A stretch of DNA of 46,851 nt. Source: Sphaerobacteraceae bacterium (GTDB lineage: Bacteria; Chloroflexota; Chloroflexia; Thermomicrobiales; Thermomicrobiaceae). The stretch spans positions 1 to 46,851 of the forward strand of contig REEK01000134.1 in NCBI GenBank assembly GCA_007695115.1. The letters are read 5' to 3'. Under the pieces are notes generated by a model. That model saw only the letters and a program-made list of their open reading frames with translations. It had not been told where the DNA came from and did not search any database. Below are positions 1 through 46,851 of this stretch, piece after piece (position 1 is the stretch's first letter; each line of letters opens with the position of its first letter). A program made the position numbers and the translations under genes.

Positions 1-67
1 ATCCGCAGAACTGATGACCGTTAGGCGCTAGCTATCGAGTGACTGGGCTGGCGATTACTGACAATGC

Positions 68-95
68 GGGCAGGGCCGACAGGCCCTGCCCGTTT
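68..95 (+). terminator. Intrinsic terminator of an upstream gene outside the window
   Basis: A perfect 10-bp stem (GGGCAGGGCC at 68-77 with GGCCCTGCCC at 82-91) closes a GACA loop and is followed by GTTTCTGT. The gene it ends lies to the left of the window. Confidence 0.8.
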
Positions 96-151
96 CTGTG
101 TGCACTCATTCCTCATTGAACGTTCGCTCCGTCGATAATCACCCCGAACGG

Positions 152-180
152 TTGACGTATAGGGAGGCATCTGATAGAAA
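152..180 (+). promoter_or_regulatory. Possible sigma70-type promoter for the 119-aa secreted protein
   Basis: TTGACG (152-157), a 17-base spacer and TAGAAA (175-180) make a moderate sigma70 match. The 10-mer GTTGACGTAT at 151-160 recurs exactly at 2194-2203, upstream of another small secreted protein, which supports both as promoters. The implied leader is about 240 bases. Confidence 0.4.
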
Positions 181-428
181 TGCGCCAGATATAACAAGAC
201 ATTAGCTCGGGCGTTACCGTGCACTCTGGTGCTGGTGTACTCCGATCTGTATTGAGCAGATATGTCACTGTGTCGTTCCCGGGAGATGGGATTGCCCATC
301 GCCGTGCAGATCAGGGACCGGGCGAATCGGAAGGGAGGACTTCATCAACAGCTGAAGCGCGAGACCGAACCGCAGGATGCGCATCGCCAGGGATTTCTGG
401 TGATGACACCAATTGAAGGGATGTTCTC

Positions 429-788
429 ATGCGAAAGCTACTGATGATTGGATTGTCGCTCGTGCTCTCACTCGGCGCGTTTGGGGGCTCAGCTCTGGCC
501 GAAGATGAGAATGATGACGAGATTCCGGATCACCGGCACTTCCTCTTGATCCACGCTGACATCGATGCTGGAGTGGTTGAGGGATTCCAGCACTGCACCG
601 AACTGGCAGGCGGTCAGGTGCTTCCTAATGAGGTGCACCACGATCTGGTCCACTTCGGTACCGCTGGCGAAGCGTTGAGCAATGCCGGGCATCTTGTCCT
701 TCCGGGAGATCCACCGTTCCCATATGGAAAGACCTGCGAAGACGTTCAGGCATTCATCGATGCAAATGAGGGCATCGATCTCCCCTAG
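429..788 (+). CDS. Small secreted protein of unknown function (119 aa)
   Basis: I do not recognise this family. The start is an ATG preceded by AAGGG about ten bases upstream. Residues 1-24 form a textbook signal peptide: Met-Arg-Lys, a hydrophobic core and an Ala-Leu-Ala cleavage site before an acidic EDENDDE stretch. The mature part, about 95 residues, is rich in histidine and acidic residues and has two cysteines (near HCTEL and KTCED) that could form one disulfide. It stands alone, with a long leader upstream and a strong terminator right after the stop, so it is probably monocistronic. It shares size, export signal and promoter style with the proteins at 1168 and 2427, but I see no clear sequence similarity among them. 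Confidence 0.8.
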   Translation: MRKLLMIGLSLVLSLGAFGGSALAEDENDDEIPDHRHFLLIHADIDAGVVEGFQHCTELAGGQVLPNEVHHDLVHFGTAGEALSNAGHLVLPGDPPFPYGKTCEDVQAFIDANEGIDLP

Positions 789-806
789 TAGTTGGAGTGA
801 TGTTCG

Positions 807-837
807 GGCCCGGTCCACGATGGACCGGGCCTGTTTA
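807..837 (+). terminator. Intrinsic terminator after the 119-aa secreted protein
   Basis: A perfect 11-bp stem (807-817 with 821-831) around a CGA loop, followed by TGTTT, 18 bases after the stop codon. Confidence 0.9.
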
Positions 838-1167
838 TTCTCCACCGTGTTTTGTTGAACGACGGTATCCAATTGTCATGGCTGATATCGCGATTGGTTC
901 GCTTCCAAGACGTCACTCCAGAGTTATCCACTCGATTGATCAACTACTAAGATCTTCCTCCGATGTCGGAGTGCCGCGTCACAAGTACTGGGCGATGTAG
1001 TTACAACACCCGCCAAAATCGGTACGTAGTGGTGATGAGTGTGCACAGGGTTTGCTGTTAACTTCTGTGTAGTTCGTTGCTATTTATCATCAGTGATGAT
1101 GGGGATCTTCACTTGGTTTTGGCGACGGGCTCGTTACGCTATGTGTTTATCGAGGGGAATGTCCGAT
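838..1167. other. Intergenic region, no gene seen
   Basis: This stretch of about 330 bases holds no open frame with a credible ribosome binding site. It presumably contains the promoter and leader of the gene at 1168. Only weak promoter-like hexamers are visible, for example TTAACT and TATTTA 17 bases apart around 1058-1086. Confidence 0.5.
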
Positions 1168-1632
1168 ATGTCCAGATCCCGAATCAGTATGCGGTCGCTT
1201 GTGACCGCATCGCTCGTCGCAGTGCTCGCAGTGACGTTGTTTGCCGGCGTTGCACTAGGCAAGCAGCCGAGCGTCGCTGAGCGCGGGAACGCGCTCGCAT
1301 CCCAGGCAACACAGGTTGAGTTGACCGAGGATGATGTTCGCTTCGTACAGTTCGGCGACGTTTCGTACGTTGCGATCGACCATAACCTCGGCGGATGGGA
1401 CAACCTTGTCTGGCGCGAGCCAGCCCGTCTGGGCGGACAGAACAACGTCAGTGGCCCGGACTCCTTCAACACCCTGTATCTGGGCGTTGCCGGACCCGAC
1501 GGCGGCGGAGTAGCTCACAAGGGCCAGGTCTCCGTTTACTACGAGATCAATGGTGAGTGGTCCTCAATCATCGCTCAGTTCGACGGCAAAGGCGAACTGG
1601 TGCACGTAAATGGCGTGGCACCGGGCAACTAG
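1168..1632 (+). CDS. Small secreted protein of unknown function (154 aa)
   Basis: No family recognised. The frame is open from 1039, but the ATG at 1168 is preferred: GAGGGG lies ten bases upstream, and this start gives a clean signal peptide (basic MSRSRISMRS, hydrophobic SLVAVLAVTLFAG core, cleavage near VALG-KQ). An ATG at 1159 is too close to the Shine-Dalgarno. The mature protein, about 120 residues, has no cysteines and alternates hydrophobic and polar stretches such as VRFVQFGDVSYVAID and VSVYYEINGEW, which suggests a small beta-rich fold. A terminator 60 bases after the stop isolates it as a single-gene unit. Confidence 0.75.
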   Translation: MSRSRISMRSLVTASLVAVLAVTLFAGVALGKQPSVAERGNALASQATQVELTEDDVRFVQFGDVSYVAIDHNLGGWDNLVWREPARLGGQNNVSGPDSFNTLYLGVAGPDGGGVAHKGQVSVYYEINGEWSSIIAQFDGKGELVHVNGVAPGN

Positions 1633-1694
1633 CTAACGCATTTAGCCAGGGAATCCTCTTCAACGCCTGGCATGAGTTGAGTACCTGCGACCAG

Positions 1695-1729
1695 CGAGGC
1701 GGAGCCACTGGCTCCGCCTCGACGTCTTT
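1695..1729 (+). terminator. Intrinsic terminator after the 154-aa secreted protein
   Basis: A perfect 12-bp stem (1695-1706 with 1710-1721) closes a three-base ACT loop and is followed by ACGTCTTTC. Confidence 0.88.
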
Positions 1730-1853
1730 CCTGTCTCCGGGCAGCCATGGTTGCAGCGTTTCACAGCGAATCCGCGTAGATCGGACCTGAATTGATGGTC
1801 TGGTATTTCCACCTCACGATTCCGAGCTGACGCCTGAGGTTTTGAAAACAGAC

Positions 1854-1881
1854 TTGGCATTCTCATCCGATTAAGTACAAT
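1854..1881 (+). promoter_or_regulatory. Sigma70-type promoter of the candidate small RNA
   Basis: TTGGCA (1854-1859, five of six) and TACAAT (1876-1881, five of six) with a 16-base spacer. The predicted start is near 1888. No start codon with a ribosome site follows before the terminator at 1979. Confidence 0.65.
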
Positions 1882-1887
1882 TCCCTA

Positions 1888-2005
1888 CAATCAACAGCCT
1901 GTCCGGTAGCGCCAGACCGGCAGGACTGGCCAGACGGTGAAGTACGGGGGTTCGAAGAACCGTCTGGTGGACGTGAAGAGGGGAGCCTTTTGGCTCCCCT
2001 TTGTC
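1888..2005 (+). ncRNA. Candidate small non-coding RNA, about 115 nt, three hairpins
   Basis: The segment between a good promoter and a strong intrinsic terminator encodes no plausible protein but is rich in structure. Hairpin 1 (1898-1924) pairs CCTG with CAGG and CCGGT with ACCGG around one bulged T. Hairpin 2 pairs CCAGACGG (1930-1937) with CCGTCTGG (1960-1967). Hairpin 3 is the terminator (1979-2000). I do not recognise 6S, SRP, tmRNA, RNase P or a known riboswitch. It could be a trans-acting sRNA or an attenuated leader of something I cannot see. Ends are estimated from the promoter and terminator only. Confidence 0.5.
1979..2005 (+). terminator. Intrinsic terminator of the candidate small RNA
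   Basis: AGGGGAGCC (1979-1987) pairs perfectly with GGCTCCCCT (1992-2000) around a TTTT loop, followed by TTGT. Confidence 0.85.
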
Positions 2006-2194
2006 GTGTCCGATCAGCCCCAGCCCGGCAGTGGGGGGCTTGCAGGTATTCATCATTCCGGTCTGCTAGGAAGCTCCGTCAGCCCAGTCCAGCAGTTCCA
2101 CGCTCGCCTCCAGCCTCTTTCGCAACTGTCTCGTACTCACCCGCTACACGCGCAACTCATATGTTCAGGTGATTAGCGATGCCACAACATGTAG

Positions 2195-2223
2195 TTGACG
2201 TATTGTACAATCTGTGCTACAAG
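2195..2223 (+). promoter_or_regulatory. Promoter with internal palindrome for the 158-aa secreted protein
   Basis: TTGACG (2195-2200), a 17-base spacer and TACAAG (2218-2223). A perfect palindrome ATTGTACAAT (2202-2211) sits between the two hexamers, the classic position for a repressor site. The flanking GTTGACGTAT is identical to 151-160. The implied leader is about 195 bases with no further gene. Confidence 0.5.
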
Positions 2224-2426
2224 AATTGCATACACGTATAAATTGTGTCGTTTCGTGGCCGTCGCCGCAGCCAGTCAGCCGCGATGCGAATAGCGGAAAG
2301 GAGCGCACTGATCGACTCCGTTGCTGTAGTCATCAGGCTGCAAACATATGTGGAGCGTTCACAGGAATTTTCTCTGGTCGAACCTGGGTATTGAACATTC
2401 ATCCACCGTCCAGGAGGGAACGCAAC

Positions 2427-2903
2427 ATGAAACGTCTGTTCACATTCATTCTGGTTTTGATGGTCATGGCGGTGCTCGCTGCACCGGTGGCGGCGAACAA
2501 TGGCAACGGAAATGGGCGCGGTAACGGCGACGGCGGCGGCACGGTCTGGAACAAGAAGAAGTGCGAAGATGCGGGAGGAGTCTGGTCAAACAACCGCGGA
2601 GAAAAGACTTGCTATTTAGTTCAGGCAGTTGACGTAGAAATACCAGATACTGCCTGGGGTGACCCTGAGGTTGACTGGGAAAACGTCCTGGCGTACTATC
2701 GACTTGATCCCGAGAATCGTGAGGGGGCCACGCGGATCATCGTTCTGGTGGTTGACTATGAGATAACGCAACTCGGGAACGTAGGGGCTCCTGGAACGCG
2801 CAGCACCTTCGACTGGTGGACTCCCGAATGCAGTTATCTAGGTGTACAACCGGGCACTGCGGACGACCTCTGCCATACTATTGTTCCTCCGCCGGTCCTC
2901 TAG
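2427..2903 (+). CDS. Small secreted Gly/Asn-rich, cysteine-containing protein (158 aa)
   Basis: No family recognised. The ATG at 2427 is chosen over the longer open frame because AGGAGGGA lies eight bases upstream and it begins a signal peptide (MKRLFTFILVLMVMAVLAAP, cleavage near VAA-NN). The mature N-terminus is a low-complexity Asn/Gly linker (NGNGNGRGNGDGGG). Four cysteines follow: one pair in the segment KKCEDAGGVW to KTCYLV, another near ECSYLG and LCHTIV, consistent with two disulfides in an extracellular protein. A terminator-like hairpin at 2956 closes the unit, facing the end of the convergent dUTPase-like gene. Confidence 0.8.
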   Translation: MKRLFTFILVLMVMAVLAAPVAANNGNGNGRGNGDGGGTVWNKKKCEDAGGVWSNNRGEKTCYLVQAVDVEIPDTAWGDPEVDWENVLAYYRLDPENREGATRIIVLVVDYEITQLGNVGAPGTRSTFDWWTPECSYLGVQPGTADDLCHTIVPPPVL

Positions 2904-2955
2904 CTGGGCCATGTCCTGGAGGAAGTATTCTGTTCTCTCACAGGTGAACACATTT

Positions 2956-2982
2956 GGGCGGACATTCGGTCCGCCCTATCGT
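2956..2982 (+). terminator. Terminator between convergent genes
   Basis: GGGCGGAC (2956-2963) pairs perfectly with GTCCGCCC (2969-2976) around ATTCG, followed by TATCGTTT. It ends the plus-strand secreted protein gene and touches the stop codon of the minus-strand gene, so it may serve both. Confidence 0.7.
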
Positions 2983-3509
2983 TTGCCCTCTCCGCTGTAG
3001 ACCCCGGAGTAGCCGTCTGAAGTCGCGGCGCCCATCCCGTGAAACACCATCTGGGCGATGCGGGCGTTGTGCTCCATGCGGAAACCGTGCGAGTTGTAGA
3101 CCACCAGCAGCGCTACCCCACGTCCGGAGTAGCCGGCATCCCAGACTGCGGTATGCAGCGCCACGCCGGAGCGGAGCAAGCTCGAACGCGGGCGGGTGTA
3201 GGCCATCACATCGTTGGGCAGGTTGATCGTTTCATTGAAGCGGACCTCGTAGCACCCGGGCGACAGATAGACCTGATGATCCGGATCGAAGGTGTATTGC
3301 TGGGTACCGGGGAGCCTGCGATTGGCGTTGTCCATCGCCAGAATGCCGGGCCCGACGAATCCTGAAACCGTATCGAGCGTCAGATCGATCCCGTTCGGCT
3401 GAATCTGTTTTTCGACATCGACCAGTCCTTCCAGCAGAGGTGGGGTCTGATCGAGGAGTGCCAGAATCTGTTCCCGGCTCAATACCCCACCGGTCAACTG
3501 TTCGTCCAT
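2976..3509 (-). CDS. dUTPase-like protein of the dCTP deaminase/dUTPase family (177 aa)
   Basis: The protein belongs to the trimeric DCD/DUT superfamily, which removes dUTP or deaminates dCTP to keep uracil out of DNA and supply dUMP for thymidylate. Visible motifs are PRSSLLRSGV (phosphate-binding Arg-Ser-Ser), AVWDAGYSGRG (Asp of the nucleoside pocket), and NARIAQMVF near the C-terminus, ending YSGEGKR. The position that carries the catalytic glutamate in dCTP deaminases (ITLEL) reads VALLVVYN here, so dUTP pyrophosphatase activity is likelier than deamination; this is inference. The ATG at 3509 has AGGGAAG six bases upstream, while the frame extends to 3557 without a better start. It may share a transcript with the membrane protein gene upstream, 58 bases away. 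Confidence 0.85.
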   Translation of the reverse strand: MDEQLTGGVLSREQILALLDQTPPLLEGLVDVEKQIQPNGIDLTLDTVSGFVGPGILAMDNANRRLPGTQQYTFDPDHQVYLSPGCYEVRFNETINLPNDVMAYTRPRSSLLRSGVALHTAVWDAGYSGRGVALLVVYNSHGFRMEHNARIAQMVFHGMGAATSDGYSGVYSGEGKR

Positions 3510-3567
3510 TGCTTCCCTCATCTCGTGTGGTGCGCCGCAGGCGCATTGGTATCGCAAAATTTCCGGC

Positions 3568-4374
3568 TCAGAGTAGACCCAGGTCGATGATCCCGGTAAC
3601 TTCGAGCACGATGAGAATTACTGGCTGATGTATCAAGTAGATTGCCAGGGAATACTGCCCGGCCTTCACCAGCCATCGAACTGGTGCCAGCCAGGTGAGA
3701 TCGGGCAATGCGAACCGGCGGATTCCGTTCCGGTAGAGCATGTGCCCGATGAATATTCCGAGCAGTGACACACCGAACCAGGGGATCATCGGCCGGTAGT
3801 CATACATGGTGCCGATGTCTTCCGGTCGGAATCCCAGCCAGAAGAGCCACGGGAAGTCAACCCGTGGAGTGCCCATTGCCATTCCGAGCGCGATCAGTCC
3901 CAGCCCTGCCACAAGTGCCAGTACCGGTTGGCGCAGGAACGGATAGGCGAAGATGATCGAGAGTCCGATGAGGTGCAGGATGCCGAAGATGATCGATCCA
4001 CCCGGGGCCGCCAGCCAGACGACGACGGTCACGAGCATCCCGTAGCCGAGAATGCGCAAGCCACGGAGCATGTACTTCCGGGCCAGCCCCCATTCATTCT
4101 CGAACCGTGCCGTGGCCCGGCTGTAGCTCAGAACCAGCGACACGCCGACCAGGGAGACGAACATGAAGGCGGTGAAATTGGCGAACCGCTGCCAGTTACC
4201 GGTGTTGGCGCCGATATCGAATGAGCCGAACTGATCCAGATCATAGGTGAAGTGGTAGATCACCATCATGATGATGGCCACACCGCGGAGCGCATCGATC
4301 TCCCACAGTCGCTGGTTCGATTCCGGTTCCGGCCTGGCGCTTACTGTGGCGGCATCGTCGCTCGCTGTGCCCAT
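3568..4374 (-). CDS. DUF1624/HGSNAT-type membrane acyltransferase-like protein (268 aa)
   Basis: An integral membrane protein with about seven or eight hydrophobic helices. The N-terminal motif LWEIDALRGVAIIMMVIYHF is typical of the heparan-alpha-glucosaminide N-acetyltransferase catalytic (DUF1624) family, which moves acetyl groups across the membrane to sugar amines; the YHF histidine corresponds to the conserved first-helix motif. The C-terminus YSLAIYLIHQPVI is also characteristic of acyltransferase-type membrane proteins. The physiological substrate here is unknown. Start uncertain: the ATG at 4374 is chosen, but a GTG at 4389 adds five residues and has a similar upstream GGA. It lies between the dUTPase-like gene and the CapA gene on the same strand. 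Confidence 0.75.
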   Translation of the reverse strand: MGTASDDAATVSARPEPESNQRLWEIDALRGVAIIMMVIYHFTYDLDQFGSFDIGANTGNWQRFANFTAFMFVSLVGVSLVLSYSRATARFENEWGLARKYMLRGLRILGYGMLVTVVVWLAAPGGSIIFGILHLIGLSIIFAYPFLRQPVLALVAGLGLIALGMAMGTPRVDFPWLFWLGFRPEDIGTMYDYRPMIPWFGVSLLGIFIGHMLYRNGIRRFALPDLTWLAPVRWLVKAGQYSLAIYLIHQPVILIVLEVTGIIDLGLL

Positions 4375-4412
4375 GCGCGTTCCAATCACACGATTCCGGC
4401 GTCCCGGGCAAG

Positions 4413-4440
4413 TCTACCCCGACTGGTTTGCCGGGGTAGA
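4413..4440 (-). terminator. Hairpin downstream of the CapA-type gene
   Basis: TCTACCCCG (4413-4421) pairs with CGGGGTAGA (4432-4440) around a ten-base loop, 27 bases past the CapA stop on the minus strand. There is no clear T-run, so termination function is uncertain. Confidence 0.4.
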
Positions 4441-4466
4441 TGCTGAATCTGAATTCAGTTGTGAAC

Positions 4467-5783
4467 TCAGGAACCGAGTTTGACGTAGCCTCGCTCGTTC
4501 TCGATCGTTACTTCGGTGCCCATCTCTGCGGAGAGTTTTTTGAAGCGTTCGAGCACACGGTTGGCGATTTCGCCAGTGGCGACCTCTGGCTTGCCGCGGC
4601 GGTTTGGCTGGGGGTTGAGTGCTAGCGAGATCGGCACGATCTCCATTGAGGTGATGCGCTCACCGTCGAACTCGAGCAACGGCATCACGGTCTCCCAGTA
4701 GCGATCATCGGCCGGGAAGCCTTTCGTGTCGTGCCCATAGCGTTCGTTGTAGACCACGGCTGGAGTCTCCGAGGCATCGACCCGGAATCGTTCGTAGGAG
4801 TCTGACGGGAGCTTCCAGACCAGTTCGTTCTGGCCGACGAAGTTGCCGAGACTGTAGAAGATCGGCCGGCCGTTGTAGAACTCCATGCCCCGGATCAGGT
4901 GTGGTCCGTGCCCGACCACCATGTCGGCCCCGGCATCGATCATCCGGCGGGCAAAGATGCCAAGGAAGTCGGCTGCCTGCTCTTTGTCGCTGGCCTGCTG
5001 CTCGTGGGCGTGGAAACTGACGATGACCAGATCGGAGCGACGGCGGGCGTCTTTCACCCACTTCTCCATGGCGGCAACGTCTTTTTCCTTCGGAGTGGTT
5101 TCCACCCGGGTGGTGTCGCCGACTTTGAAGTTGCCCTCCAGGAACGGCAGTACGTCCGGATCGTCCGGCGGGAACTGAAAGCCGAGCTGGATGCGCTGCT
5201 GTCGTTGCTGTTCCAGTCCAAGTCCGAGGGAGACCTCTTTGATCGCGTCGTACTGCTCCTGCGTCACATAGTAGGTGGTGTCGTAGCGCAGCGGGTTGAG
5301 GCCGGGCCTGCCGATCATCTCCGGCCGCTGCTCCCCGGCTTCCTGGCCACTGTGGAATGTTGCACTGCAGGAGATCATGCCGACGCTGCCAGCCGGGGTG
5401 TCGAGGTAGGTCGGCATCCGGCTGGTGGCGAGGTTCTCTCCGACACCGGCATAGGCGATCTCGCGTTCGTCGAGCGTGTCGATCATCGCCAGCAGGCCTT
5501 CGATGCTGTAGTCCAGTGAGTGATTGTTGGCGCAGGCAAAGAGGTTGAAGCCCATGTTGGTGAGCTCGTCGATCACCCATTTGTGCGCAGCAAAGTGAGA
5601 TCCGCCGCTCTCCCACGCCGGATAGCCGGCGAAATCGTTGGGCAGCACTTCGAGATTGGTGAAGGCGACATCGGTATCGGTAATCAGTTCAATCAGTTGC
5701 CTTGTGGCGTCGTCCAGTGTTATCCCCACCCGACGGGTGACGATGCTGTCACCGGTGAGCGCGAGCTTCATGTTCATGTCCAT
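4467..5783 (-). CDS. CapA-family (PGA_cap) metallophosphatase-like protein (438 aa)
   Basis: Members of this family have a calcineurin-like phosphoesterase fold; CapA itself takes part in poly-gamma-glutamate capsule formation, but many relatives have unknown substrates. Motifs in order: LALTGDSIVTRR at the N-terminus, FTNLEVLPND, ANNHSLDYSIEGL, IVSFHAHEQQ, VVGHGPHLIRGMEFY and IFYSLGNFVG, covering the Asp, Asn-His and Gly-His-x-Pro-His metal-binding elements. No signal peptide is visible, unlike many CapA proteins, so a cytoplasmic enzyme is possible. Start ATG 5783 has GGGAGA upstream. It is divergent from the MFS gene. There is no PgsB/PgsC partner nearby, so a capsule role is not supported by context. 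Confidence 0.85.
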   Translation of the reverse strand: MDMNMKLALTGDSIVTRRVGITLDDATRQLIELITDTDVAFTNLEVLPNDFAGYPAWESGGSHFAAHKWVIDELTNMGFNLFACANNHSLDYSIEGLLAMIDTLDEREIAYAGVGENLATSRMPTYLDTPAGSVGMISCSATFHSGQEAGEQRPEMIGRPGLNPLRYDTTYYVTQEQYDAIKEVSLGLGLEQQRQQRIQLGFQFPPDDPDVLPFLEGNFKVGDTTRVETTPKEKDVAAMEKWVKDARRRSDLVIVSFHAHEQQASDKEQAADFLGIFARRMIDAGADMVVGHGPHLIRGMEFYNGRPIFYSLGNFVGQNELVWKLPSDSYERFRVDASETPAVVYNERYGHDTKGFPADDRYWETVMPLLEFDGERITSMEIVPISLALNPQPNRRGKPEVATGEIANRVLERFKKLSAEMGTEVTIENERGYVKLGS

Positions 5784-5896
5784 TGACCATTCTCCCTGTG
5801 TCTAGGCGTCAGCCTGTTCCATCGTTCGCGGGGCCATGATAACGTGTTCTTCGCGTTTGCAGGACGATTTTCGGAAACGACTGGGGTATTCAGGGG

Positions 5897-7135
5897 TTGA
5901 CGACTCAGAATCCGGCTCAGGGACGGACTGAAGATCGTGGCGACTGGGGCATGCTCGCGCTGGCGTGGCTCCTGTACTTCGCGTTCTCGATCACCGCAGC
6001 CTCCCTCTTCCCGCTGGTGACTCCGGTTCGGGACGAACTCGATCTGAGCTACTCTCAGATGGGGATCATTCTCGGTGCCTGGCAACTCGTCTATATCGGA
6101 GCGGCGATCCCGGTCGGGACGATGATCGACCGCATCGGCACAAAACGCTCGCTGCTGTTCGGCGCGCTGATCATCGCGGCATCCGGCCTGACGCGCAGCC
6201 TGGCCCCCAACTTTCCGATCATGCTCGGCGCCGTTGCCATGTTCGGGCTCGGCGGCCCGATTATCTCCATCGGCTTGCCGAAGCTCGTGGCCGAGTGGTT
6301 TACCGGCAAGAAGCGCGGTCTGGCGTCCGGCATCTACGTCACTGGATCACACGCCGGTAACGTCGTCGTGCTGGCGATTACCAACAGCCTGATCATGCCC
6401 CTGGTCGGTTCCTGGCGGACCACCCTGCAGATCTATGCCGGTGTGGTTCTGGTGATTGCCTTGCTCTGGTTCCTGCTGGGACGAGAGTCCGAGGACTTCA
6501 AAGCACAGCAGAAGGCGCGGGATGAGGGCACTGATCACGAGAAGAGCGCCAGTATCCGGGACATTATCGGCATCGGCGCCATCTGGCCGGTGATCATCAT
6601 CGGGTTTTCTGGATTCCTCTCCAGCCACGGCTTCCGGAGCTGGTTGCCGCAGATTTTCGAGGATAAAGGGATGTCGCCCGCCACTGCCGGGTTCCTGGCG
6701 GCAGTTCCAGCGATTACCGGAATGATCGGCAGTATCATCATCGTGCGGATTGCATCGGAGGGCTATCGAAGGCAGATGACGATCGGCCTGCTGTTTACGG
6801 TCGGCCTCACCATCGGTCTCATCGGGGTGCTGAGCGGCCCGTTGCTGGTGGCTACAGTCATGATCCAGGGGTTCTCGGCGGCGGCGCTGATGCCACTGAT
6901 GATGAACACCCTGATGGAGATGCCGGAGGTTGGCGCACGCTATCTGGGAGTTGCAGCCGGACTCTATTTCTCGATCGGGGAGATCGGTGGATTCGCTGGT
7001 CCGGCGCTGGTCGGATTCCTGGCTGACCTGACCGGGTCGTTCCTCGCCGGGATCTTCGCGTTGTCGATCGTCATGTGGTTGATGATCATCCCGGCGCTAC
7101 GGATCAAGGACCGTCCCCGCTCGGCCGAGACGTGA
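5897..7135 (+). CDS. MFS transporter, 12 TM (412 aa)
   Basis: A major facilitator superfamily permease of about 12 transmembrane helices. The loop 2-3 motif appears as PVGTMIDRIGTKRSLLFGAL, and a central cytoplasmic loop (about residues 200-220, SEDFKAQQKARDEG) separates the two six-helix halves. The general character, with helices such as YSQMGIILGAWQLVYIGAA and GGPIISIGLPKLVAEWF, resembles the NarK/CynX-like branch, but the substrate cannot be told. The start is uncertain: TTG at 5897 has GGGG ten bases upstream, no ATG precedes the first helix, and an internal ATG at 5951 would remove the N-terminal tail. It is divergent from the CapA gene, and pyrD converges 14 bases downstream. Confidence 0.82.
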   Translation: MTTQNPAQGRTEDRGDWGMLALAWLLYFAFSITAASLFPLVTPVRDELDLSYSQMGIILGAWQLVYIGAAIPVGTMIDRIGTKRSLLFGALIIAASGLTRSLAPNFPIMLGAVAMFGLGGPIISIGLPKLVAEWFTGKKRGLASGIYVTGSHAGNVVVLAITNSLIMPLVGSWRTTLQIYAGVVLVIALLWFLLGRESEDFKAQQKARDEGTDHEKSASIRDIIGIGAIWPVIIIGFSGFLSSHGFRSWLPQIFEDKGMSPATAGFLAAVPAITGMIGSIIIVRIASEGYRRQMTIGLLFTVGLTIGLIGVLSGPLLVATVMIQGFSAAALMPLMMNTLMEMPEVGARYLGVAAGLYFSIGEIGGFAGPALVGFLADLTGSFLAGIFALSIVMWLMIIPALRIKDRPRSAET

Positions 7136-7149
7136 CGTGCCTGGCGTGA

Positions 7150-8256
7150 TCAGGCGATTGTGGTGCCGACGATCTCGCTGATCGATTCGATTCCTTCACG
7201 ATCGCAGAACTGCTGGAGCTCACGGAGTATCCGGGCCGGGAGCCCGGGGCCGCCGTAGACGAAGCCAGTGTAGATCTGCACCAGCGACGCGCCCGCCTTC
7301 ATCCGCTCGATGACATCTTCAGCGGTGCTGATGCCTCCGACACCGATCAATGGTCGCCGGTCAGACTCGCCGAGCCGCCCGTAGGCGAGCATCAGCAATG
7401 CGTTGGCTCGGGCTCGCAACGGCTTGCCGCTCACCCCACCGGGGAGTTCGAGATGCGGATCCGTCAGCACCGATCGGTCGATCGTGGTGTTGGAGAAGAT
7501 AAAGCCGTCTGCATCGCCATCGATTGCCCCGGCCAGCACCTCGTCCAGCGCCCAGTCATCGAGATCCGGCGCCACCTTTACCAGCACCGGATGCGCTTTC
7601 TGGGTAAAGACATCGGCCTTCCAGCGGTTGAGCCGTTGTACCTCGTGGACGAGTTGTCCCAGTGCAGCACGACCCTGCAGTTCACGCAGGCCCGGCGTAT
7701 TTGGCGAGCTGACGTTGATTACAACGTAGTTACCCATCGGCCAGAGATCATCGAGCACCCGGGTGTAATCGCGGACTGCGTTCTCCAGTGAGGTCTCTTT
7801 GTTCTTGCCGAGATTGATCCCGATTACGCCGGGGAAACGGCGTCCAAACAGTCGCTTTCTGACTGCCGAGACTCCGGAGCTAGGGAAGCCCATCGCGTTG
7901 ATGACGGCATCCTGACCCGGAATCCGCCAGACTCGCGGCCTGGGGTTTCCCGGTTGCGGACGTGGTGTCACGGTGCCGATCTCGACTGATCCGAACCCGA
8001 GGGCAAACAGCGCGTCGATCGCTTCAGCGTCTTTGTCGAGCCCGGCAGCTACGCCGATCGGGTTGGCGAAGCGGAGACCTAGCGTGTCGACACTGAGACG
8101 AGGATCCGGCGTCGGAACGTCCCGCGACATCGCAGCGATTCCACCGGGGAGGCGTTCTGCCAGGTGGAGTCCGTGCAGCGCAAATCGATGAACCCGCTCG
8201 GCATCGAGCCTGGTGAGCAGGGGAAAAATCTGGCGTTCATAGGTGCTGCGCTTCAT
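7150..8256 (-). CDS. pyrD: Dihydroorotate dehydrogenase (quinone), class 2
   Basis: Oxidises dihydroorotate to orotate in pyrimidine synthesis, passing electrons through FMN to the membrane quinone pool. The N-terminal helices (IFPLLTRLDAERVHRFALHGL) match the membrane-associating extension of class 2 enzymes. GLDKDAEAIDALFALGFG, EIGTVTPRPQPGNPRPR, NAMGFPSSG and NVSSPNTPGLRELQ are hallmark motifs, the last carrying the class 2 catalytic serine. FSNTT and GVGGI (FMN phosphate binding) follow. The 368-aa length is normal. ATG 8256 is preferred to GTG 8271 because CGGAG lies five bases upstream. A methyltransferase gene ends 24 bases upstream, so the two are probably cotranscribed. Other pyr genes are not in the window. 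Confidence 0.95.
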   Translation of the reverse strand: MKRSTYERQIFPLLTRLDAERVHRFALHGLHLAERLPGGIAAMSRDVPTPDPRLSVDTLGLRFANPIGVAAGLDKDAEAIDALFALGFGSVEIGTVTPRPQPGNPRPRVWRIPGQDAVINAMGFPSSGVSAVRKRLFGRRFPGVIGINLGKNKETSLENAVRDYTRVLDDLWPMGNYVVINVSSPNTPGLRELQGRAALGQLVHEVQRLNRWKADVFTQKAHPVLVKVAPDLDDWALDEVLAGAIDGDADGFIFSNTTIDRSVLTDPHLELPGGVSGKPLRARANALLMLAYGRLGESDRRPLIGVGGISTAEDVIERMKAGASLVQIYTGFVYGGPGLPARILRELQQFCDREGIESISEIVGTTIA

Positions 8257-8280
8257 CGGTACTCCGACCACCTTTTCGGT

Positions 8281-8874
8281 TCATCGTCTACGTGCCAGGC
8301 ACTCGATCGTTTGTTTTTCGATTCCCCGTTGCAGGATCGTCCGTGGACGAGTCGACAAGAGTGTAAAGCATGGAGACAGGAAGCGCCGGATCATCGGCTC
8401 ATTGAAGAAGCGTTTCAGGTGCCCGTCTGGATGACGGAACACCGATGGCTCGACTTCCTCACCCTGCCCGTACCCAAAGTTCGTATCGCCGATCGCGTTG
8501 ACCCTGCACAGCAGATATCCATCCGGAGCCAGTATTCGATGGATATCCAGAATCGCCCGACTGGTTTGCTCGCTGGTGAGATAGTGCAGTGACAGACTTG
8601 CCATCACAGTGTCAAACGCTCCGTCGATGAACGGCAACTGGCCATCAAGATCGGCTGACAGTCGAAGCGTCGCGGCCTCGGCCGGTACCTGCCCCACCCG
8701 AGCTGGGTCGAAATCGAGCGCCACCACGCGACATCCCAGTGCGGCCAGTTCGATGGTGTCGGCTCCGGTGCCGCAGCCCAGATCGAGCACCAGATCGCCC
8801 GGGCATAACACATGGGCATACCGGTCAATCCACCGGGTGTTCTCTCGCTGGTCGTTCGTCGCCTGAGTTGTCAT
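8281..8874 (-). CDS. Class I SAM-dependent methyltransferase (197 aa)
   Basis: A Rossmann-fold methyltransferase of the Methyltransf_11 type. Motif I is VLDLGCGTGADTIELA (SAM glycine loop), followed by the acidic strand end VVALDFDPARV, then LPFIDGAFDTVMASLSLHYL, which is the motif IV/post-IV region of small-molecule methyltransferases. The C-terminal part (GHLKRFFNEPMIRRFL) is short. No substrate can be assigned. ATG 8874 is preferred to ATG 8889 because GGGAA lies upstream at suitable spacing. It is just upstream of pyrD on the same strand and divergent from the M20 peptidase gene. Confidence 0.85.
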   Translation of the reverse strand: MTTQATNDQRENTRWIDRYAHVLCPGDLVLDLGCGTGADTIELAALGCRVVALDFDPARVGQVPAEAATLRLSADLDGQLPFIDGAFDTVMASLSLHYLTSEQTSRAILDIHRILAPDGYLLCRVNAIGDTNFGYGQGEEVEPSVFRHPDGHLKRFFNEPMIRRFLSPCFTLLSTRPRTILQRGIEKQTIECLARRR

Positions 8875-8999
8875 CGTCGTTCCCGTCATCCGGCTGCAAG
8901 GCGTTCATTCGACAGCCTACCCGGATCAATCGACAGATGCCAGATTTGGACGTAGGATGCCCCAGACGCTATTCGAACCTATCGATCCGGAGGACAAAC

Positions 9000-10379
9000 G
9001 TGACCTACGACGAGAAGATGAACCAGGTCGACAAGTACATCGACGACCACCTCTCGGATTTCATTGCTGATCTCACTGAATTGTGTGCCTACCCGACGGT
9101 GGCGGCTCAGAACCAGGCGATCGATGAAACAGCCGAGTTCACCGCAAAGTTGATGGAGAAGTACGGATTTTCGGCCAGGGTGATGCCGAGCAGTGGCAAC
9201 CCGATGGTCTACGGAGAATTGAACGGCGCGGTCGACAACACGGTTCTCTGCTACAACCACTACGATGTTCAGCCGGCCGAGCCGCTCGAGCTCTGGGACT
9301 CCCCTCCGTTCGAAGCTACCGAGCGAGACGGCAAGCTCTACGCTCGCGGCGTTGTCGACGACAAGGGCCACATCATCTGCCGCCTGGCGGCGATCGCTGC
9401 TCTCAGAGCGGTCTACGGCGACGTCCCCTGCTCGGTGAAGATGTTGATCGAGGGCGAAGAAGAGATCGGTTCCATGAGCATGGAGTCGTTCATTGAAGAG
9501 CACCGGGACATGCTCACGGGTGCCGATGGCTGTCTCTGGGAGTTCGGCGGGGTCGATTTCGAGGATCGCCCGGAGATCGTTCTGGGGATGCGCGGCGACG
9601 TTTATGTCGAGTTGAGGGCGAAGACAATTTCCCACGATGCCCATTCCGGGCTCGGTGGATCGATCTTCCCCAACGCCGCCTGGCGTCTGACCTGGGCACT
9701 CTCGACGCTCAAGGGTCTGGACGAGCGGATTCTGATTCCTGGCTGGTACGACGATGTCCGGGAGCCAACCGAGGCCGAGTTCGATCTGCTCCGGCATCTG
9801 CCTCGCTCCGACGAAGCACTCAAGGAGTCGTTCGGACTGAAGGCGTTTCTGAAGGATGTCGATGGCGTCGAGATGCTGCGCCAGCAGCTGTTCGAGCCCA
9901 CCTGCACGATCGCTGGACTTGGTTCCGGGTACCAGGGGCCTGGCTCGAAGACAGTATTGCCGGCCGAGGCGATGGCCAAAGTCGATTTCCGGATCGTCCC
10001 GGACCAGGAGCCCGATGATCTTGTGGCCAAGCTGCGCAAGCATCTGGTCGATCAGGGCTTCGACGATATCGAGGTCATCCAGCATGGTGGTTCACGAGCA
10101 GCCCGGGTCGATCCGGATTCGCCGTTCGTCCAGATGGTGATCCAGACTGCCCGCGAGGTGTATGGCACCGATCCGGTGGTGGCGCCAACAAGCGGTGGCT
10201 CCGGGCCAATGGACCCGTTCGTTCGATTGTTGAACGTGCCGATCTCGAACGTGGGAATTGGCTACTCCAGCACGCTGGTGCATTCCCCGAACGAGAACAT
10301 GCGGATTGCAGACTTCGTCAAGGGGATCAAGCAGACGGCGCGAGTCATGGCTCGAGTCGGACAGGGTGAAGCGAGCTAG
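9000..10379 (+). CDS. M20 family metallopeptidase (dipeptidase/CPG2-like, 459 aa)
   Basis: A zinc-dependent exopeptidase of the M20/M28 clan, cytoplasmic, probably acting on dipeptides or N-acyl amino acids. Visible elements in order: the first metal-ligand motif CYNHYDVQPAEP; ARGVVDDKGH (bridging Asp); IEGEEEIGS (catalytic Glu plus metal Glu); SHDAHSGLGGS at the start of the lid/dimerisation domain; SGGSGPMDPF and the C-terminal VHSPNENMRI metal histidine. All key residues are present and the length is normal. The start is GTG 9000 with GGAGGA five bases upstream; the frame is open further upstream but without a ribosome site. A terminator follows at 10411, so the gene is likely monocistronic. 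Confidence 0.93.
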   Translation: MTYDEKMNQVDKYIDDHLSDFIADLTELCAYPTVAAQNQAIDETAEFTAKLMEKYGFSARVMPSSGNPMVYGELNGAVDNTVLCYNHYDVQPAEPLELWDSPPFEATERDGKLYARGVVDDKGHIICRLAAIAALRAVYGDVPCSVKMLIEGEEEIGSMSMESFIEEHRDMLTGADGCLWEFGGVDFEDRPEIVLGMRGDVYVELRAKTISHDAHSGLGGSIFPNAAWRLTWALSTLKGLDERILIPGWYDDVREPTEAEFDLLRHLPRSDEALKESFGLKAFLKDVDGVEMLRQQLFEPTCTIAGLGSGYQGPGSKTVLPAEAMAKVDFRIVPDQEPDDLVAKLRKHLVDQGFDDIEVIQHGGSRAARVDPDSPFVQMVIQTAREVYGTDPVVAPTSGGSGPMDPFVRLLNVPISNVGIGYSSTLVHSPNENMRIADFVKGIKQTARVMARVGQGEAS

Positions 10380-10410
10380 CGGCATTCGGATAGTCAACGA
10401 GAAAGAGAAA

Positions 10411-10440
10411 CGGGCTGGTCGAAAGACCGGCCCGTTGTCA
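10411..10440 (+). terminator. Intrinsic terminator after the M20 peptidase gene
   Basis: CGGGCTGGTC (10411-10420) pairs with GACCGGCCCG (10425-10434) with one G-T pair and a GAAA loop, followed by TTGTCA. Confidence 0.8.
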
Positions 10441-10463
10441 CGCGTTCAAGATTTCCAGGAGGA

Positions 10464-11624
10464 TCAGGCCGCCCCGACCTTGTTGCCGGATTGCTGGTTG
10501 CCGAACATGTCCAGCATGAGCAGGCCTTCGATCTCGATGAACTCGTACATCCGCATCATCGCCTGGAACTCGGGATCGGTGTGCAGGTAGAGCCCCTCCA
10601 TCAGGCCCTGCGCTACCACTGGATCGAACGTCTTGCTGAACTTGTTGTTCTGAATCGCAATGAACAACTTGTAGAGGTCAACGAGCTCCGCCGGCGTGAT
10701 CGGGGTGCGCTGATCGCTCATCAACACCCGCCCCTGCGACATCCGGACCTTCAGGCTGTTCTCCATGGCGAAACGATTGAGCTGGTTCTCGAACTCCACC
10801 GCTGTCTTCCCCTGGCTGAAGAGGATCAGCTTGAAGTAGATTGATTCCACCGCCATGTTGAACAGCTCGGTGACCTTCTGCTTGTCTGGCGGGATCGCTT
10901 CGACATAGCCAGCTTTCACCAGATTAAAGAGGGATCGGGCCGTTTCGAACTGAGTCAGTCCGGCTCGTCCGGCGATGGTGGCGACATCACGGTTCCCATC
11001 GATAAGCCGGTGGACGTTCTTGAGTTCTTTGGGCGGTTCGACCGCCGGTGGGCGACGAGTCCGTCGGTAGATCATGTAGACCGACGGGACGACCGGGCTG
11101 ATCTCGATCCACTCGTCGACGCGTCGGGTTCCCTCGATAATCAGGTGCATAGAATCGACCGAGACAGCGACGCCACCCTCCCGGATACTCTCCCCTGCTT
11201 TGAAGGTGAAATAGCAGTTCCGCCACAGGAACAGCGTGAAGATCGAGATCTCCAGCAGCTGTTCGCGGCACAGGGTCACGTCGTCCTGAGAGATCACCTC
11301 GTTTTTGGTGAGCTCAAAGATGATCGCTTCGTCGCTGCGGATGTTCCGATCGGCCAGCTCTTCGACCTGCTGGCGGGTGATCCGCCCGTGCCGAAGCAGG
11401 AGATCGCGCATCGTCGGAAGCCGGGATCCAGCGGCAACGTAGCTGATGCGGCCATCGAGGAAGGTGATCGTGCGAGAGTTCCAGCCCTGAATCAGTGTCA
11501 GTACACCGGATTTATTGCTGAAACTGAGCATCTGGAACAGATCCGACAGGGTGAAAATGCCGAGTTTCCCCTGCAGATCGAATTCATTCGAGGATAGTGC
11601 AGGCGAGGATGAATTTGGCGTCAT
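10464..11624 (-). CDS. DUF4388 (PatA-like) domain protein (386 aa)
   Basis: The N-terminus (about residues 15-60, FDLQGKLGIFTLSDLFQML, then SGVLTL and ITFLDGRISYV) matches the DUF4388/PatA N-terminal domain found in signalling proteins of cyanobacteria, myxobacteria and Chloroflexota. A helical region (about 70-130) with LRHGRITRQQVEELADR and ELTKNEVISQDDV resembles a degenerate version of the tandem MshEN-like motifs in the proteins at 18630 and 19703. The shared element QLLEISIFTLFLWRNCYFTF follows. The C-terminal part may contain a winged-helix segment (DVATIAGRAGLTQFETARSL). No enzymatic motif is seen. It is last in a unit with the GDSL hydrolase (18-base gap) and HIT-NUDIX genes. Confidence 0.75.
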   Translation of the reverse strand: MTPNSSSPALSSNEFDLQGKLGIFTLSDLFQMLSFSNKSGVLTLIQGWNSRTITFLDGRISYVAAGSRLPTMRDLLLRHGRITRQQVEELADRNIRSDEAIIFELTKNEVISQDDVTLCREQLLEISIFTLFLWRNCYFTFKAGESIREGGVAVSVDSMHLIIEGTRRVDEWIEISPVVPSVYMIYRRTRRPPAVEPPKELKNVHRLIDGNRDVATIAGRAGLTQFETARSLFNLVKAGYVEAIPPDKQKVTELFNMAVESIYFKLILFSQGKTAVEFENQLNRFAMENSLKVRMSQGRVLMSDQRTPITPAELVDLYKLFIAIQNNKFSKTFDPVVAQGLMEGLYLHTDPEFQAMMRMYEFIEIEGLLMLDMFGNQQSGNKVGAA

Positions 11625-11642
11625 GTTCAGCCTGACCTTCCA

Positions 11643-12689
11643 CTAGCGAGACGGCAGCATCACAGGGATCGAGTCGATTTCCTCGTTGCCGGAAACGTCG
11701 ATCGCTCGAACCGCAATCACTGCGCTGGAGTCGGGATAGTCCCGGGCGTCCCAGACACCGATCCATCGTTCACGGTCGGCAACGTAGATGAGTTCGGAGA
11801 CGGCCTCGCCGTCGATCTCCAGCAGAACTGTCTCGATACTGACGTCATCCGTAGCGATTGCATGAATGGTTGGCGTGCGTGATCGGACCTCGTCTGAATC
11901 CGGACGGGTAATCTCTACGTCTGGCGGCTCCTGGTCATAGCCCAGCTGTTGCCAGATCGTCCGGGCGATCATCTGATGACCGGCGTTGTTGGGGTGGATG
12001 TCGGCCGGGAACCAGGTCAATTCAGTAATGCGATCGGTGAACTCATCCGAGAGATCGACCACCGAGAAGTCGGCCTCCCCGGCAGCGTCGCGGATGACGT
12101 CGTTGAATTGCATGAGCCACCAGGCGTTGCTGCCCTCGACAGAGGGATCACCTTCGGTCAGATCGTAGTAGGTCGTCACTACGACATCGACATCCATGCC
12201 GGTGGTTGCCTCGTCGAGCTCTTCGACGACGTCAGCGAATCCGGCCTCGAAGTTTTCAAGGGCGGCTTCCCGCTCGGCGGGGGTCGATTCCCAGAGCGAG
12301 AGAATGTTGTTGCCGCCGATCGTCAGGGTGATCGTCTGCATGGCGCCGTCTGGTGCTTCTTCGATCTCCGACAGTGCTGACTCCAGTTGCCCGTCTTCAA
12401 TGAATGACTCGATCGTTTCACCAGGCTCTGACAGGTTGATGAGCTCAACATTGCCGGGTGAATCTGAGCTGAGCCGATGGGTCTCCATGAGATTGCGCAG
12501 CACGGCGGGATAGCCACGCTCAGTCGGCAGGCTGGCCAGCAACCCGGCCGGGATCGAATCACCCAGGGCGAGGTAGATCTGCTCGGACTGCGCCGTTGTC
12601 GTCTGCTGACTGGCAATCGGCGTCGCACCGATCAGCCCCAGCGCGAGTATGGCGACGAGTATTCGCAGGGATCGAGCTGACATCATCAT
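11643..12689 (-). CDS. Exported SGNH/GDSL-family hydrolase (348 aa)
   Basis: A lipase/esterase-like SGNH hydrolase. The signal peptide covers residues 1-27 (SLRILVAILALGLIGATPIAS). Block I is YLALGDSIPAG with the nucleophile Ser45; block III is LTIGGNN; block V is WFPADIHPNNAGH with the Asp-x-x-His pair. After about residue 240, a C-terminal segment (PPDVEITRPDSDEVRSRTPTIHA to VRAIDVSGNEEIDS) looks like an immunoglobulin-like beta domain common in extracellular enzymes. The substrate is unknown; surface polysaccharide deacylation is one possibility given the nearby exopolysaccharide operon. Its ATG overlaps the stop of the upstream HIT-NUDIX gene by four bases, indicating translational coupling. 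Three consecutive Met codons leave the exact start open. Confidence 0.88.
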   Translation of the reverse strand: MMMSARSLRILVAILALGLIGATPIASQQTTTAQSEQIYLALGDSIPAGLLASLPTERGYPAVLRNLMETHRLSSDSPGNVELINLSEPGETIESFIEDGQLESALSEIEEAPDGAMQTITLTIGGNNILSLWESTPAEREAALENFEAGFADVVEELDEATTGMDVDVVVTTYYDLTEGDPSVEGSNAWWLMQFNDVIRDAAGEADFSVVDLSDEFTDRITELTWFPADIHPNNAGHQMIARTIWQQLGYDQEPPDVEITRPDSDEVRSRTPTIHAIATDDVSIETVLLEIDGEAVSELIYVADRERWIGVWDARDYPDSSAVIAVRAIDVSGNEEIDSIPVMLPSR

Positions 12690-13600
12690 TGCGGGCTCTC
12701 AATCAACGATTCGATTTCATCACGAACCGCCCGCAGCATATCGCGGGCTGGTTCATGTGACAGCACAGAGAGTGCCTCGTCTATCGAGTACAGCTCGGTG
12801 TCGGAATCGAGATGCTCGCTGAAGGTTGGACCAGGTTCAGCCGACATGATCAGATTGGATACCCGGCGCTGTTTGCCCCCATGCTCGAACGCCAGTACAC
12901 CGGCCCAGCCGGAAGGTACGCCATTCAGTCCCATCTCTTCGTCGATCTCCCGGATTGCGGTCTGCCAGGCGGCTTCGCCTGGTTCGATATGTCCTTTGGG
13001 GAAGACCAGGCTGCCGTCTGCGGTGCGACGAAGCGCAATGGCCTTGTGCGATGGCACCACCGGAATTGCCCCGGCCTGGGGAACGATGTCAGAACCGTCC
13101 GGTGAACCGTGCAGTTCGGAGATCTCCATCTCCGCCCGGATCTTGGCATAGGTGATCGGCATCAGCTCCGGCAGAACCATCGTCTTCGCCAGGATCGGCA
13201 TGAAGTTGGCATCACCTTCCCAGCGGGGAACGATGTGCACGTGCAGATGCTCGGAGACACCAGCTCCGGCGATACTGCCGAGGTTCAGGCCTATGTTGAA
13301 GCCATCACAGCGGAGAACCCGGCGCAATGCTTCGGTCGCCCAGGGGACCAGGCGCCAGATATCCTGGTTCACCTCGGGTTCGAGTTCGGCGAGTTCCGCA
13401 GCGTGCTGGAACGGGATCACCATCACATGGCCAGAGTTGTAGGGATACAGATTCATGATTACGTAGGCATGACGGGAGCGATGCAGGATCAGCGTGCTGA
13501 CATCGTCAGCATCTTCGGGTTTGGTGCAGAAGATGCACGAGGAGTCGCGAGTCTCCCCGCTGACATAGCGCATTCGCCACGGTGTCCAGAGTCGTTGCAT
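12686..13600 (-). CDS. HIT domain-NUDIX hydrolase fusion protein (304 aa)
   Basis: Two nucleotide-hydrolase domains are joined in one chain. Residues 1-160 form a HIT domain: LWTPWRMRYV at the start, a CIFC cysteine pair (residues 22 and 25), and the histidine triad HLHVHIV with His118, His120 and His122; such domains hydrolyse or transfer nucleotidyl groups from dinucleoside polyphosphates. Residues 175-300 form a NUDIX domain with a complete Nudix box: Gly203, Glu209, Arg217-Glu218, Glu221-Glu222 and Gly224. Both active sites look intact. A likely theme is clearance of diadenosine polyphosphates or other nucleotide derivatives; this is inference. The stop overlaps the start of the GDSL hydrolase gene by four bases. 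Confidence 0.9.
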   Translation of the reverse strand: MQRLWTPWRMRYVSGETRDSSCIFCTKPEDADDVSTLILHRSRHAYVIMNLYPYNSGHVMVIPFQHAAELAELEPEVNQDIWRLVPWATEALRRVLRCDGFNIGLNLGSIAGAGVSEHLHVHIVPRWEGDANFMPILAKTMVLPELMPITYAKIRAEMEISELHGSPDGSDIVPQAGAIPVVPSHKAIALRRTADGSLVFPKGHIEPGEAAWQTAIREIDEEMGLNGVPSGWAGVLAFEHGGKQRRVSNLIMSAEPGPTFSEHLDSDTELYSIDEALSVLSHEPARDMLRAVRDEIESLIESPQ

Positions 13601-13767
13601 AATGTCATGATTCCCAGGGGCGATTGATGTATGACCGTCATGCCCGAAATCGTAGCACAGGACTACCGATTGGTCCTGACCCTAAAGTCCCTGTGAACGG
13701 TGGGTGAATAGTCTGCAAGTATCTCCGGGTCAGAGTCGATTGGCCAACCGGGATGCCAGATTTCATT

Positions 13768-13776
13768 TGATATACT
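13768..13776 (+). promoter_or_regulatory. Possible extended -10 element of the exopolysaccharide operon
   Basis: TGATATACT at 13768-13776 matches an extended -10 (TG-N-TATACT), about 83 bases upstream of the sugar transferase start. No good -35 is seen at the right distance, as is common for extended -10 promoters. Confidence 0.35.
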
Positions 13777-13858
13777 GCGCTGTCGGGGAACTGCTCTGAT
13801 AATCGTTGAGTAATCTGGCTCTGCGATTGCGCCACGACCAACCACGGAAACGAGAAGC

Positions 13859-15322
13859 ATGTCGACGTTGCGTTCGGCAGCCGGAACAGAACGCTGGTTG
13901 ATGCCCGCAGGACGGGCGGCTATCGACGCCGGGGTCGTGTTCGTTGCGTTCGCGCTGGCCTACTGGCTTCGCTATACGCTCGAGCTCGGTGGTGAAGTTC
14001 TTCCCGGATTCAGTCAGCCATTCTCCTTCTTCCTTGACAGCGTCATTATTCAGCTGATGATCGTCACGGTCGTCGTCTTCCATCTGCGCGGGATCTATCG
14101 CCTGCCACGCTGGACAAGCTTTCTCGATGAAGCGCTGATCATCGCCAGCAGTGCCACAACGGCAATGGCAATCATCATTCTGTATAGCTATCTGCAGCGA
14201 TTCTTCCCATCTCGTTTGATATTCATCTACGCCTGGGTGCTGATGATCGCGCTCTTGCTCGGCAAGCGTCTGATTGTTCGCATGGTCCGGCAGGGTTTCT
14301 GGTCTCGCGGAATCGGGGTCGATCGCGTATTGATCGTCGGGGTCGGACGTGCCGGACAACGCATCATGCAGCATATCTATGGCAATCCGCAGCTGGGCTA
14401 CCGGGTAGTCGGCTTTCTGGGTGATCCCCCGGACGACGCGAACTGGGGTATTGCCACGGAACGGAGGGTGGAGCGGCCACCCTACCTTGGCGATCCTGGC
14501 GCGATCGAAGAGGCGATCCGCCAGCATGAGATCAGCGAAGTGATCATCGCCTTGCCGCCTGCCGAACACCGGAACATCTTCCGGATGATTCAGCAGTGCC
14601 GGCAGATGGACGTTTCATTCACGTTCCTGCCTGATCTCTTCGAGATGGCGCTCGACCGGGTGACGATTCATGAGGTCGCCGGGCTGCCGCTGATCGAGTT
14701 GCGGGAATCGCGTATTCGGGGCTGGAACTATGTGGTCAAGCGGGCGATGGACCTCCTGGTAGCGATCGGGGTGATCGTGTTGCTGTCTCCTCTCCTGCTG
14801 CTGATCGGACTGGCCATCAAGCTGGATTCTCGAGGACCGGTGTTCATCCGCCAGGTACGTGTGGGGCGCGATGGCAACCAGTTCATCTGCTTCAAGTTCC
14901 GCTCGATGGTCGAGAATGCCGAGCAGCTCAAAGAGGAGCTGATGAAGCAGGCCGGAAACAATGGCCCGCTCTTCAAGATGAAGGATGATCCGCGGATCAC
15001 CCGGGTGGGGCGAATCCTTCGGAAGACGTCGCTGGACGAGATGCCCCAGTTCATCAACGTTGTGCTTGGTGAGATGAGCGTGGTCGGCCCTCGCCCGCAG
15101 ATTCCGGCGGAAGTCGAGCTCTACGACGACTGGCACCATCGACGGCTGGAAGTGACGCCCGGACTGACAGGGCTCTGGCAGGTAAGCGGTCGCAGCGATC
15201 TCAGCTTCGATGAGATGGTCAAGCTCGATCTGTACTACGCCGAGAACTGGTCACCGTGGCTGGATATCAAGTTGATGCTTCGCACCATTCCGGCGGTGAT
15301 GTTCGGTCGGGGAGCCTACTAG
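13859..15322 (+). CDS. Exopolysaccharide polyprenyl-phosphate sugar phosphotransferase (487 aa)
   Basis: Starts exopolysaccharide repeat-unit synthesis by moving a sugar-1-phosphate from a nucleotide sugar to undecaprenyl phosphate in the membrane (WbaP/CpsE-type, PHPT family). The N-terminal 120 residues contain four hydrophobic helices. A CoA_binding_3/Rossmann-like region follows (about 150-260, VDRVLIVGVGRAGQRIM). The catalytic bacterial sugar transferase domain (about 290-487) begins with the helix DLLVAIGVIVLLSPLL and includes FKFRSM, RKTSLDEMPQF and GEMSVVGPRPQ, then the end motif TPGLTGLWQVSGRSDLSF. Length is normal. It is first in a five-gene plus-strand operon. Confidence 0.94.
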   Translation: MSTLRSAAGTERWLMPAGRAAIDAGVVFVAFALAYWLRYTLELGGEVLPGFSQPFSFFLDSVIIQLMIVTVVVFHLRGIYRLPRWTSFLDEALIIASSATTAMAIIILYSYLQRFFPSRLIFIYAWVLMIALLLGKRLIVRMVRQGFWSRGIGVDRVLIVGVGRAGQRIMQHIYGNPQLGYRVVGFLGDPPDDANWGIATERRVERPPYLGDPGAIEEAIRQHEISEVIIALPPAEHRNIFRMIQQCRQMDVSFTFLPDLFEMALDRVTIHEVAGLPLIELRESRIRGWNYVVKRAMDLLVAIGVIVLLSPLLLLIGLAIKLDSRGPVFIRQVRVGRDGNQFICFKFRSMVENAEQLKEELMKQAGNNGPLFKMKDDPRITRVGRILRKTSLDEMPQFINVVLGEMSVVGPRPQIPAEVELYDDWHHRRLEVTPGLTGLWQVSGRSDLSFDEMVKLDLYYAENWSPWLDIKLMLRTIPAVMFGRGAY

Positions 15323-15374
15323 CTAGTATCCTTGTGCACTGAATTTCAGCTCGGGCAGGGTGATCAGGATACGA

Positions 15375-16526
15375 ATGTCAGAACCACGAATAGCGCTTTC
15401 ACACGACTACCTGAATCAGTACGGCGGGGCGGAGCGCGTGGTGGAGGTTTTCCACGCGATGTTCCCGGATGCGCCCGTGTATACCTCTATCTATGATGCG
15501 CAATCGATGCCGCCAGACTACCGACAGTGGGATATCCGGACATCGTTCCTGCAGCGGATTCCCGGCATTCACAAGAATCATCAGCCGTTCCTGCCGCTGT
15601 ATCCGGCTGCGTTCAAATTCCTCACCGTGGACCCTGCTTATGATGTACTACTGTCGTCCAGCAGTGCCTGGGGCAAGGGTGTCCGCGTGGATCCTTCTGT
15701 CCTGCATATCTGTTATTGCCATTCGCCGATGCGATTCGCCTGGGATTTCGAGCACTATGCAGAGCGAGAGCGGATGGACGGCATGAGCCGCCGTGTGGTT
15801 CAGCCGATTCTCCGGCGCTTGCGGAACTGGGACCGGGCAACCTCGAAGCGTGTCCATCAGTTCATCGCCAATTCCGCGGTGGTTCAGGAGCGGATCGCGA
15901 CATTCTGGGGTCGACAGTCGATCGTTGTTCATCCACCCGTCGATACGGAATCATTCGAGCCGGCGCCACCCAGTGAGATCGGTGACTACTACGTCCTGGT
16001 ATCTCGTCTGGTGCCCTACAAGCGATTTGATCTGGCGATCGAGGCGGCCAATAGTCTCGGCATTCAGCTGAAGATCATCGGCGATGGACGGGCCAGAGCC
16101 GATCTGGAGTCGATGGCTGGGCCGACCGTTGAATTTCTGGGCCGTGTCTCCGATGCTGAGCGAAATCAGCTGTTTGCCCGATGTAAGGCAGCGATTTTTC
16201 CGGCTGAGGATGACTTCGGAATTGGGCAGGTGGAAGTGCAGGCCGCTGGACGTCCGGTGATCGCGCTCGATCGTGGTGGTGCCCGGGAGACGGTTCTTGA
16301 TGGCGAGACTGGGGTACGATTTGCGGAACAGACGGCGTCCGGAGTAGCCGATGCGATCCGTCGATTCGAGCAATTGACGTTTGATCCGGAGCGGATCGTT
16401 TCCCACGCGTCGCGGTTCAGCCGAGCGCGGTTCGAGCGTGAGATTTCCCGTGTTATCGATGACGCCTACGCTCGCCACACCGACGCAGCTGGATCTCCGT
16501 CCCGTGTTTCGCCCGGCAATCTCTGA
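15375..16526 (+). CDS. GT4-family glycosyltransferase (383 aa)
   Basis: A GT-B fold retaining glycosyltransferase that would add a sugar from a nucleotide donor to the lipid-linked intermediate. N-terminal motif SHDYLNQYGGAERVVEVF is the acceptor-domain glycine loop. The donor domain shows YVLVSRLVPYKRFDLAIEA, IIGDGRARADLE and the E-x7-E type site in AEDDFGIGQVEVQAAGRPVIA. The start is ATG 15375 with AGGA five bases upstream; a GTG at 15360 would add five residues. It lies 52 bases after the sugar transferase and 13 bases before the first Wzz-like gene, clearly in the same operon. The donor sugar cannot be told from sequence. Confidence 0.92.
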   Translation: MSEPRIALSHDYLNQYGGAERVVEVFHAMFPDAPVYTSIYDAQSMPPDYRQWDIRTSFLQRIPGIHKNHQPFLPLYPAAFKFLTVDPAYDVLLSSSSAWGKGVRVDPSVLHICYCHSPMRFAWDFEHYAERERMDGMSRRVVQPILRRLRNWDRATSKRVHQFIANSAVVQERIATFWGRQSIVVHPPVDTESFEPAPPSEIGDYYVLVSRLVPYKRFDLAIEAANSLGIQLKIIGDGRARADLESMAGPTVEFLGRVSDAERNQLFARCKAAIFPAEDDFGIGQVEVQAAGRPVIALDRGGARETVLDGETGVRFAEQTASGVADAIRRFEQLTFDPERIVSHASRFSRARFEREISRVIDDAYARHTDAAGSPSRVSPGNL

Positions 16527-16539
16527 TGATTGAGGATCC

Positions 16540-17238
16540 GTGGAGCTGACTTACTACTACGCCATTCTGCGTCGCCGATGGGTACCAGTTGTCGTGGTGC
16601 CGGCTCTGGTGGCGCTGCTGGTTGCCGGACAAGTGCTGTTGTCGGAGCCGTCCTATGCAACGTCGGCTCAGTTTACGGTGACACGTGCGCCGCAACAGAT
16701 TGATATCGACGAGTTTCGCTACAACGAGTACTACCTGTTTCTCTCCAGTGAGTTCATGGTCGATGACCTTGTCGAAGTGGTCCGGGGAAATGTCTTTGCC
16801 GAGGACGTCCATCAGCGGATGCTTGCCGATTTCGGATTTGAAGTGCCGGTGGACGAGATCCAGATGTCAATGACATCCGAACGAACTCATCGAATCCTGT
16901 CGATCGATGTCGCCCATGAAGAGGAAGACGTCACGGTGGCAATTGCTCAGTCGGCCACCAATCAGCTGAACGAGAGCGCAACCGCGTACTTCGGTTTTGA
17001 CGGCGAGGACCGCGGAGCCCTGGTGGAACCGATCGAGTTTCCACTGGCGGCTGACCCTGATCTGAGCCGGGATCAGGTCTTCTGGGCGCTGCAGCTGGCA
17101 ATGGCAATGTTTGGCGGGCTGATGATCGCAATCTTCCTGGAGTACATCGATGATCGTCTGCACAGCGCCGAGGCTGTCGAGCACTCGCTGGGGCTGGATG
17201 TCATCGGTGAGGTTCCACGGGGAGAGGGATCCGCGTGA
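16540..17238 (+). CDS. Wzz/YveK-like polysaccharide chain-length protein, copy 1 (232 aa)
   Basis: A polysaccharide co-polymerase of the CpsC/YveK type that sets chain length and partners a cytoplasmic BY-kinase. There are two transmembrane helices: near residues 14-33 (WVPVVVVPALVALLVAGQ) and about 183-205 (QLAMAMFGGLMIAIFLEYI), with an extracellular helical domain between. The cytoplasmic tail SAEAVEHSLGLDVIGEVP is the segment typically found before a CpsD-like domain. The start is GTG 16540 with GAGGAT just upstream. Its stop overlaps the GTG of the next gene by four bases, so the two Wzz-like proteins are probably made together. Confidence 0.85.
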   Translation: MELTYYYAILRRRWVPVVVVPALVALLVAGQVLLSEPSYATSAQFTVTRAPQQIDIDEFRYNEYYLFLSSEFMVDDLVEVVRGNVFAEDVHQRMLADFGFEVPVDEIQMSMTSERTHRILSIDVAHEEEDVTVAIAQSATNQLNESATAYFGFDGEDRGALVEPIEFPLAADPDLSRDQVFWALQLAMAMFGGLMIAIFLEYIDDRLHSAEAVEHSLGLDVIGEVPRGEGSA

Positions 17239-17921
17239 GACCGGAAGAGTACCTGCTGATCATCGCTCGACGCTGGTGGCTCGTGTTGCTCACGATCGTC
17301 GTGGCGGCGGGTGTGGCGTTTGTCTATAGCTCGACACAGGATGAGACGTATCAGGCGTCAGCCCGGTTGATGGCAATTGCCGAACCACCTGACTACTACA
17401 CCGATCTCTACGCCAAGAACCGACTGGCGTCCTATCGGGATCAGATCGACAATTACGACTTCGTACAGCAGGCGCTGGCCAGCGCCGATGTCGATATCGA
17501 TCCTGGCCGGGCGGTGAATGCGTTGTCGATGGGCCACAATCCTGACAGCAACATCGTTCAGGTGATTGCCACAGACAGCGATCCAGAGCTGGCGGCAACC
17601 GTCGTCAATGCGGTGGCCAGCGAGTTCGTGGCGCAGATGGATCGAGAGAATGAGGTCATCCGGGAGACCTATGTCGATGAGGATCAATCGATCTACCGGG
17701 GTGGAATCGTTCGGATTTCCCAGCTCGACACACCCGGTCCCCCGGAGTCGGCAATCGGTCCACGAACTCGCCTCAACACCGCGGCAGCGGCAATTCTCGG
17801 GCTGGCTTTCGGGGTCTTGCTGACATTCGGGGTGGCCTACTTCGAGGATGCACTGCGGAAACGCGAAGATATCGAACGCTATCTCGACCTGCCAACTATC
17901 GGACAGATACCGAAACGCTAG
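17235..17921 (+). CDS. Wzz/YveK-like polysaccharide chain-length protein, copy 2 (228 aa)
   Basis: Same architecture as the preceding gene: a transmembrane helix near residues 15-32 (WWLVLLTIVVAAGVAFV), an extracytoplasmic domain, a second helix around 183-203 (AAAAILGLAFGVLLTFGVAYF) and a tail REDIERYLDLPTIGQIP. Overall identity to copy 1 is low, so they are old paralogues or distinct partners. Proteins of this type normally contact a CpsD-like ATPase through the tail; such a gene follows 16 bases downstream. The start GTG (17235) overlaps the previous stop as GTGA, indicating translational coupling. Confidence 0.85.
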   Translation: MRPEEYLLIIARRWWLVLLTIVVAAGVAFVYSSTQDETYQASARLMAIAEPPDYYTDLYAKNRLASYRDQIDNYDFVQQALASADVDIDPGRAVNALSMGHNPDSNIVQVIATDSDPELAATVVNAVASEFVAQMDRENEVIRETYVDEDQSIYRGGIVRISQLDTPGPPESAIGPRTRLNTAAAAILGLAFGVLLTFGVAYFEDALRKREDIERYLDLPTIGQIPKR

Positions 17922-17937
17922 CATGGAGGCGCACGCC

Positions 17938-18609
17938 ATGGCATCCGCAAAGACCCCGGGATCGTCGCCAGACCTTATCGTGGTGCGAGAACCGGATTCG
18001 CCCGGCGCACAGGCTTATCGATCGGTTCGGGAAACGTTGCGACATGCCCGATCCGAACAACCGGTTGGATCGCTCCTGCTGGCCGATGTGGGCTCGGGAG
18101 ACCAGTCCGGTGAGGCCGCGGCCAACATTGCGGCCAGCTTTGCGCTGAACGGCGAATCGACGGTACTGGTTGATCTCGATGCTGCCAGCCCCGTGGTGCA
18201 CTCCATCGTGAACATTCCATCCAGCCCGGGGTTGATTGACTGGCTGGCTGCTGAGCGAGATTCCGCCGAGAAACGACCATCGCCGCATCCATCGTCGGTG
18301 GAGTATCTGTCGGTGCTTCCCGCTGGGGACCGAAACGTGTCCTCCATCCAGTCGCCGCTGGCTGATCTGCTCACCGACACCCGCTGCAAGGCGCTGGTGA
18401 GCGCGTTGCAGGCCGATGCTCGATACGTCGTCTTTCACGGATCGGCATCGCCAGTCAGTAGTCAGCTGCTTACCGCGGCTGCCAACGTCGATGCGGTGGT
18501 GTTGATTGTACGGTCTGGAACGACGAAGCGGACGGCCGCGCAGAATGCTAAAGAATCGCTGGAACGAGTAGGTGCCAGACTGCTCGGAGTGGTGCTCACC
18601 GAAGATTGA
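17938..18609 (+). CDS. CpsD/BY-kinase-like protein with degenerate Walker A (223 aa)
   Basis: The fold is that of the MinD/CpsD ATPases that regulate exopolysaccharide export. The N-terminus EPDSPGAQAYRSVRETL matches the family, and Walker A-prime is present as VLVDLDAASP (residues 76-85). The P-loop, however, reads ADVGSGDQSGEAAAN (residues 49-63): the expected Gly-Lys-Ser/Thr is missing, and no lysine is found in the loop. There is also no tyrosine cluster at the C-terminus. It is therefore probably not an active tyrosine autokinase, but could serve as a structural partner of the Wzz-like proteins. ATG 17938 has GGAGG eight bases upstream; an ATG at 17923 is less likely. It is last in the operon. 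Confidence 0.8.
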   Translation: MASAKTPGSSPDLIVVREPDSPGAQAYRSVRETLRHARSEQPVGSLLLADVGSGDQSGEAAANIAASFALNGESTVLVDLDAASPVVHSIVNIPSSPGLIDWLAAERDSAEKRPSPHPSSVEYLSVLPAGDRNVSSIQSPLADLLTDTRCKALVSALQADARYVVFHGSASPVSSQLLTAAANVDAVVLIVRSGTTKRTAAQNAKESLERVGARLLGVVLTED

Positions 18610-18629
18610 TGGTTCGGCTCTCCGGAGGC

Positions 18630-19631
18630 TCAGGGCAGGAACTTCATGACGAACATTCGGTCTTTACCGTCGGAGTCCGATGAACGTCCTTCGAGCGTGT
18701 TGACTGTACTCTGGATCAGCCCTCGCTCGATCAGCTCGACAATCGACCGCTCGGGTAGCGCATTTACGGCGTGAATCGCTGCGCTTATCTTCTGATAGCT
18801 CCGCTCTCCATTCAGCATCGTCAGCAATGCCGCCCGGGCTCCACGAGTGAGATCGGTAAGTTGCCAGACGTCGATCGTCCGATCGACCAGTTCCAGGATA
18901 CGGTGGTCATCCACATCTGATGGGGACTTCTCGTTCCCGGGATCACCCGAAGGCTCGATCTGCTCCAGATGCCGCAGGAGAAACGCCAGACTGCGCTCTA
19001 CGCGGGGCTGATCGGGCCGAAGCTCGACGGGCGCGGCGTCGATCGACGCCTGCACCTGCTTCAGCCGGAGAAACAGAGCCTGTCCCGGTGATTGTTGCGG
19101 GTAGTCAACGATCTCACTGGCAATCCGGTCGGATGAACCTGCGCCGGAGCGCTCGAGCCAGTATTCACTGAGAAATGCAGTGGTAAGAATCAATGGATCC
19201 GAACCGGTGGATGCGGGATACTCGATCCCGGGGGCCGGATCGTGTTGTTTGAATCTCAGCGTTCGCCTGGACTCGTCGAACATGACCATCAGCGCCGAGG
19301 CGATCTGAGTGGCCATCGCCTGACCAATCGCTGATTCCGAGATGAAGCCGACATCGACCAGCACATCGCCGATTCGTTCGGGATCTGGTGCTACCGATTG
19401 CAGCGCCAGCGCCTGCTCGATCTCTTCCTCAGTCGTAAACCCGAGCTGAATCAGCACCTGACCGATCCGCAACGACTGATCACTGGTGGAGACCGATCGA
19501 ATTACTCCCTGATCAACAGACACAGTGAGCGACATCGAGGCAGACAGACACGTCAGCGATCCCGATTTCCGGAATCGCCGCAGCGCACTGAATAACTCAA
19601 GCAACGTAGCGGCGTCCAGTTTGCCGCGCAT
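18630..19631 (-). CDS. DUF4388 protein with tandem MshEN-like motifs (333 aa)
   Basis: Residues 1-52 are a DUF4388/PatA-like domain (MRGKLDAATLLELFSAL, SGSLTCL, VDQGVIRSV). Two 24-residue motifs follow, Arg55-Gln78 and Arg86-Gln109, each with the pattern R-I-G, Gly at position 10 and Gln at position 24, separated by seven residues. This closely matches the c-di-GMP-binding MshEN motif found at the N-terminus of type II secretion and pilus ATPases, although the usual spacer there is five. The remaining C-terminal two thirds is helical with no recognised catalytic motif. AGGA lies upstream of ATG 19631. It is last in a minus-strand operon and converges on the exopolysaccharide operon. Confidence 0.75.
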   Translation of the reverse strand: MRGKLDAATLLELFSALRRFRKSGSLTCLSASMSLTVSVDQGVIRSVSTSDQSLRIGQVLIQLGFTTEEEIEQALALQSVAPDPERIGDVLVDVGFISESAIGQAMATQIASALMVMFDESRRTLRFKQHDPAPGIEYPASTGSDPLILTTAFLSEYWLERSGAGSSDRIASEIVDYPQQSPGQALFLRLKQVQASIDAAPVELRPDQPRVERSLAFLLRHLEQIEPSGDPGNEKSPSDVDDHRILELVDRTIDVWQLTDLTRGARAALLTMLNGERSYQKISAAIHAVNALPERSIVELIERGLIQSTVNTLEGRSSDSDGKDRMFVMKFLP

Positions 19632-19702
19632 CGCTGGTCCTGTCCCGTCGATACCAGGGAATAGTCGGTATCATGGCGAGGTATCGTTCGAAGCTCGTTT
19701 CG

Positions 19703-20443
19703 TCAGGGAGTGTCGGCTGTTGCCTGATCGGTCGACTTCAGCTCCACCAGCTGAATCATGCTTCGATCCTGCAACCCCGAGACCGCCTGACCAAATTGCT
19801 CAGAATTTAGCCCGCTTCGTAAAGCGATGACGTCGATGGTGGAATCACCATTGAGCACAGACATCACCAGCGATCGTTCTTCATCGGTGAGCGAGTTCAC
19901 CGTTGACGCATCAATGAGCGTATCGGTCAGCTCCACCCGTAGATTCGAATCATGCACTGCCCCCCACTCATCGGCAAGTCGCATTGCATTGAGCACCATC
20001 GATTCGAGCCGGATTCCGCTGGCTATCGGGTCGGTTTCAATGTTGGTAGCCGGCTCGAACGAGAAGGTCCCACCGTATTGCACGAGAATCCGGAAAATGG
20101 ATGCTTCGAGCTGGGCGTTGACGGCATTCTGAATCTGCCCGCGTGTGACGTAGCCGACGTCGATAAGCACATCACCGATTCGCGTCGTGTCCGGGTTCAC
20201 GGCTTGCAGGCCGAGCGCCTGTTCGATCTGCTCCTCGGTCACGTAGCCTTGCGACACCAGCAACTGGCCGATCTTCAATGACCCATCACTGGTCGTCACC
20301 GAGGCGACAGCCCCACGGTCGAATTCCAGAGAAATGTCGTGTGACTGTGTAGTGAGGACGAGCAGCCCGGATTTACCGTGGCTTGAGATGACGTACAGGA
20401 TGTCCTGCAGCGGAAGGTCTACGAGATCGCCGTAGAAGCCCAT
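19703..20443 (-). CDS. DUF4388 protein with tandem MshEN-like motifs, second copy (246 aa)
   Basis: Homologue of the preceding protein. Residues 1-52 (MGFYGDLVDLPLQDILYVIS, SGLLVL, FDRGAVASVT) form the DUF4388 domain; the MshEN-like motifs are Lys57-Gln80 (first Arg replaced by Lys) and Arg88-Gln111 with a seven-residue spacer. LEASIFRILVQYGGTFSFEP matches the element after the motifs in the protein at 10464. The C-terminal 100 residues look like a small helical/winged-helix segment (DSTIDVIALRSGLNSEQF). The ATG at 20443 is chosen because the domain starts there and GGTGGG lies upstream, although the frame is open much further. It overlaps the end of the upstream gene by 25 bases, indicating an operon. 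Confidence 0.75.
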   Translation of the reverse strand: MGFYGDLVDLPLQDILYVISSHGKSGLLVLTTQSHDISLEFDRGAVASVTTSDGSLKIGQLLVSQGYVTEEQIEQALGLQAVNPDTTRIGDVLIDVGYVTRGQIQNAVNAQLEASIFRILVQYGGTFSFEPATNIETDPIASGIRLESMVLNAMRLADEWGAVHDSNLRVELTDTLIDASTVNSLTDEERSLVMSVLNGDSTIDVIALRSGLNSEQFGQAVSGLQDRSMIQLVELKSTDQATADTP

Positions 20444-21255
20444 CGGTGCCCACCAGATTTCTCTTTGAGCGACGAGAGTATCGCCGCGTCTCGGTTCAGG
20501 CCAACAGATCCCATGACCTGCCTGACGATCCAGTCGACGTGTGCCTCGGTCAGCGTCCGGTCGGTTACCACCCGCAAAATGATCAACCCTTCGGAGATCT
20601 CTTCGAAGCGGGTTTCGATCGTGAATGGTGACTCGGCGAGTACCTGGCGCAAGCGCGAAAGCCGCTCGAGGCTGACATCTCCATTGAAGTTTACCCACCA
20701 GCGCTCAAGTTGTTCATCCCCGGCGCCCTGAAGGCACTGATATCCACCGGGTCGATTCGGCTGCTGGCGTCTCTCCGGGATGTCGGAAACCGCCCAATTG
20801 CTCGATTCCCCACCCGTTGAATGCGTGTCACCCCCACTGGCTCGCGGCAGGTGTGCCTCAGTTACGGGTTCGGTAGCTGGTCGTCTGAGTGGCGACGCGG
20901 CGAGCGGTGGGCGTGTGAACTCCGCCGGATCGAAGGCAACGATGTGCCCGCCGATGTGGAACGCGTCATTACCCGCTTGCTGTGCTGCTGGATCTGATTC
21001 GGACTGAATCTTCTCGTCTGCTTCATCAATCTCTTCTCTGGCAGCGGGCGTCACAAACTGCTCGGTACGTTCGATCAACTGATCGATCCGGTAAAGCAGT
21101 TCGAACAGACGCTCCAGCTCCTGTCGGAGTTCTCCGTCAATAAGGCCGTGCTCGCCCGATTTTCGGAGCAGGCGAAGTAGCGACGGTTCATCGGAATGAT
21201 CCCGGGAGACATCCGCATTCGTTTGCTGGCTCATGTGCGAGGGATGTTTGGACAT
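20419..21255 (-). CDS. Uncharacterised protein with coiled coil and C-terminal alpha/beta domain (278 aa)
   Basis: No database family recognised. The N-terminal third is helical with a probable coiled coil (GELRQELERLFELLYRIDQL to EEIDEADEKI). The middle (about 95-185) is a low-complexity, Pro/Ser/Gly-rich linker. The last 90 residues form a compact domain: RWWVNFNGDVSLERLSRLR, then IETRFEEISEGLIILRVVT, then EAHVDWIVRQVMGS. The same pattern ends the 136-aa protein encoded just upstream, so the two are paralogous in this domain. The start is uncertain: ATG 21255 is chosen, with GGAG eleven bases upstream; ATG 21336 is an alternative. It overlaps the DUF4388 gene downstream. Confidence 0.65.
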   Translation of the reverse strand: MSKHPSHMSQQTNADVSRDHSDEPSLLRLLRKSGEHGLIDGELRQELERLFELLYRIDQLIERTEQFVTPAAREEIDEADEKIQSESDPAAQQAGNDAFHIGGHIVAFDPAEFTRPPLAASPLRRPATEPVTEAHLPRASGGDTHSTGGESSNWAVSDIPERRQQPNRPGGYQCLQGAGDEQLERWWVNFNGDVSLERLSRLRQVLAESPFTIETRFEEISEGLIILRVVTDRTLTEAHVDWIVRQVMGSVGLNRDAAILSSLKEKSGGHRWASTAIS

Positions 21256-21404
21256 AGTCTGATTCACTCCGCCGAAATATGCCGGTGTCGAGTGGGCCGA
21301 GTAATTGTGCTGCCGTGAATTCGGCAAGTAGACCATTATTCCAGCCTAGTGAGCGATACGTGGCGCGTCAATGTGAGGCAGTACTGAACCTGGCAGTACG
21401 ATCG

Positions 21405-21416
21405 TTGTACGTACAA
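21405..21416. promoter_or_regulatory. Palindromic TTGTACGTACAA site, possible operator
   Basis: A perfect 12-bp palindrome upstream of the 278-aa protein gene. Four GTAC tetramers occur within 21381-21414. A shorter version (TGTACGTACA) overlaps the promoter of the 136-aa protein gene at 21947-21956, so one regulator may bind both. Confidence 0.45.
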
Positions 21417-21503
21417 TGTTTCGTTGCAACACATCATCGCATTGGCTCCTCGTGAGCCAACCGAAAGTGTGCCGGTATGGCAAGGTCAGGAAGATTCGGT
21501 GAA

Positions 21504-21914
21504 TTAGTTTGCCGGTGAGATCGTGGAGCCATTCCGGGTCAGAGCCCAGACAGCACGCTCCAGTGGACCCATCGGGATGCCACCAGTGGTCACCAGTCGA
21601 ATGGCGATCTCTCCGCCGTCGAAACGCTCGACGCGGGCGTCGATGATGTCTTCTCGTTGCTGAAGCTCGGCCCGGAAATGGGCGATGCGGTCGAGCCGGG
21701 TGTTTCCTTTGACAACGATGCGCCAGCGTGAGACTTCATAATCGTTGATGCGCCATGAAGGATCGGCGACATCCTGCAGTTCGTTTGCCGGAATTTCGTT
21801 GATCGAATCGAGCAACTGGTTCAGTTGATCAAACTCGTGCTGGACTCGGGAATCGTGAGCAAGCACGTGTTCGAACACTTGCTCATCATCTGCGATCAAC
21901 TCGTTACTCATCAT
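21504..21914 (-). CDS. Uncharacterised small protein sharing the alpha/beta domain of the 278-aa protein (136 aa)
   Basis: Unknown function. The first 60 residues are helical and acidic (NELIADDEQVFEHVLAHDSRV). The last 75 residues form a domain that aligns with the C-terminus of the neighbouring 278-aa protein: SRWRIVVKGNTRLDRIAHFR with RWWVNFNGDVSLERLSRLR, then GGEIAIRLVTTG with EGLIILRVVTDR, then LERAVWALTRNG. A beta-alpha-beta-beta-alpha ferredoxin-like fold is plausible; this is inference. ATG 21914 has AAAGGGG nine bases upstream, while the frame extends to a GTG at 21938. It is driven by the strong promoter at 21956-21983 and is the first gene of the DUF4388 group. Confidence 0.7.
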   Translation of the reverse strand: MMSNELIADDEQVFEHVLAHDSRVQHEFDQLNQLLDSINEIPANELQDVADPSWRINDYEVSRWRIVVKGNTRLDRIAHFRAELQQREDIIDARVERFDGGEIAIRLVTTGGIPMGPLERAVWALTRNGSTISPAN

Positions 21915-21946
21915 GTCGGCAGCCCCTTTCTGTTCCACTCACTAAG

Positions 21947-21983
21947 TGTACGTACAGTATACGGTGCTCTGCCAATTTGTCAA
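21947..21983 (-). promoter_or_regulatory. Near-consensus promoter with palindromic operator
   Basis: On the minus strand, TTGACA (21983-21978, perfect) and TATACT (21961-21956) are separated by 16 bases. The perfect palindrome TGTACGTACA (21947-21956) begins at the last base of the -10 and covers the predicted start site near 21949, the expected position for a repressor. The leader to ATG 21914 is about 35 bases. Confidence 0.75.
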
Positions 21984-22037
21984 GCTTGCCATCTAGTCGG
22001 GCGGTCCAGAGGTACCGGCGGAGTGGCCATCTGGTCG

Positions 22038-22066
22038 TTGTCCGGGACCTGCAGCTAGCGTAGAAT
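22038..22066 (+). promoter_or_regulatory. Promoter of the pyruvate dehydrogenase E1-like gene
   Basis: TTGTCC (22038-22043), a 17-base spacer and TAGAAT (22061-22066, five of six) place a start near 22073, giving a leader of about 75 bases before ATG 22147. Confidence 0.5.
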
Positions 22067-22146
22067 CCTCACAGGCTCAATGAATCATTTCACGCACCTG
22101 CACCTGCCTTATCATAATGCAGTGTGTGCCAGGAGGACAGGCCGAT

Positions 22147-24591
22147 ATGTCGTTCCCCTCTCCCATCGAAGATCCGGTAGACATTACCAGGGCTGCTGCG
22201 GATCAGACGCTCAGCGATGATCACCTGGCGGCGCTCGAAGAAGTCCAGCGACGGGTACTCTGGCTGAGTGCGCTAAGTATTCATCACGCGAACAATGTTC
22301 GCCCAAATCCGGACGGAATCAAAGTCGGCGGGCATCAGGCGTCATGCGCCTCGGCTGTCTCGATCATGACCGCGCTGTACTTTCATGCGCTTCAACGGGG
22401 TGACCGGATATCCATCAAACCGCATGCGTCTCCAGTTCTGCATGCCATTCACTATCTTCTTGGCAATCTGAACAAGGAATACCTGACAACGTTACGCGGC
22501 TATCGCGGGCTACAGGCCTATCCGAGCCGCACCAAAGACCCGTTCCCAGTGGATTTTTCTACGGGTTCTGTCGGTCACGGTGCGGTGGCTCCGGCGTTTG
22601 CCGCGCTGAGCCATTCCTATCTTCGCACACACTTTGGGGACGTGACATCTCGCCGGTTTATCTCATTCATTGGAGATGCCGAGCTGGACGAGGGAAACAT
22701 CTGGGAAGCGGTGATCGAAGAGGCTCTGGCACCGGCCGGGAACGTTCTCTGGATCGTCGATCTGAACCGGCAAAGCCTGGACCGGGTGATTCCGGGCATC
22801 CGCGCCACCGAGATGAAGGGGCATTTCGCCCAGTCCGGCTGGCGGGTGCTGGAGGCCAAGTATGGCCGCGCGTTGCGGGATGTCTTCGCTCGTCCGGGCG
22901 GGCCATCCTTCCGACGCGCGATCGATGCGATGGAGAACGAGGAATACCAGACGTTGATTCGCCTGCCGGGCGACAAGTTGCGGCCGCGTCTGATCAACTT
23001 CCGGGGTGTCCACAATCCGGGCATCGAGCAAGCGATCGCTGACGTCCCGAATGAGGAACTTCCCGGGTTGCTGGCCAATCTCGGCGGGCACGATATGCAG
23101 GACCTTATCGATATCTTCGAAGAGGGACTCCGACCGTCCGATCAGCCCACTGTGATCTTCTGCTACACCATCAAGGGATGGAACATGCCCTTCTACGGTG
23201 ACGCGCTGAATCACTCGGCGATCATGAAAGATGAACAGATCGAGGAGCTTCGGGAACAGATCGGCATCGCCGAGGAAGATCAGTGGGAGCGGTTCTCCGA
23301 AGATTCAGCAGCGGGTCAGCTCTGCCAGGAGGCGTTCGAGCGCCTCTATGCTGGAGAGGAACCACGAACCCCGGCCGTGAGAGCTGATCAGGTGCCTGTT
23401 CACCTGGGACATTCCCGGGTGAAAACGTCTTCGACACAGGAGTCGTTTGGTCGACTGATGACCCAGCTGGCTGACCTGGAGGATGTCGGTCCCCGGATCG
23501 TCACGGTCTCGCCTGACGTCTCGACATCGACCAATCTCGGCGGGTGGATCAACAAGACCGGGGTCTTCGCGCTGAGTGAAGCGACTCGCTACGATGAAGA
23601 CGATGACAATGCCCCGAAGTTGTTGCGCTGGGAGCCGAAGCCAGCCGGGCAGCACATCGAGCTCGGAATTTCCGAGATGAACCTGTTCTCGATGCTCGGG
23701 ATGCTCGGCCTCTCGCACGAGCTGAGCGGGCAGATGGTCTTCCCGATCGGCACAGTCTACGACCCGTTCGTGCTTCGCGGGATGGATGCACTGGTCTACA
23801 GCGTCTATTCCGGCTCCAAGATGGTATTCGCCGGTACGCCGTCTGGAATTACCCTGGCCCCTGAAGGTGGCGCCCATCAATCGACAATTACGCCTTCAGT
23901 CGGTATCGAACTGCCGGGTCTCCGCGCCTACGAGCCGTGTTTTGCCCAGGAGCTCGAGTGGGCGTTGCTGGATAGCCTGCGTCAGTGCTGCGATCGGGAG
24001 AATGGCGAGTCGACCTATCTTCGCCTGTCGACCCGACCGGTGGATCAGACGCTATTCAGCGCCGCGCTAGACCGAATCGGTCAGGACGATCTCCGACGGC
24101 AGGTTCTGGCTGGTGGCTACCGGATAGTCGATGCCGCCTATGACGCACCGGACACTGATCCGCGGGACACGGTCGAGATCGTTGCTGCTGGCGTGATGGT
24201 CCCTGAAGCGATCAAGGCGGCCGGAATCCTGCATCAGGAGGGCGTCGCCGCAAACGTGATCAACCTCACCTCAGCACAGCAGCTCTACGCGCAGTGGCGC
24301 GAGTGGCAGCGATACGATGCCGGGATGATCGATGGCCCTGAGCCGACGATGCACCTCGATACGCTGATTCCGTCAGCTGAACGCCGGGCGCCGATCGTGA
24401 CCCTGCTGGATGGTGCCTCCCATACGCTGGCTTGGATCGGGAGCGTGAACGGTGCCCAGGTCACGGCGCTCGGCGTGGATCAGTTCGGGCAGTCTGGAAC
24501 GCTCAGCGAGCTCTACCAGCACTACGAGATCGACCCGGAGCGGATTGCCATGGCTGCGTTTGCCGCACTCGATCGCCGGGATGGCGTCTGA
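22147..24591 (+). CDS. Homodimeric-type (AceE-like) pyruvate dehydrogenase E1 / transketolase-like enzyme (814 aa)
   Basis: A thiamine-diphosphate enzyme with the domain order of AceE: an N-terminal TPP-binding domain with GGHQASCASAVSIMTAL, KPHASPVLHAIHYLLG, FSTGSVGHGAVAP and the TPP motif GDAELDEGNIWEAV ending DLNRQSLDR; a middle pyrimidine-binding domain (ELGISEMNLFSMLGMLGL, with the catalytic-type Glu); and a C-terminal transketolase-type domain. It would decarboxylate a 2-oxoacid, classically pyruvate, and pass the acyl group to an E2 lipoyl protein, but no E2 or E3 gene is nearby. It is about 70 residues shorter than typical AceE. ATG 22147 has GGAGG ten bases upstream. The OsmC-like gene follows after 35 bases. 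Confidence 0.87.
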   Translation: MSFPSPIEDPVDITRAAADQTLSDDHLAALEEVQRRVLWLSALSIHHANNVRPNPDGIKVGGHQASCASAVSIMTALYFHALQRGDRISIKPHASPVLHAIHYLLGNLNKEYLTTLRGYRGLQAYPSRTKDPFPVDFSTGSVGHGAVAPAFAALSHSYLRTHFGDVTSRRFISFIGDAELDEGNIWEAVIEEALAPAGNVLWIVDLNRQSLDRVIPGIRATEMKGHFAQSGWRVLEAKYGRALRDVFARPGGPSFRRAIDAMENEEYQTLIRLPGDKLRPRLINFRGVHNPGIEQAIADVPNEELPGLLANLGGHDMQDLIDIFEEGLRPSDQPTVIFCYTIKGWNMPFYGDALNHSAIMKDEQIEELREQIGIAEEDQWERFSEDSAAGQLCQEAFERLYAGEEPRTPAVRADQVPVHLGHSRVKTSSTQESFGRLMTQLADLEDVGPRIVTVSPDVSTSTNLGGWINKTGVFALSEATRYDEDDDNAPKLLRWEPKPAGQHIELGISEMNLFSMLGMLGLSHELSGQMVFPIGTVYDPFVLRGMDALVYSVYSGSKMVFAGTPSGITLAPEGGAHQSTITPSVGIELPGLRAYEPCFAQELEWALLDSLRQCCDRENGESTYLRLSTRPVDQTLFSAALDRIGQDDLRRQVLAGGYRIVDAAYDAPDTDPRDTVEIVAAGVMVPEAIKAAGILHQEGVAANVINLTSAQQLYAQWREWQRYDAGMIDGPEPTMHLDTLIPSAERRAPIVTLLDGASHTLAWIGSVNGAQVTALGVDQFGQSGTLSELYQHYEIDPERIAMAAFAALDRRDGV

Positions 24592-24626
24592 CCGTCTCTC
24601 GTGAGTCAGAATCGAAAGGGATTCAG

Positions 24627-24980
24627 ATGACTGCAGATCAACCACGCTACGCGGCTCGATCGACCAGTAGCGGCACGTTTCAGCGAAGCCTGAATCAGGT
24701 CCGGAATCATCACTTCATTCTGGACAGCCCCGGAGTCGGTGAAGAAGTAACCACCGGCGAATCGTTCATGGCTGGTATCTCATCCTGTGGGGTCACGCTG
24801 ATCGAAGGAGCCGCCAGAGAACAAGGTATCGACCTGCGACACATCGAGGTCGACATCGGCGGCTTTCGCAGCGATGACGCGCCGACTCCGGATCTCGAGC
24901 GGATCGACATGAGCTTCGTGCTCTACGGCGTCGACGAGCGCCAGGCGACGCATCTGGTGGATATCTGGAAAGAGCGTTGA
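24627..24980 (+). CDS. OsmC-like protein lacking the second redox cysteine (117 aa)
   Basis: OsmC/Ohr proteins are small peroxidases that reduce organic hydroperoxides with a cysteine pair. The body of the fold is visible (FILDSPGVGEEVTTGESFMAGISSC with Cys54, then VTLIEGAAREQGIDLRHIEV and MSFVLYGVDE). The protein stops at LVDIWKER, just before the place where the second cysteine (usually in a CPV motif) would lie, and the reading frame after the stop does not restore it. It is therefore a single-cysteine, slightly short OsmC relative, possibly a binding protein or a peroxidase using another thiol. AAAGGG lies six bases before the ATG. Probably cotranscribed with the upstream E1-like gene. 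Confidence 0.8.
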   Translation: MTADQPRYAARSTSSGTFQRSLNQVRNHHFILDSPGVGEEVTTGESFMAGISSCGVTLIEGAAREQGIDLRHIEVDIGGFRSDDAPTPDLERIDMSFVLYGVDERQATHLVDIWKER

Positions 24981-25080
24981 CCACTCTATCGAGCGGTCGC
25001 AGTTGCGGTCCAGATCAACGTTGCGGTAGAAGCCCGAAACTGACTCGAACAGTACGGAGAGAGAGCGTCCTTCAGCACCT

Positions 25081-25437
25081 ATGCCGTGGTGGATAAAGGC
25101 ACTATTCGTCGGGACCATTATCGCAACAGTGTGCGTGGCAGTCGGGTATCTGCTTTCGCGCGTGATGATCGGAGACGAATGGCAATTCTTTGCAGGTGCT
25201 GTTCTGATACTGGTGGCGGTCTATCTGGTGGCGTCGTCACTTCCGCGCCGGTTGGCCCCCTCGCACACCCGGAGATCACGTAATCCAGTGGAGAACGCCG
25301 GTCTTCACCAGATGGCCTATCATGTAGCCGAGAACCCCGGGGATGGCGCACGGGCGCGTAACCGATTCAACCCGGATTTTCTTATTGCGGCGATCCCGCT
25401 GCTGGTCGCGTTCGTGGTGATCGTCATTCTTGCGTGA
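25081..25437 (+). CDS. Small three-helix membrane protein of unknown function (118 aa)
   Basis: Not recognised. Hydrophobic segments lie at about residues 5-26 (IKALFVGTIIATVCVAVGYLL), 34-53 (FFAGAVLILVAVYLVASSL) and 97-117 (FLIAAIPLLVAFVVIVILA), separated by a basic cytoplasmic-type loop (PRRLAPSHTRRSRN) and a polar stretch. No Shine-Dalgarno is obvious before the ATG. It sits 100 bases after the OsmC-like gene and converges with the DUF2283-like gene. Confidence 0.65.
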   Translation: MPWWIKALFVGTIIATVCVAVGYLLSRVMIGDEWQFFAGAVLILVAVYLVASSLPRRLAPSHTRRSRNPVENAGLHQMAYHVAENPGDGARARNRFNPDFLIAAIPLLVAFVVIVILA

Positions 25438-25482
25438 TCACCGAGACCCCAGAGAGCTACTCGACTTCACAGACCCAGTTTT

Positions 25483-25499
25483 CCGGCCCGCCGGGCCGG
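25483..25499. terminator. GC-rich hairpin between convergent genes
   Basis: CCGGCCC (25483-25489) pairs with GGGCCGG (25493-25499) around GCC, between convergent stops at 25437 and 25511. The T-run is poor in both directions. Confidence 0.4.
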
Positions 25500-25510
25500 T
25501 CTGGTTGCCA

Positions 25511-25906
25511 TCACTGATTGCCTGAAGGAAACGAGATCTCGTAGCCGTGCCCGCGTCGTGGAATGGCGATCGCCACGAGGCGCTCGTTGGCATCCAGTTC
25601 GGCGGTTAGCGGAAGCTCTGCCGTCCGGATGTGTTGCTCGGGAATGTCTTCGCTGGGTGTGCTGAGGGCAACATAGGCTCCACGATCATCGATCTCGATG
25701 TAATCACGAGCCACGCCGTCCTTCAGCCAGGTGGAGAAAATCGGGGCCAGGCTGCGATCCATCGATTCCAGCTCGATGCCGACTAGTCGGCCCTGATCGG
25801 CGATATCGATCACGCCATCGAAGACGTGCTTCTTCACGACATCGCCCGACTCGACATCCAGAGTCAATCGCAATATGTTTTCAGTCGATCGATAGCTGAG
25901 TCTCAC
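25511..25906 (-). CDS. Tandem DUF2283-like protein (131 aa)
   Basis: The protein appears to contain two copies of a DUF2283-type beta fold. Copy 1 (about residues 1-50) runs from LSYRSTENILRLTL to GVIDIADQGRLVGIELESM, the typical DUF2283 ending. Copy 2 (about 70-125) runs from IEIDDRGAYVALS to LTAELDANERLVAIAIPRRG. DUF2283 proteins usually have a single copy of about 70 residues and no assigned function. The start is GTG 25906 with AGGA six bases upstream. It is divergent from the GerW gene with about 110 bases between, so they could share a control region. Confidence 0.65.
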   Translation of the reverse strand: MRLSYRSTENILRLTLDVESGDVVKKHVFDGVIDIADQGRLVGIELESMDRSLAPIFSTWLKDGVARDYIEIDDRGAYVALSTPSEDIPEQHIRTAELPLTAELDANERLVAIAIPRRGHGYEISFPSGNQ

Positions 25907-26017
25907 CGTAAATCCTGTCTTTAAGGCCGTTGCGCGATTACCCGGCGAACCTGTGTAGTTAATGCTAACAGAGGCGCTTGCTTTCAGAACGCATCAGAAA
26001 TGGAACAGGAGAACCCG

Positions 26018-26374
26018 ATGGTCAATATCGAAGAAATTCTGTCCCGGGCGACCGACAGTATGACGGTCAACCGCGTGTTCGGTGAACCGATCGAGCGGGA
26101 TGGCGCGACAGTGATCCCGGTAGCGAAGGTCTCCGGTGGCGGCGGTGGCGGCGGAGGAAAAGCGAAAGACGAGGAGCGGGACGGCTCCGGTGGCGGATTT
26201 GGCGTAAACGCGGAACCTGTCGGCGCATACCTGATCAGTGACGGAAAGCTCTCCTGGCACCCTGCCACCAAGGCAGTGGACGTCACGCGAATCGTGATCA
26301 GTTCGAACCTCGTCGCGATCGCGCTGCTGCTGGTGCTGCGAAGTATCTTCGTCTCCCGGAAACGGGGTAACTGA
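26018..26374 (+). CDS. GerW/YtfJ family protein (118 aa)
   Basis: Matches the GerW/YtfJ family, first named for spore-associated proteins of Bacillus but widespread in non-spore-formers with unknown role. The usual features are present: NIEEILSRATDSMTVNRVFG, GATVIPVAKVSGGGGGGGG, a second glycine-rich stretch DGSGGGFGV and AEPVGAYLISDGKLSWHP. A hydrophobic C-terminal segment (about 97-112, ISSNLVAIALLLVLRSIF) suggests a membrane anchor followed by the basic tail SRKRGN. ATG 26018 has AGGAG six bases upstream; the ATG at 26000 is less likely. No sporulation genes are nearby. Confidence 0.87.
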   Translation: MVNIEEILSRATDSMTVNRVFGEPIERDGATVIPVAKVSGGGGGGGGKAKDEERDGSGGGFGVNAEPVGAYLISDGKLSWHPATKAVDVTRIVISSNLVAIALLLVLRSIFVSRKRGN

Positions 26375-26393
26375 GCCACCTGAGCCGTACCGG

Positions 26394-27629
26394 TTACCGA
26401 TACTCCCGTGAGAGCTTCCGTATGTCGGTGTCCGGGCTCTGGAGCGTTTCCCGGTCGATCTGTGCTCTGGCGGCAACCAGACGGCGACAGGACCGGAACT
26501 CCCGGGCGTTGTTCACGGTGACGGCAGCGCAGATGGCGCCGTCATCCAGATAGAACGCCGTAATCGAGCGTTCGTCCGGATTTCCCCGTATGACCACCTC
26601 GGCGTCGTCAGAGGCGAAGCCGGCGTACTGGATGTTCGTGTCGTACTGATCCGACCAGAAATAGGGAATCGGTGCGAACGGTTCATCCATCGCACCCGCG
26701 ATCACCTTGCCCACGAAGGTCCCTTGCGATCCGGCGTTGTCGAAGTGCTCGATGCGAATGCGCTGGTTTAGCTCCGGATGCCACCAGTTCGCGACGTCGC
26801 CCGCCGCGTACACATTTGGGACGCTTGTCCGGCAGAACTCGTCCGTCACGATGCCGTTGTCGATCTCCAGTCCAGAATCGGCAAACAACTCGACGTTTGG
26901 CCGAACTCCGACCCCTACCACCACCAGATCGCAGTCGATGGTCGATCCGTCACTCAGTACCGCCTGCTCGACTCGAGTGCCGCCGCGTAGCTCATCGATT
27001 CGACTGTTCATCTGCAGTGTCACGCCGTGGTCTTCATGAATCGCTGCACAGACCGCGGTAATATCCGGGTGCAGCGCCGCACTCATCGGTGACCCGGCCA
27101 TATCGACCAGTGTCACGTGTTTGCCAAGCGAGCGAGCGCTGGCAGCGACCTCTGAACCGATGAACCCCGCTCCGATCACCACGACCGAGGTTGCTGCTTC
27201 GAGATCCGACTTCAGCGAGTCGGCATCATCGGTTGTCCGGAGATAGTGAACCCCGTCCAGATCGAATCCGGCGCCGGTGAGGTGAATCGGACTGGCTCCG
27301 GTGGCGATCAGGAGATCATCGAACGTGAGCCTGTCTTCGCTGGATGTTTCGACGGTTCGTGCGTCGAGATCAACGTTAGTTGCCCGGGTATCGCTCAACA
27401 CCGTGATGTCGTCGGCACTGTAGTCGCCCTCCGGGTGGAACCCGAGCTGGTCAGGCTGCTGCTTGCCCTGTAGCACGCCTTTCGAGAGCGGCGTGCGGTC
27501 ATACGGCAATGCGGACTCCTCTGACAGGATGGTGATCTTCCCGTCGTAGCCGTTGTGACGCGCGGCCAGTGCGGCGGAGTGCGCCGTCAGCCCACCTCCG
27601 ATGATGACCAGGTTCCTGCCGGTGGTCAT
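26394..27629 (-). CDS. FAD/NAD(P)H-dependent ferredoxin reductase (411 aa)
   Basis: A pyridine-nucleotide-disulfide oxidoreductase-fold flavoprotein of the ferredoxin reductase type used with Rieske or 2Fe-2S ferredoxins. The N-terminal FAD site is VIIGGGLTAHSAALAAR, a slight variation of the usual GxGxxG. YDRTPLSKGVL, the ATGASP motif, the NAD site VVVIGAGFIGSEVAASAR and the second FAD motif VYAAGDVANWW follow in order, then a short reductase C-terminal domain. It would move electrons from NAD(P)H to the Rieske protein encoded immediately upstream, whose stop overlaps this ATG by four bases. No terminal oxygenase is nearby. Confidence 0.9.
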   Translation of the reverse strand: MTTGRNLVIIGGGLTAHSAALAARHNGYDGKITILSEESALPYDRTPLSKGVLQGKQQPDQLGFHPEGDYSADDITVLSDTRATNVDLDARTVETSSEDRLTFDDLLIATGASPIHLTGAGFDLDGVHYLRTTDDADSLKSDLEAATSVVVIGAGFIGSEVAASARSLGKHVTLVDMAGSPMSAALHPDITAVCAAIHEDHGVTLQMNSRIDELRGGTRVEQAVLSDGSTIDCDLVVVGVGVRPNVELFADSGLEIDNGIVTDEFCRTSVPNVYAAGDVANWWHPELNQRIRIEHFDNAGSQGTFVGKVIAGAMDEPFAPIPYFWSDQYDTNIQYAGFASDDAEVVIRGNPDERSITAFYLDDGAICAAVTVNNAREFRSCRRLVAARAQIDRETLQSPDTDIRKLSREYR

Positions 27630-27973
27630 CGATCGTCCGGGTCGTTCTTGATCGGTTTGGTGGACACGAAGACCTTGCCGTCTTCGACCTTCACCTCATA
27701 GACCGGAAGCGGCACCACGGCCGGCATGTTGGTTGCCGTGCCGGTCTCCACGTTGAAACCGGACGAGTGCAACGGGCACCAGACGGTATCGTCCTCGATA
27801 TCCCCGTCCCACAGTTCCGCGTATTCGTGGGTGCAGATCCCATGAAGTGCGTGGATCTTGCCGTCGACTCTGGCCAGCATCAGTTGCTCATCACCCAGGT
27901 CGAACGGATACATCTCACCCTCTTCAACGAGCTCTTCCGGCATAACCTCGATGTAATCGCCATTGCCGCTCAT
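27626..27973 (-). CDS. Rieske [2Fe-2S] ferredoxin (115 aa)
   Basis: A soluble Rieske-type electron carrier of the kind serving aromatic-ring or other oxygenases. The cluster ligands are visible: Cys47 and His49 in GICTHEYAEL, and Cys66 and His69 in WCPLHSSGF, spaced as in oxygenase ferredoxins. The rest (YPFDLGDEQLMLARVDGKI to VYEVKVEDGKVFVS) is the usual beta sandwich. GGAGGGT lies just upstream of the ATG. Overlap with the reductase start (ATGA) indicates translational coupling. The CDGSH gene lies about 90 bases upstream on the same strand. Confidence 0.93.
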   Translation of the reverse strand: MSGNGDYIEVMPEELVEEGEMYPFDLGDEQLMLARVDGKIHALHGICTHEYAELWDGDIEDDTVWCPLHSSGFNVETGTATNMPAVVPLPVYEVKVEDGKVFVSTKPIKNDPDDR

Positions 27974-28062
27974 GGAACCCTCCTCAAATTGCTGATTTAC
28001 AGGATGACAGGGCTGGACGGCATCGGCATGCCGCCCAGCAACGTGTTCGATCGTTTCAATCG

Positions 28063-28305
28063 TCAGGAGTTGTTGTCTTCAACCTGAAGGATGTTGTGCT
28101 CGGCTACGGCAGCCTTTTCACCCTTGAAGTCACAATCGCGATGGCTGCCATCGCAGAATGGCTTGTTCTTCGATTCTGCGCACCGGCAGAGTGCCACGTC
28201 GTCGCCCTCGACGATGACCTGGTTTCCTTTGTGGTCCTCGATCGTGACCTTGCCGGTCACCAGATACGGTCCGTTGCGATTGACGCGAATATTGACATCA
28301 GCCAT
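28063..28305 (-). CDS. CDGSH iron-sulfur domain protein (80 aa)
   Basis: A small soluble protein with a complete CDGSH 2Fe-2S site: Cys40 and Cys42 in LCRCAES, Cys51 and His55 in FCDGSH (3Cys-1His ligation). The N-terminal half, IRVNRNGPYLVTGKVTIED, is the beta-strand region common in bacterial CDGSH proteins. The His-ligated cluster is redox active and labile. ATG 28305 is preferred over 28335 because AGGAAGGGA lies directly upstream. It is first in a likely CDGSH-Rieske-reductase operon. Confidence 0.9.
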   Translation of the reverse strand: MADVNIRVNRNGPYLVTGKVTIEDHKGNQVIVEGDDVALCRCAESKNKPFCDGSHRDCDFKGEKAAVAEHNILQVEDNNS

Positions 28306-28459
28306 GTCGTGTCCCTTCCTGTTTCGGCGTTTCATCGTTATCTGAACTTCTGCCCCCCACGCCCTACCTTAGCATGATGTGTTCCGGCCGCGCGAGCCGA
28401 ATACGGGTAACATGGGGTGAAATCGATGATCATTCTTCAGCGAACGAACGGAGAATCTG

Positions 28460-28672
28460 GTGCGAATCGATACCAACAGGACAGTTCATGAGTTTCGGCA
28501 GCGGATCGAAACAGACGCCCGGCTGGAGTTCGGCGATGAGCGTGCCGGTGAGCTTTCCGAGCAACTCGATCACCTGGCGAACATGCTCGCAGGCGTGGCG
28601 AGGCAGTCGCTCGACTTGCGGGATGAGCCGCTTCCATCCGGGCCGGTAGCTGATCGAAGAGGTGACGTATGA
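28460..28672 (+). CDS. GatC/AtzG-like small protein coupled to an amidase (70 aa)
   Basis: A short helical protein (EFRQRIETDARLEFGDERAG, LSEQLDHLANMLAGVARQSL, ending LDLRDEPLPSGP) with the general look of GatC-like or AtzG-like partners encoded directly before amidase-signature enzymes. Family membership is inferred from size, helix pattern, the aspartate/proline-rich tail and position, not from a firm motif. The start is GTG 28460 with GGAG six bases upstream. The stop overlaps the amidase ATG as ATGA, so the two are translationally coupled. Confidence 0.6.
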   Translation: MRIDTNRTVHEFRQRIETDARLEFGDERAGELSEQLDHLANMLAGVARQSLDLRDEPLPSGPVADRRGDV

Positions 28673-29967
28673 GTGCGAGTGCAGGGATGACCGCGCGGGC
28701 GCTCGTTGAATCGATTCACCGCGGCGATATGTCCGCCGCCCAGGTTGCCGACGATCATCTCGGGAGGATCGATCAGGTTGATGGACAGGTTCGGGCATTC
28801 GCGACGGTTGATGCAGAGCTGGCGCGGGCCGAGGCGCAGGAACTTGACGCCCGGTTCAGGTCAGGTGCCCGTCTGCCGCTCCACGGGGTGCCGATTGGAG
28901 TGAAGGACATCATCGACGTGGCGGGTCTGCCAACGATTGCCGGATTCGAGCCGTATCGCGGCACGATTGCCCGGACCGACGCCGGGATCATCGCCCGGCT
29001 GCGGGCGCTCGGGGCCATGATGATCGGGAAGACACACACCACCCAGTTTGCGGTTGGTGATCCGGCACCGACCCGGAACCCGTGGGATCAGACTCGGTCC
29101 CCGGCCGGATCGAGCGCTGGCTCCGGGGCGGCTATTCCGGCAGGTATGGTCCCGGTGGCATTGGGGAGTCAGACCGCGGGATCGATGCTCCGCCCAGCGG
29201 CGTTCAACGGTTCGGTTGGGTTCAAGCCGAGTTTTGGATGGATGCCGCTCGATGGGGTGATCCCGCTGAGCTGGTCGCTCGATCACCTCGGGATCTATAC
29301 TGCTGACGTTTCGGACATGGCGCTGATCTATCGCAGTCTGAACCAGCTGCCGATTGACCGGGTTACCAGCGATCGACCGCCCCGGATCGGCCTGCTCACC
29401 GAGTACCTGGACATGTCGGAGCCTTCGGTTGCTGAGCATGTGCGTGTTGTCGCGGCAACCCTCGTCGGTGCCGGTGCGACGGTAATCGAAACCGCCTGGC
29501 CGATCTCCTTCGACGACCTGTTTGCGCCGCACCAGGTGCTCTTCCTGGGGGAGATGGCGGCAATTCATAGCGCCAATCTGCTACGTTATCCTGACGATTA
29601 TGGTGTGAAGATCCGGGCAGGCGTGGAAACAGGGTCGCTTATCCCCGGAACACATCTGATGCAGGCACGCCGTCTTCAACGGCGACATGCTCGCCTTATC
29701 AATGAGTGGATGCGTGATTTTGATGCGGTGGTGTTCCCGACGGTGACAACGGAGGCGTGCCCCATTGCCGAAACGGGTGATCGGAGCCTGCAGGTTCCGG
29801 CGACGTATCTCGGTCTGCCGGCGCTGTCATTGCCGACCGGGCTGGGACCAGACAATCTGCCAATTGCCACGCAACTCATTGGCCGGTCCGGATCCGAGGA
29901 TCGCCTGCTGGACGTTGCGGAGTGGATCACCCGGCAGTGTCCGTTGATCGGTCGGCCGCAACTCTAA
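28669..29967 (+). CDS. Amidase-signature family hydrolase (432 aa)
   Basis: An amidase of the Ser-cisSer-Lys class that hydrolyses amide bonds. The catalytic lysine is in GVPIGVKDIID; the serine-rich loop is SPAGSSAGSGAA with the cis-Ser, and the nucleophile follows in GSQTAGSMLRPAAFNG. The mid-region GFKPSFGWMPLDGVIPLSWS and SLDHLGIYTADVSD are typical of the family. Length is normal for a stand-alone amidase; the pairing with a small GatC-like protein resembles AtzF/AtzG-type or Gat-like sets, but GatB is absent, so a tRNA amidotransferase role is unlikely. The natural substrate is unknown. A terminator follows at 30007. Confidence 0.92.
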   Translation: MSASAGMTARALVESIHRGDMSAAQVADDHLGRIDQVDGQVRAFATVDAELARAEAQELDARFRSGARLPLHGVPIGVKDIIDVAGLPTIAGFEPYRGTIARTDAGIIARLRALGAMMIGKTHTTQFAVGDPAPTRNPWDQTRSPAGSSAGSGAAIPAGMVPVALGSQTAGSMLRPAAFNGSVGFKPSFGWMPLDGVIPLSWSLDHLGIYTADVSDMALIYRSLNQLPIDRVTSDRPPRIGLLTEYLDMSEPSVAEHVRVVAATLVGAGATVIETAWPISFDDLFAPHQVLFLGEMAAIHSANLLRYPDDYGVKIRAGVETGSLIPGTHLMQARRLQRRHARLINEWMRDFDAVVFPTVTTEACPIAETGDRSLQVPATYLGLPALSLPTGLGPDNLPIATQLIGRSGSEDRLLDVAEWITRQCPLIGRPQL

Positions 29968-30006
29968 GTTAGTCGTCTGGTACCTGAAGCTGGTGAGGGC
30001 GATCAA

Positions 30007-30036
30007 GGGGGCGGCGAGAACGTCGCCCCCGTTTCC
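30007..30036 (+). terminator. Intrinsic terminator after the amidase
   Basis: A ten-bp stem (30007-30016 with 30021-30030, one G-T pair), AGAA loop, followed by GTTTCC. It lies between convergent genes. Confidence 0.8.
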
Positions 30037-30041
30037 GGTGA

Positions 30042-31004
30042 CTAGCGGATGATTCCCCGCTGCTGGCGGTTGACGATTGCGTCGAGCTCTGCCGGGTTGA
30101 TGATGGCAAGGTCTCCGCTGATCGTCATCTTGAGGGCAGCCATCGCCGGGGCATACTCCAATGACTTTTCGAGGTCACCTTCAAGAAATCCGTGAAGGAA
30201 GCCCGCGGCAAACGCATCACCTGCCCCGACCGGATCGATAATGTCGACCTCGACCGAGGGTGTCCGGCGCAGTGAGCCATCCGGCATGCGGATGATCGCC
30301 CCGTCGCCACCCAGCGTGGTGATCGTGATCTCACTCTGGAATCGTCGGTACATCTCCTGGACGACCTCTTCCGGACTGCCAGTGACGCCCCAGATGGTTT
30401 CGGCGTCCTCCCGTCCGCAGAACAGGATATCTGCCTGCTCGCAGAATGGTGAGAGGCCCTCACGGGCTTCTTCTGGCGACCAGAGCAGACTGCGATAGTT
30501 CACATCGAAGGTGAACGTCGCGCCGGCCTTCTTTGCCCGATCGATCAACTGCTGGCAGGTCTGGGCGCATCCTGCGCCGATTGCCACGGTAATTCCGGTG
30601 AGATGAAGAATGCGGGTACGATCGGCGGGTTCCATATTGATCTGGTCTGGCGTAGAGAGCGCCACCGCCGAGTCTTTACGATCGTAGAGAACCTGAGTGG
30701 CGCGAGGCGTGCTGCCGGTGTCGAGGAAATAGACGCCCATTCGAGCGTTATCGACCCAGGTCACTGCACTGGTGTCCACTCCGTGCCAGTTCAGTTCACG
30801 GGCGAGGCGCTGCCCAAGTGGATTGGTCGGCAGTACCGAGGTCCATGCGACGTTGCGTCCGAGACGCGCCAGCGCGATCGAGAGGTTCGATTCCGTTCCG
30901 CCGATTCTGAGGTCGAGCGCTTGAACGGTCTCGATCCGCTGACCAATCGGTGAACTGAGCCGGATCATCGACTCCCCGAACGTAAAGATGTCCAGACTGC
31001 CCAA
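30042..31004 (-). CDS. PfkB-family sugar kinase, 2-keto-3-deoxygluconate kinase-like (320 aa)
   Basis: A ribokinase-type carbohydrate kinase. Visible motifs: FTFGESMIRLS at the N-terminus, the first PfkB signature GGTESNLSIALARLG, and the second DPVGAGDAFAAGFL with the catalytic Asp and anion-hole glycines. The segment FDVNYRSLLWSPEEAREGL is typical of KDG kinases, so phosphorylation of 2-keto-3-deoxygluconate is a reasonable but unproven call; no KDPG aldolase is nearby. The start is TTG at 31004 with AGGCGGGG four bases upstream. An Lrp-type regulator gene lies 41 bases upstream on the same strand. Confidence 0.87.
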   Translation of the reverse strand: MGSLDIFTFGESMIRLSSPIGQRIETVQALDLRIGGTESNLSIALARLGRNVAWTSVLPTNPLGQRLARELNWHGVDTSAVTWVDNARMGVYFLDTGSTPRATQVLYDRKDSAVALSTPDQINMEPADRTRILHLTGITVAIGAGCAQTCQQLIDRAKKAGATFTFDVNYRSLLWSPEEAREGLSPFCEQADILFCGREDAETIWGVTGSPEEVVQEMYRRFQSEITITTLGGDGAIIRMPDGSLRRTPSVEVDIIDPVGAGDAFAAGFLHGFLEGDLEKSLEYAPAMAALKMTISGDLAIINPAELDAIVNRQQRGIIR

Positions 31005-31045
31005 CAGTCCCCGCCTTTCCTGTCACCACGATGAATGCGTACTGA

Positions 31046-31573
31046 CTACTCAGCTGCGACTGGTAGCCCGGTCTCCACGCGGTTGGTCAGATCCGAGGCC
31101 CACTCGTGCTGCTTCTTCATGATGCGCAGCGCCACCGACGTCTCGGTGCGATAGGTGCCGTCGATCTGGGCCAGCCGATCCGTCAGGAAAATGAACATCT
31201 CTTCCTGATTCCGGAAGGATCCCATCAGCATAACATCGTGTGCTCCGGCTGTAATGGCAACCCACATCACTTCCGGCATTGCCGAAATCTCCTCGGCAAC
31301 GGCGTTGATGCGGTTTGGCTCAACCTGGACGCTGATCACGGCAGTCAGACCATAGCCGAGGTGTTCCGGATCGACAGATGCGGTAATGCGCAGAATGTTC
31401 GACTCAATGAGACGGCGAACGCGGTAGCGCACAGTTGCCTCGGGAACATCCAGCGTTCGGGCGATCTCGCGATTGCTCCGTCGGCCGTCGGCCCGTAACA
31501 GCCGGATGATCTGACGATCCAGATCGTCTGGGTCAAACGCGCGTATTTTCCGAAGGACCTGATCTTCCTGCAT
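31046..31573 (-). CDS. Lrp/AsnC-family transcriptional regulator (175 aa)
   Basis: The N-terminal helix-turn-helix (about residues 10-60) contains DPDDLDRQIIRLLRADGRRS, NREIARTLDVPEATVRYRV and RRLIESNIL, the canonical AsnC winged helix. The C-terminal RAM/AsnC ligand domain follows (TAVISVQVEPNRINAVAEEI, VMWVAITAGAHDVMLMG). These proteins bind amino acids or related small molecules and form octameric DNA-wrapping discs. The ATG at 31573 is chosen for the GGAGAG upstream and for the domain start; the frame extends to 31639. The inverted repeat at 31643-31676 may be its own operator. It could control the kinase gene downstream. Confidence 0.9.
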   Translation of the reverse strand: MQEDQVLRKIRAFDPDDLDRQIIRLLRADGRRSNREIARTLDVPEATVRYRVRRLIESNILRITASVDPEHLGYGLTAVISVQVEPNRINAVAEEISAMPEVMWVAITAGAHDVMLMGSFRNQEEMFIFLTDRLAQIDGTYRTETSVALRIMKKQHEWASDLTNRVETGLPVAAE

Positions 31574-31642
31574 CTGGGTGTCTCTCTCCTCCTCCGCCGC
31601 TCCCTGGGGTCGCTGGGCGCTGACGGCTTGTCCTGCCACAAT

Positions 31643-31676
31643 TCTAGCAGGCAGTGCAGTTTATGCATCTGCTAGA
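31643..31676. promoter_or_regulatory. Inverted repeat upstream of the Lrp/AsnC gene, possible operator
   Basis: TCTAGCAG (31643-31650) and CTGCTAGA (31669-31676) are perfect inverted 8-mers with an 18-base gap, 70-103 bases upstream of the regulator start. The arms are 26 bases apart centre to centre, about two and a half helix turns, which a dimeric or octameric regulator could bridge. Confidence 0.45.
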
Positions 31677-31756
31677 CCCGGAATATCATACACGCAAAAT
31701 GGCGTGAACAATAGGTTTGTCACGGGATTGTTACACTTTTGCGCACCGGAATCGAC

Positions 31757-32392
31757 TCAGGCTTCCACCAGCCCATGTCTGAGAGCTTTGCTGACAGCTT
31801 CCGTTCGACTGGACACGTTCAACTTACGGTAAATTGCATTTGCATGAAATTTGACCGTCCGCTCTGTTATGTAGAGTTGATTGGCAATCTCCTTATTACG
31901 CATCCCTCTGGCCATCAGTGTCAGGATGTCGAGCTCGCGTGCGGTGAGCTTTTCGACCGCCCCACCGCGGAGAATATCGCCAACTCTGCTGAGTAATTTA
32001 CCAGCAATTGCTGGCTCCAGCAGCGAACCGCCGTTCTTGACTTCACGAATTGCCCGGAAGATCTCGTCTCGGGGTGCGCCCTTGAGCAGATAGCCACGGG
32101 CCCCGGCCTGGACAGCCTGAAAGATGCGGTCGTCGGTATCGTAGGCAGTCAGCACCACCACCTTCGCATCCACATCGAGCGCGCGAATTCGACGAATCGC
32201 CTCCACGCCATCGGTCCCGGGCATAGCCAGATCCATCAGCACGATGTCTGGATTCGCCTCCTGAAACTTCGTGACGCCATCAGCGCCATCTCCGGCTTCG
32301 GCAACTACCTCCATGTCCTCCTGTGCTTCGAGTACGGCGGCGAGCCCTTCCCGGACGATTGGATGGTCGTCAACGATCAGGATGCGAATCAT
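31757..32392 (-). CDS. NarL/FixJ-family response regulator (211 aa)
   Basis: A two-component response regulator. The receiver domain (residues 1-120) has the acidic pair Asp8-Asp9, the phosphorylatable Asp54 in IVLMDLAMPG, Thr in VVLTAYD and Lys in GYLLKGA. The LuxR-type helix-turn-helix (about 145-210) reads LTARELDILTLMARGMRNKE, then NQLYITERTVKFHANAIYRK. It is cognate to the histidine kinase encoded immediately upstream, whose stop overlaps this ATG by four bases. Targets are unknown. Confidence 0.95.
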   Translation of the reverse strand: MIRILIVDDHPIVREGLAAVLEAQEDMEVVAEAGDGADGVTKFQEANPDIVLMDLAMPGTDGVEAIRRIRALDVDAKVVVLTAYDTDDRIFQAVQAGARGYLLKGAPRDEIFRAIREVKNGGSLLEPAIAGKLLSRVGDILRGGAVEKLTARELDILTLMARGMRNKEIANQLYITERTVKFHANAIYRKLNVSSRTEAVSKALRHGLVEA

Positions 32393-35082
32393 TTCGGCTC
32401 ACTTTCGCGGAATTCAGCCGGATTTGATGGCTGCATGCGTGCCTCATACGGTACTACGACGCGCAGTTCTGTGCCGGTGCTGGGCGCACTGGCGATCTCA
32501 AGCGAGCCTCCCAGCATCCGGGCACGCTCACGTATACCGAACAGCCCGAACCCGGGGTGGGCGTGGTCAGTCGGGCTGAAGCGGGCTGGATCGAAGCCGA
32601 TCCCGTTGTCGTTCACTATGAGGGTAACGGTGGTGCCATCGGCCTGAATATCGATGGTGATGTCGGTCGCCTCGCTGTGCTTGCGGGCATTTTCCAGGGC
32701 CTCTTCCAGCATGCGCAGCAGGCCAACTTCAATCCGCGCACTCAGACGACTGGACAATCCGTCGTTGGTAAATGCGAATCGTATCGAGGAATCCTGTTCA
32801 AGGCGTCGGATCAGCCGGGCGACAGCGTCTGGCAACGACATGTGATGAACATCGGCCGCACGGAGATCGAGAACTGATCGCCGGGCCTGATTAAGGTTGT
32901 CCCGGGTCAGATCCAGTGCCCGCTGAACATTGTGGACTGCCTTTTCCGGTTCCCCGGGCAAGTACGAGTCGGCCAGATCGAGTTGCAGGGAGATAGCTGT
33001 CAATCCCTGTGCTAACGTGTCATGGATCTCCTGAGCCAGCCGACCGCGCTCTTCGGCGATCGCCAGACCATGCGCCTGGGCATAGAGACGCGCGTTCTCA
33101 ACGGCCAGCGCCGCCGAGTCGGCAACGCCCTGCAGCAGTCGCATCTGCGCGAATGGGTAGCAGGAACTGGCCGGGGTGGGAATAGAGAGAATCGCCAGCC
33201 CGAGCGTGCGCTGTCGCGTACGCAGCGGGATCAGAACCAGGGTAGTCTGTTCGCCGTCTTGCGGCCTGGATGAGCCATTTCTCGAGGTGCTGAGTGGACA
33301 GATCAACTGCGGCGAACGATCGAGCAGGAGCTGGCGCAGATCAGGGCGGTGGTCGATGGATAACCGATGGTTCCAGTCAGCGAACAGACAGTTCGATTCA
33401 CCGGGTTCTGCCTGATAGAACGCGGCAGGATCGAGACAGTCGTCTTCCGGGGCATAGAGGCTGATCAGGCAGGCCGGGGTTCCGGCGGCGATCGCCAGTC
33501 CCTGCGCCAGCCGTTCGAGGACCTCATCGAGCAAGAGCGATGAACTCGCGGCCCGGCTCGTCTCCAGCATCAATTGAAGCTGACGAGTGCGCTGGGCTTC
33601 TTCATCGAAGAGACGGCTGTTTTCGAGGCCGACGGCGAGCTGGTCGGCAATCGTCTGCAGGGTGGTGAGATCATGACGGTCGAACGCACGAAGCTGCTCA
33701 CTCTGTACATCGAGTACGCCGAGCAGAGTTCCAGCATGCACGATCGGGACGGCCATCTCGGATCTGGTTTCTCCGGAGCTTGCCGATCGCAGGAAATTGG
33801 AGATCGTTCGAACATCGCTGTGCAGGGCTGAAATTCGCCGCTGGGCCACCTCACCAACGATACTGTCTGCCCCGATGGGAAGCTGGCGGACATCCTGCTC
33901 GTCTTCAACGGGCACCGGAGACCTGGCGTCCATGACCAGAAATTCATCGTCCGGGGAGATACGGAAGACAGTTACCAGTCCGAAGTCGAAGGAATCTTGA
34001 ATCTTGGCTGCCACCATCTGCGTCAGTTCTGCAGGATTCCGCAGCTGGGCGGTTTCGCGAGCGAGATCATTGACGGCCTGCAAATGCGTCAGATGCCGCT
34101 GCTGAGCCTGGATGAGCCGGCGGTTGTCCATCGCGACAGCGGTCTGTCTGGCGATCGCCGACAGAAGCTCGACATCTTCTGGCTCGTAGGTCGTCAGTAC
34201 TCCGGAAACGGCAATGACCCCGGTAATGTCGTCGTCCTGCCTGATCGGCGCGCCCATCCAGGCTCGCTGAGGGCCGGGTGGCAACACACTCGATGGCGGG
34301 ATTCTCCGGTCCTGACAGCCACGTTCATAGTCAGGCACGAACAGGGACTCGCCGGTTGCCAGCACTTCGTTTGCAAGACCCGCGTCAATGAGCGTCTGTT
34401 CGACCCAGTGCTGGCGCTCTCCGTTGCTGAAGATGATGTGGCAACGCAGTTTGTTTACGAGGGGATCGAGTAGTGAGATTTCAACGTAATCGCTCCCGGA
34501 CAGCGGGAATATCGACCGGGCAACGGTTTCAAACAACGTTTCCAGATCCTGGCTGACGCTCACTGCGTGGGAGATCTCGATCAGAACGCCGAGCCGATGA
34601 ATTCGCTGGATTCGCTGCTGCTCATATCGGTCTTCGACATCACGGGCGATCTGGTTCCATCGGTCCTCGTCGTGCTCCAGATCGAGCCAGGCCAGCAAAC
34701 GCCGGGTCATGATTCCGGAGAAGGTTCTGGCGCAATCAGTAAGAGTCTTCGCGTCGTCCGGCGCACAGTGCTCGGCAATATCGCGCACAGCTTCGGGCAT
34801 GATACCCATCGAGATCACTGCGCCAATGGTCATTTCACTGGATGGGGTGATTCCCGCCCATTGCCGGCCCATCGTGGAATCGCTCGGGTCGGTTCCGAGT
34901 ATCCAGTCGGCCAGCGCGTGAATCGTCGCATCCAGTTGATTGCGTATGAAAGTCGCGGCTGGTTCCGCCTGCTCGATCTCGATCAACTCACACCAGCGAT
35001 CGAGAATCACTGTCCGGTGCGAGAAGATGATTCCAGCTGCGTGCTCAGCGTCGGCGCGTGGCAGACCGCTCCTGAATTGCAC
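32389..35082 (-). CDS. Three-GAF sensor histidine kinase, HisKA_3/NarL type (897 aa)
   Basis: A cytoplasmic sensor kinase with no transmembrane helix visible. The N-terminal 165 residues are helical (VILDRWCELI, IHALADWIL), resembling RsbR-type input domains. Three GAF domains follow, at about 180-335 (LFETVARSIFPLSGSDYVEI), 350-500 (ELTQMVAAKIQDSFDFGLVT) and 515-670 (VLERLAQGLAIAAGTPACLI). The HisKA_3 dimerisation helix carries His687 in RLAQEIHDTLAQGLTAI, and the ATPase domain contains LEEALENARKHSEA (N box), NDNGIGFDP and GFGLFGIRERA (G boxes). All catalytic features are intact. Stimulus unknown; GAF domains suggest a small ligand, gas or redox signal. The start is GTG 35082 with GGTGGG upstream. 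Confidence 0.93.
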   Translation of the reverse strand: MQFRSGLPRADAEHAAGIIFSHRTVILDRWCELIEIEQAEPAATFIRNQLDATIHALADWILGTDPSDSTMGRQWAGITPSSEMTIGAVISMGIMPEAVRDIAEHCAPDDAKTLTDCARTFSGIMTRRLLAWLDLEHDEDRWNQIARDVEDRYEQQRIQRIHRLGVLIEISHAVSVSQDLETLFETVARSIFPLSGSDYVEISLLDPLVNKLRCHIIFSNGERQHWVEQTLIDAGLANEVLATGESLFVPDYERGCQDRRIPPSSVLPPGPQRAWMGAPIRQDDDITGVIAVSGVLTTYEPEDVELLSAIARQTAVAMDNRRLIQAQQRHLTHLQAVNDLARETAQLRNPAELTQMVAAKIQDSFDFGLVTVFRISPDDEFLVMDARSPVPVEDEQDVRQLPIGADSIVGEVAQRRISALHSDVRTISNFLRSASSGETRSEMAVPIVHAGTLLGVLDVQSEQLRAFDRHDLTTLQTIADQLAVGLENSRLFDEEAQRTRQLQLMLETSRAASSSLLLDEVLERLAQGLAIAAGTPACLISLYAPEDDCLDPAAFYQAEPGESNCLFADWNHRLSIDHRPDLRQLLLDRSPQLICPLSTSRNGSSRPQDGEQTTLVLIPLRTRQRTLGLAILSIPTPASSCYPFAQMRLLQGVADSAALAVENARLYAQAHGLAIAEERGRLAQEIHDTLAQGLTAISLQLDLADSYLPGEPEKAVHNVQRALDLTRDNLNQARRSVLDLRAADVHHMSLPDAVARLIRRLEQDSSIRFAFTNDGLSSRLSARIEVGLLRMLEEALENARKHSEATDITIDIQADGTTVTLIVNDNGIGFDPARFSPTDHAHPGFGLFGIRERARMLGGSLEIASAPSTGTELRVVVPYEARMQPSNPAEFRESEPK

Positions 35083-35407
35083 CGTTTGCCCACCTCGGGT
35101 TATGCCAGACTATTCTGCGAGAGCGATGGTGTTTCCCTGCTGACAATTGTCCTACAGTTCGAAGATTCAGACATCATGCCACGGCACAGGGTTGCACTGT
35201 CCGTTAGTACAGGGCTACCTCGAATTGTTCAGATTTCTGGCCAACGAATTTGTGGCTTCTGTTTCCCGTCATTCTGTGTAATATTGACAGGGACACGGAT
35301 TAGAATGTCGGAAATTTCCCGACGCCGTGACGGGCGCGATATTCGTTCTATCAGTGGCGGTATAACTGCGCTGCGCCGCCGATCTACTCGCTGATGAACT
35401 GGACACT
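35083..35407. other. Divergent intergenic control region
   Basis: About 325 bases between the divergent kinase and secreted-protein genes. A perfect TTGACA occurs at 35284-35289 on the plus strand, but the nearest -10-like hexamer (TAGAAT, 35301) is only 11 bases away. GTCGG (35307-35311) and CCGAC (35319-35323) form an inverted repeat. A 29-codon ATG frame (35305-35394) encoding a very basic peptide has no ribosome site and is not called as a gene. Confidence 0.4.
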
Positions 35408-37186
35408 ATGACTGGCGATTCGACGCGACGTCTAACCCGGACATTGTTTGTTCAGGCTGTACTGGCAGCGCTGCTGGTTGGCGTCGGGCTTGCTGTGGCG
35501 AGCCAGCTCCCTGTCCGGCATTCCGAATCTCCTTCATTTGCCTCGCCAATGTTCCAGCGAAGCTGGGTGAGTGACGCAGCGGCGTCCACCCGGATCATCG
35601 ATCTGTGGGGAAGTGAACCTCTTGCCTGGCGTGTCGAACCATACGCCGGCGCGCCGAACGATCGTCGAGTCGTGCAGTATTTCGATCGCGGGCGGATGGA
35701 AATCGAGTCTGGCTCCAGCGAGGTGACGGTAGGCAAGCTCGTCACGGAGATGCTCAACGGTGAGATCGACCTCGGGAGTGGGATCACCCGGGAGCTCGAT
35801 GTTCCGGCTGTTGCAATTGACTCTGGCGATCCGGACCCCCGAGTTCCCAGTTATGGCACGCTGAGCCAGTTGATCGAAAATCAGGAACCTGGAGCCAGCA
35901 CTGCGGGCAGCCGGGTTACCGAGTGGGTCGATAACTCCGGACCATTCGATGGCGACTCGACCCCGACCATCGTGCATCGATCCGAATACATCGAAGAGAC
36001 CGGGGTTCACTTGCCTGATGTCTTCACCCGGCTCTTCGAGCACCCCGATTTTCAGGGTGGTCGGTGGGAGGACGTTCTTGGACTTCCGATCAGTGAGCCA
36101 TTCTGGGCTGAATATCGTCGCAAAGGTGACCTTCAGCCGTCGCTGATTCAAGTGTTCGAGCGCCGGATTCTCATCTATTCGCCGCAGCTCGAAGAAGCGA
36201 ACCGATTCTCCTTTGCCAGTAGTGGTCGTCACTATGCGATGTGGCGGTATGGGCAGGACATTCATAACGTCGAAACTGCTGCTAATGATGAACTGGTCGA
36301 ACAGAGTTTGACGATGGCGGATGGTGTCGAAGCGAGCGTCTTTGCCGAGGGTATCGGTACACCGGTCGATATGACGCTTTCGGCAACCGGACATCTGATG
36401 ATTCTCAACGCCGAGGGGCAGATCCTCATCGCTCGCTCGCAGGATCCTGACGGCCTGCCGGACTCAATCGATGTCTGGGCAGATGGGATCAATGAACCGC
36501 AGGGTATGGTCACGCGTGGTGACTCAGTGCTAGTGACCGCAGACAATCGGATCTGGTGGTATCACGATCAGGATGGACGGGGCGTTCTCGATGAGGTGGA
36601 GGCGTTGCACGCAAATCGAACCGCGTCGCAGAATTCTTCATACGTTCATGGAAAGCCCGTGGTCAACAGTGGTGGTGACGTCTTTACCCGTATTGAAGGC
36701 GAAGTCGAGGAAGATGGGCTCCTGCTTCGAGCTCTTGCGTCTGACGATCCGCTGGTATCGCTGACGGAGGTCATCGATACCCCAGGCCCAGTCAGTTTTG
36801 CCAGTGGCGATCTGCTGGTTACTGGACGCAATAGTGATGACGTCCCCACGGTGATGCTGCTCCCCTCGGTCTCCTCGGAGTGGAACGGGGTAGAGCCAGA
36901 TTGGATCGCCTCATTCTCGCCCGATGCTGCGGTTCGAGCGATTACCGTAATGGAGGAAGAGATCTGGCCGCTGAGTTCGTTCGGCGATGTGATTATCGCG
37001 ATCGAAGATACAGACTATGCCCGGATTTTCGCGATGTCTCGACACCCGGTGGTCGATGAGACCGAGACGGTCGAACTCGCCAGGGGATTGGGCCGCCCAA
37101 CCGCGCTCGAAGTCGGGCTGGACGGCTCACTCTTTATCGCGGATGCCGATACTGGCCGGATCATCCGGCTCCAGTATGGTGTCTAG
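35408..37186 (+). CDS. Secreted protein with lineage-type N-terminal domain and beta-propeller-like C-terminus (592 aa)
   Basis: Residues 1-33 include a signal peptide or anchor (LFVQAVLAALLVGVGLAVAS). The N-terminal half contains LWGSEPLAWRVEPYAGAPND and VVQYFDRGRMEIESGSSEVT, a signature I associate with many exported Thermomicrobia proteins; a second related copy may lie at about 220-280 (FWAEYRRKGDLQPSLIQVFE, RFSFASSGRHYAMWRYG). From about residue 300, repeats such as AEGIGTPVDMTLSATGHLMI and ARGLGRPTALEVGLDGSLFI, the latter followed by ADADTGRIIRLQYG, resemble a glucose/sorbosone-dehydrogenase-type beta-propeller without its clear catalytic residues. Function is unknown; extracellular sugar binding or oxidation is a guess. 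It converges with proC, nine bases apart. Confidence 0.75.
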   Translation: MTGDSTRRLTRTLFVQAVLAALLVGVGLAVASQLPVRHSESPSFASPMFQRSWVSDAAASTRIIDLWGSEPLAWRVEPYAGAPNDRRVVQYFDRGRMEIESGSSEVTVGKLVTEMLNGEIDLGSGITRELDVPAVAIDSGDPDPRVPSYGTLSQLIENQEPGASTAGSRVTEWVDNSGPFDGDSTPTIVHRSEYIEETGVHLPDVFTRLFEHPDFQGGRWEDVLGLPISEPFWAEYRRKGDLQPSLIQVFERRILIYSPQLEEANRFSFASSGRHYAMWRYGQDIHNVETAANDELVEQSLTMADGVEASVFAEGIGTPVDMTLSATGHLMILNAEGQILIARSQDPDGLPDSIDVWADGINEPQGMVTRGDSVLVTADNRIWWYHDQDGRGVLDEVEALHANRTASQNSSYVHGKPVVNSGGDVFTRIEGEVEEDGLLLRALASDDPLVSLTEVIDTPGPVSFASGDLLVTGRNSDDVPTVMLLPSVSSEWNGVEPDWIASFSPDAAVRAITVMEEEIWPLSSFGDVIIAIEDTDYARIFAMSRHPVVDETETVELARGLGRPTALEVGLDGSLFIADADTGRIIRLQYGV

Positions 37187-37195
37187 CTCGCGGTT

Positions 37196-38062
37196 TTACT
37201 TTCCGTTCTTCGACACAATGCCGAGTTCCACCGCCCGGTGGAACGCAGACCAGATCGCATCGTTCACCACGGTGCGAAACCCACCTTGCTCCAGTGTTTT
37301 CAACGCAGATGCGGTTGTGCCACCCGGTGTGGTGACCATGTTCCGCAACTCGGCCGGGTGTTTTCCGGATTGCCGGGCATAGAGAATCGCACCGAGCATC
37401 GTCTCTTCGACGAGTTGCTGCGCCACCGGTCTCGGGAAGCCGAGATGCACCCCGGCGTCGGTCATCGCTTCGAGCATCAGAAAGACGTAGGCCGGTCCCG
37501 ACCCCGAGATCGCCGTTGCCATGTCGATGGCTGATTCGGAATCAAGCTGCACCGCGGTCCCCATCGTTCCCAGGATCGTGGCTACCGCTTCACGCGACTC
37601 CTCATCGACGCTCGACGATGGAATCCATGCGGTAACCCCACTCCCGATCTGCGACGGTGTATTCGGCATCGATCGGACGATGCGGTCGTGCTGTAGACCG
37701 GTCGTCATCCGTTCGATCGTTGCGCCCGGGATGATCGAGACGACCACCTGATGCGGCTGCAGCTTGCCCGAGAGTTGCTGCATCACCATCTCCAGCGACT
37801 GCGGTTTGATCGTCAAGAGAACGATGTCGCTTTCTTTGATCGCCTCGGCGTTGTCGTGGGTCAGGTCGATACAGAGGCTTGCTTCGAGCTCGTTCCGGCG
37901 GGTGTCGATCGGCTCAGAGCCGCGAATCTGGCCTCGGGTTACGATCCCGCGTTCCAGAAGAATCGAGATGATCGCTTCCGCCATCACGCCGCAGCCGACG
38001 AACGCGAGGGTCTTTCCGTTCAGCGCATTGCTGGCCTGCGTCGAGTGATCTGTGGATACCAT
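37196..38062 (-). CDS. proC: Pyrroline-5-carboxylate reductase
   Basis: Final enzyme of proline synthesis, reducing pyrroline-5-carboxylate with NAD(P)H. The Rossmann motif FVGCGVMAEAIISILLERG is at the N-terminus, followed by DIVLLTIKPQSLEMVM, VVSIIPGATIERM and RSMPNTPSQIGSGVTA. The C-terminal P5CR signature is clear: SGSGPAYVFLMLEAMTDAGV, GFPRPVAQQLVEETMLGA and TTPGGTTASALKTLEQGG. The length of 288 residues is normal. ATG 38062 is chosen over the longer open frame to 38170 since the domain begins there and GGGAG lies upstream. A perfect inverted repeat 83 bases upstream may be an operator. Confidence 0.95.
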   Translation of the reverse strand: MVSTDHSTQASNALNGKTLAFVGCGVMAEAIISILLERGIVTRGQIRGSEPIDTRRNELEASLCIDLTHDNAEAIKESDIVLLTIKPQSLEMVMQQLSGKLQPHQVVVSIIPGATIERMTTGLQHDRIVRSMPNTPSQIGSGVTAWIPSSSVDEESREAVATILGTMGTAVQLDSESAIDMATAISGSGPAYVFLMLEAMTDAGVHLGFPRPVAQQLVEETMLGAILYARQSGKHPAELRNMVTTPGGTTASALKTLEQGGFRTVVNDAIWSAFHRAVELGIVSKNGK

Positions 38063-38144
38063 GGTTGGTCCCGTCTCCCATCTGAGTTTATTCCGTTTCT
38101 GGTTTCTGATCTCATCAGCGAGGCGACCTCCCGAATGCATCGAA

Positions 38145-38164
38145 CGGATGCCAGTTGGCATCCG
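38145..38164. promoter_or_regulatory. Perfect inverted repeat upstream of proC, possible operator
   Basis: CGGATGCCA (38145-38153) and TGGCATCCG (38156-38164) are perfect 9-base arms with a two-base gap, typical of a dimeric repressor site, 83 bases upstream of the proC start. Confidence 0.45.
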
Positions 38165-38287
38165 CTTCATCCAGGCGATCGTGTCGGGAACCGTGCTATG
38201 GGTTCATCTTGACCCGGATGAAGCAACTCGGGGGCCGCCCGTAGGGACGGGGCTGGGAGGGGGAATAACAGGAACGGCGGGAGTGGA

Positions 38288-38305
38288 CGCGATCAGGTGA
38301 TCGCG
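38288..38305. repeat. Perfect 18-bp inverted repeat
   Basis: CGCGATCA (38288-38295) and TGATCGCG (38298-38305) are perfect 8-base arms with a two-base GG gap. It lies in a GC-rich stretch without a gene. Its role is unknown; it could be a remnant of a small repeat element. Confidence 0.35.
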
Positions 38306-38465
38306 CAACATCCCATATGCGGTATTGAGTTGCCGGGCGTTGCTACGCTGGCACATCACAACATCCTGAATTGGCCAGGTTTCCGGGGATGGACGGTGCC
38401 ATCCCCGAATGTTCGTTACTCTCGGCAGTGTAGACCCTTGTGGCCAGAATGTGAACCCCGGAGGG

Positions 38466-39443
38466 TTATCCATTCTTGACTTCGGTGTCTTCACGGTTGT
38501 CAGCGGCGGGCTGCTCGGACACCGCAACCTCATCATCGGTGTTGACCAGTTTCTCGGTGGTCTGGTCATCCGCTGATTCGGACTCGTCTTCCGACTTCTT
38601 GCCGCGCTTTCGCTTGGCCCGGGCCGTACTGACCTTCTTCTTCTCGTCCTCGAGCACTTCTGGCTTGAGGCGAAGGAAGCCTTCCAGTCGCCGTTTGATG
38701 ACTTCATAAGACTCTTCGTCGGCGATCTGCTTCTTGACGGTCGACCAGGTGCGTCGCTCCGTCTCGTAGATCGTCTGTCCACCGTGCGTCCGGAAGAAGA
38801 CGGCCCATCGACCGAGCTGCACCATCATCCAGTCGTAGAGGATCTTCGGCTCCAGCGCCGCACCGTGCAGGTACAGCGGATGGTAGGCGCCGTCGATCGG
38901 GCGGTCGTCCACGAAGATCTCACGAGCGGCAACGGTTCCCGGATTCGCCACCAGTGTTTCGGTGACGGCGCGGAAGAGCCGCGGGTAGACCTTGCGTCGC
39001 TGCTTCCAGCGGCCGCCATGCTTGCCGTCCGGCATTTCCTCCCGTGGGATGCGCTTCAGCATCTGCTTCAGGGTGGAAATCGGGTCTTCCCGCATTCCCT
39101 GGCCCATGGAAAGGATCGTCTTGCCGCCAGGCGTGGTCAGTCGCGGGGCATCTTCCCCATCGAGCATGATCATTCCGTAGGAGTTAGCGGGTTCATCCTT
39201 GAACTCCTGCGACGTCACCCGACGAGTCAGCAGGAAGCGATCCCAGCCGGTCTCCGGATGGTAAATCGGCAGGGCATCGATGCCGCACCTGCGGTATCGA
39301 CGCTGAATGACGACGTTTGCCGCAATCCAGCCGAATGCGAACGCGAGGCGGTCTGGAGTTTCGATACCGGTGAACTTTTCCGGATCATCGGGGTTTGGCG
39401 TCGCTGCCTCCAGCCCCTCGTAGTTCTGAATAGCGAGTTTCAC
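38466..39443 (-). CDS. Orphan protein of unknown function (325 aa)
   Basis: Not recognised. Residues 1-235 look like a folded, mixed alpha/beta domain rich in aromatic and basic residues (LAFAFGWIAANVVIQRRYR, DALPIYHPETGWDRFLLTRR, YHPLYLHGAALEPKILYDW, MMVQLGRWAVFFRTHGGQ). The last 75 residues are charged and disordered: a lysine-rich stretch (KKKVSTARAKRKRGKKSED) then an acidic tail. A nucleic-acid or polyanion contact by the basic tail is possible. No catalytic motif is seen. The start is GTG 39443 with AGGA close by; a much stronger GAGGAGG lies about 25 bases further upstream without an ATG at proper distance, so the true N-terminus is uncertain. It is flanked by two long intergenic regions. 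Confidence 0.65.
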   Translation of the reverse strand: MKLAIQNYEGLEAATPNPDDPEKFTGIETPDRLAFAFGWIAANVVIQRRYRRCGIDALPIYHPETGWDRFLLTRRVTSQEFKDEPANSYGMIMLDGEDAPRLTTPGGKTILSMGQGMREDPISTLKQMLKRIPREEMPDGKHGGRWKQRRKVYPRLFRAVTETLVANPGTVAAREIFVDDRPIDGAYHPLYLHGAALEPKILYDWMMVQLGRWAVFFRTHGGQTIYETERRTWSTVKKQIADEESYEVIKRRLEGFLRLKPEVLEDEKKKVSTARAKRKRGKKSEDESESADDQTTEKLVNTDDEVAVSEQPAADNREDTEVKNG

Positions 39444-39767
39444 CTGTTCCTGGATATCGATGGCTCTGCCTCCTCATACTTGTTGCTCAACCTCGTGACT
39501 GATATCTGGATTTGTATTCCCAGGTTCTGTCAGCATTCTAGTATATCCATGCAAATCAGTCCGTGCGAGGGTTATGGATTATTCCTGCTATCGTTGCCAG
39601 TCCGTGCTATGGTCCTGCATGGCGCGGCAGCGCAGAATGGGGAATTGCCACGTTGTTTCTGTCGTTAGACATACCGGACGATGGCACCTCACCATCTCCG
39701 GTGTTGCCAGATACAAGGACCTGACGGCAGTGGTGAGGGACTACGATAGCGGGAGCGGAGCAGCGGT
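39444..39767. other. Divergent intergenic region, no gene seen
   Basis: About 320 bases between the divergent orphan gene and the MFS exporter gene. It is locally AT-richer around 39480-39560. No convincing promoter pair was found. An 88-codon plus-strand frame beginning at 39574 lacks a ribosome site, overlaps the MFS start and has no coding character, so it is not called. Confidence 0.4.
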
Positions 39768-41222
39768 TTGGCATCCGGTTCAGGAACGGCTTCGGGAACA
39801 GAGGCGTCGTCGAGCGACGGTTCCTATGAACGCTGGATAGTCTTTTTCGTTGCTGGCTGTGTCTTCATCTCCGTTCTGAATACCAACATGTTCAATGTAG
39901 CGTTGCCGTCGATTGGCCGCGAGTTCGATGTCACTCCGGGCGGCCTCGGCTGGGTTGTTACCTCGTACTCACTGGTCTTCGGTATCGGTACTCCGTTCTA
40001 TGGACGTCTGGCGGATATCTACGGTCTGCGCCGGATGTTCATGATCGGCGTGACCATCTTCTCGCTCGGTTCGCTCGCCTGCATGTTTGCTCCAACCTAT
40101 GAGCTGCTGATCGTTGCGCGAATTATTCAGGCGGCCGGTACTGCGGCGATCCCCGCTCTGGGGACTGCAGCTGTCTTTCGAGCGATTCCTGCCGAGCGTC
40201 GTGGCGCTGCGACTGGTATCACCGCGGCCATGGTGGGGATCGGCTCCGCAGTTGGCCCGTCACTCGGTGGCGCGATCACCGAGGTCGTATCCTGGCGTGG
40301 ATTGTTTCTCTTCGGATCGTTGCTGATCCTGACGTTGCCGATGGCTCGACGGCTCATGCCAGAAGGTGATCCGGATGAAGACGCCACGCTCGATCTGGCT
40401 GGCGGGTTCTTTCTCGGCGCCATGATCGCTGGACTGCTGATCGGTATCACCAACCTGGAAAGCTTCGGATTTGCATCACCATGGGTCATCGTGCCGATTC
40501 TTGTGGCGATAGCGTCGGGCTTTCTGCTCAACTACCGGATCCGTACCGCGAAGGATCCCTTCATCCCTGGAGATCTGCTGGCAAACGGGAATTACCGGAT
40601 GTTGGTGTTCATCGGGTTTGCGATGCTGCTGACGCACATGGGCACGCTGGTGACCGTTCCATTGTTGCTGGATAGTGTGAATGAGATCAGCTCGGCCCGG
40701 ATCGGCCTGGTGATGCTCCCGAGCGCTGTCATGCTAAGCATCGTTGGACCGATTGCCGGGAGGTTGACCGATCGCATCGGCGCATTGCTCCCTCTCCGGG
40801 CGGGGATCCTTATCTCGTTCATTGCGATGTTGCTGATGGGCAGCTTCGGTGTCGGTGGCTCGGCGCTGACGGTGACCCTGATTCTGGTGCTGACCGGCCT
40901 CGGAATGGGACTGGCCAACTCGCCGATGATCAACAGTGTTTCACTGGTGCTTCCGACGGCGCGCACCGGACTGGGCGTCAGTATCTTCCATATGACGTTC
41001 TTCCTCGGTGGGGCGTTCGGGGCGACGCTGATTACCACGGTGATCGACTTTCGTGCGTCGTCGTCAAATGCGTTGAACGTGCTGCATAGCGGTGATGGAG
41101 CGAACTTCAGCGACGCCTTTCTGGTGCCGCTGGCGATCTCCGGCGCCGCCTTGCTGCTGTCGATGTTGATCCACATTCCCAAGCCGTGGGATGTTGGCGC
41201 TGCGGAGCGTGCCGAGCGGTAA
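39768..41222 (+). CDS. MFS exporter, DHA2-type, 14 TM (484 aa)
   Basis: A drug:H+ antiporter-2 type permease with about 14 membrane helices. Motif A is GRLADIYGLRRMFMIG between helices 2 and 3, preceded by NTNMFNVALPSIGREF and TSYSLVFGIGTPFYG, which are classic for the family. The antiporter motif C region appears as TAAMVGIGSAVGPSLGGAIT in helix 5. A second motif A-like loop occurs later (GRLTDRIGALLPLRAG). The exported substrate is unknown. The start is TTG 39768 with GCGGAG about seven bases upstream; the N-terminal tail is Ser/Gly rich. It converges with the ABC cluster. Confidence 0.9.
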   Translation: MASGSGTASGTEASSSDGSYERWIVFFVAGCVFISVLNTNMFNVALPSIGREFDVTPGGLGWVVTSYSLVFGIGTPFYGRLADIYGLRRMFMIGVTIFSLGSLACMFAPTYELLIVARIIQAAGTAAIPALGTAAVFRAIPAERRGAATGITAAMVGIGSAVGPSLGGAITEVVSWRGLFLFGSLLILTLPMARRLMPEGDPDEDATLDLAGGFFLGAMIAGLLIGITNLESFGFASPWVIVPILVAIASGFLLNYRIRTAKDPFIPGDLLANGNYRMLVFIGFAMLLTHMGTLVTVPLLLDSVNEISSARIGLVMLPSAVMLSIVGPIAGRLTDRIGALLPLRAGILISFIAMLLMGSFGVGGSALTVTLILVLTGLGMGLANSPMINSVSLVLPTARTGLGVSIFHMTFFLGGAFGATLITTVIDFRASSSNALNVLHSGDGANFSDAFLVPLAISGAALLLSMLIHIPKPWDVGAAERAER

Positions 41223-41271
41223 CTCCCCGCGGGCAGAACCGCTGGCATCACTGAAGCGGGAGACTCCTGCG

Positions 41272-43599
41272 CTATTCTCCGGCGCGCAGGACGTCTGTCA
41301 GATCGCTTCTGCGGGCGATCCATGCGAAGACGAACGCCGCTCCGACGGCGACGACAATCAAACCGAATGCCTGGCCGATCGCCAGCAGCCAGTTGATACC
41401 GATCACCACCTGTTCTTCAGGCGGATAGAGGCTGGCGATATCCAGCCCCGGGGCGATCAACCAGGTCAGCAATCCACCGAAGCCAACCCCGATAATTCCG
41501 GCGAGCAGGGCAGACGGAATCTGTTCGATGAGCGTCAGTCCCAGCGCCTGATCTCGCGATGCGCCCATGGTCCGGAGGTAGCCGACATCCCTTCGCCGTT
41601 CATCGGCGGTGAGCGCCAGCGCGCAGACGACGGCCAGCGCGGCGTACAGCCCAGCCATGAAGATCGTCAGCCAGAACCCCTGCGTGATTCCTTCCTGGAA
41701 CGCTTCATTGACTCCGGCCCGCGTGCTGGTCAGCGCTTCCGCTTCCTCGACGGACAGTTCTTCGATCGGGATCGTCTCTGGTGTTTCGATCGAGTACCAG
41801 ATTGCGCCGGCAAATACGGCGACGCCGAGCGCCAGAATCATGACCACCAGCGGGAGATGTCTCCCCAGTGACGGCTCGGCGATGCGTCTCAGGCCAAGAA
41901 ACGGAACGATGTCTGTCCGTCGTCCGGCGACTCTGGCGAGCTGCCGCAGCATCCACGGAAATACCCGAACGGTGATGATACCGGTGGCGAGACCTGCCAG
42001 TACTGGAACGGCGGCCACGAACGGATCGACCCCCTGTTGATCAGCGGTCGTCGTCACGCCGCGCTGTCGAAGCAGGACGATTCCGGCGATCGCCAGCCCG
42101 ACGATCACCAGTTCGGCGACGACTCGCCGCTGCGATGATCCCGCCGGGACATCGGCACGACGTCCCATCAGATTGCCGAGATCAACGGTCCAGATCCGCC
42201 GGGTCAGAAGCCAGAGTGCCAGCACGCCGACGATGCTGACGGCTAGCGCCGCGATGAATGAGTCGAGAACCGGCCTGTCGGCGGTAATCAGCGCCGCGAC
42301 CACGATACCGATGATCGCCGCTGGTATCGCCAGCAACGCACCTTCGGTCAATTGCGTCAGGTTCAACTGCCTTGGAGATGCGCCACGGCTTCTCAACAGG
42401 GCAATCTCCGGCGTCCGACGACTGGCCACCAGTGCTCCAAGCAGGCCTGACAGCGCCACCCCGATCGTGACGATGCCGGCGATAACCAGCGAGAGCACAG
42501 CGGTCGTGAGCGCAAATTGTCGCTCGGCACCGGTAAGTAGCGTCGGCAGCAGAGATCGAATGCTCATCTGACGGGCCGCCGAGGCTGGCGGAAGATCCAC
42601 AAGCTCTTCATATGGGCCAAGGTTCTGGCTGATCGCTCGAAGGTCTGCTCCGGTTCTGGTTGACCCGGCCATCTCCACGGTGTCTGGATCGACGAAATAT
42701 CGCCAGCTGTAACGCCAGTTGCCCGGGTCGTTCATCGCTTGAAGCTCTTCGAGGACCGATTCGGCCGGAATCCCCATCGAGTAGTAGATCGTCTGGTCCG
42801 GGTCGGTAAACACATCGGTTTCAAAGGTTCGCTGATCGAAGTACCAGAAATCGTCGTCGGGATCGGCTGGTTCGAAAATGCCGACGATCTCCACCGCGAA
42901 ATAGGCTTCGAAATAACCGCGGTGCGCGCCTCGATTGAGCAGGTCGTTGCTGTCAGGCAAGAGCGCGAGCGTGTCGCCGAGTTCTAACTCCAGAATGTCG
43001 GCGGTTCCCTGCCCGATCTTGACTTCGTAGGCGGGAATCGCGCCATCCTCCACGTCGTCCGGGAGGTCAGTTATTTCGGAGAGCTCGATCGTGCCGCGTG
43101 GTTCCGGCTCTCTCCCATCGGTCAGGGTTATCTGATCTTCCAGCCCACTCTGGTAGCGAAACTGGAAATATTGCTGGAATCCGCCGGTTGCCACGGTCAG
43201 TTCATCGAGGAGCTGGTTATGGCGGGGTGAGTCTACCGTCCACTGGGTATCTGAAATAATCGTCTGTAGCGAGTCTGGCAATTCGTCCCGGTAGTTGTGG
43301 CCACGTTCGGTCACCAGTTCCAGCGGGGCGTCGCCATCTCTGGGGAGCGAGGCTTCCAGCTCGACGTTTATCCCTCGCTGGATGACCATCGCTGACTCCA
43401 GCGTCTCGAACAGGCCGCGATCACCAACACGATTAAGAATGATCGGAATCGCAGCGACCGCTGCCGCGGTGATGAGAATTACCATCATGAAGGTGGACGC
43501 CATCACGCGATCGCTGCCCATGCGACGTCGCAGCGGCGCGCCGATCAGCGCGGTCACCCGTCTGATTCCGTTCGAATCCTTCTCGCCGTGGTCAGCCAT
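41272..43599 (-). CDS. ABC transporter permease with two FtsX domains (775 aa)
   Basis: A MacB/FtsX-type permease. One N-terminal helix (about 34-55, TFMMVILITAAAVAAIPIIL) precedes an extracytoplasmic domain of about 300 residues. The first FtsX block (about 355-460) contains ALTTAVLSLVIAGIVTIGVA and IALLRSRGASPRQL; a middle helical pair follows; the second FtsX block (about 640-765) contains MAGLYAALAVVCALALTADE, RRRDVGYLRTMGASRDQAL and a C-terminal helix. Such permeases do not form a classic channel but couple ATP hydrolysis to outward movement of lipids, peptides or cell-wall factors. Partner ATPases lie directly upstream. No periplasmic adaptor is present, as expected for an organism without a conventional outer membrane. 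Confidence 0.9.
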   Translation of the reverse strand: MADHGEKDSNGIRRVTALIGAPLRRRMGSDRVMASTFMMVILITAAAVAAIPIILNRVGDRGLFETLESAMVIQRGINVELEASLPRDGDAPLELVTERGHNYRDELPDSLQTIISDTQWTVDSPRHNQLLDELTVATGGFQQYFQFRYQSGLEDQITLTDGREPEPRGTIELSEITDLPDDVEDGAIPAYEVKIGQGTADILELELGDTLALLPDSNDLLNRGAHRGYFEAYFAVEIVGIFEPADPDDDFWYFDQRTFETDVFTDPDQTIYYSMGIPAESVLEELQAMNDPGNWRYSWRYFVDPDTVEMAGSTRTGADLRAISQNLGPYEELVDLPPASAARQMSIRSLLPTLLTGAERQFALTTAVLSLVIAGIVTIGVALSGLLGALVASRRTPEIALLRSRGASPRQLNLTQLTEGALLAIPAAIIGIVVAALITADRPVLDSFIAALAVSIVGVLALWLLTRRIWTVDLGNLMGRRADVPAGSSQRRVVAELVIVGLAIAGIVLLRQRGVTTTADQQGVDPFVAAVPVLAGLATGIITVRVFPWMLRQLARVAGRRTDIVPFLGLRRIAEPSLGRHLPLVVMILALGVAVFAGAIWYSIETPETIPIEELSVEEAEALTSTRAGVNEAFQEGITQGFWLTIFMAGLYAALAVVCALALTADERRRDVGYLRTMGASRDQALGLTLIEQIPSALLAGIIGVGFGGLLTWLIAPGLDIASLYPPEEQVVIGINWLLAIGQAFGLIVVAVGAAFVFAWIARRSDLTDVLRAGE

Positions 43600-43640
43600 T
43601 GTTCGGCGCCTGCCCGTTCTGGTCGGTCATCAAACCGGTA

Positions 43641-44387
43641 TCAGCCGTTGTCGCTATCGGAATCTGCGACGAGTTGTCCATCACGAAGCTCGATCACCCG
43701 GTCAGCCAGGTCGATGAGTGTCGGATCATGGGTTGCTACGACGGCGCTCAACCCGGTCTCCCGGACGAGTCGGACGAGGAGCTGCATGATTGTGCGACCG
43801 GTGCGCAGATCGAGTTGCCCCGTCGGTTCGTCAGCGATCAGCAGTTTCGGATGATTGGCCAGCGCCCGGGCGATCGCCACCCGCTGCTGCTCACCGCCTG
43901 AGAGTTCGTGTGGACGATGTTTGGCCCGTTCCCCCAGTCCAACCAGCCCCAGAACATCCTCAACGCGCTCTGCGCGCTCATCGACCGGAGTGTTGGCGAG
44001 CCGGAGGGGGACTTCGACGTTTTCAGTGGCGGTAAGAATCGGTATCAGCCCGAACGTCTGAAAGACGAAGCCGATCTTGTCCCGGCGTACCCGGACCAGG
44101 TCGGCTTCATCCAGTTCCGAGATCCAGTCGCCATCCAGCCAGATACCGCCGGATGTCGGGCGATCGAGTCCGCCGATCAGATTGAGCAGCGTCGTCTTCC
44201 CGGATCCGGATCGTCCCTTTATGCAGACCAGACGGCGTTCGGGGATCTCGATCGAGAGATCACTCACCGCGGTAAGCACCCCGCCTCCAGACGGGTATTC
44301 CCGGACGAGATTCGTCGTCTGCACCAGTGTCGGAGAGAATCCACGGGACTGGCGGGCCGGTGTGGTGACTTCGACTGAATGCTGCAT
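43641..44387 (-). CDS. ABC transporter ATP-binding protein, MacB/LolD-type (248 aa)
   Basis: ATPase of the MacB/LolD/FtsE group. Walker A is GRSGSGKTT, the Q-loop FVFQTFGLIPILTATENVEV, the signature LSGGEQQRVAIARAL, Walker B LLIADEPTGQLD and the H-loop VVATHDP. A short N-terminal extension of about 20 residues precedes the core. The gene starts two bases after the stop of the larger ATPase gene upstream (44390) and is followed after 41 bases by the 775-aa permease gene, so all belong to one operon. Confidence 0.94.
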   Translation of the reverse strand: MQHSVEVTTPARQSRGFSPTLVQTTNLVREYPSGGGVLTAVSDLSIEIPERRLVCIKGRSGSGKTTLLNLIGGLDRPTSGGIWLDGDWISELDEADLVRVRRDKIGFVFQTFGLIPILTATENVEVPLRLANTPVDERAERVEDVLGLVGLGERAKHRPHELSGGEQQRVAIARALANHPKLLIADEPTGQLDLRTGRTIMQLLVRLVRETGLSAVVATHDPTLIDLADRVIELRDGQLVADSDSDNG

Positions 44388-44389
44388 GG

Positions 44390-45325
44390 TTACTCCCTGT
44401 CCCGTTTCCGGTCGGAATCATCCGGAAAGACGTTGACGCGATCTGGATCCAGCTTCAGGCGGACACGCCGTTCCAGCTGGAGTTCTTCGATGAACTCGGA
44501 TGGAATCTGCAGGCGTCCTGCCTTGTCGAGAACGGCGAACTCTTCGGCCTTGAGCATGCCGTCACCTTCGCCATCGAGATCCTCGAAGCGGAGCGTCTCG
44601 CTACTCACCCGCCCATCCCGAATCGAGACGGTGCGGTGGACTTTGTCCGAGACTTCGACGTCATGGGTAACGATCACGATCGTTACGTCAAGTGACGTCT
44701 GAATGTTCTGGAAAATGTCGAAGATCTCACCCGACGTCGCGGTATCCAGCTCACCGGTCGGTTCATCGGCCAGGATGACACTCGGGCCGTTGGCCAGTGA
44801 CACGGCGATCGCCACCCGCTGCTGCTCACCACCGGAGAGCTGGGTTGGCTTGTGATCCATGCGTTCACCGAGCCCTACGAGCTGCAGCAGCTCTTCGGCA
44901 TAGGCCTGGCTGGCAAACCCGGGGGCTCCGGCGAGCGTCATCGGAAGCTCCACGTTCTCACGGGCGCTGAGGTACGGCAGCAGATTACGTGCTGTCTGCT
45001 GCCAGATGAAGCCGATCACCTCACTGCGGTACTGGACGCGATCACTCTCGGTCATGTTCAGCAGATCGTAGCCGGCGACTTCGATTCGCCCGGCCGAGGG
45101 AACGTCGAGCCCGCCAAGAATGTTCAGGAGGGTCGATTTGCCACTCCCGGATGCCCCGACGATGGCGATCATCTCGCCAGGATCCACGGCGAGGTCGAGC
45201 CCCTGCAGGGCGACCACCTCGAGGTCAGCGATCTTGTAGATCTTGACCAGGTTATCGCAGATGATCCGGGGTTGACGAGCCTGGCCACGGTATCCCGGTG
45301 TGGATGTTGAACTGGTCTGTGCCAA
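44390..45325 (-). CDS. ABC transporter ATP-binding protein with AbrB-like C-terminal tail (311 aa)
   Basis: ATPase core with Walker A GASGSGKST, Q-loop FIWQQTARNLLPYLSARENV, signature LSGGEQQRVAIAVSLA, Walker B VILADEPTGELD and H-loop IVTHDVEV. After the core, about 50 extra residues (263-311) contain VLDKAGRLQIPSEFIEEL and RVRLKLDPDRVNVFP, which resemble a SpoVT/AbrB swapped-hairpin element, normally a DNA-binding or dimerisation fold. The start is TTG 45325 with GGAGGA five bases upstream, 13 bases after the permease stop; ATG 45397 would overlap the permease gene and is less likely. Probably paired with the partial permease at the window end. Confidence 0.88.
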   Translation of the reverse strand: MAQTSSTSTPGYRGQARQPRIICDNLVKIYKIADLEVVALQGLDLAVDPGEMIAIVGASGSGKSTLLNILGGLDVPSAGRIEVAGYDLLNMTESDRVQYRSEVIGFIWQQTARNLLPYLSARENVELPMTLAGAPGFASQAYAEELLQLVGLGERMDHKPTQLSGGEQQRVAIAVSLANGPSVILADEPTGELDTATSGEIFDIFQNIQTSLDVTIVIVTHDVEVSDKVHRTVSIRDGRVSSETLRFEDLDGEGDGMLKAEEFAVLDKAGRLQIPSEFIEELQLERRVRLKLDPDRVNVFPDDSDRKRDRE

Positions 45326-45338
45326 CTGGTTCCTCCGT

Positions 45339-46851
45339 CTAGTCGTCTCTGACGCGAAGTGACTCACCGAGCCCGCTTCGCCGTACAACGATTCCAAGCG
45401 TGATCGTCAGAACAATGAGCAGTGCGATGCCTGCCAGCTGGAGCAGGCCGATCATTTCCCAGGGAATCACGATCTGGACTCCGGGGAAGACCTGCGCGGC
45501 CGTCTGGGTGAGCGAGATCAATGGTAGTACCAGCCAGCCGAGCAACAATCCGAGCAGCGTCCCCCCGACGACCCCGAGGATGATCAACAGGCTGTTCTCC
45601 AGGAAGAGCCATCCGGTGAGTTGACGGGGTGACAGGCCGATTGCCCGCATCAGCAGGAACTCGCTCATTCGCTGTCGGGCTGATCCGGCCGAGCTCGCCA
45701 TGATTCCGGCACCGGCAACCGCCGTTGCCGCAACGAAGCCGAGCGCGAGCGCACCAAGGGTTCCCAGTGCGACTGGGTCCTGCTGGAGCTCGGCAGCCAT
45801 CTGTTCACTGGATTGCACCCGGCGAGACCGATAAGGCTGCGTCTGCAGGGTATCCACCAGCTCATTGACATCGCCGCCGTTGAGCCCGATCCAGCGCTCG
45901 GTTGGGCCGAACGTTGACTGAGCGGGCCGCTCGTTGAGGGCAACCACGGTCGGAAGATCAGCGATAATCGCCGACACGCCGTGGGCGTTGGTGCCCGGGA
46001 AAGCATCGACGACGCCTATGACCACCCCTTCGAACGCGAAGGAGCCGACCGGGACCAGAACTGTCCCACCAACCTGGTAATCAGCGAGTTCCTGGAGCGG
46101 TCGGCTGATCAGAACTGGCACCCCATCCGGCACCTCCGGCAAGGGTGCGGCGATTCGCATTGTTGCGGTACGAATCGAAACCTGACTTGTTGCTCCAGCC
46201 TCGTAGCGAACAGACGTGGACTCTCCTGTGTCCTCAATCGCCATTTCGGCCCAGGTACTCCCGGTGAATACGTGCGTGGATGCTTGCCAGTCGATGCCGG
46301 AGATTTCCTCGGCAGGTACTGGTTGCCAGTCGTCTTGATCCATGCTCTCGGAGACCTGCCAGTTGGAGAGCTCGATCACTCCACGGTTTTCACCGCCCTC
46401 CGGGCCCAGGGTGCTGAACTCGATTGCAGCGATACCGAGTGGATACTGTGGTCGGGTCAACGTTCCATTGCCGAGGTCATCAACCAGGTCGATGGCGAGC
46501 TCGACGGTGCCATCATCGGGATGCAGCGACCCCATCGAGATTCGATGTTTATAGCCTTCATCGTCGATGAATGTGACCCAGACCTGTACCTCGCGATCAT
46601 CAGATTCGACCTCTTCGTCATCGTCCCGGATGTCTGGCTCGATGTGCGCATCGACCGATACGCGCGCCGGTTCTCCGGGGAGCATTGCGGCATCTAGCGA
46701 CGGCCGAGCCTCCCGCATTTCCTGCAGTAGTGCTGAGTAGTTGTCGGGTTCGAGGTCGTCCCGGAGAAGGACGGTATCCTCGGCGTAGTCCGTATCCATC
46801 AAGAAGAGTGATCCGAGGTCCCGGACGTCCCCGAACTGCTCGAGGCGTTCG
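45339..46851 (-). CDS. ABC transporter permease with FtsX domain, partial at window end
   Basis: The reading frame continues through the right window edge (codons for ERLEQFGDVRDLG precede the ATG at 46799), so only the C-terminal 500 or so residues are visible. They comprise a long extracytoplasmic segment, acidic in places (EPDIRDDDEEVESDDREVQV) and beta-rich, followed by an FtsX block: GTLGALALGFVAATAVAGAGIM, FLLMRAIGLSPRQLTGWLF, VVGGTLLGLLLGWLVLP and LLQLAGIALLIVLTITLGIVV. The last residues are SLRVRDD. The missing N-terminal half should contain further membrane helices. It is the first visible gene of the ABC operon and is followed 13 bases later by the AbrB-tailed ATPase. Confidence 0.85.
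   Translation of the reverse strand, partial: ERLEQFGDVRDLGSLFLMDTDYAEDTVLLRDDLEPDNYSALLQEMREARPSLDAAMLPGEPARVSVDAHIEPDIRDDDEEVESDDREVQVWVTFIDDEGYKHRISMGSLHPDDGTVELAIDLVDDLGNGTLTRPQYPLGIAAIEFSTLGPEGGENRGVIELSNWQVSESMDQDDWQPVPAEEISGIDWQASTHVFTGSTWAEMAIEDTGESTSVRYEAGATSQVSIRTATMRIAAPLPEVPDGVPVLISRPLQELADYQVGGTVLVPVGSFAFEGVVIGVVDAFPGTNAHGVSAIIADLPTVVALNERPAQSTFGPTERWIGLNGGDVNELVDTLQTQPYRSRRVQSSEQMAAELQQDPVALGTLGALALGFVAATAVAGAGIMASSAGSARQRMSEFLLMRAIGLSPRQLTGWLFLENSLLIILGVVGGTLLGLLLGWLVLPLISLTQTAAQVFPGVQIVIPWEMIGLLQLAGIALLIVLTITLGIVVRRSGLGESLRVRDD

Follow-up and report, generated by a model that had tools for sequence, protein, structure and literature searches.

On contig REEK01000134.1 of a Sphaerobacteraceae bacterium, the minus strand at positions 18630-20443 of the window (the whole stretch of 46,851 nucleotides analysed here) carries two neighbouring genes, P0001 and P0002. 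A sequence-only reading of this locus had pointed to tandem motifs of the MshEN type, which bind the biofilm signal cyclic di-GMP (c-di-GMP), in their DUF4388 products. This raises the question of whether the two proteins are c-di-GMP receptors and, if so, what they control. As set out below, P0001 and P0002 are very probably regulators that respond to c-di-GMP and belong to a known type.

Two Tandem Proteins with Paired MshEN_N Motifs

The positions of the two genes, their inserts and the neighbouring features are given in Table 1. Both open reading frames and the positions of the motifs were confirmed, and each protein contains two 24-residue motifs, as the sequence-only reading had claimed. 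In P0001, motif I is RIGQVLIQLGFTTEEEIEQALALQ (residues 55-78) and motif II is RIGDVLVDVGFISESAIGQAMATQ (residues 86-109), with the spacer SVAPDPE between them. In P0002, the corresponding motifs are KIGQLLVSQGYVTEEQIEQALGLQ (residues 57-80) and RIGDVLIDVGYVTRGQIQNAVNAQ (residues 88-111), joined by the spacer AVNPDTT. The spacer of seven residues described earlier is thus present in both proteins. The C-terminal half of P0001 is longer than that of P0002 and divergent from it.

Table 1. Features of the window around P0001 and P0002.
Feature	Position	Strand	Description
P0002	19703..20443	-	246 aa; PATAN/DUF4388, predicted nested MshEN_N-type four-helix c-di-GMP motif, predicted C-terminal winged helix
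P0001	18630..19631	-	333 aa; tandem paralogue of P0002, N-terminal DUF4388 and predicted MshEN_N insert
MshEN_N insert of P0002	20111..20275	-	residues 57-111; motif I 20275-20204, motif II 20182-20111
MshEN_N insert of P0001	19305..19469	-	residues 55-109; motif I 19469-19398, motif II 19376-19305
C-terminal winged helix of P0002	19730..19951	-	approximately residues 165-238
DUF4388 paralogue	10464..11624	-	PF14332 80.6 bits; helical insert kept, R1/G3/Q24 largely lost
BY-kinase (polysaccharide tyrosine-kinase) homologue	17848..18609	+	no Walker-A lysine; convergent, ends 21 bp from P0001
Wzz/PCP-type chain-length determinant	17235..17921	+	PF02706 27.6 bits, above cut-off
Second PCP-type chain-length determinant	16540..17238	+	profile matches, family loci
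GT4 glycosyltransferase of the EPS cluster	15360..16526	+	PF13692, PF00534
WcaJ-type undecaprenyl-phosphate glucose phosphotransferase	13859..15322	+	initiating enzyme; TIGR03023 431 bits, above cut-off
Upstream gene	20419..21336	-	3' end overlaps the start of P0002 by 25 bp; no Pfam family
Further upstream gene	21504..21938	-	144 aa; related C-terminal region (tblastn)

The residues of each protein were shuffled 200,000 times. A single motif appeared once in the shuffles of P0002 and twice in those of P0001, and the double motif appeared in 0 of the 200,000 shuffles of either protein. In a six-frame translation of the window, the 24-residue pattern was found at four places only, all of them in P0001 and P0002. 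As the double motif never arose in the shuffles and the pattern occupies only these four places in the window, chance is excluded.

The NCBIfam profile NF053729 ('cyclic di-GMP-binding domain-containing protein, MshE-related'; curated cut-off of 38 bits) matched P0002 with 49.9 bits and P0001 with 44.8 bits, and the full length of the profile was covered. These are the only matches above the cut-off in the genome, an assembly of 3.68 Mb that is 98.5% complete. Both proteins also exceeded the curated cut-off of PF14332 (DUF4388; 25 bits), P0002 with 84.7 bits and P0001 with 43.5 bits, and no Response_reg (REC) domain was found in either of them by the Pfam profile search.

The PF05157 profile (MshEN_C) had no match in P0001, in P0002 or elsewhere in the genome. 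This empty search was not counted against the motif, since in the GT2 glycosyltransferase fusions of sister genera PF05157 aligns to the segment that follows the motif, which is MshEN_C. In the fusion L067, for example, the motif spans residues 25-77 and the PF05157 match follows directly at 78-163. For P0001 and P0002 we therefore claim MshEN_N only; the two-subdomain MshEN is incomplete in them, with MshEN_C absent. This subdomain is dispensable in V. cholerae, whose isolated MshEN_N was found to bind c-di-GMP no less well than the complete domain does (Wang et al.; PMC5013675).

Ligand-Contact Residues Are Retained across the Family

The contact residues were examined in an alignment of 20 proteins (17 P0002 and three P0001). 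The set tested comprised R1, L2, G3, L17, L21 and Q24 of both motifs, that is, twelve positions. All twelve were filled by accepted residues in the 20 proteins, with conservative changes only (K, I, V, M and one F). G3, G10 and Q24 of both motifs, R1 of motif II and L21 of motif I were invariant (20/20). Position 1 of motif I was either R or K, being Lys in P0002, and the other hydrophobic contact positions were occupied by I, L, V, M or, once, F. A permutation test against randomly drawn columns of the insert showed stronger conservation of the six R1/G3/Q24 columns (p 0.0006). The spacer between the motifs was 6-7 residues long. Beyond the 20 aligned proteins, the second Gln is replaced by Leu in one orthologue (L029), and R1 of motif I by His in another (L043).

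NF053729 and DUF4388 both matched all 20 family members scanned, and NF053729 was present in 21/21 family genomes. The named relatives belong to the Thermomicrobiaceae (Chloroflexota). In the three closest, all of them 'CSSed' MAGs, the P0002 orthologues show 75-96% identity. P0001 is a duplicate confined to the genus, and its relatives were found in L047, L048 and L049 alone.

The window encodes a further DUF4388 protein (10464-11624), located approximately 8 kb from P0001 and P0002 and having orthologues across the family. In motif I, this paralogue and its orthologues have T at R1, R, T or P at G3 and mainly R or E at Q24; in motif II, they have I, V or L at G3, the alignment of the second motif being uncertain by one residue. 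Most packing positions are kept in the paralogue family despite the loss of R1/G3/Q24. The paralogue is a natural control, showing that a helical insert of this kind can exist without the motif.

Predicted Fold of the Insert

In P0002, strands are followed by four helices, further strands and a C-terminal helical region. In both proteins, the motif lies within the DUF4388 match, at the place of the helical insertion known from DUF4388/PATAN domains. The AlphaFold model of P0002 (mean pLDDT 78) has helices at residues 58-64, 70-82, 89-96 and 101-121. The model of P0001 shows the same helices, being usable to approximately residue 130 and poor beyond it. In both models, strands flank the helical insert on both sides, as DUF4388/PATAN requires. 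Such an insert was reportedly called the alpha-clip by Makarova et al. in 2006 and predicted to be a four-helix bundle.

Both models were superposed by VIA-align on c-di-GMP-bound MshE (5HTL) with a Z of 6.4 and 1.6 Å over 58 residues, the identity over the superposed residues being 40% and 34% for the two models. With c-di-GMP-bound PilF-GSPII-B, the best Z was 6.2, at 1.6 Å over 57-58 residues. The matched region of P0001 comprised residues 53-112. Models lacking the MshEN pocket had been named in advance as the outcome that would speak against c-di-GMP binding; this outcome did not occur, both models matching MshE and PilF-GSPII-B. A Z of approximately 6 is modest, as expected for a bundle of 58 residues, and the match of the predicted folds is best taken as supporting and not as sole evidence. 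The non-binding XpsE superposed less closely (2.6 Å, P0001 model), and so did the N-terminal domain of X. citri PilB (2.4-2.9 Å). Some holo PilF entries were no better (2.3-3.4 Å). The structural fit of the models alone therefore does not separate binders from non-binders.

A whole-model Foldseek search gave no match below E 0.001. Fold recognition was confined to the bundle and the winged helix, and no fold is claimed for the PATAN halves. Residues 162-239 of the P0002 model matched winged-helix chains (VIA-align), and the profile search found TrmB in 10 and MarR_2 in 8 of the 20 family members.

P0002 Orthologues Face Exopolysaccharide Genes

The P0002 orthologue was found tail-to-tail with the same exopolysaccharide (EPS) genes at 16 of the 17 family loci. 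At the 17th locus (L049), the contig stops before the EPS genes; L060 and L061 come from one genome. Past the tail-to-tail point, the tyrosine-kinase homologue is followed by the Wzz/PCP proteins and GT4, up to the contig limit, and the WcaJ-type transferase lies farther out in most of the long family loci. A Wzz/PCP gene adjoins the P0002 orthologue at 16/17 loci, and in the genus of the window P0001 stands between P0002 and the convergent EPS genes. The linkage of P0001 and P0002 to the EPS genes is thus convergent and not that of one operon. Many family loci also have, next to the EPS cluster, a conserved gene for a HIT-NUDIX fusion protein (12686-13600 in the window, minus strand). On the other side, 22117-24591 (+) encodes a homodimeric pyruvate-dehydrogenase E1-like/transketolase-like protein, which scored 200 bits against the aceE cut-off of 860 bits.

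The kinase homologue matched TIGR03018, EpsG and eps_fam, all below the cut-offs. The Walker-A lysine is absent from it in all 13 aligned family members, and the C-terminal tyrosine cluster is absent from the homologue in the window. An intact BY-kinase paralogue encoded elsewhere in the genome has SAAPGEGKTT. From these sequence features, the kinase homologue (with homologues in L047-L062) is probably a pseudokinase partner of the PCP proteins.

At gaps of -25 to +21 bp from the P0002 orthologues (L048-L063), the adjacent upstream gene encodes a small protein whose C-terminal region is conserved, and because of these gaps the pair looks co-transcribed. The C-terminal region of the product of the upstream gene in Table 1 resembles this small protein across the family. 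By tblastn, the product of the further upstream gene matched the homologue of 20419-21336 in L048 as well as upstream genes in L059 and L063. The small upstream gene has apparently been duplicated in the genus of the window.

c-di-GMP Enzymes and Candidate Receptors of the Host

In the host genome, the profile search found 16 complete GGDEF domains and about 10 of the EAL type. PilZ was found in 12 of the 16 other family genomes and in 0/5 genomes of the host's own genus, an absence limited by genome incompleteness. The same limit applies to the MshEN motif, for which the host genome has no instance beyond P0001 and P0002. The survey of receptors in this genome covered the PilZ and MshEN types. 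The single T2SSE-type ATPase of the genome is CpaF/TadA-like and is encoded beside a CpaE-like gene on another contig.

In several sister genera, a complete MshEN forms the N-terminus of a GT2 glycosyltransferase (L067 and L073; by size, L065-L072). Within the limits of genome completeness, this fusion was undetected in the genus of the window.

Proposed Mechanism and Its Alternatives

Given the observed anatomy of the proteins, the fold match, the conserved contact residues, the c-di-GMP enzymes and the EPS linkage, we consider it likely that P0001 and P0002 are PATAN proteins whose MshEN_N insert binds c-di-GMP, with control of the EPS cluster as the likeliest output. The proteins would be cytoplasmic, and the helical insertion of their PATAN domain would be an MshEN_N four-helix bundle that takes one c-di-GMP. 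We hold with high confidence that the ligand binds in this predicted bundle. Each 24-residue motif would grip one guanine: R/K1 would stack, G3 would provide a backbone contact, Q24 would reach the ribose and phosphate, and I/L2, L17 and L21 would form a hydrophobic triangle. The bundle sits between the two PATAN halves, so that ligand binding should alter the presentation of both halves and of the C-terminal winged helix. As for the target, we lean towards the convergent EPS cluster. The cluster could be reached either by promoter control through the winged helix or by direct contact with the EPS chain-length and kinase-like proteins.

Alternatively, the insert might be an MshEN_N bundle of purely structural role that has lost c-di-GMP binding, so that P0001 and P0002 would be plain PATAN scaffolds. 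PATAN domains are known with helical insertions (Makarova et al., 2006), and near-consensus MshEN-like domains do not always bind, as in the case of XpsE and PilF GSPII-A; the paralogue at 10464-11624 likewise presents the fold persisting without the motif. However, R1, G3 and Q24 are all kept in P0001, P0002 and 18 relatives, whereas the known non-binders lost several of them, and the genome encodes c-di-GMP synthesis, so we regard the loss of binding as unlikely. It is hardly credible that the ligand is another cyclic dinucleotide such as cGAMP: the MshEN of V. cholerae does bind 3',3'-cGAMP, but with a KD of 3.3e-4 M, approximately 660-fold more weakly than c-di-GMP, and here the contact residues are the c-di-GMP set and GGDEF and EAL genes are abundant.

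A c-di-GMP receptor of this kind could also act on a pilus motor, with the PATAN protein contacting the extension ATPase. Elsewhere, MshEN is typically found in pilus ATPases, and the cyanobacterial PATAN-CheY response regulator PixE interacts with PilB1. Such an output is quite improbable for P0001 and P0002, because the only T2SSE-type ATPase is the CpaF/TadA-like one on the other contig; moreover, PF05157 has no match, REC is absent and the conserved neighbours are EPS genes. Control of the EPS cluster by c-di-GMP remains our preferred reading. Its farthest extension, which we find rather doubtful, is that the genus relies on these two proteins as its principal dedicated c-di-GMP receptors, which have taken over control of an EPS unit whose tyrosine-kinase partner has lost the ATP-binding P-loop. 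If this were true, a second messenger would be the switch of chain-length control instead of tyrosine phosphorylation.

Thermomicrobiaceae have many c-di-GMP enzymes, and in the genus of the window neither PilZ nor an MshEN-ATPase was detected. A PATAN-MshEN_N protein beside EPS genes conserved family-wide offers a concrete candidate for both the receptor and the output. The results also suggest that some proteins of DUF4388, a large and uncharacterised family, are receptors for c-di-GMP, and that R1/G3/Q24 in the insertion can be used to recognise them.

Comparison with Known Systems

The inserts share with the MshEN_N of MshE (5HTL) the two 24-residue motifs, the same contact residues and the four-helix bundle. 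They differ in having a spacer of 7 instead of 5 residues and no MshEN_C, and they are nested in DUF4388, whereas the domain of MshE is N-terminal to the ATPase. The spacer of seven residues and the detachment from a secretion ATPase were both implied to be unusual in the sequence-only reading, and neither holds as a novelty. The GSPII-C domain of Thermus thermophilus PilF, reported to bind c-di-GMP (PMC12002112), has the 7-residue spacer KGLPRAK (6F8L), although it is part of a traffic ATPase and has Pro at R1 of motif II. The PilB chain 5ZFR aligned gap-free with the 7-residue version in the PDB search, and the family itself has 6-7. This comparison indicates that the spacer is real but not special, and that the two motifs would still be close enough for one bundle. 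PilF GSPII-B has Lys at position 1 of motif I, as in P0002. Apart from ATPases, MshEN is known with REC, HD-GYP, CheA, glycosyltransferase and other domains.

The PATAN domain with a helical insertion was described in 2006 (Makarova et al.; PF14332), and P0001 and P0002 resemble it in having DUF4388 halves on both sides of the helical insert. PATAN-REC response regulators contain REC, which P0001 and P0002 do not. The combination of DUF4388 with the motif is also present in other Chloroflexota loci (L119, L123, L126, L130 and L131). Elsewhere in Chloroflexota (L113-L132), the MshE-related motif occurs in many short proteins, with repeated motifs and spacers of up to approximately 10 residues; in L127, MshEN is combined with a histidine kinase and in L117 with GAF.

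A further likeness is to EpsG (TIGR03029), whose N-terminal 60 residues are matched by P0001 (EpsG residues 3-62) and P0002 (EpsG residues 3-60) and whose kinase part is matched by the adjacent gene (EpsG residues 63-273). The scores of P0001 and P0002 were 19-26 bits against a cut-off of 313.8 and concern only the first approximately 60 of 274 positions. All 20 family members matched this MshEN-like N-terminus, far below the cut-off. EpsG is one fused chain, whereas here the genes are separate and convergent, the kinase homologue lacks the Walker-A lysine, and no kinase P-loop domain is found in the same chain as P0001 or P0002, so that EpsG membership does not apply to them. The pattern of matches looks as if a fused protein had been split into adjacent genes, which is domain-fusion evidence for a functional tie, although all these scores lie far below the EpsG cut-off. 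NfrB (PRK11234) and the GT2-MshEN fusions L067 and L073 likewise tie MshEN to polysaccharide synthesis; in these, the domain is fused to the glycosyltransferase, and L067 and L073 also have MshEN_C.

In the literature searched (PATAN with c-di-GMP, DUF4388 and EpsG), no experimental study of a PATAN-MshEN protein was found. The helical insert of PATAN, the detached MshEN, the 7-residue spacer and the DUF4388 architecture with the motif are known already. The details that are new here are the family-wide linkage to the EPS genes, the conserved small upstream gene and the kinase homologue without the P-loop lysine.
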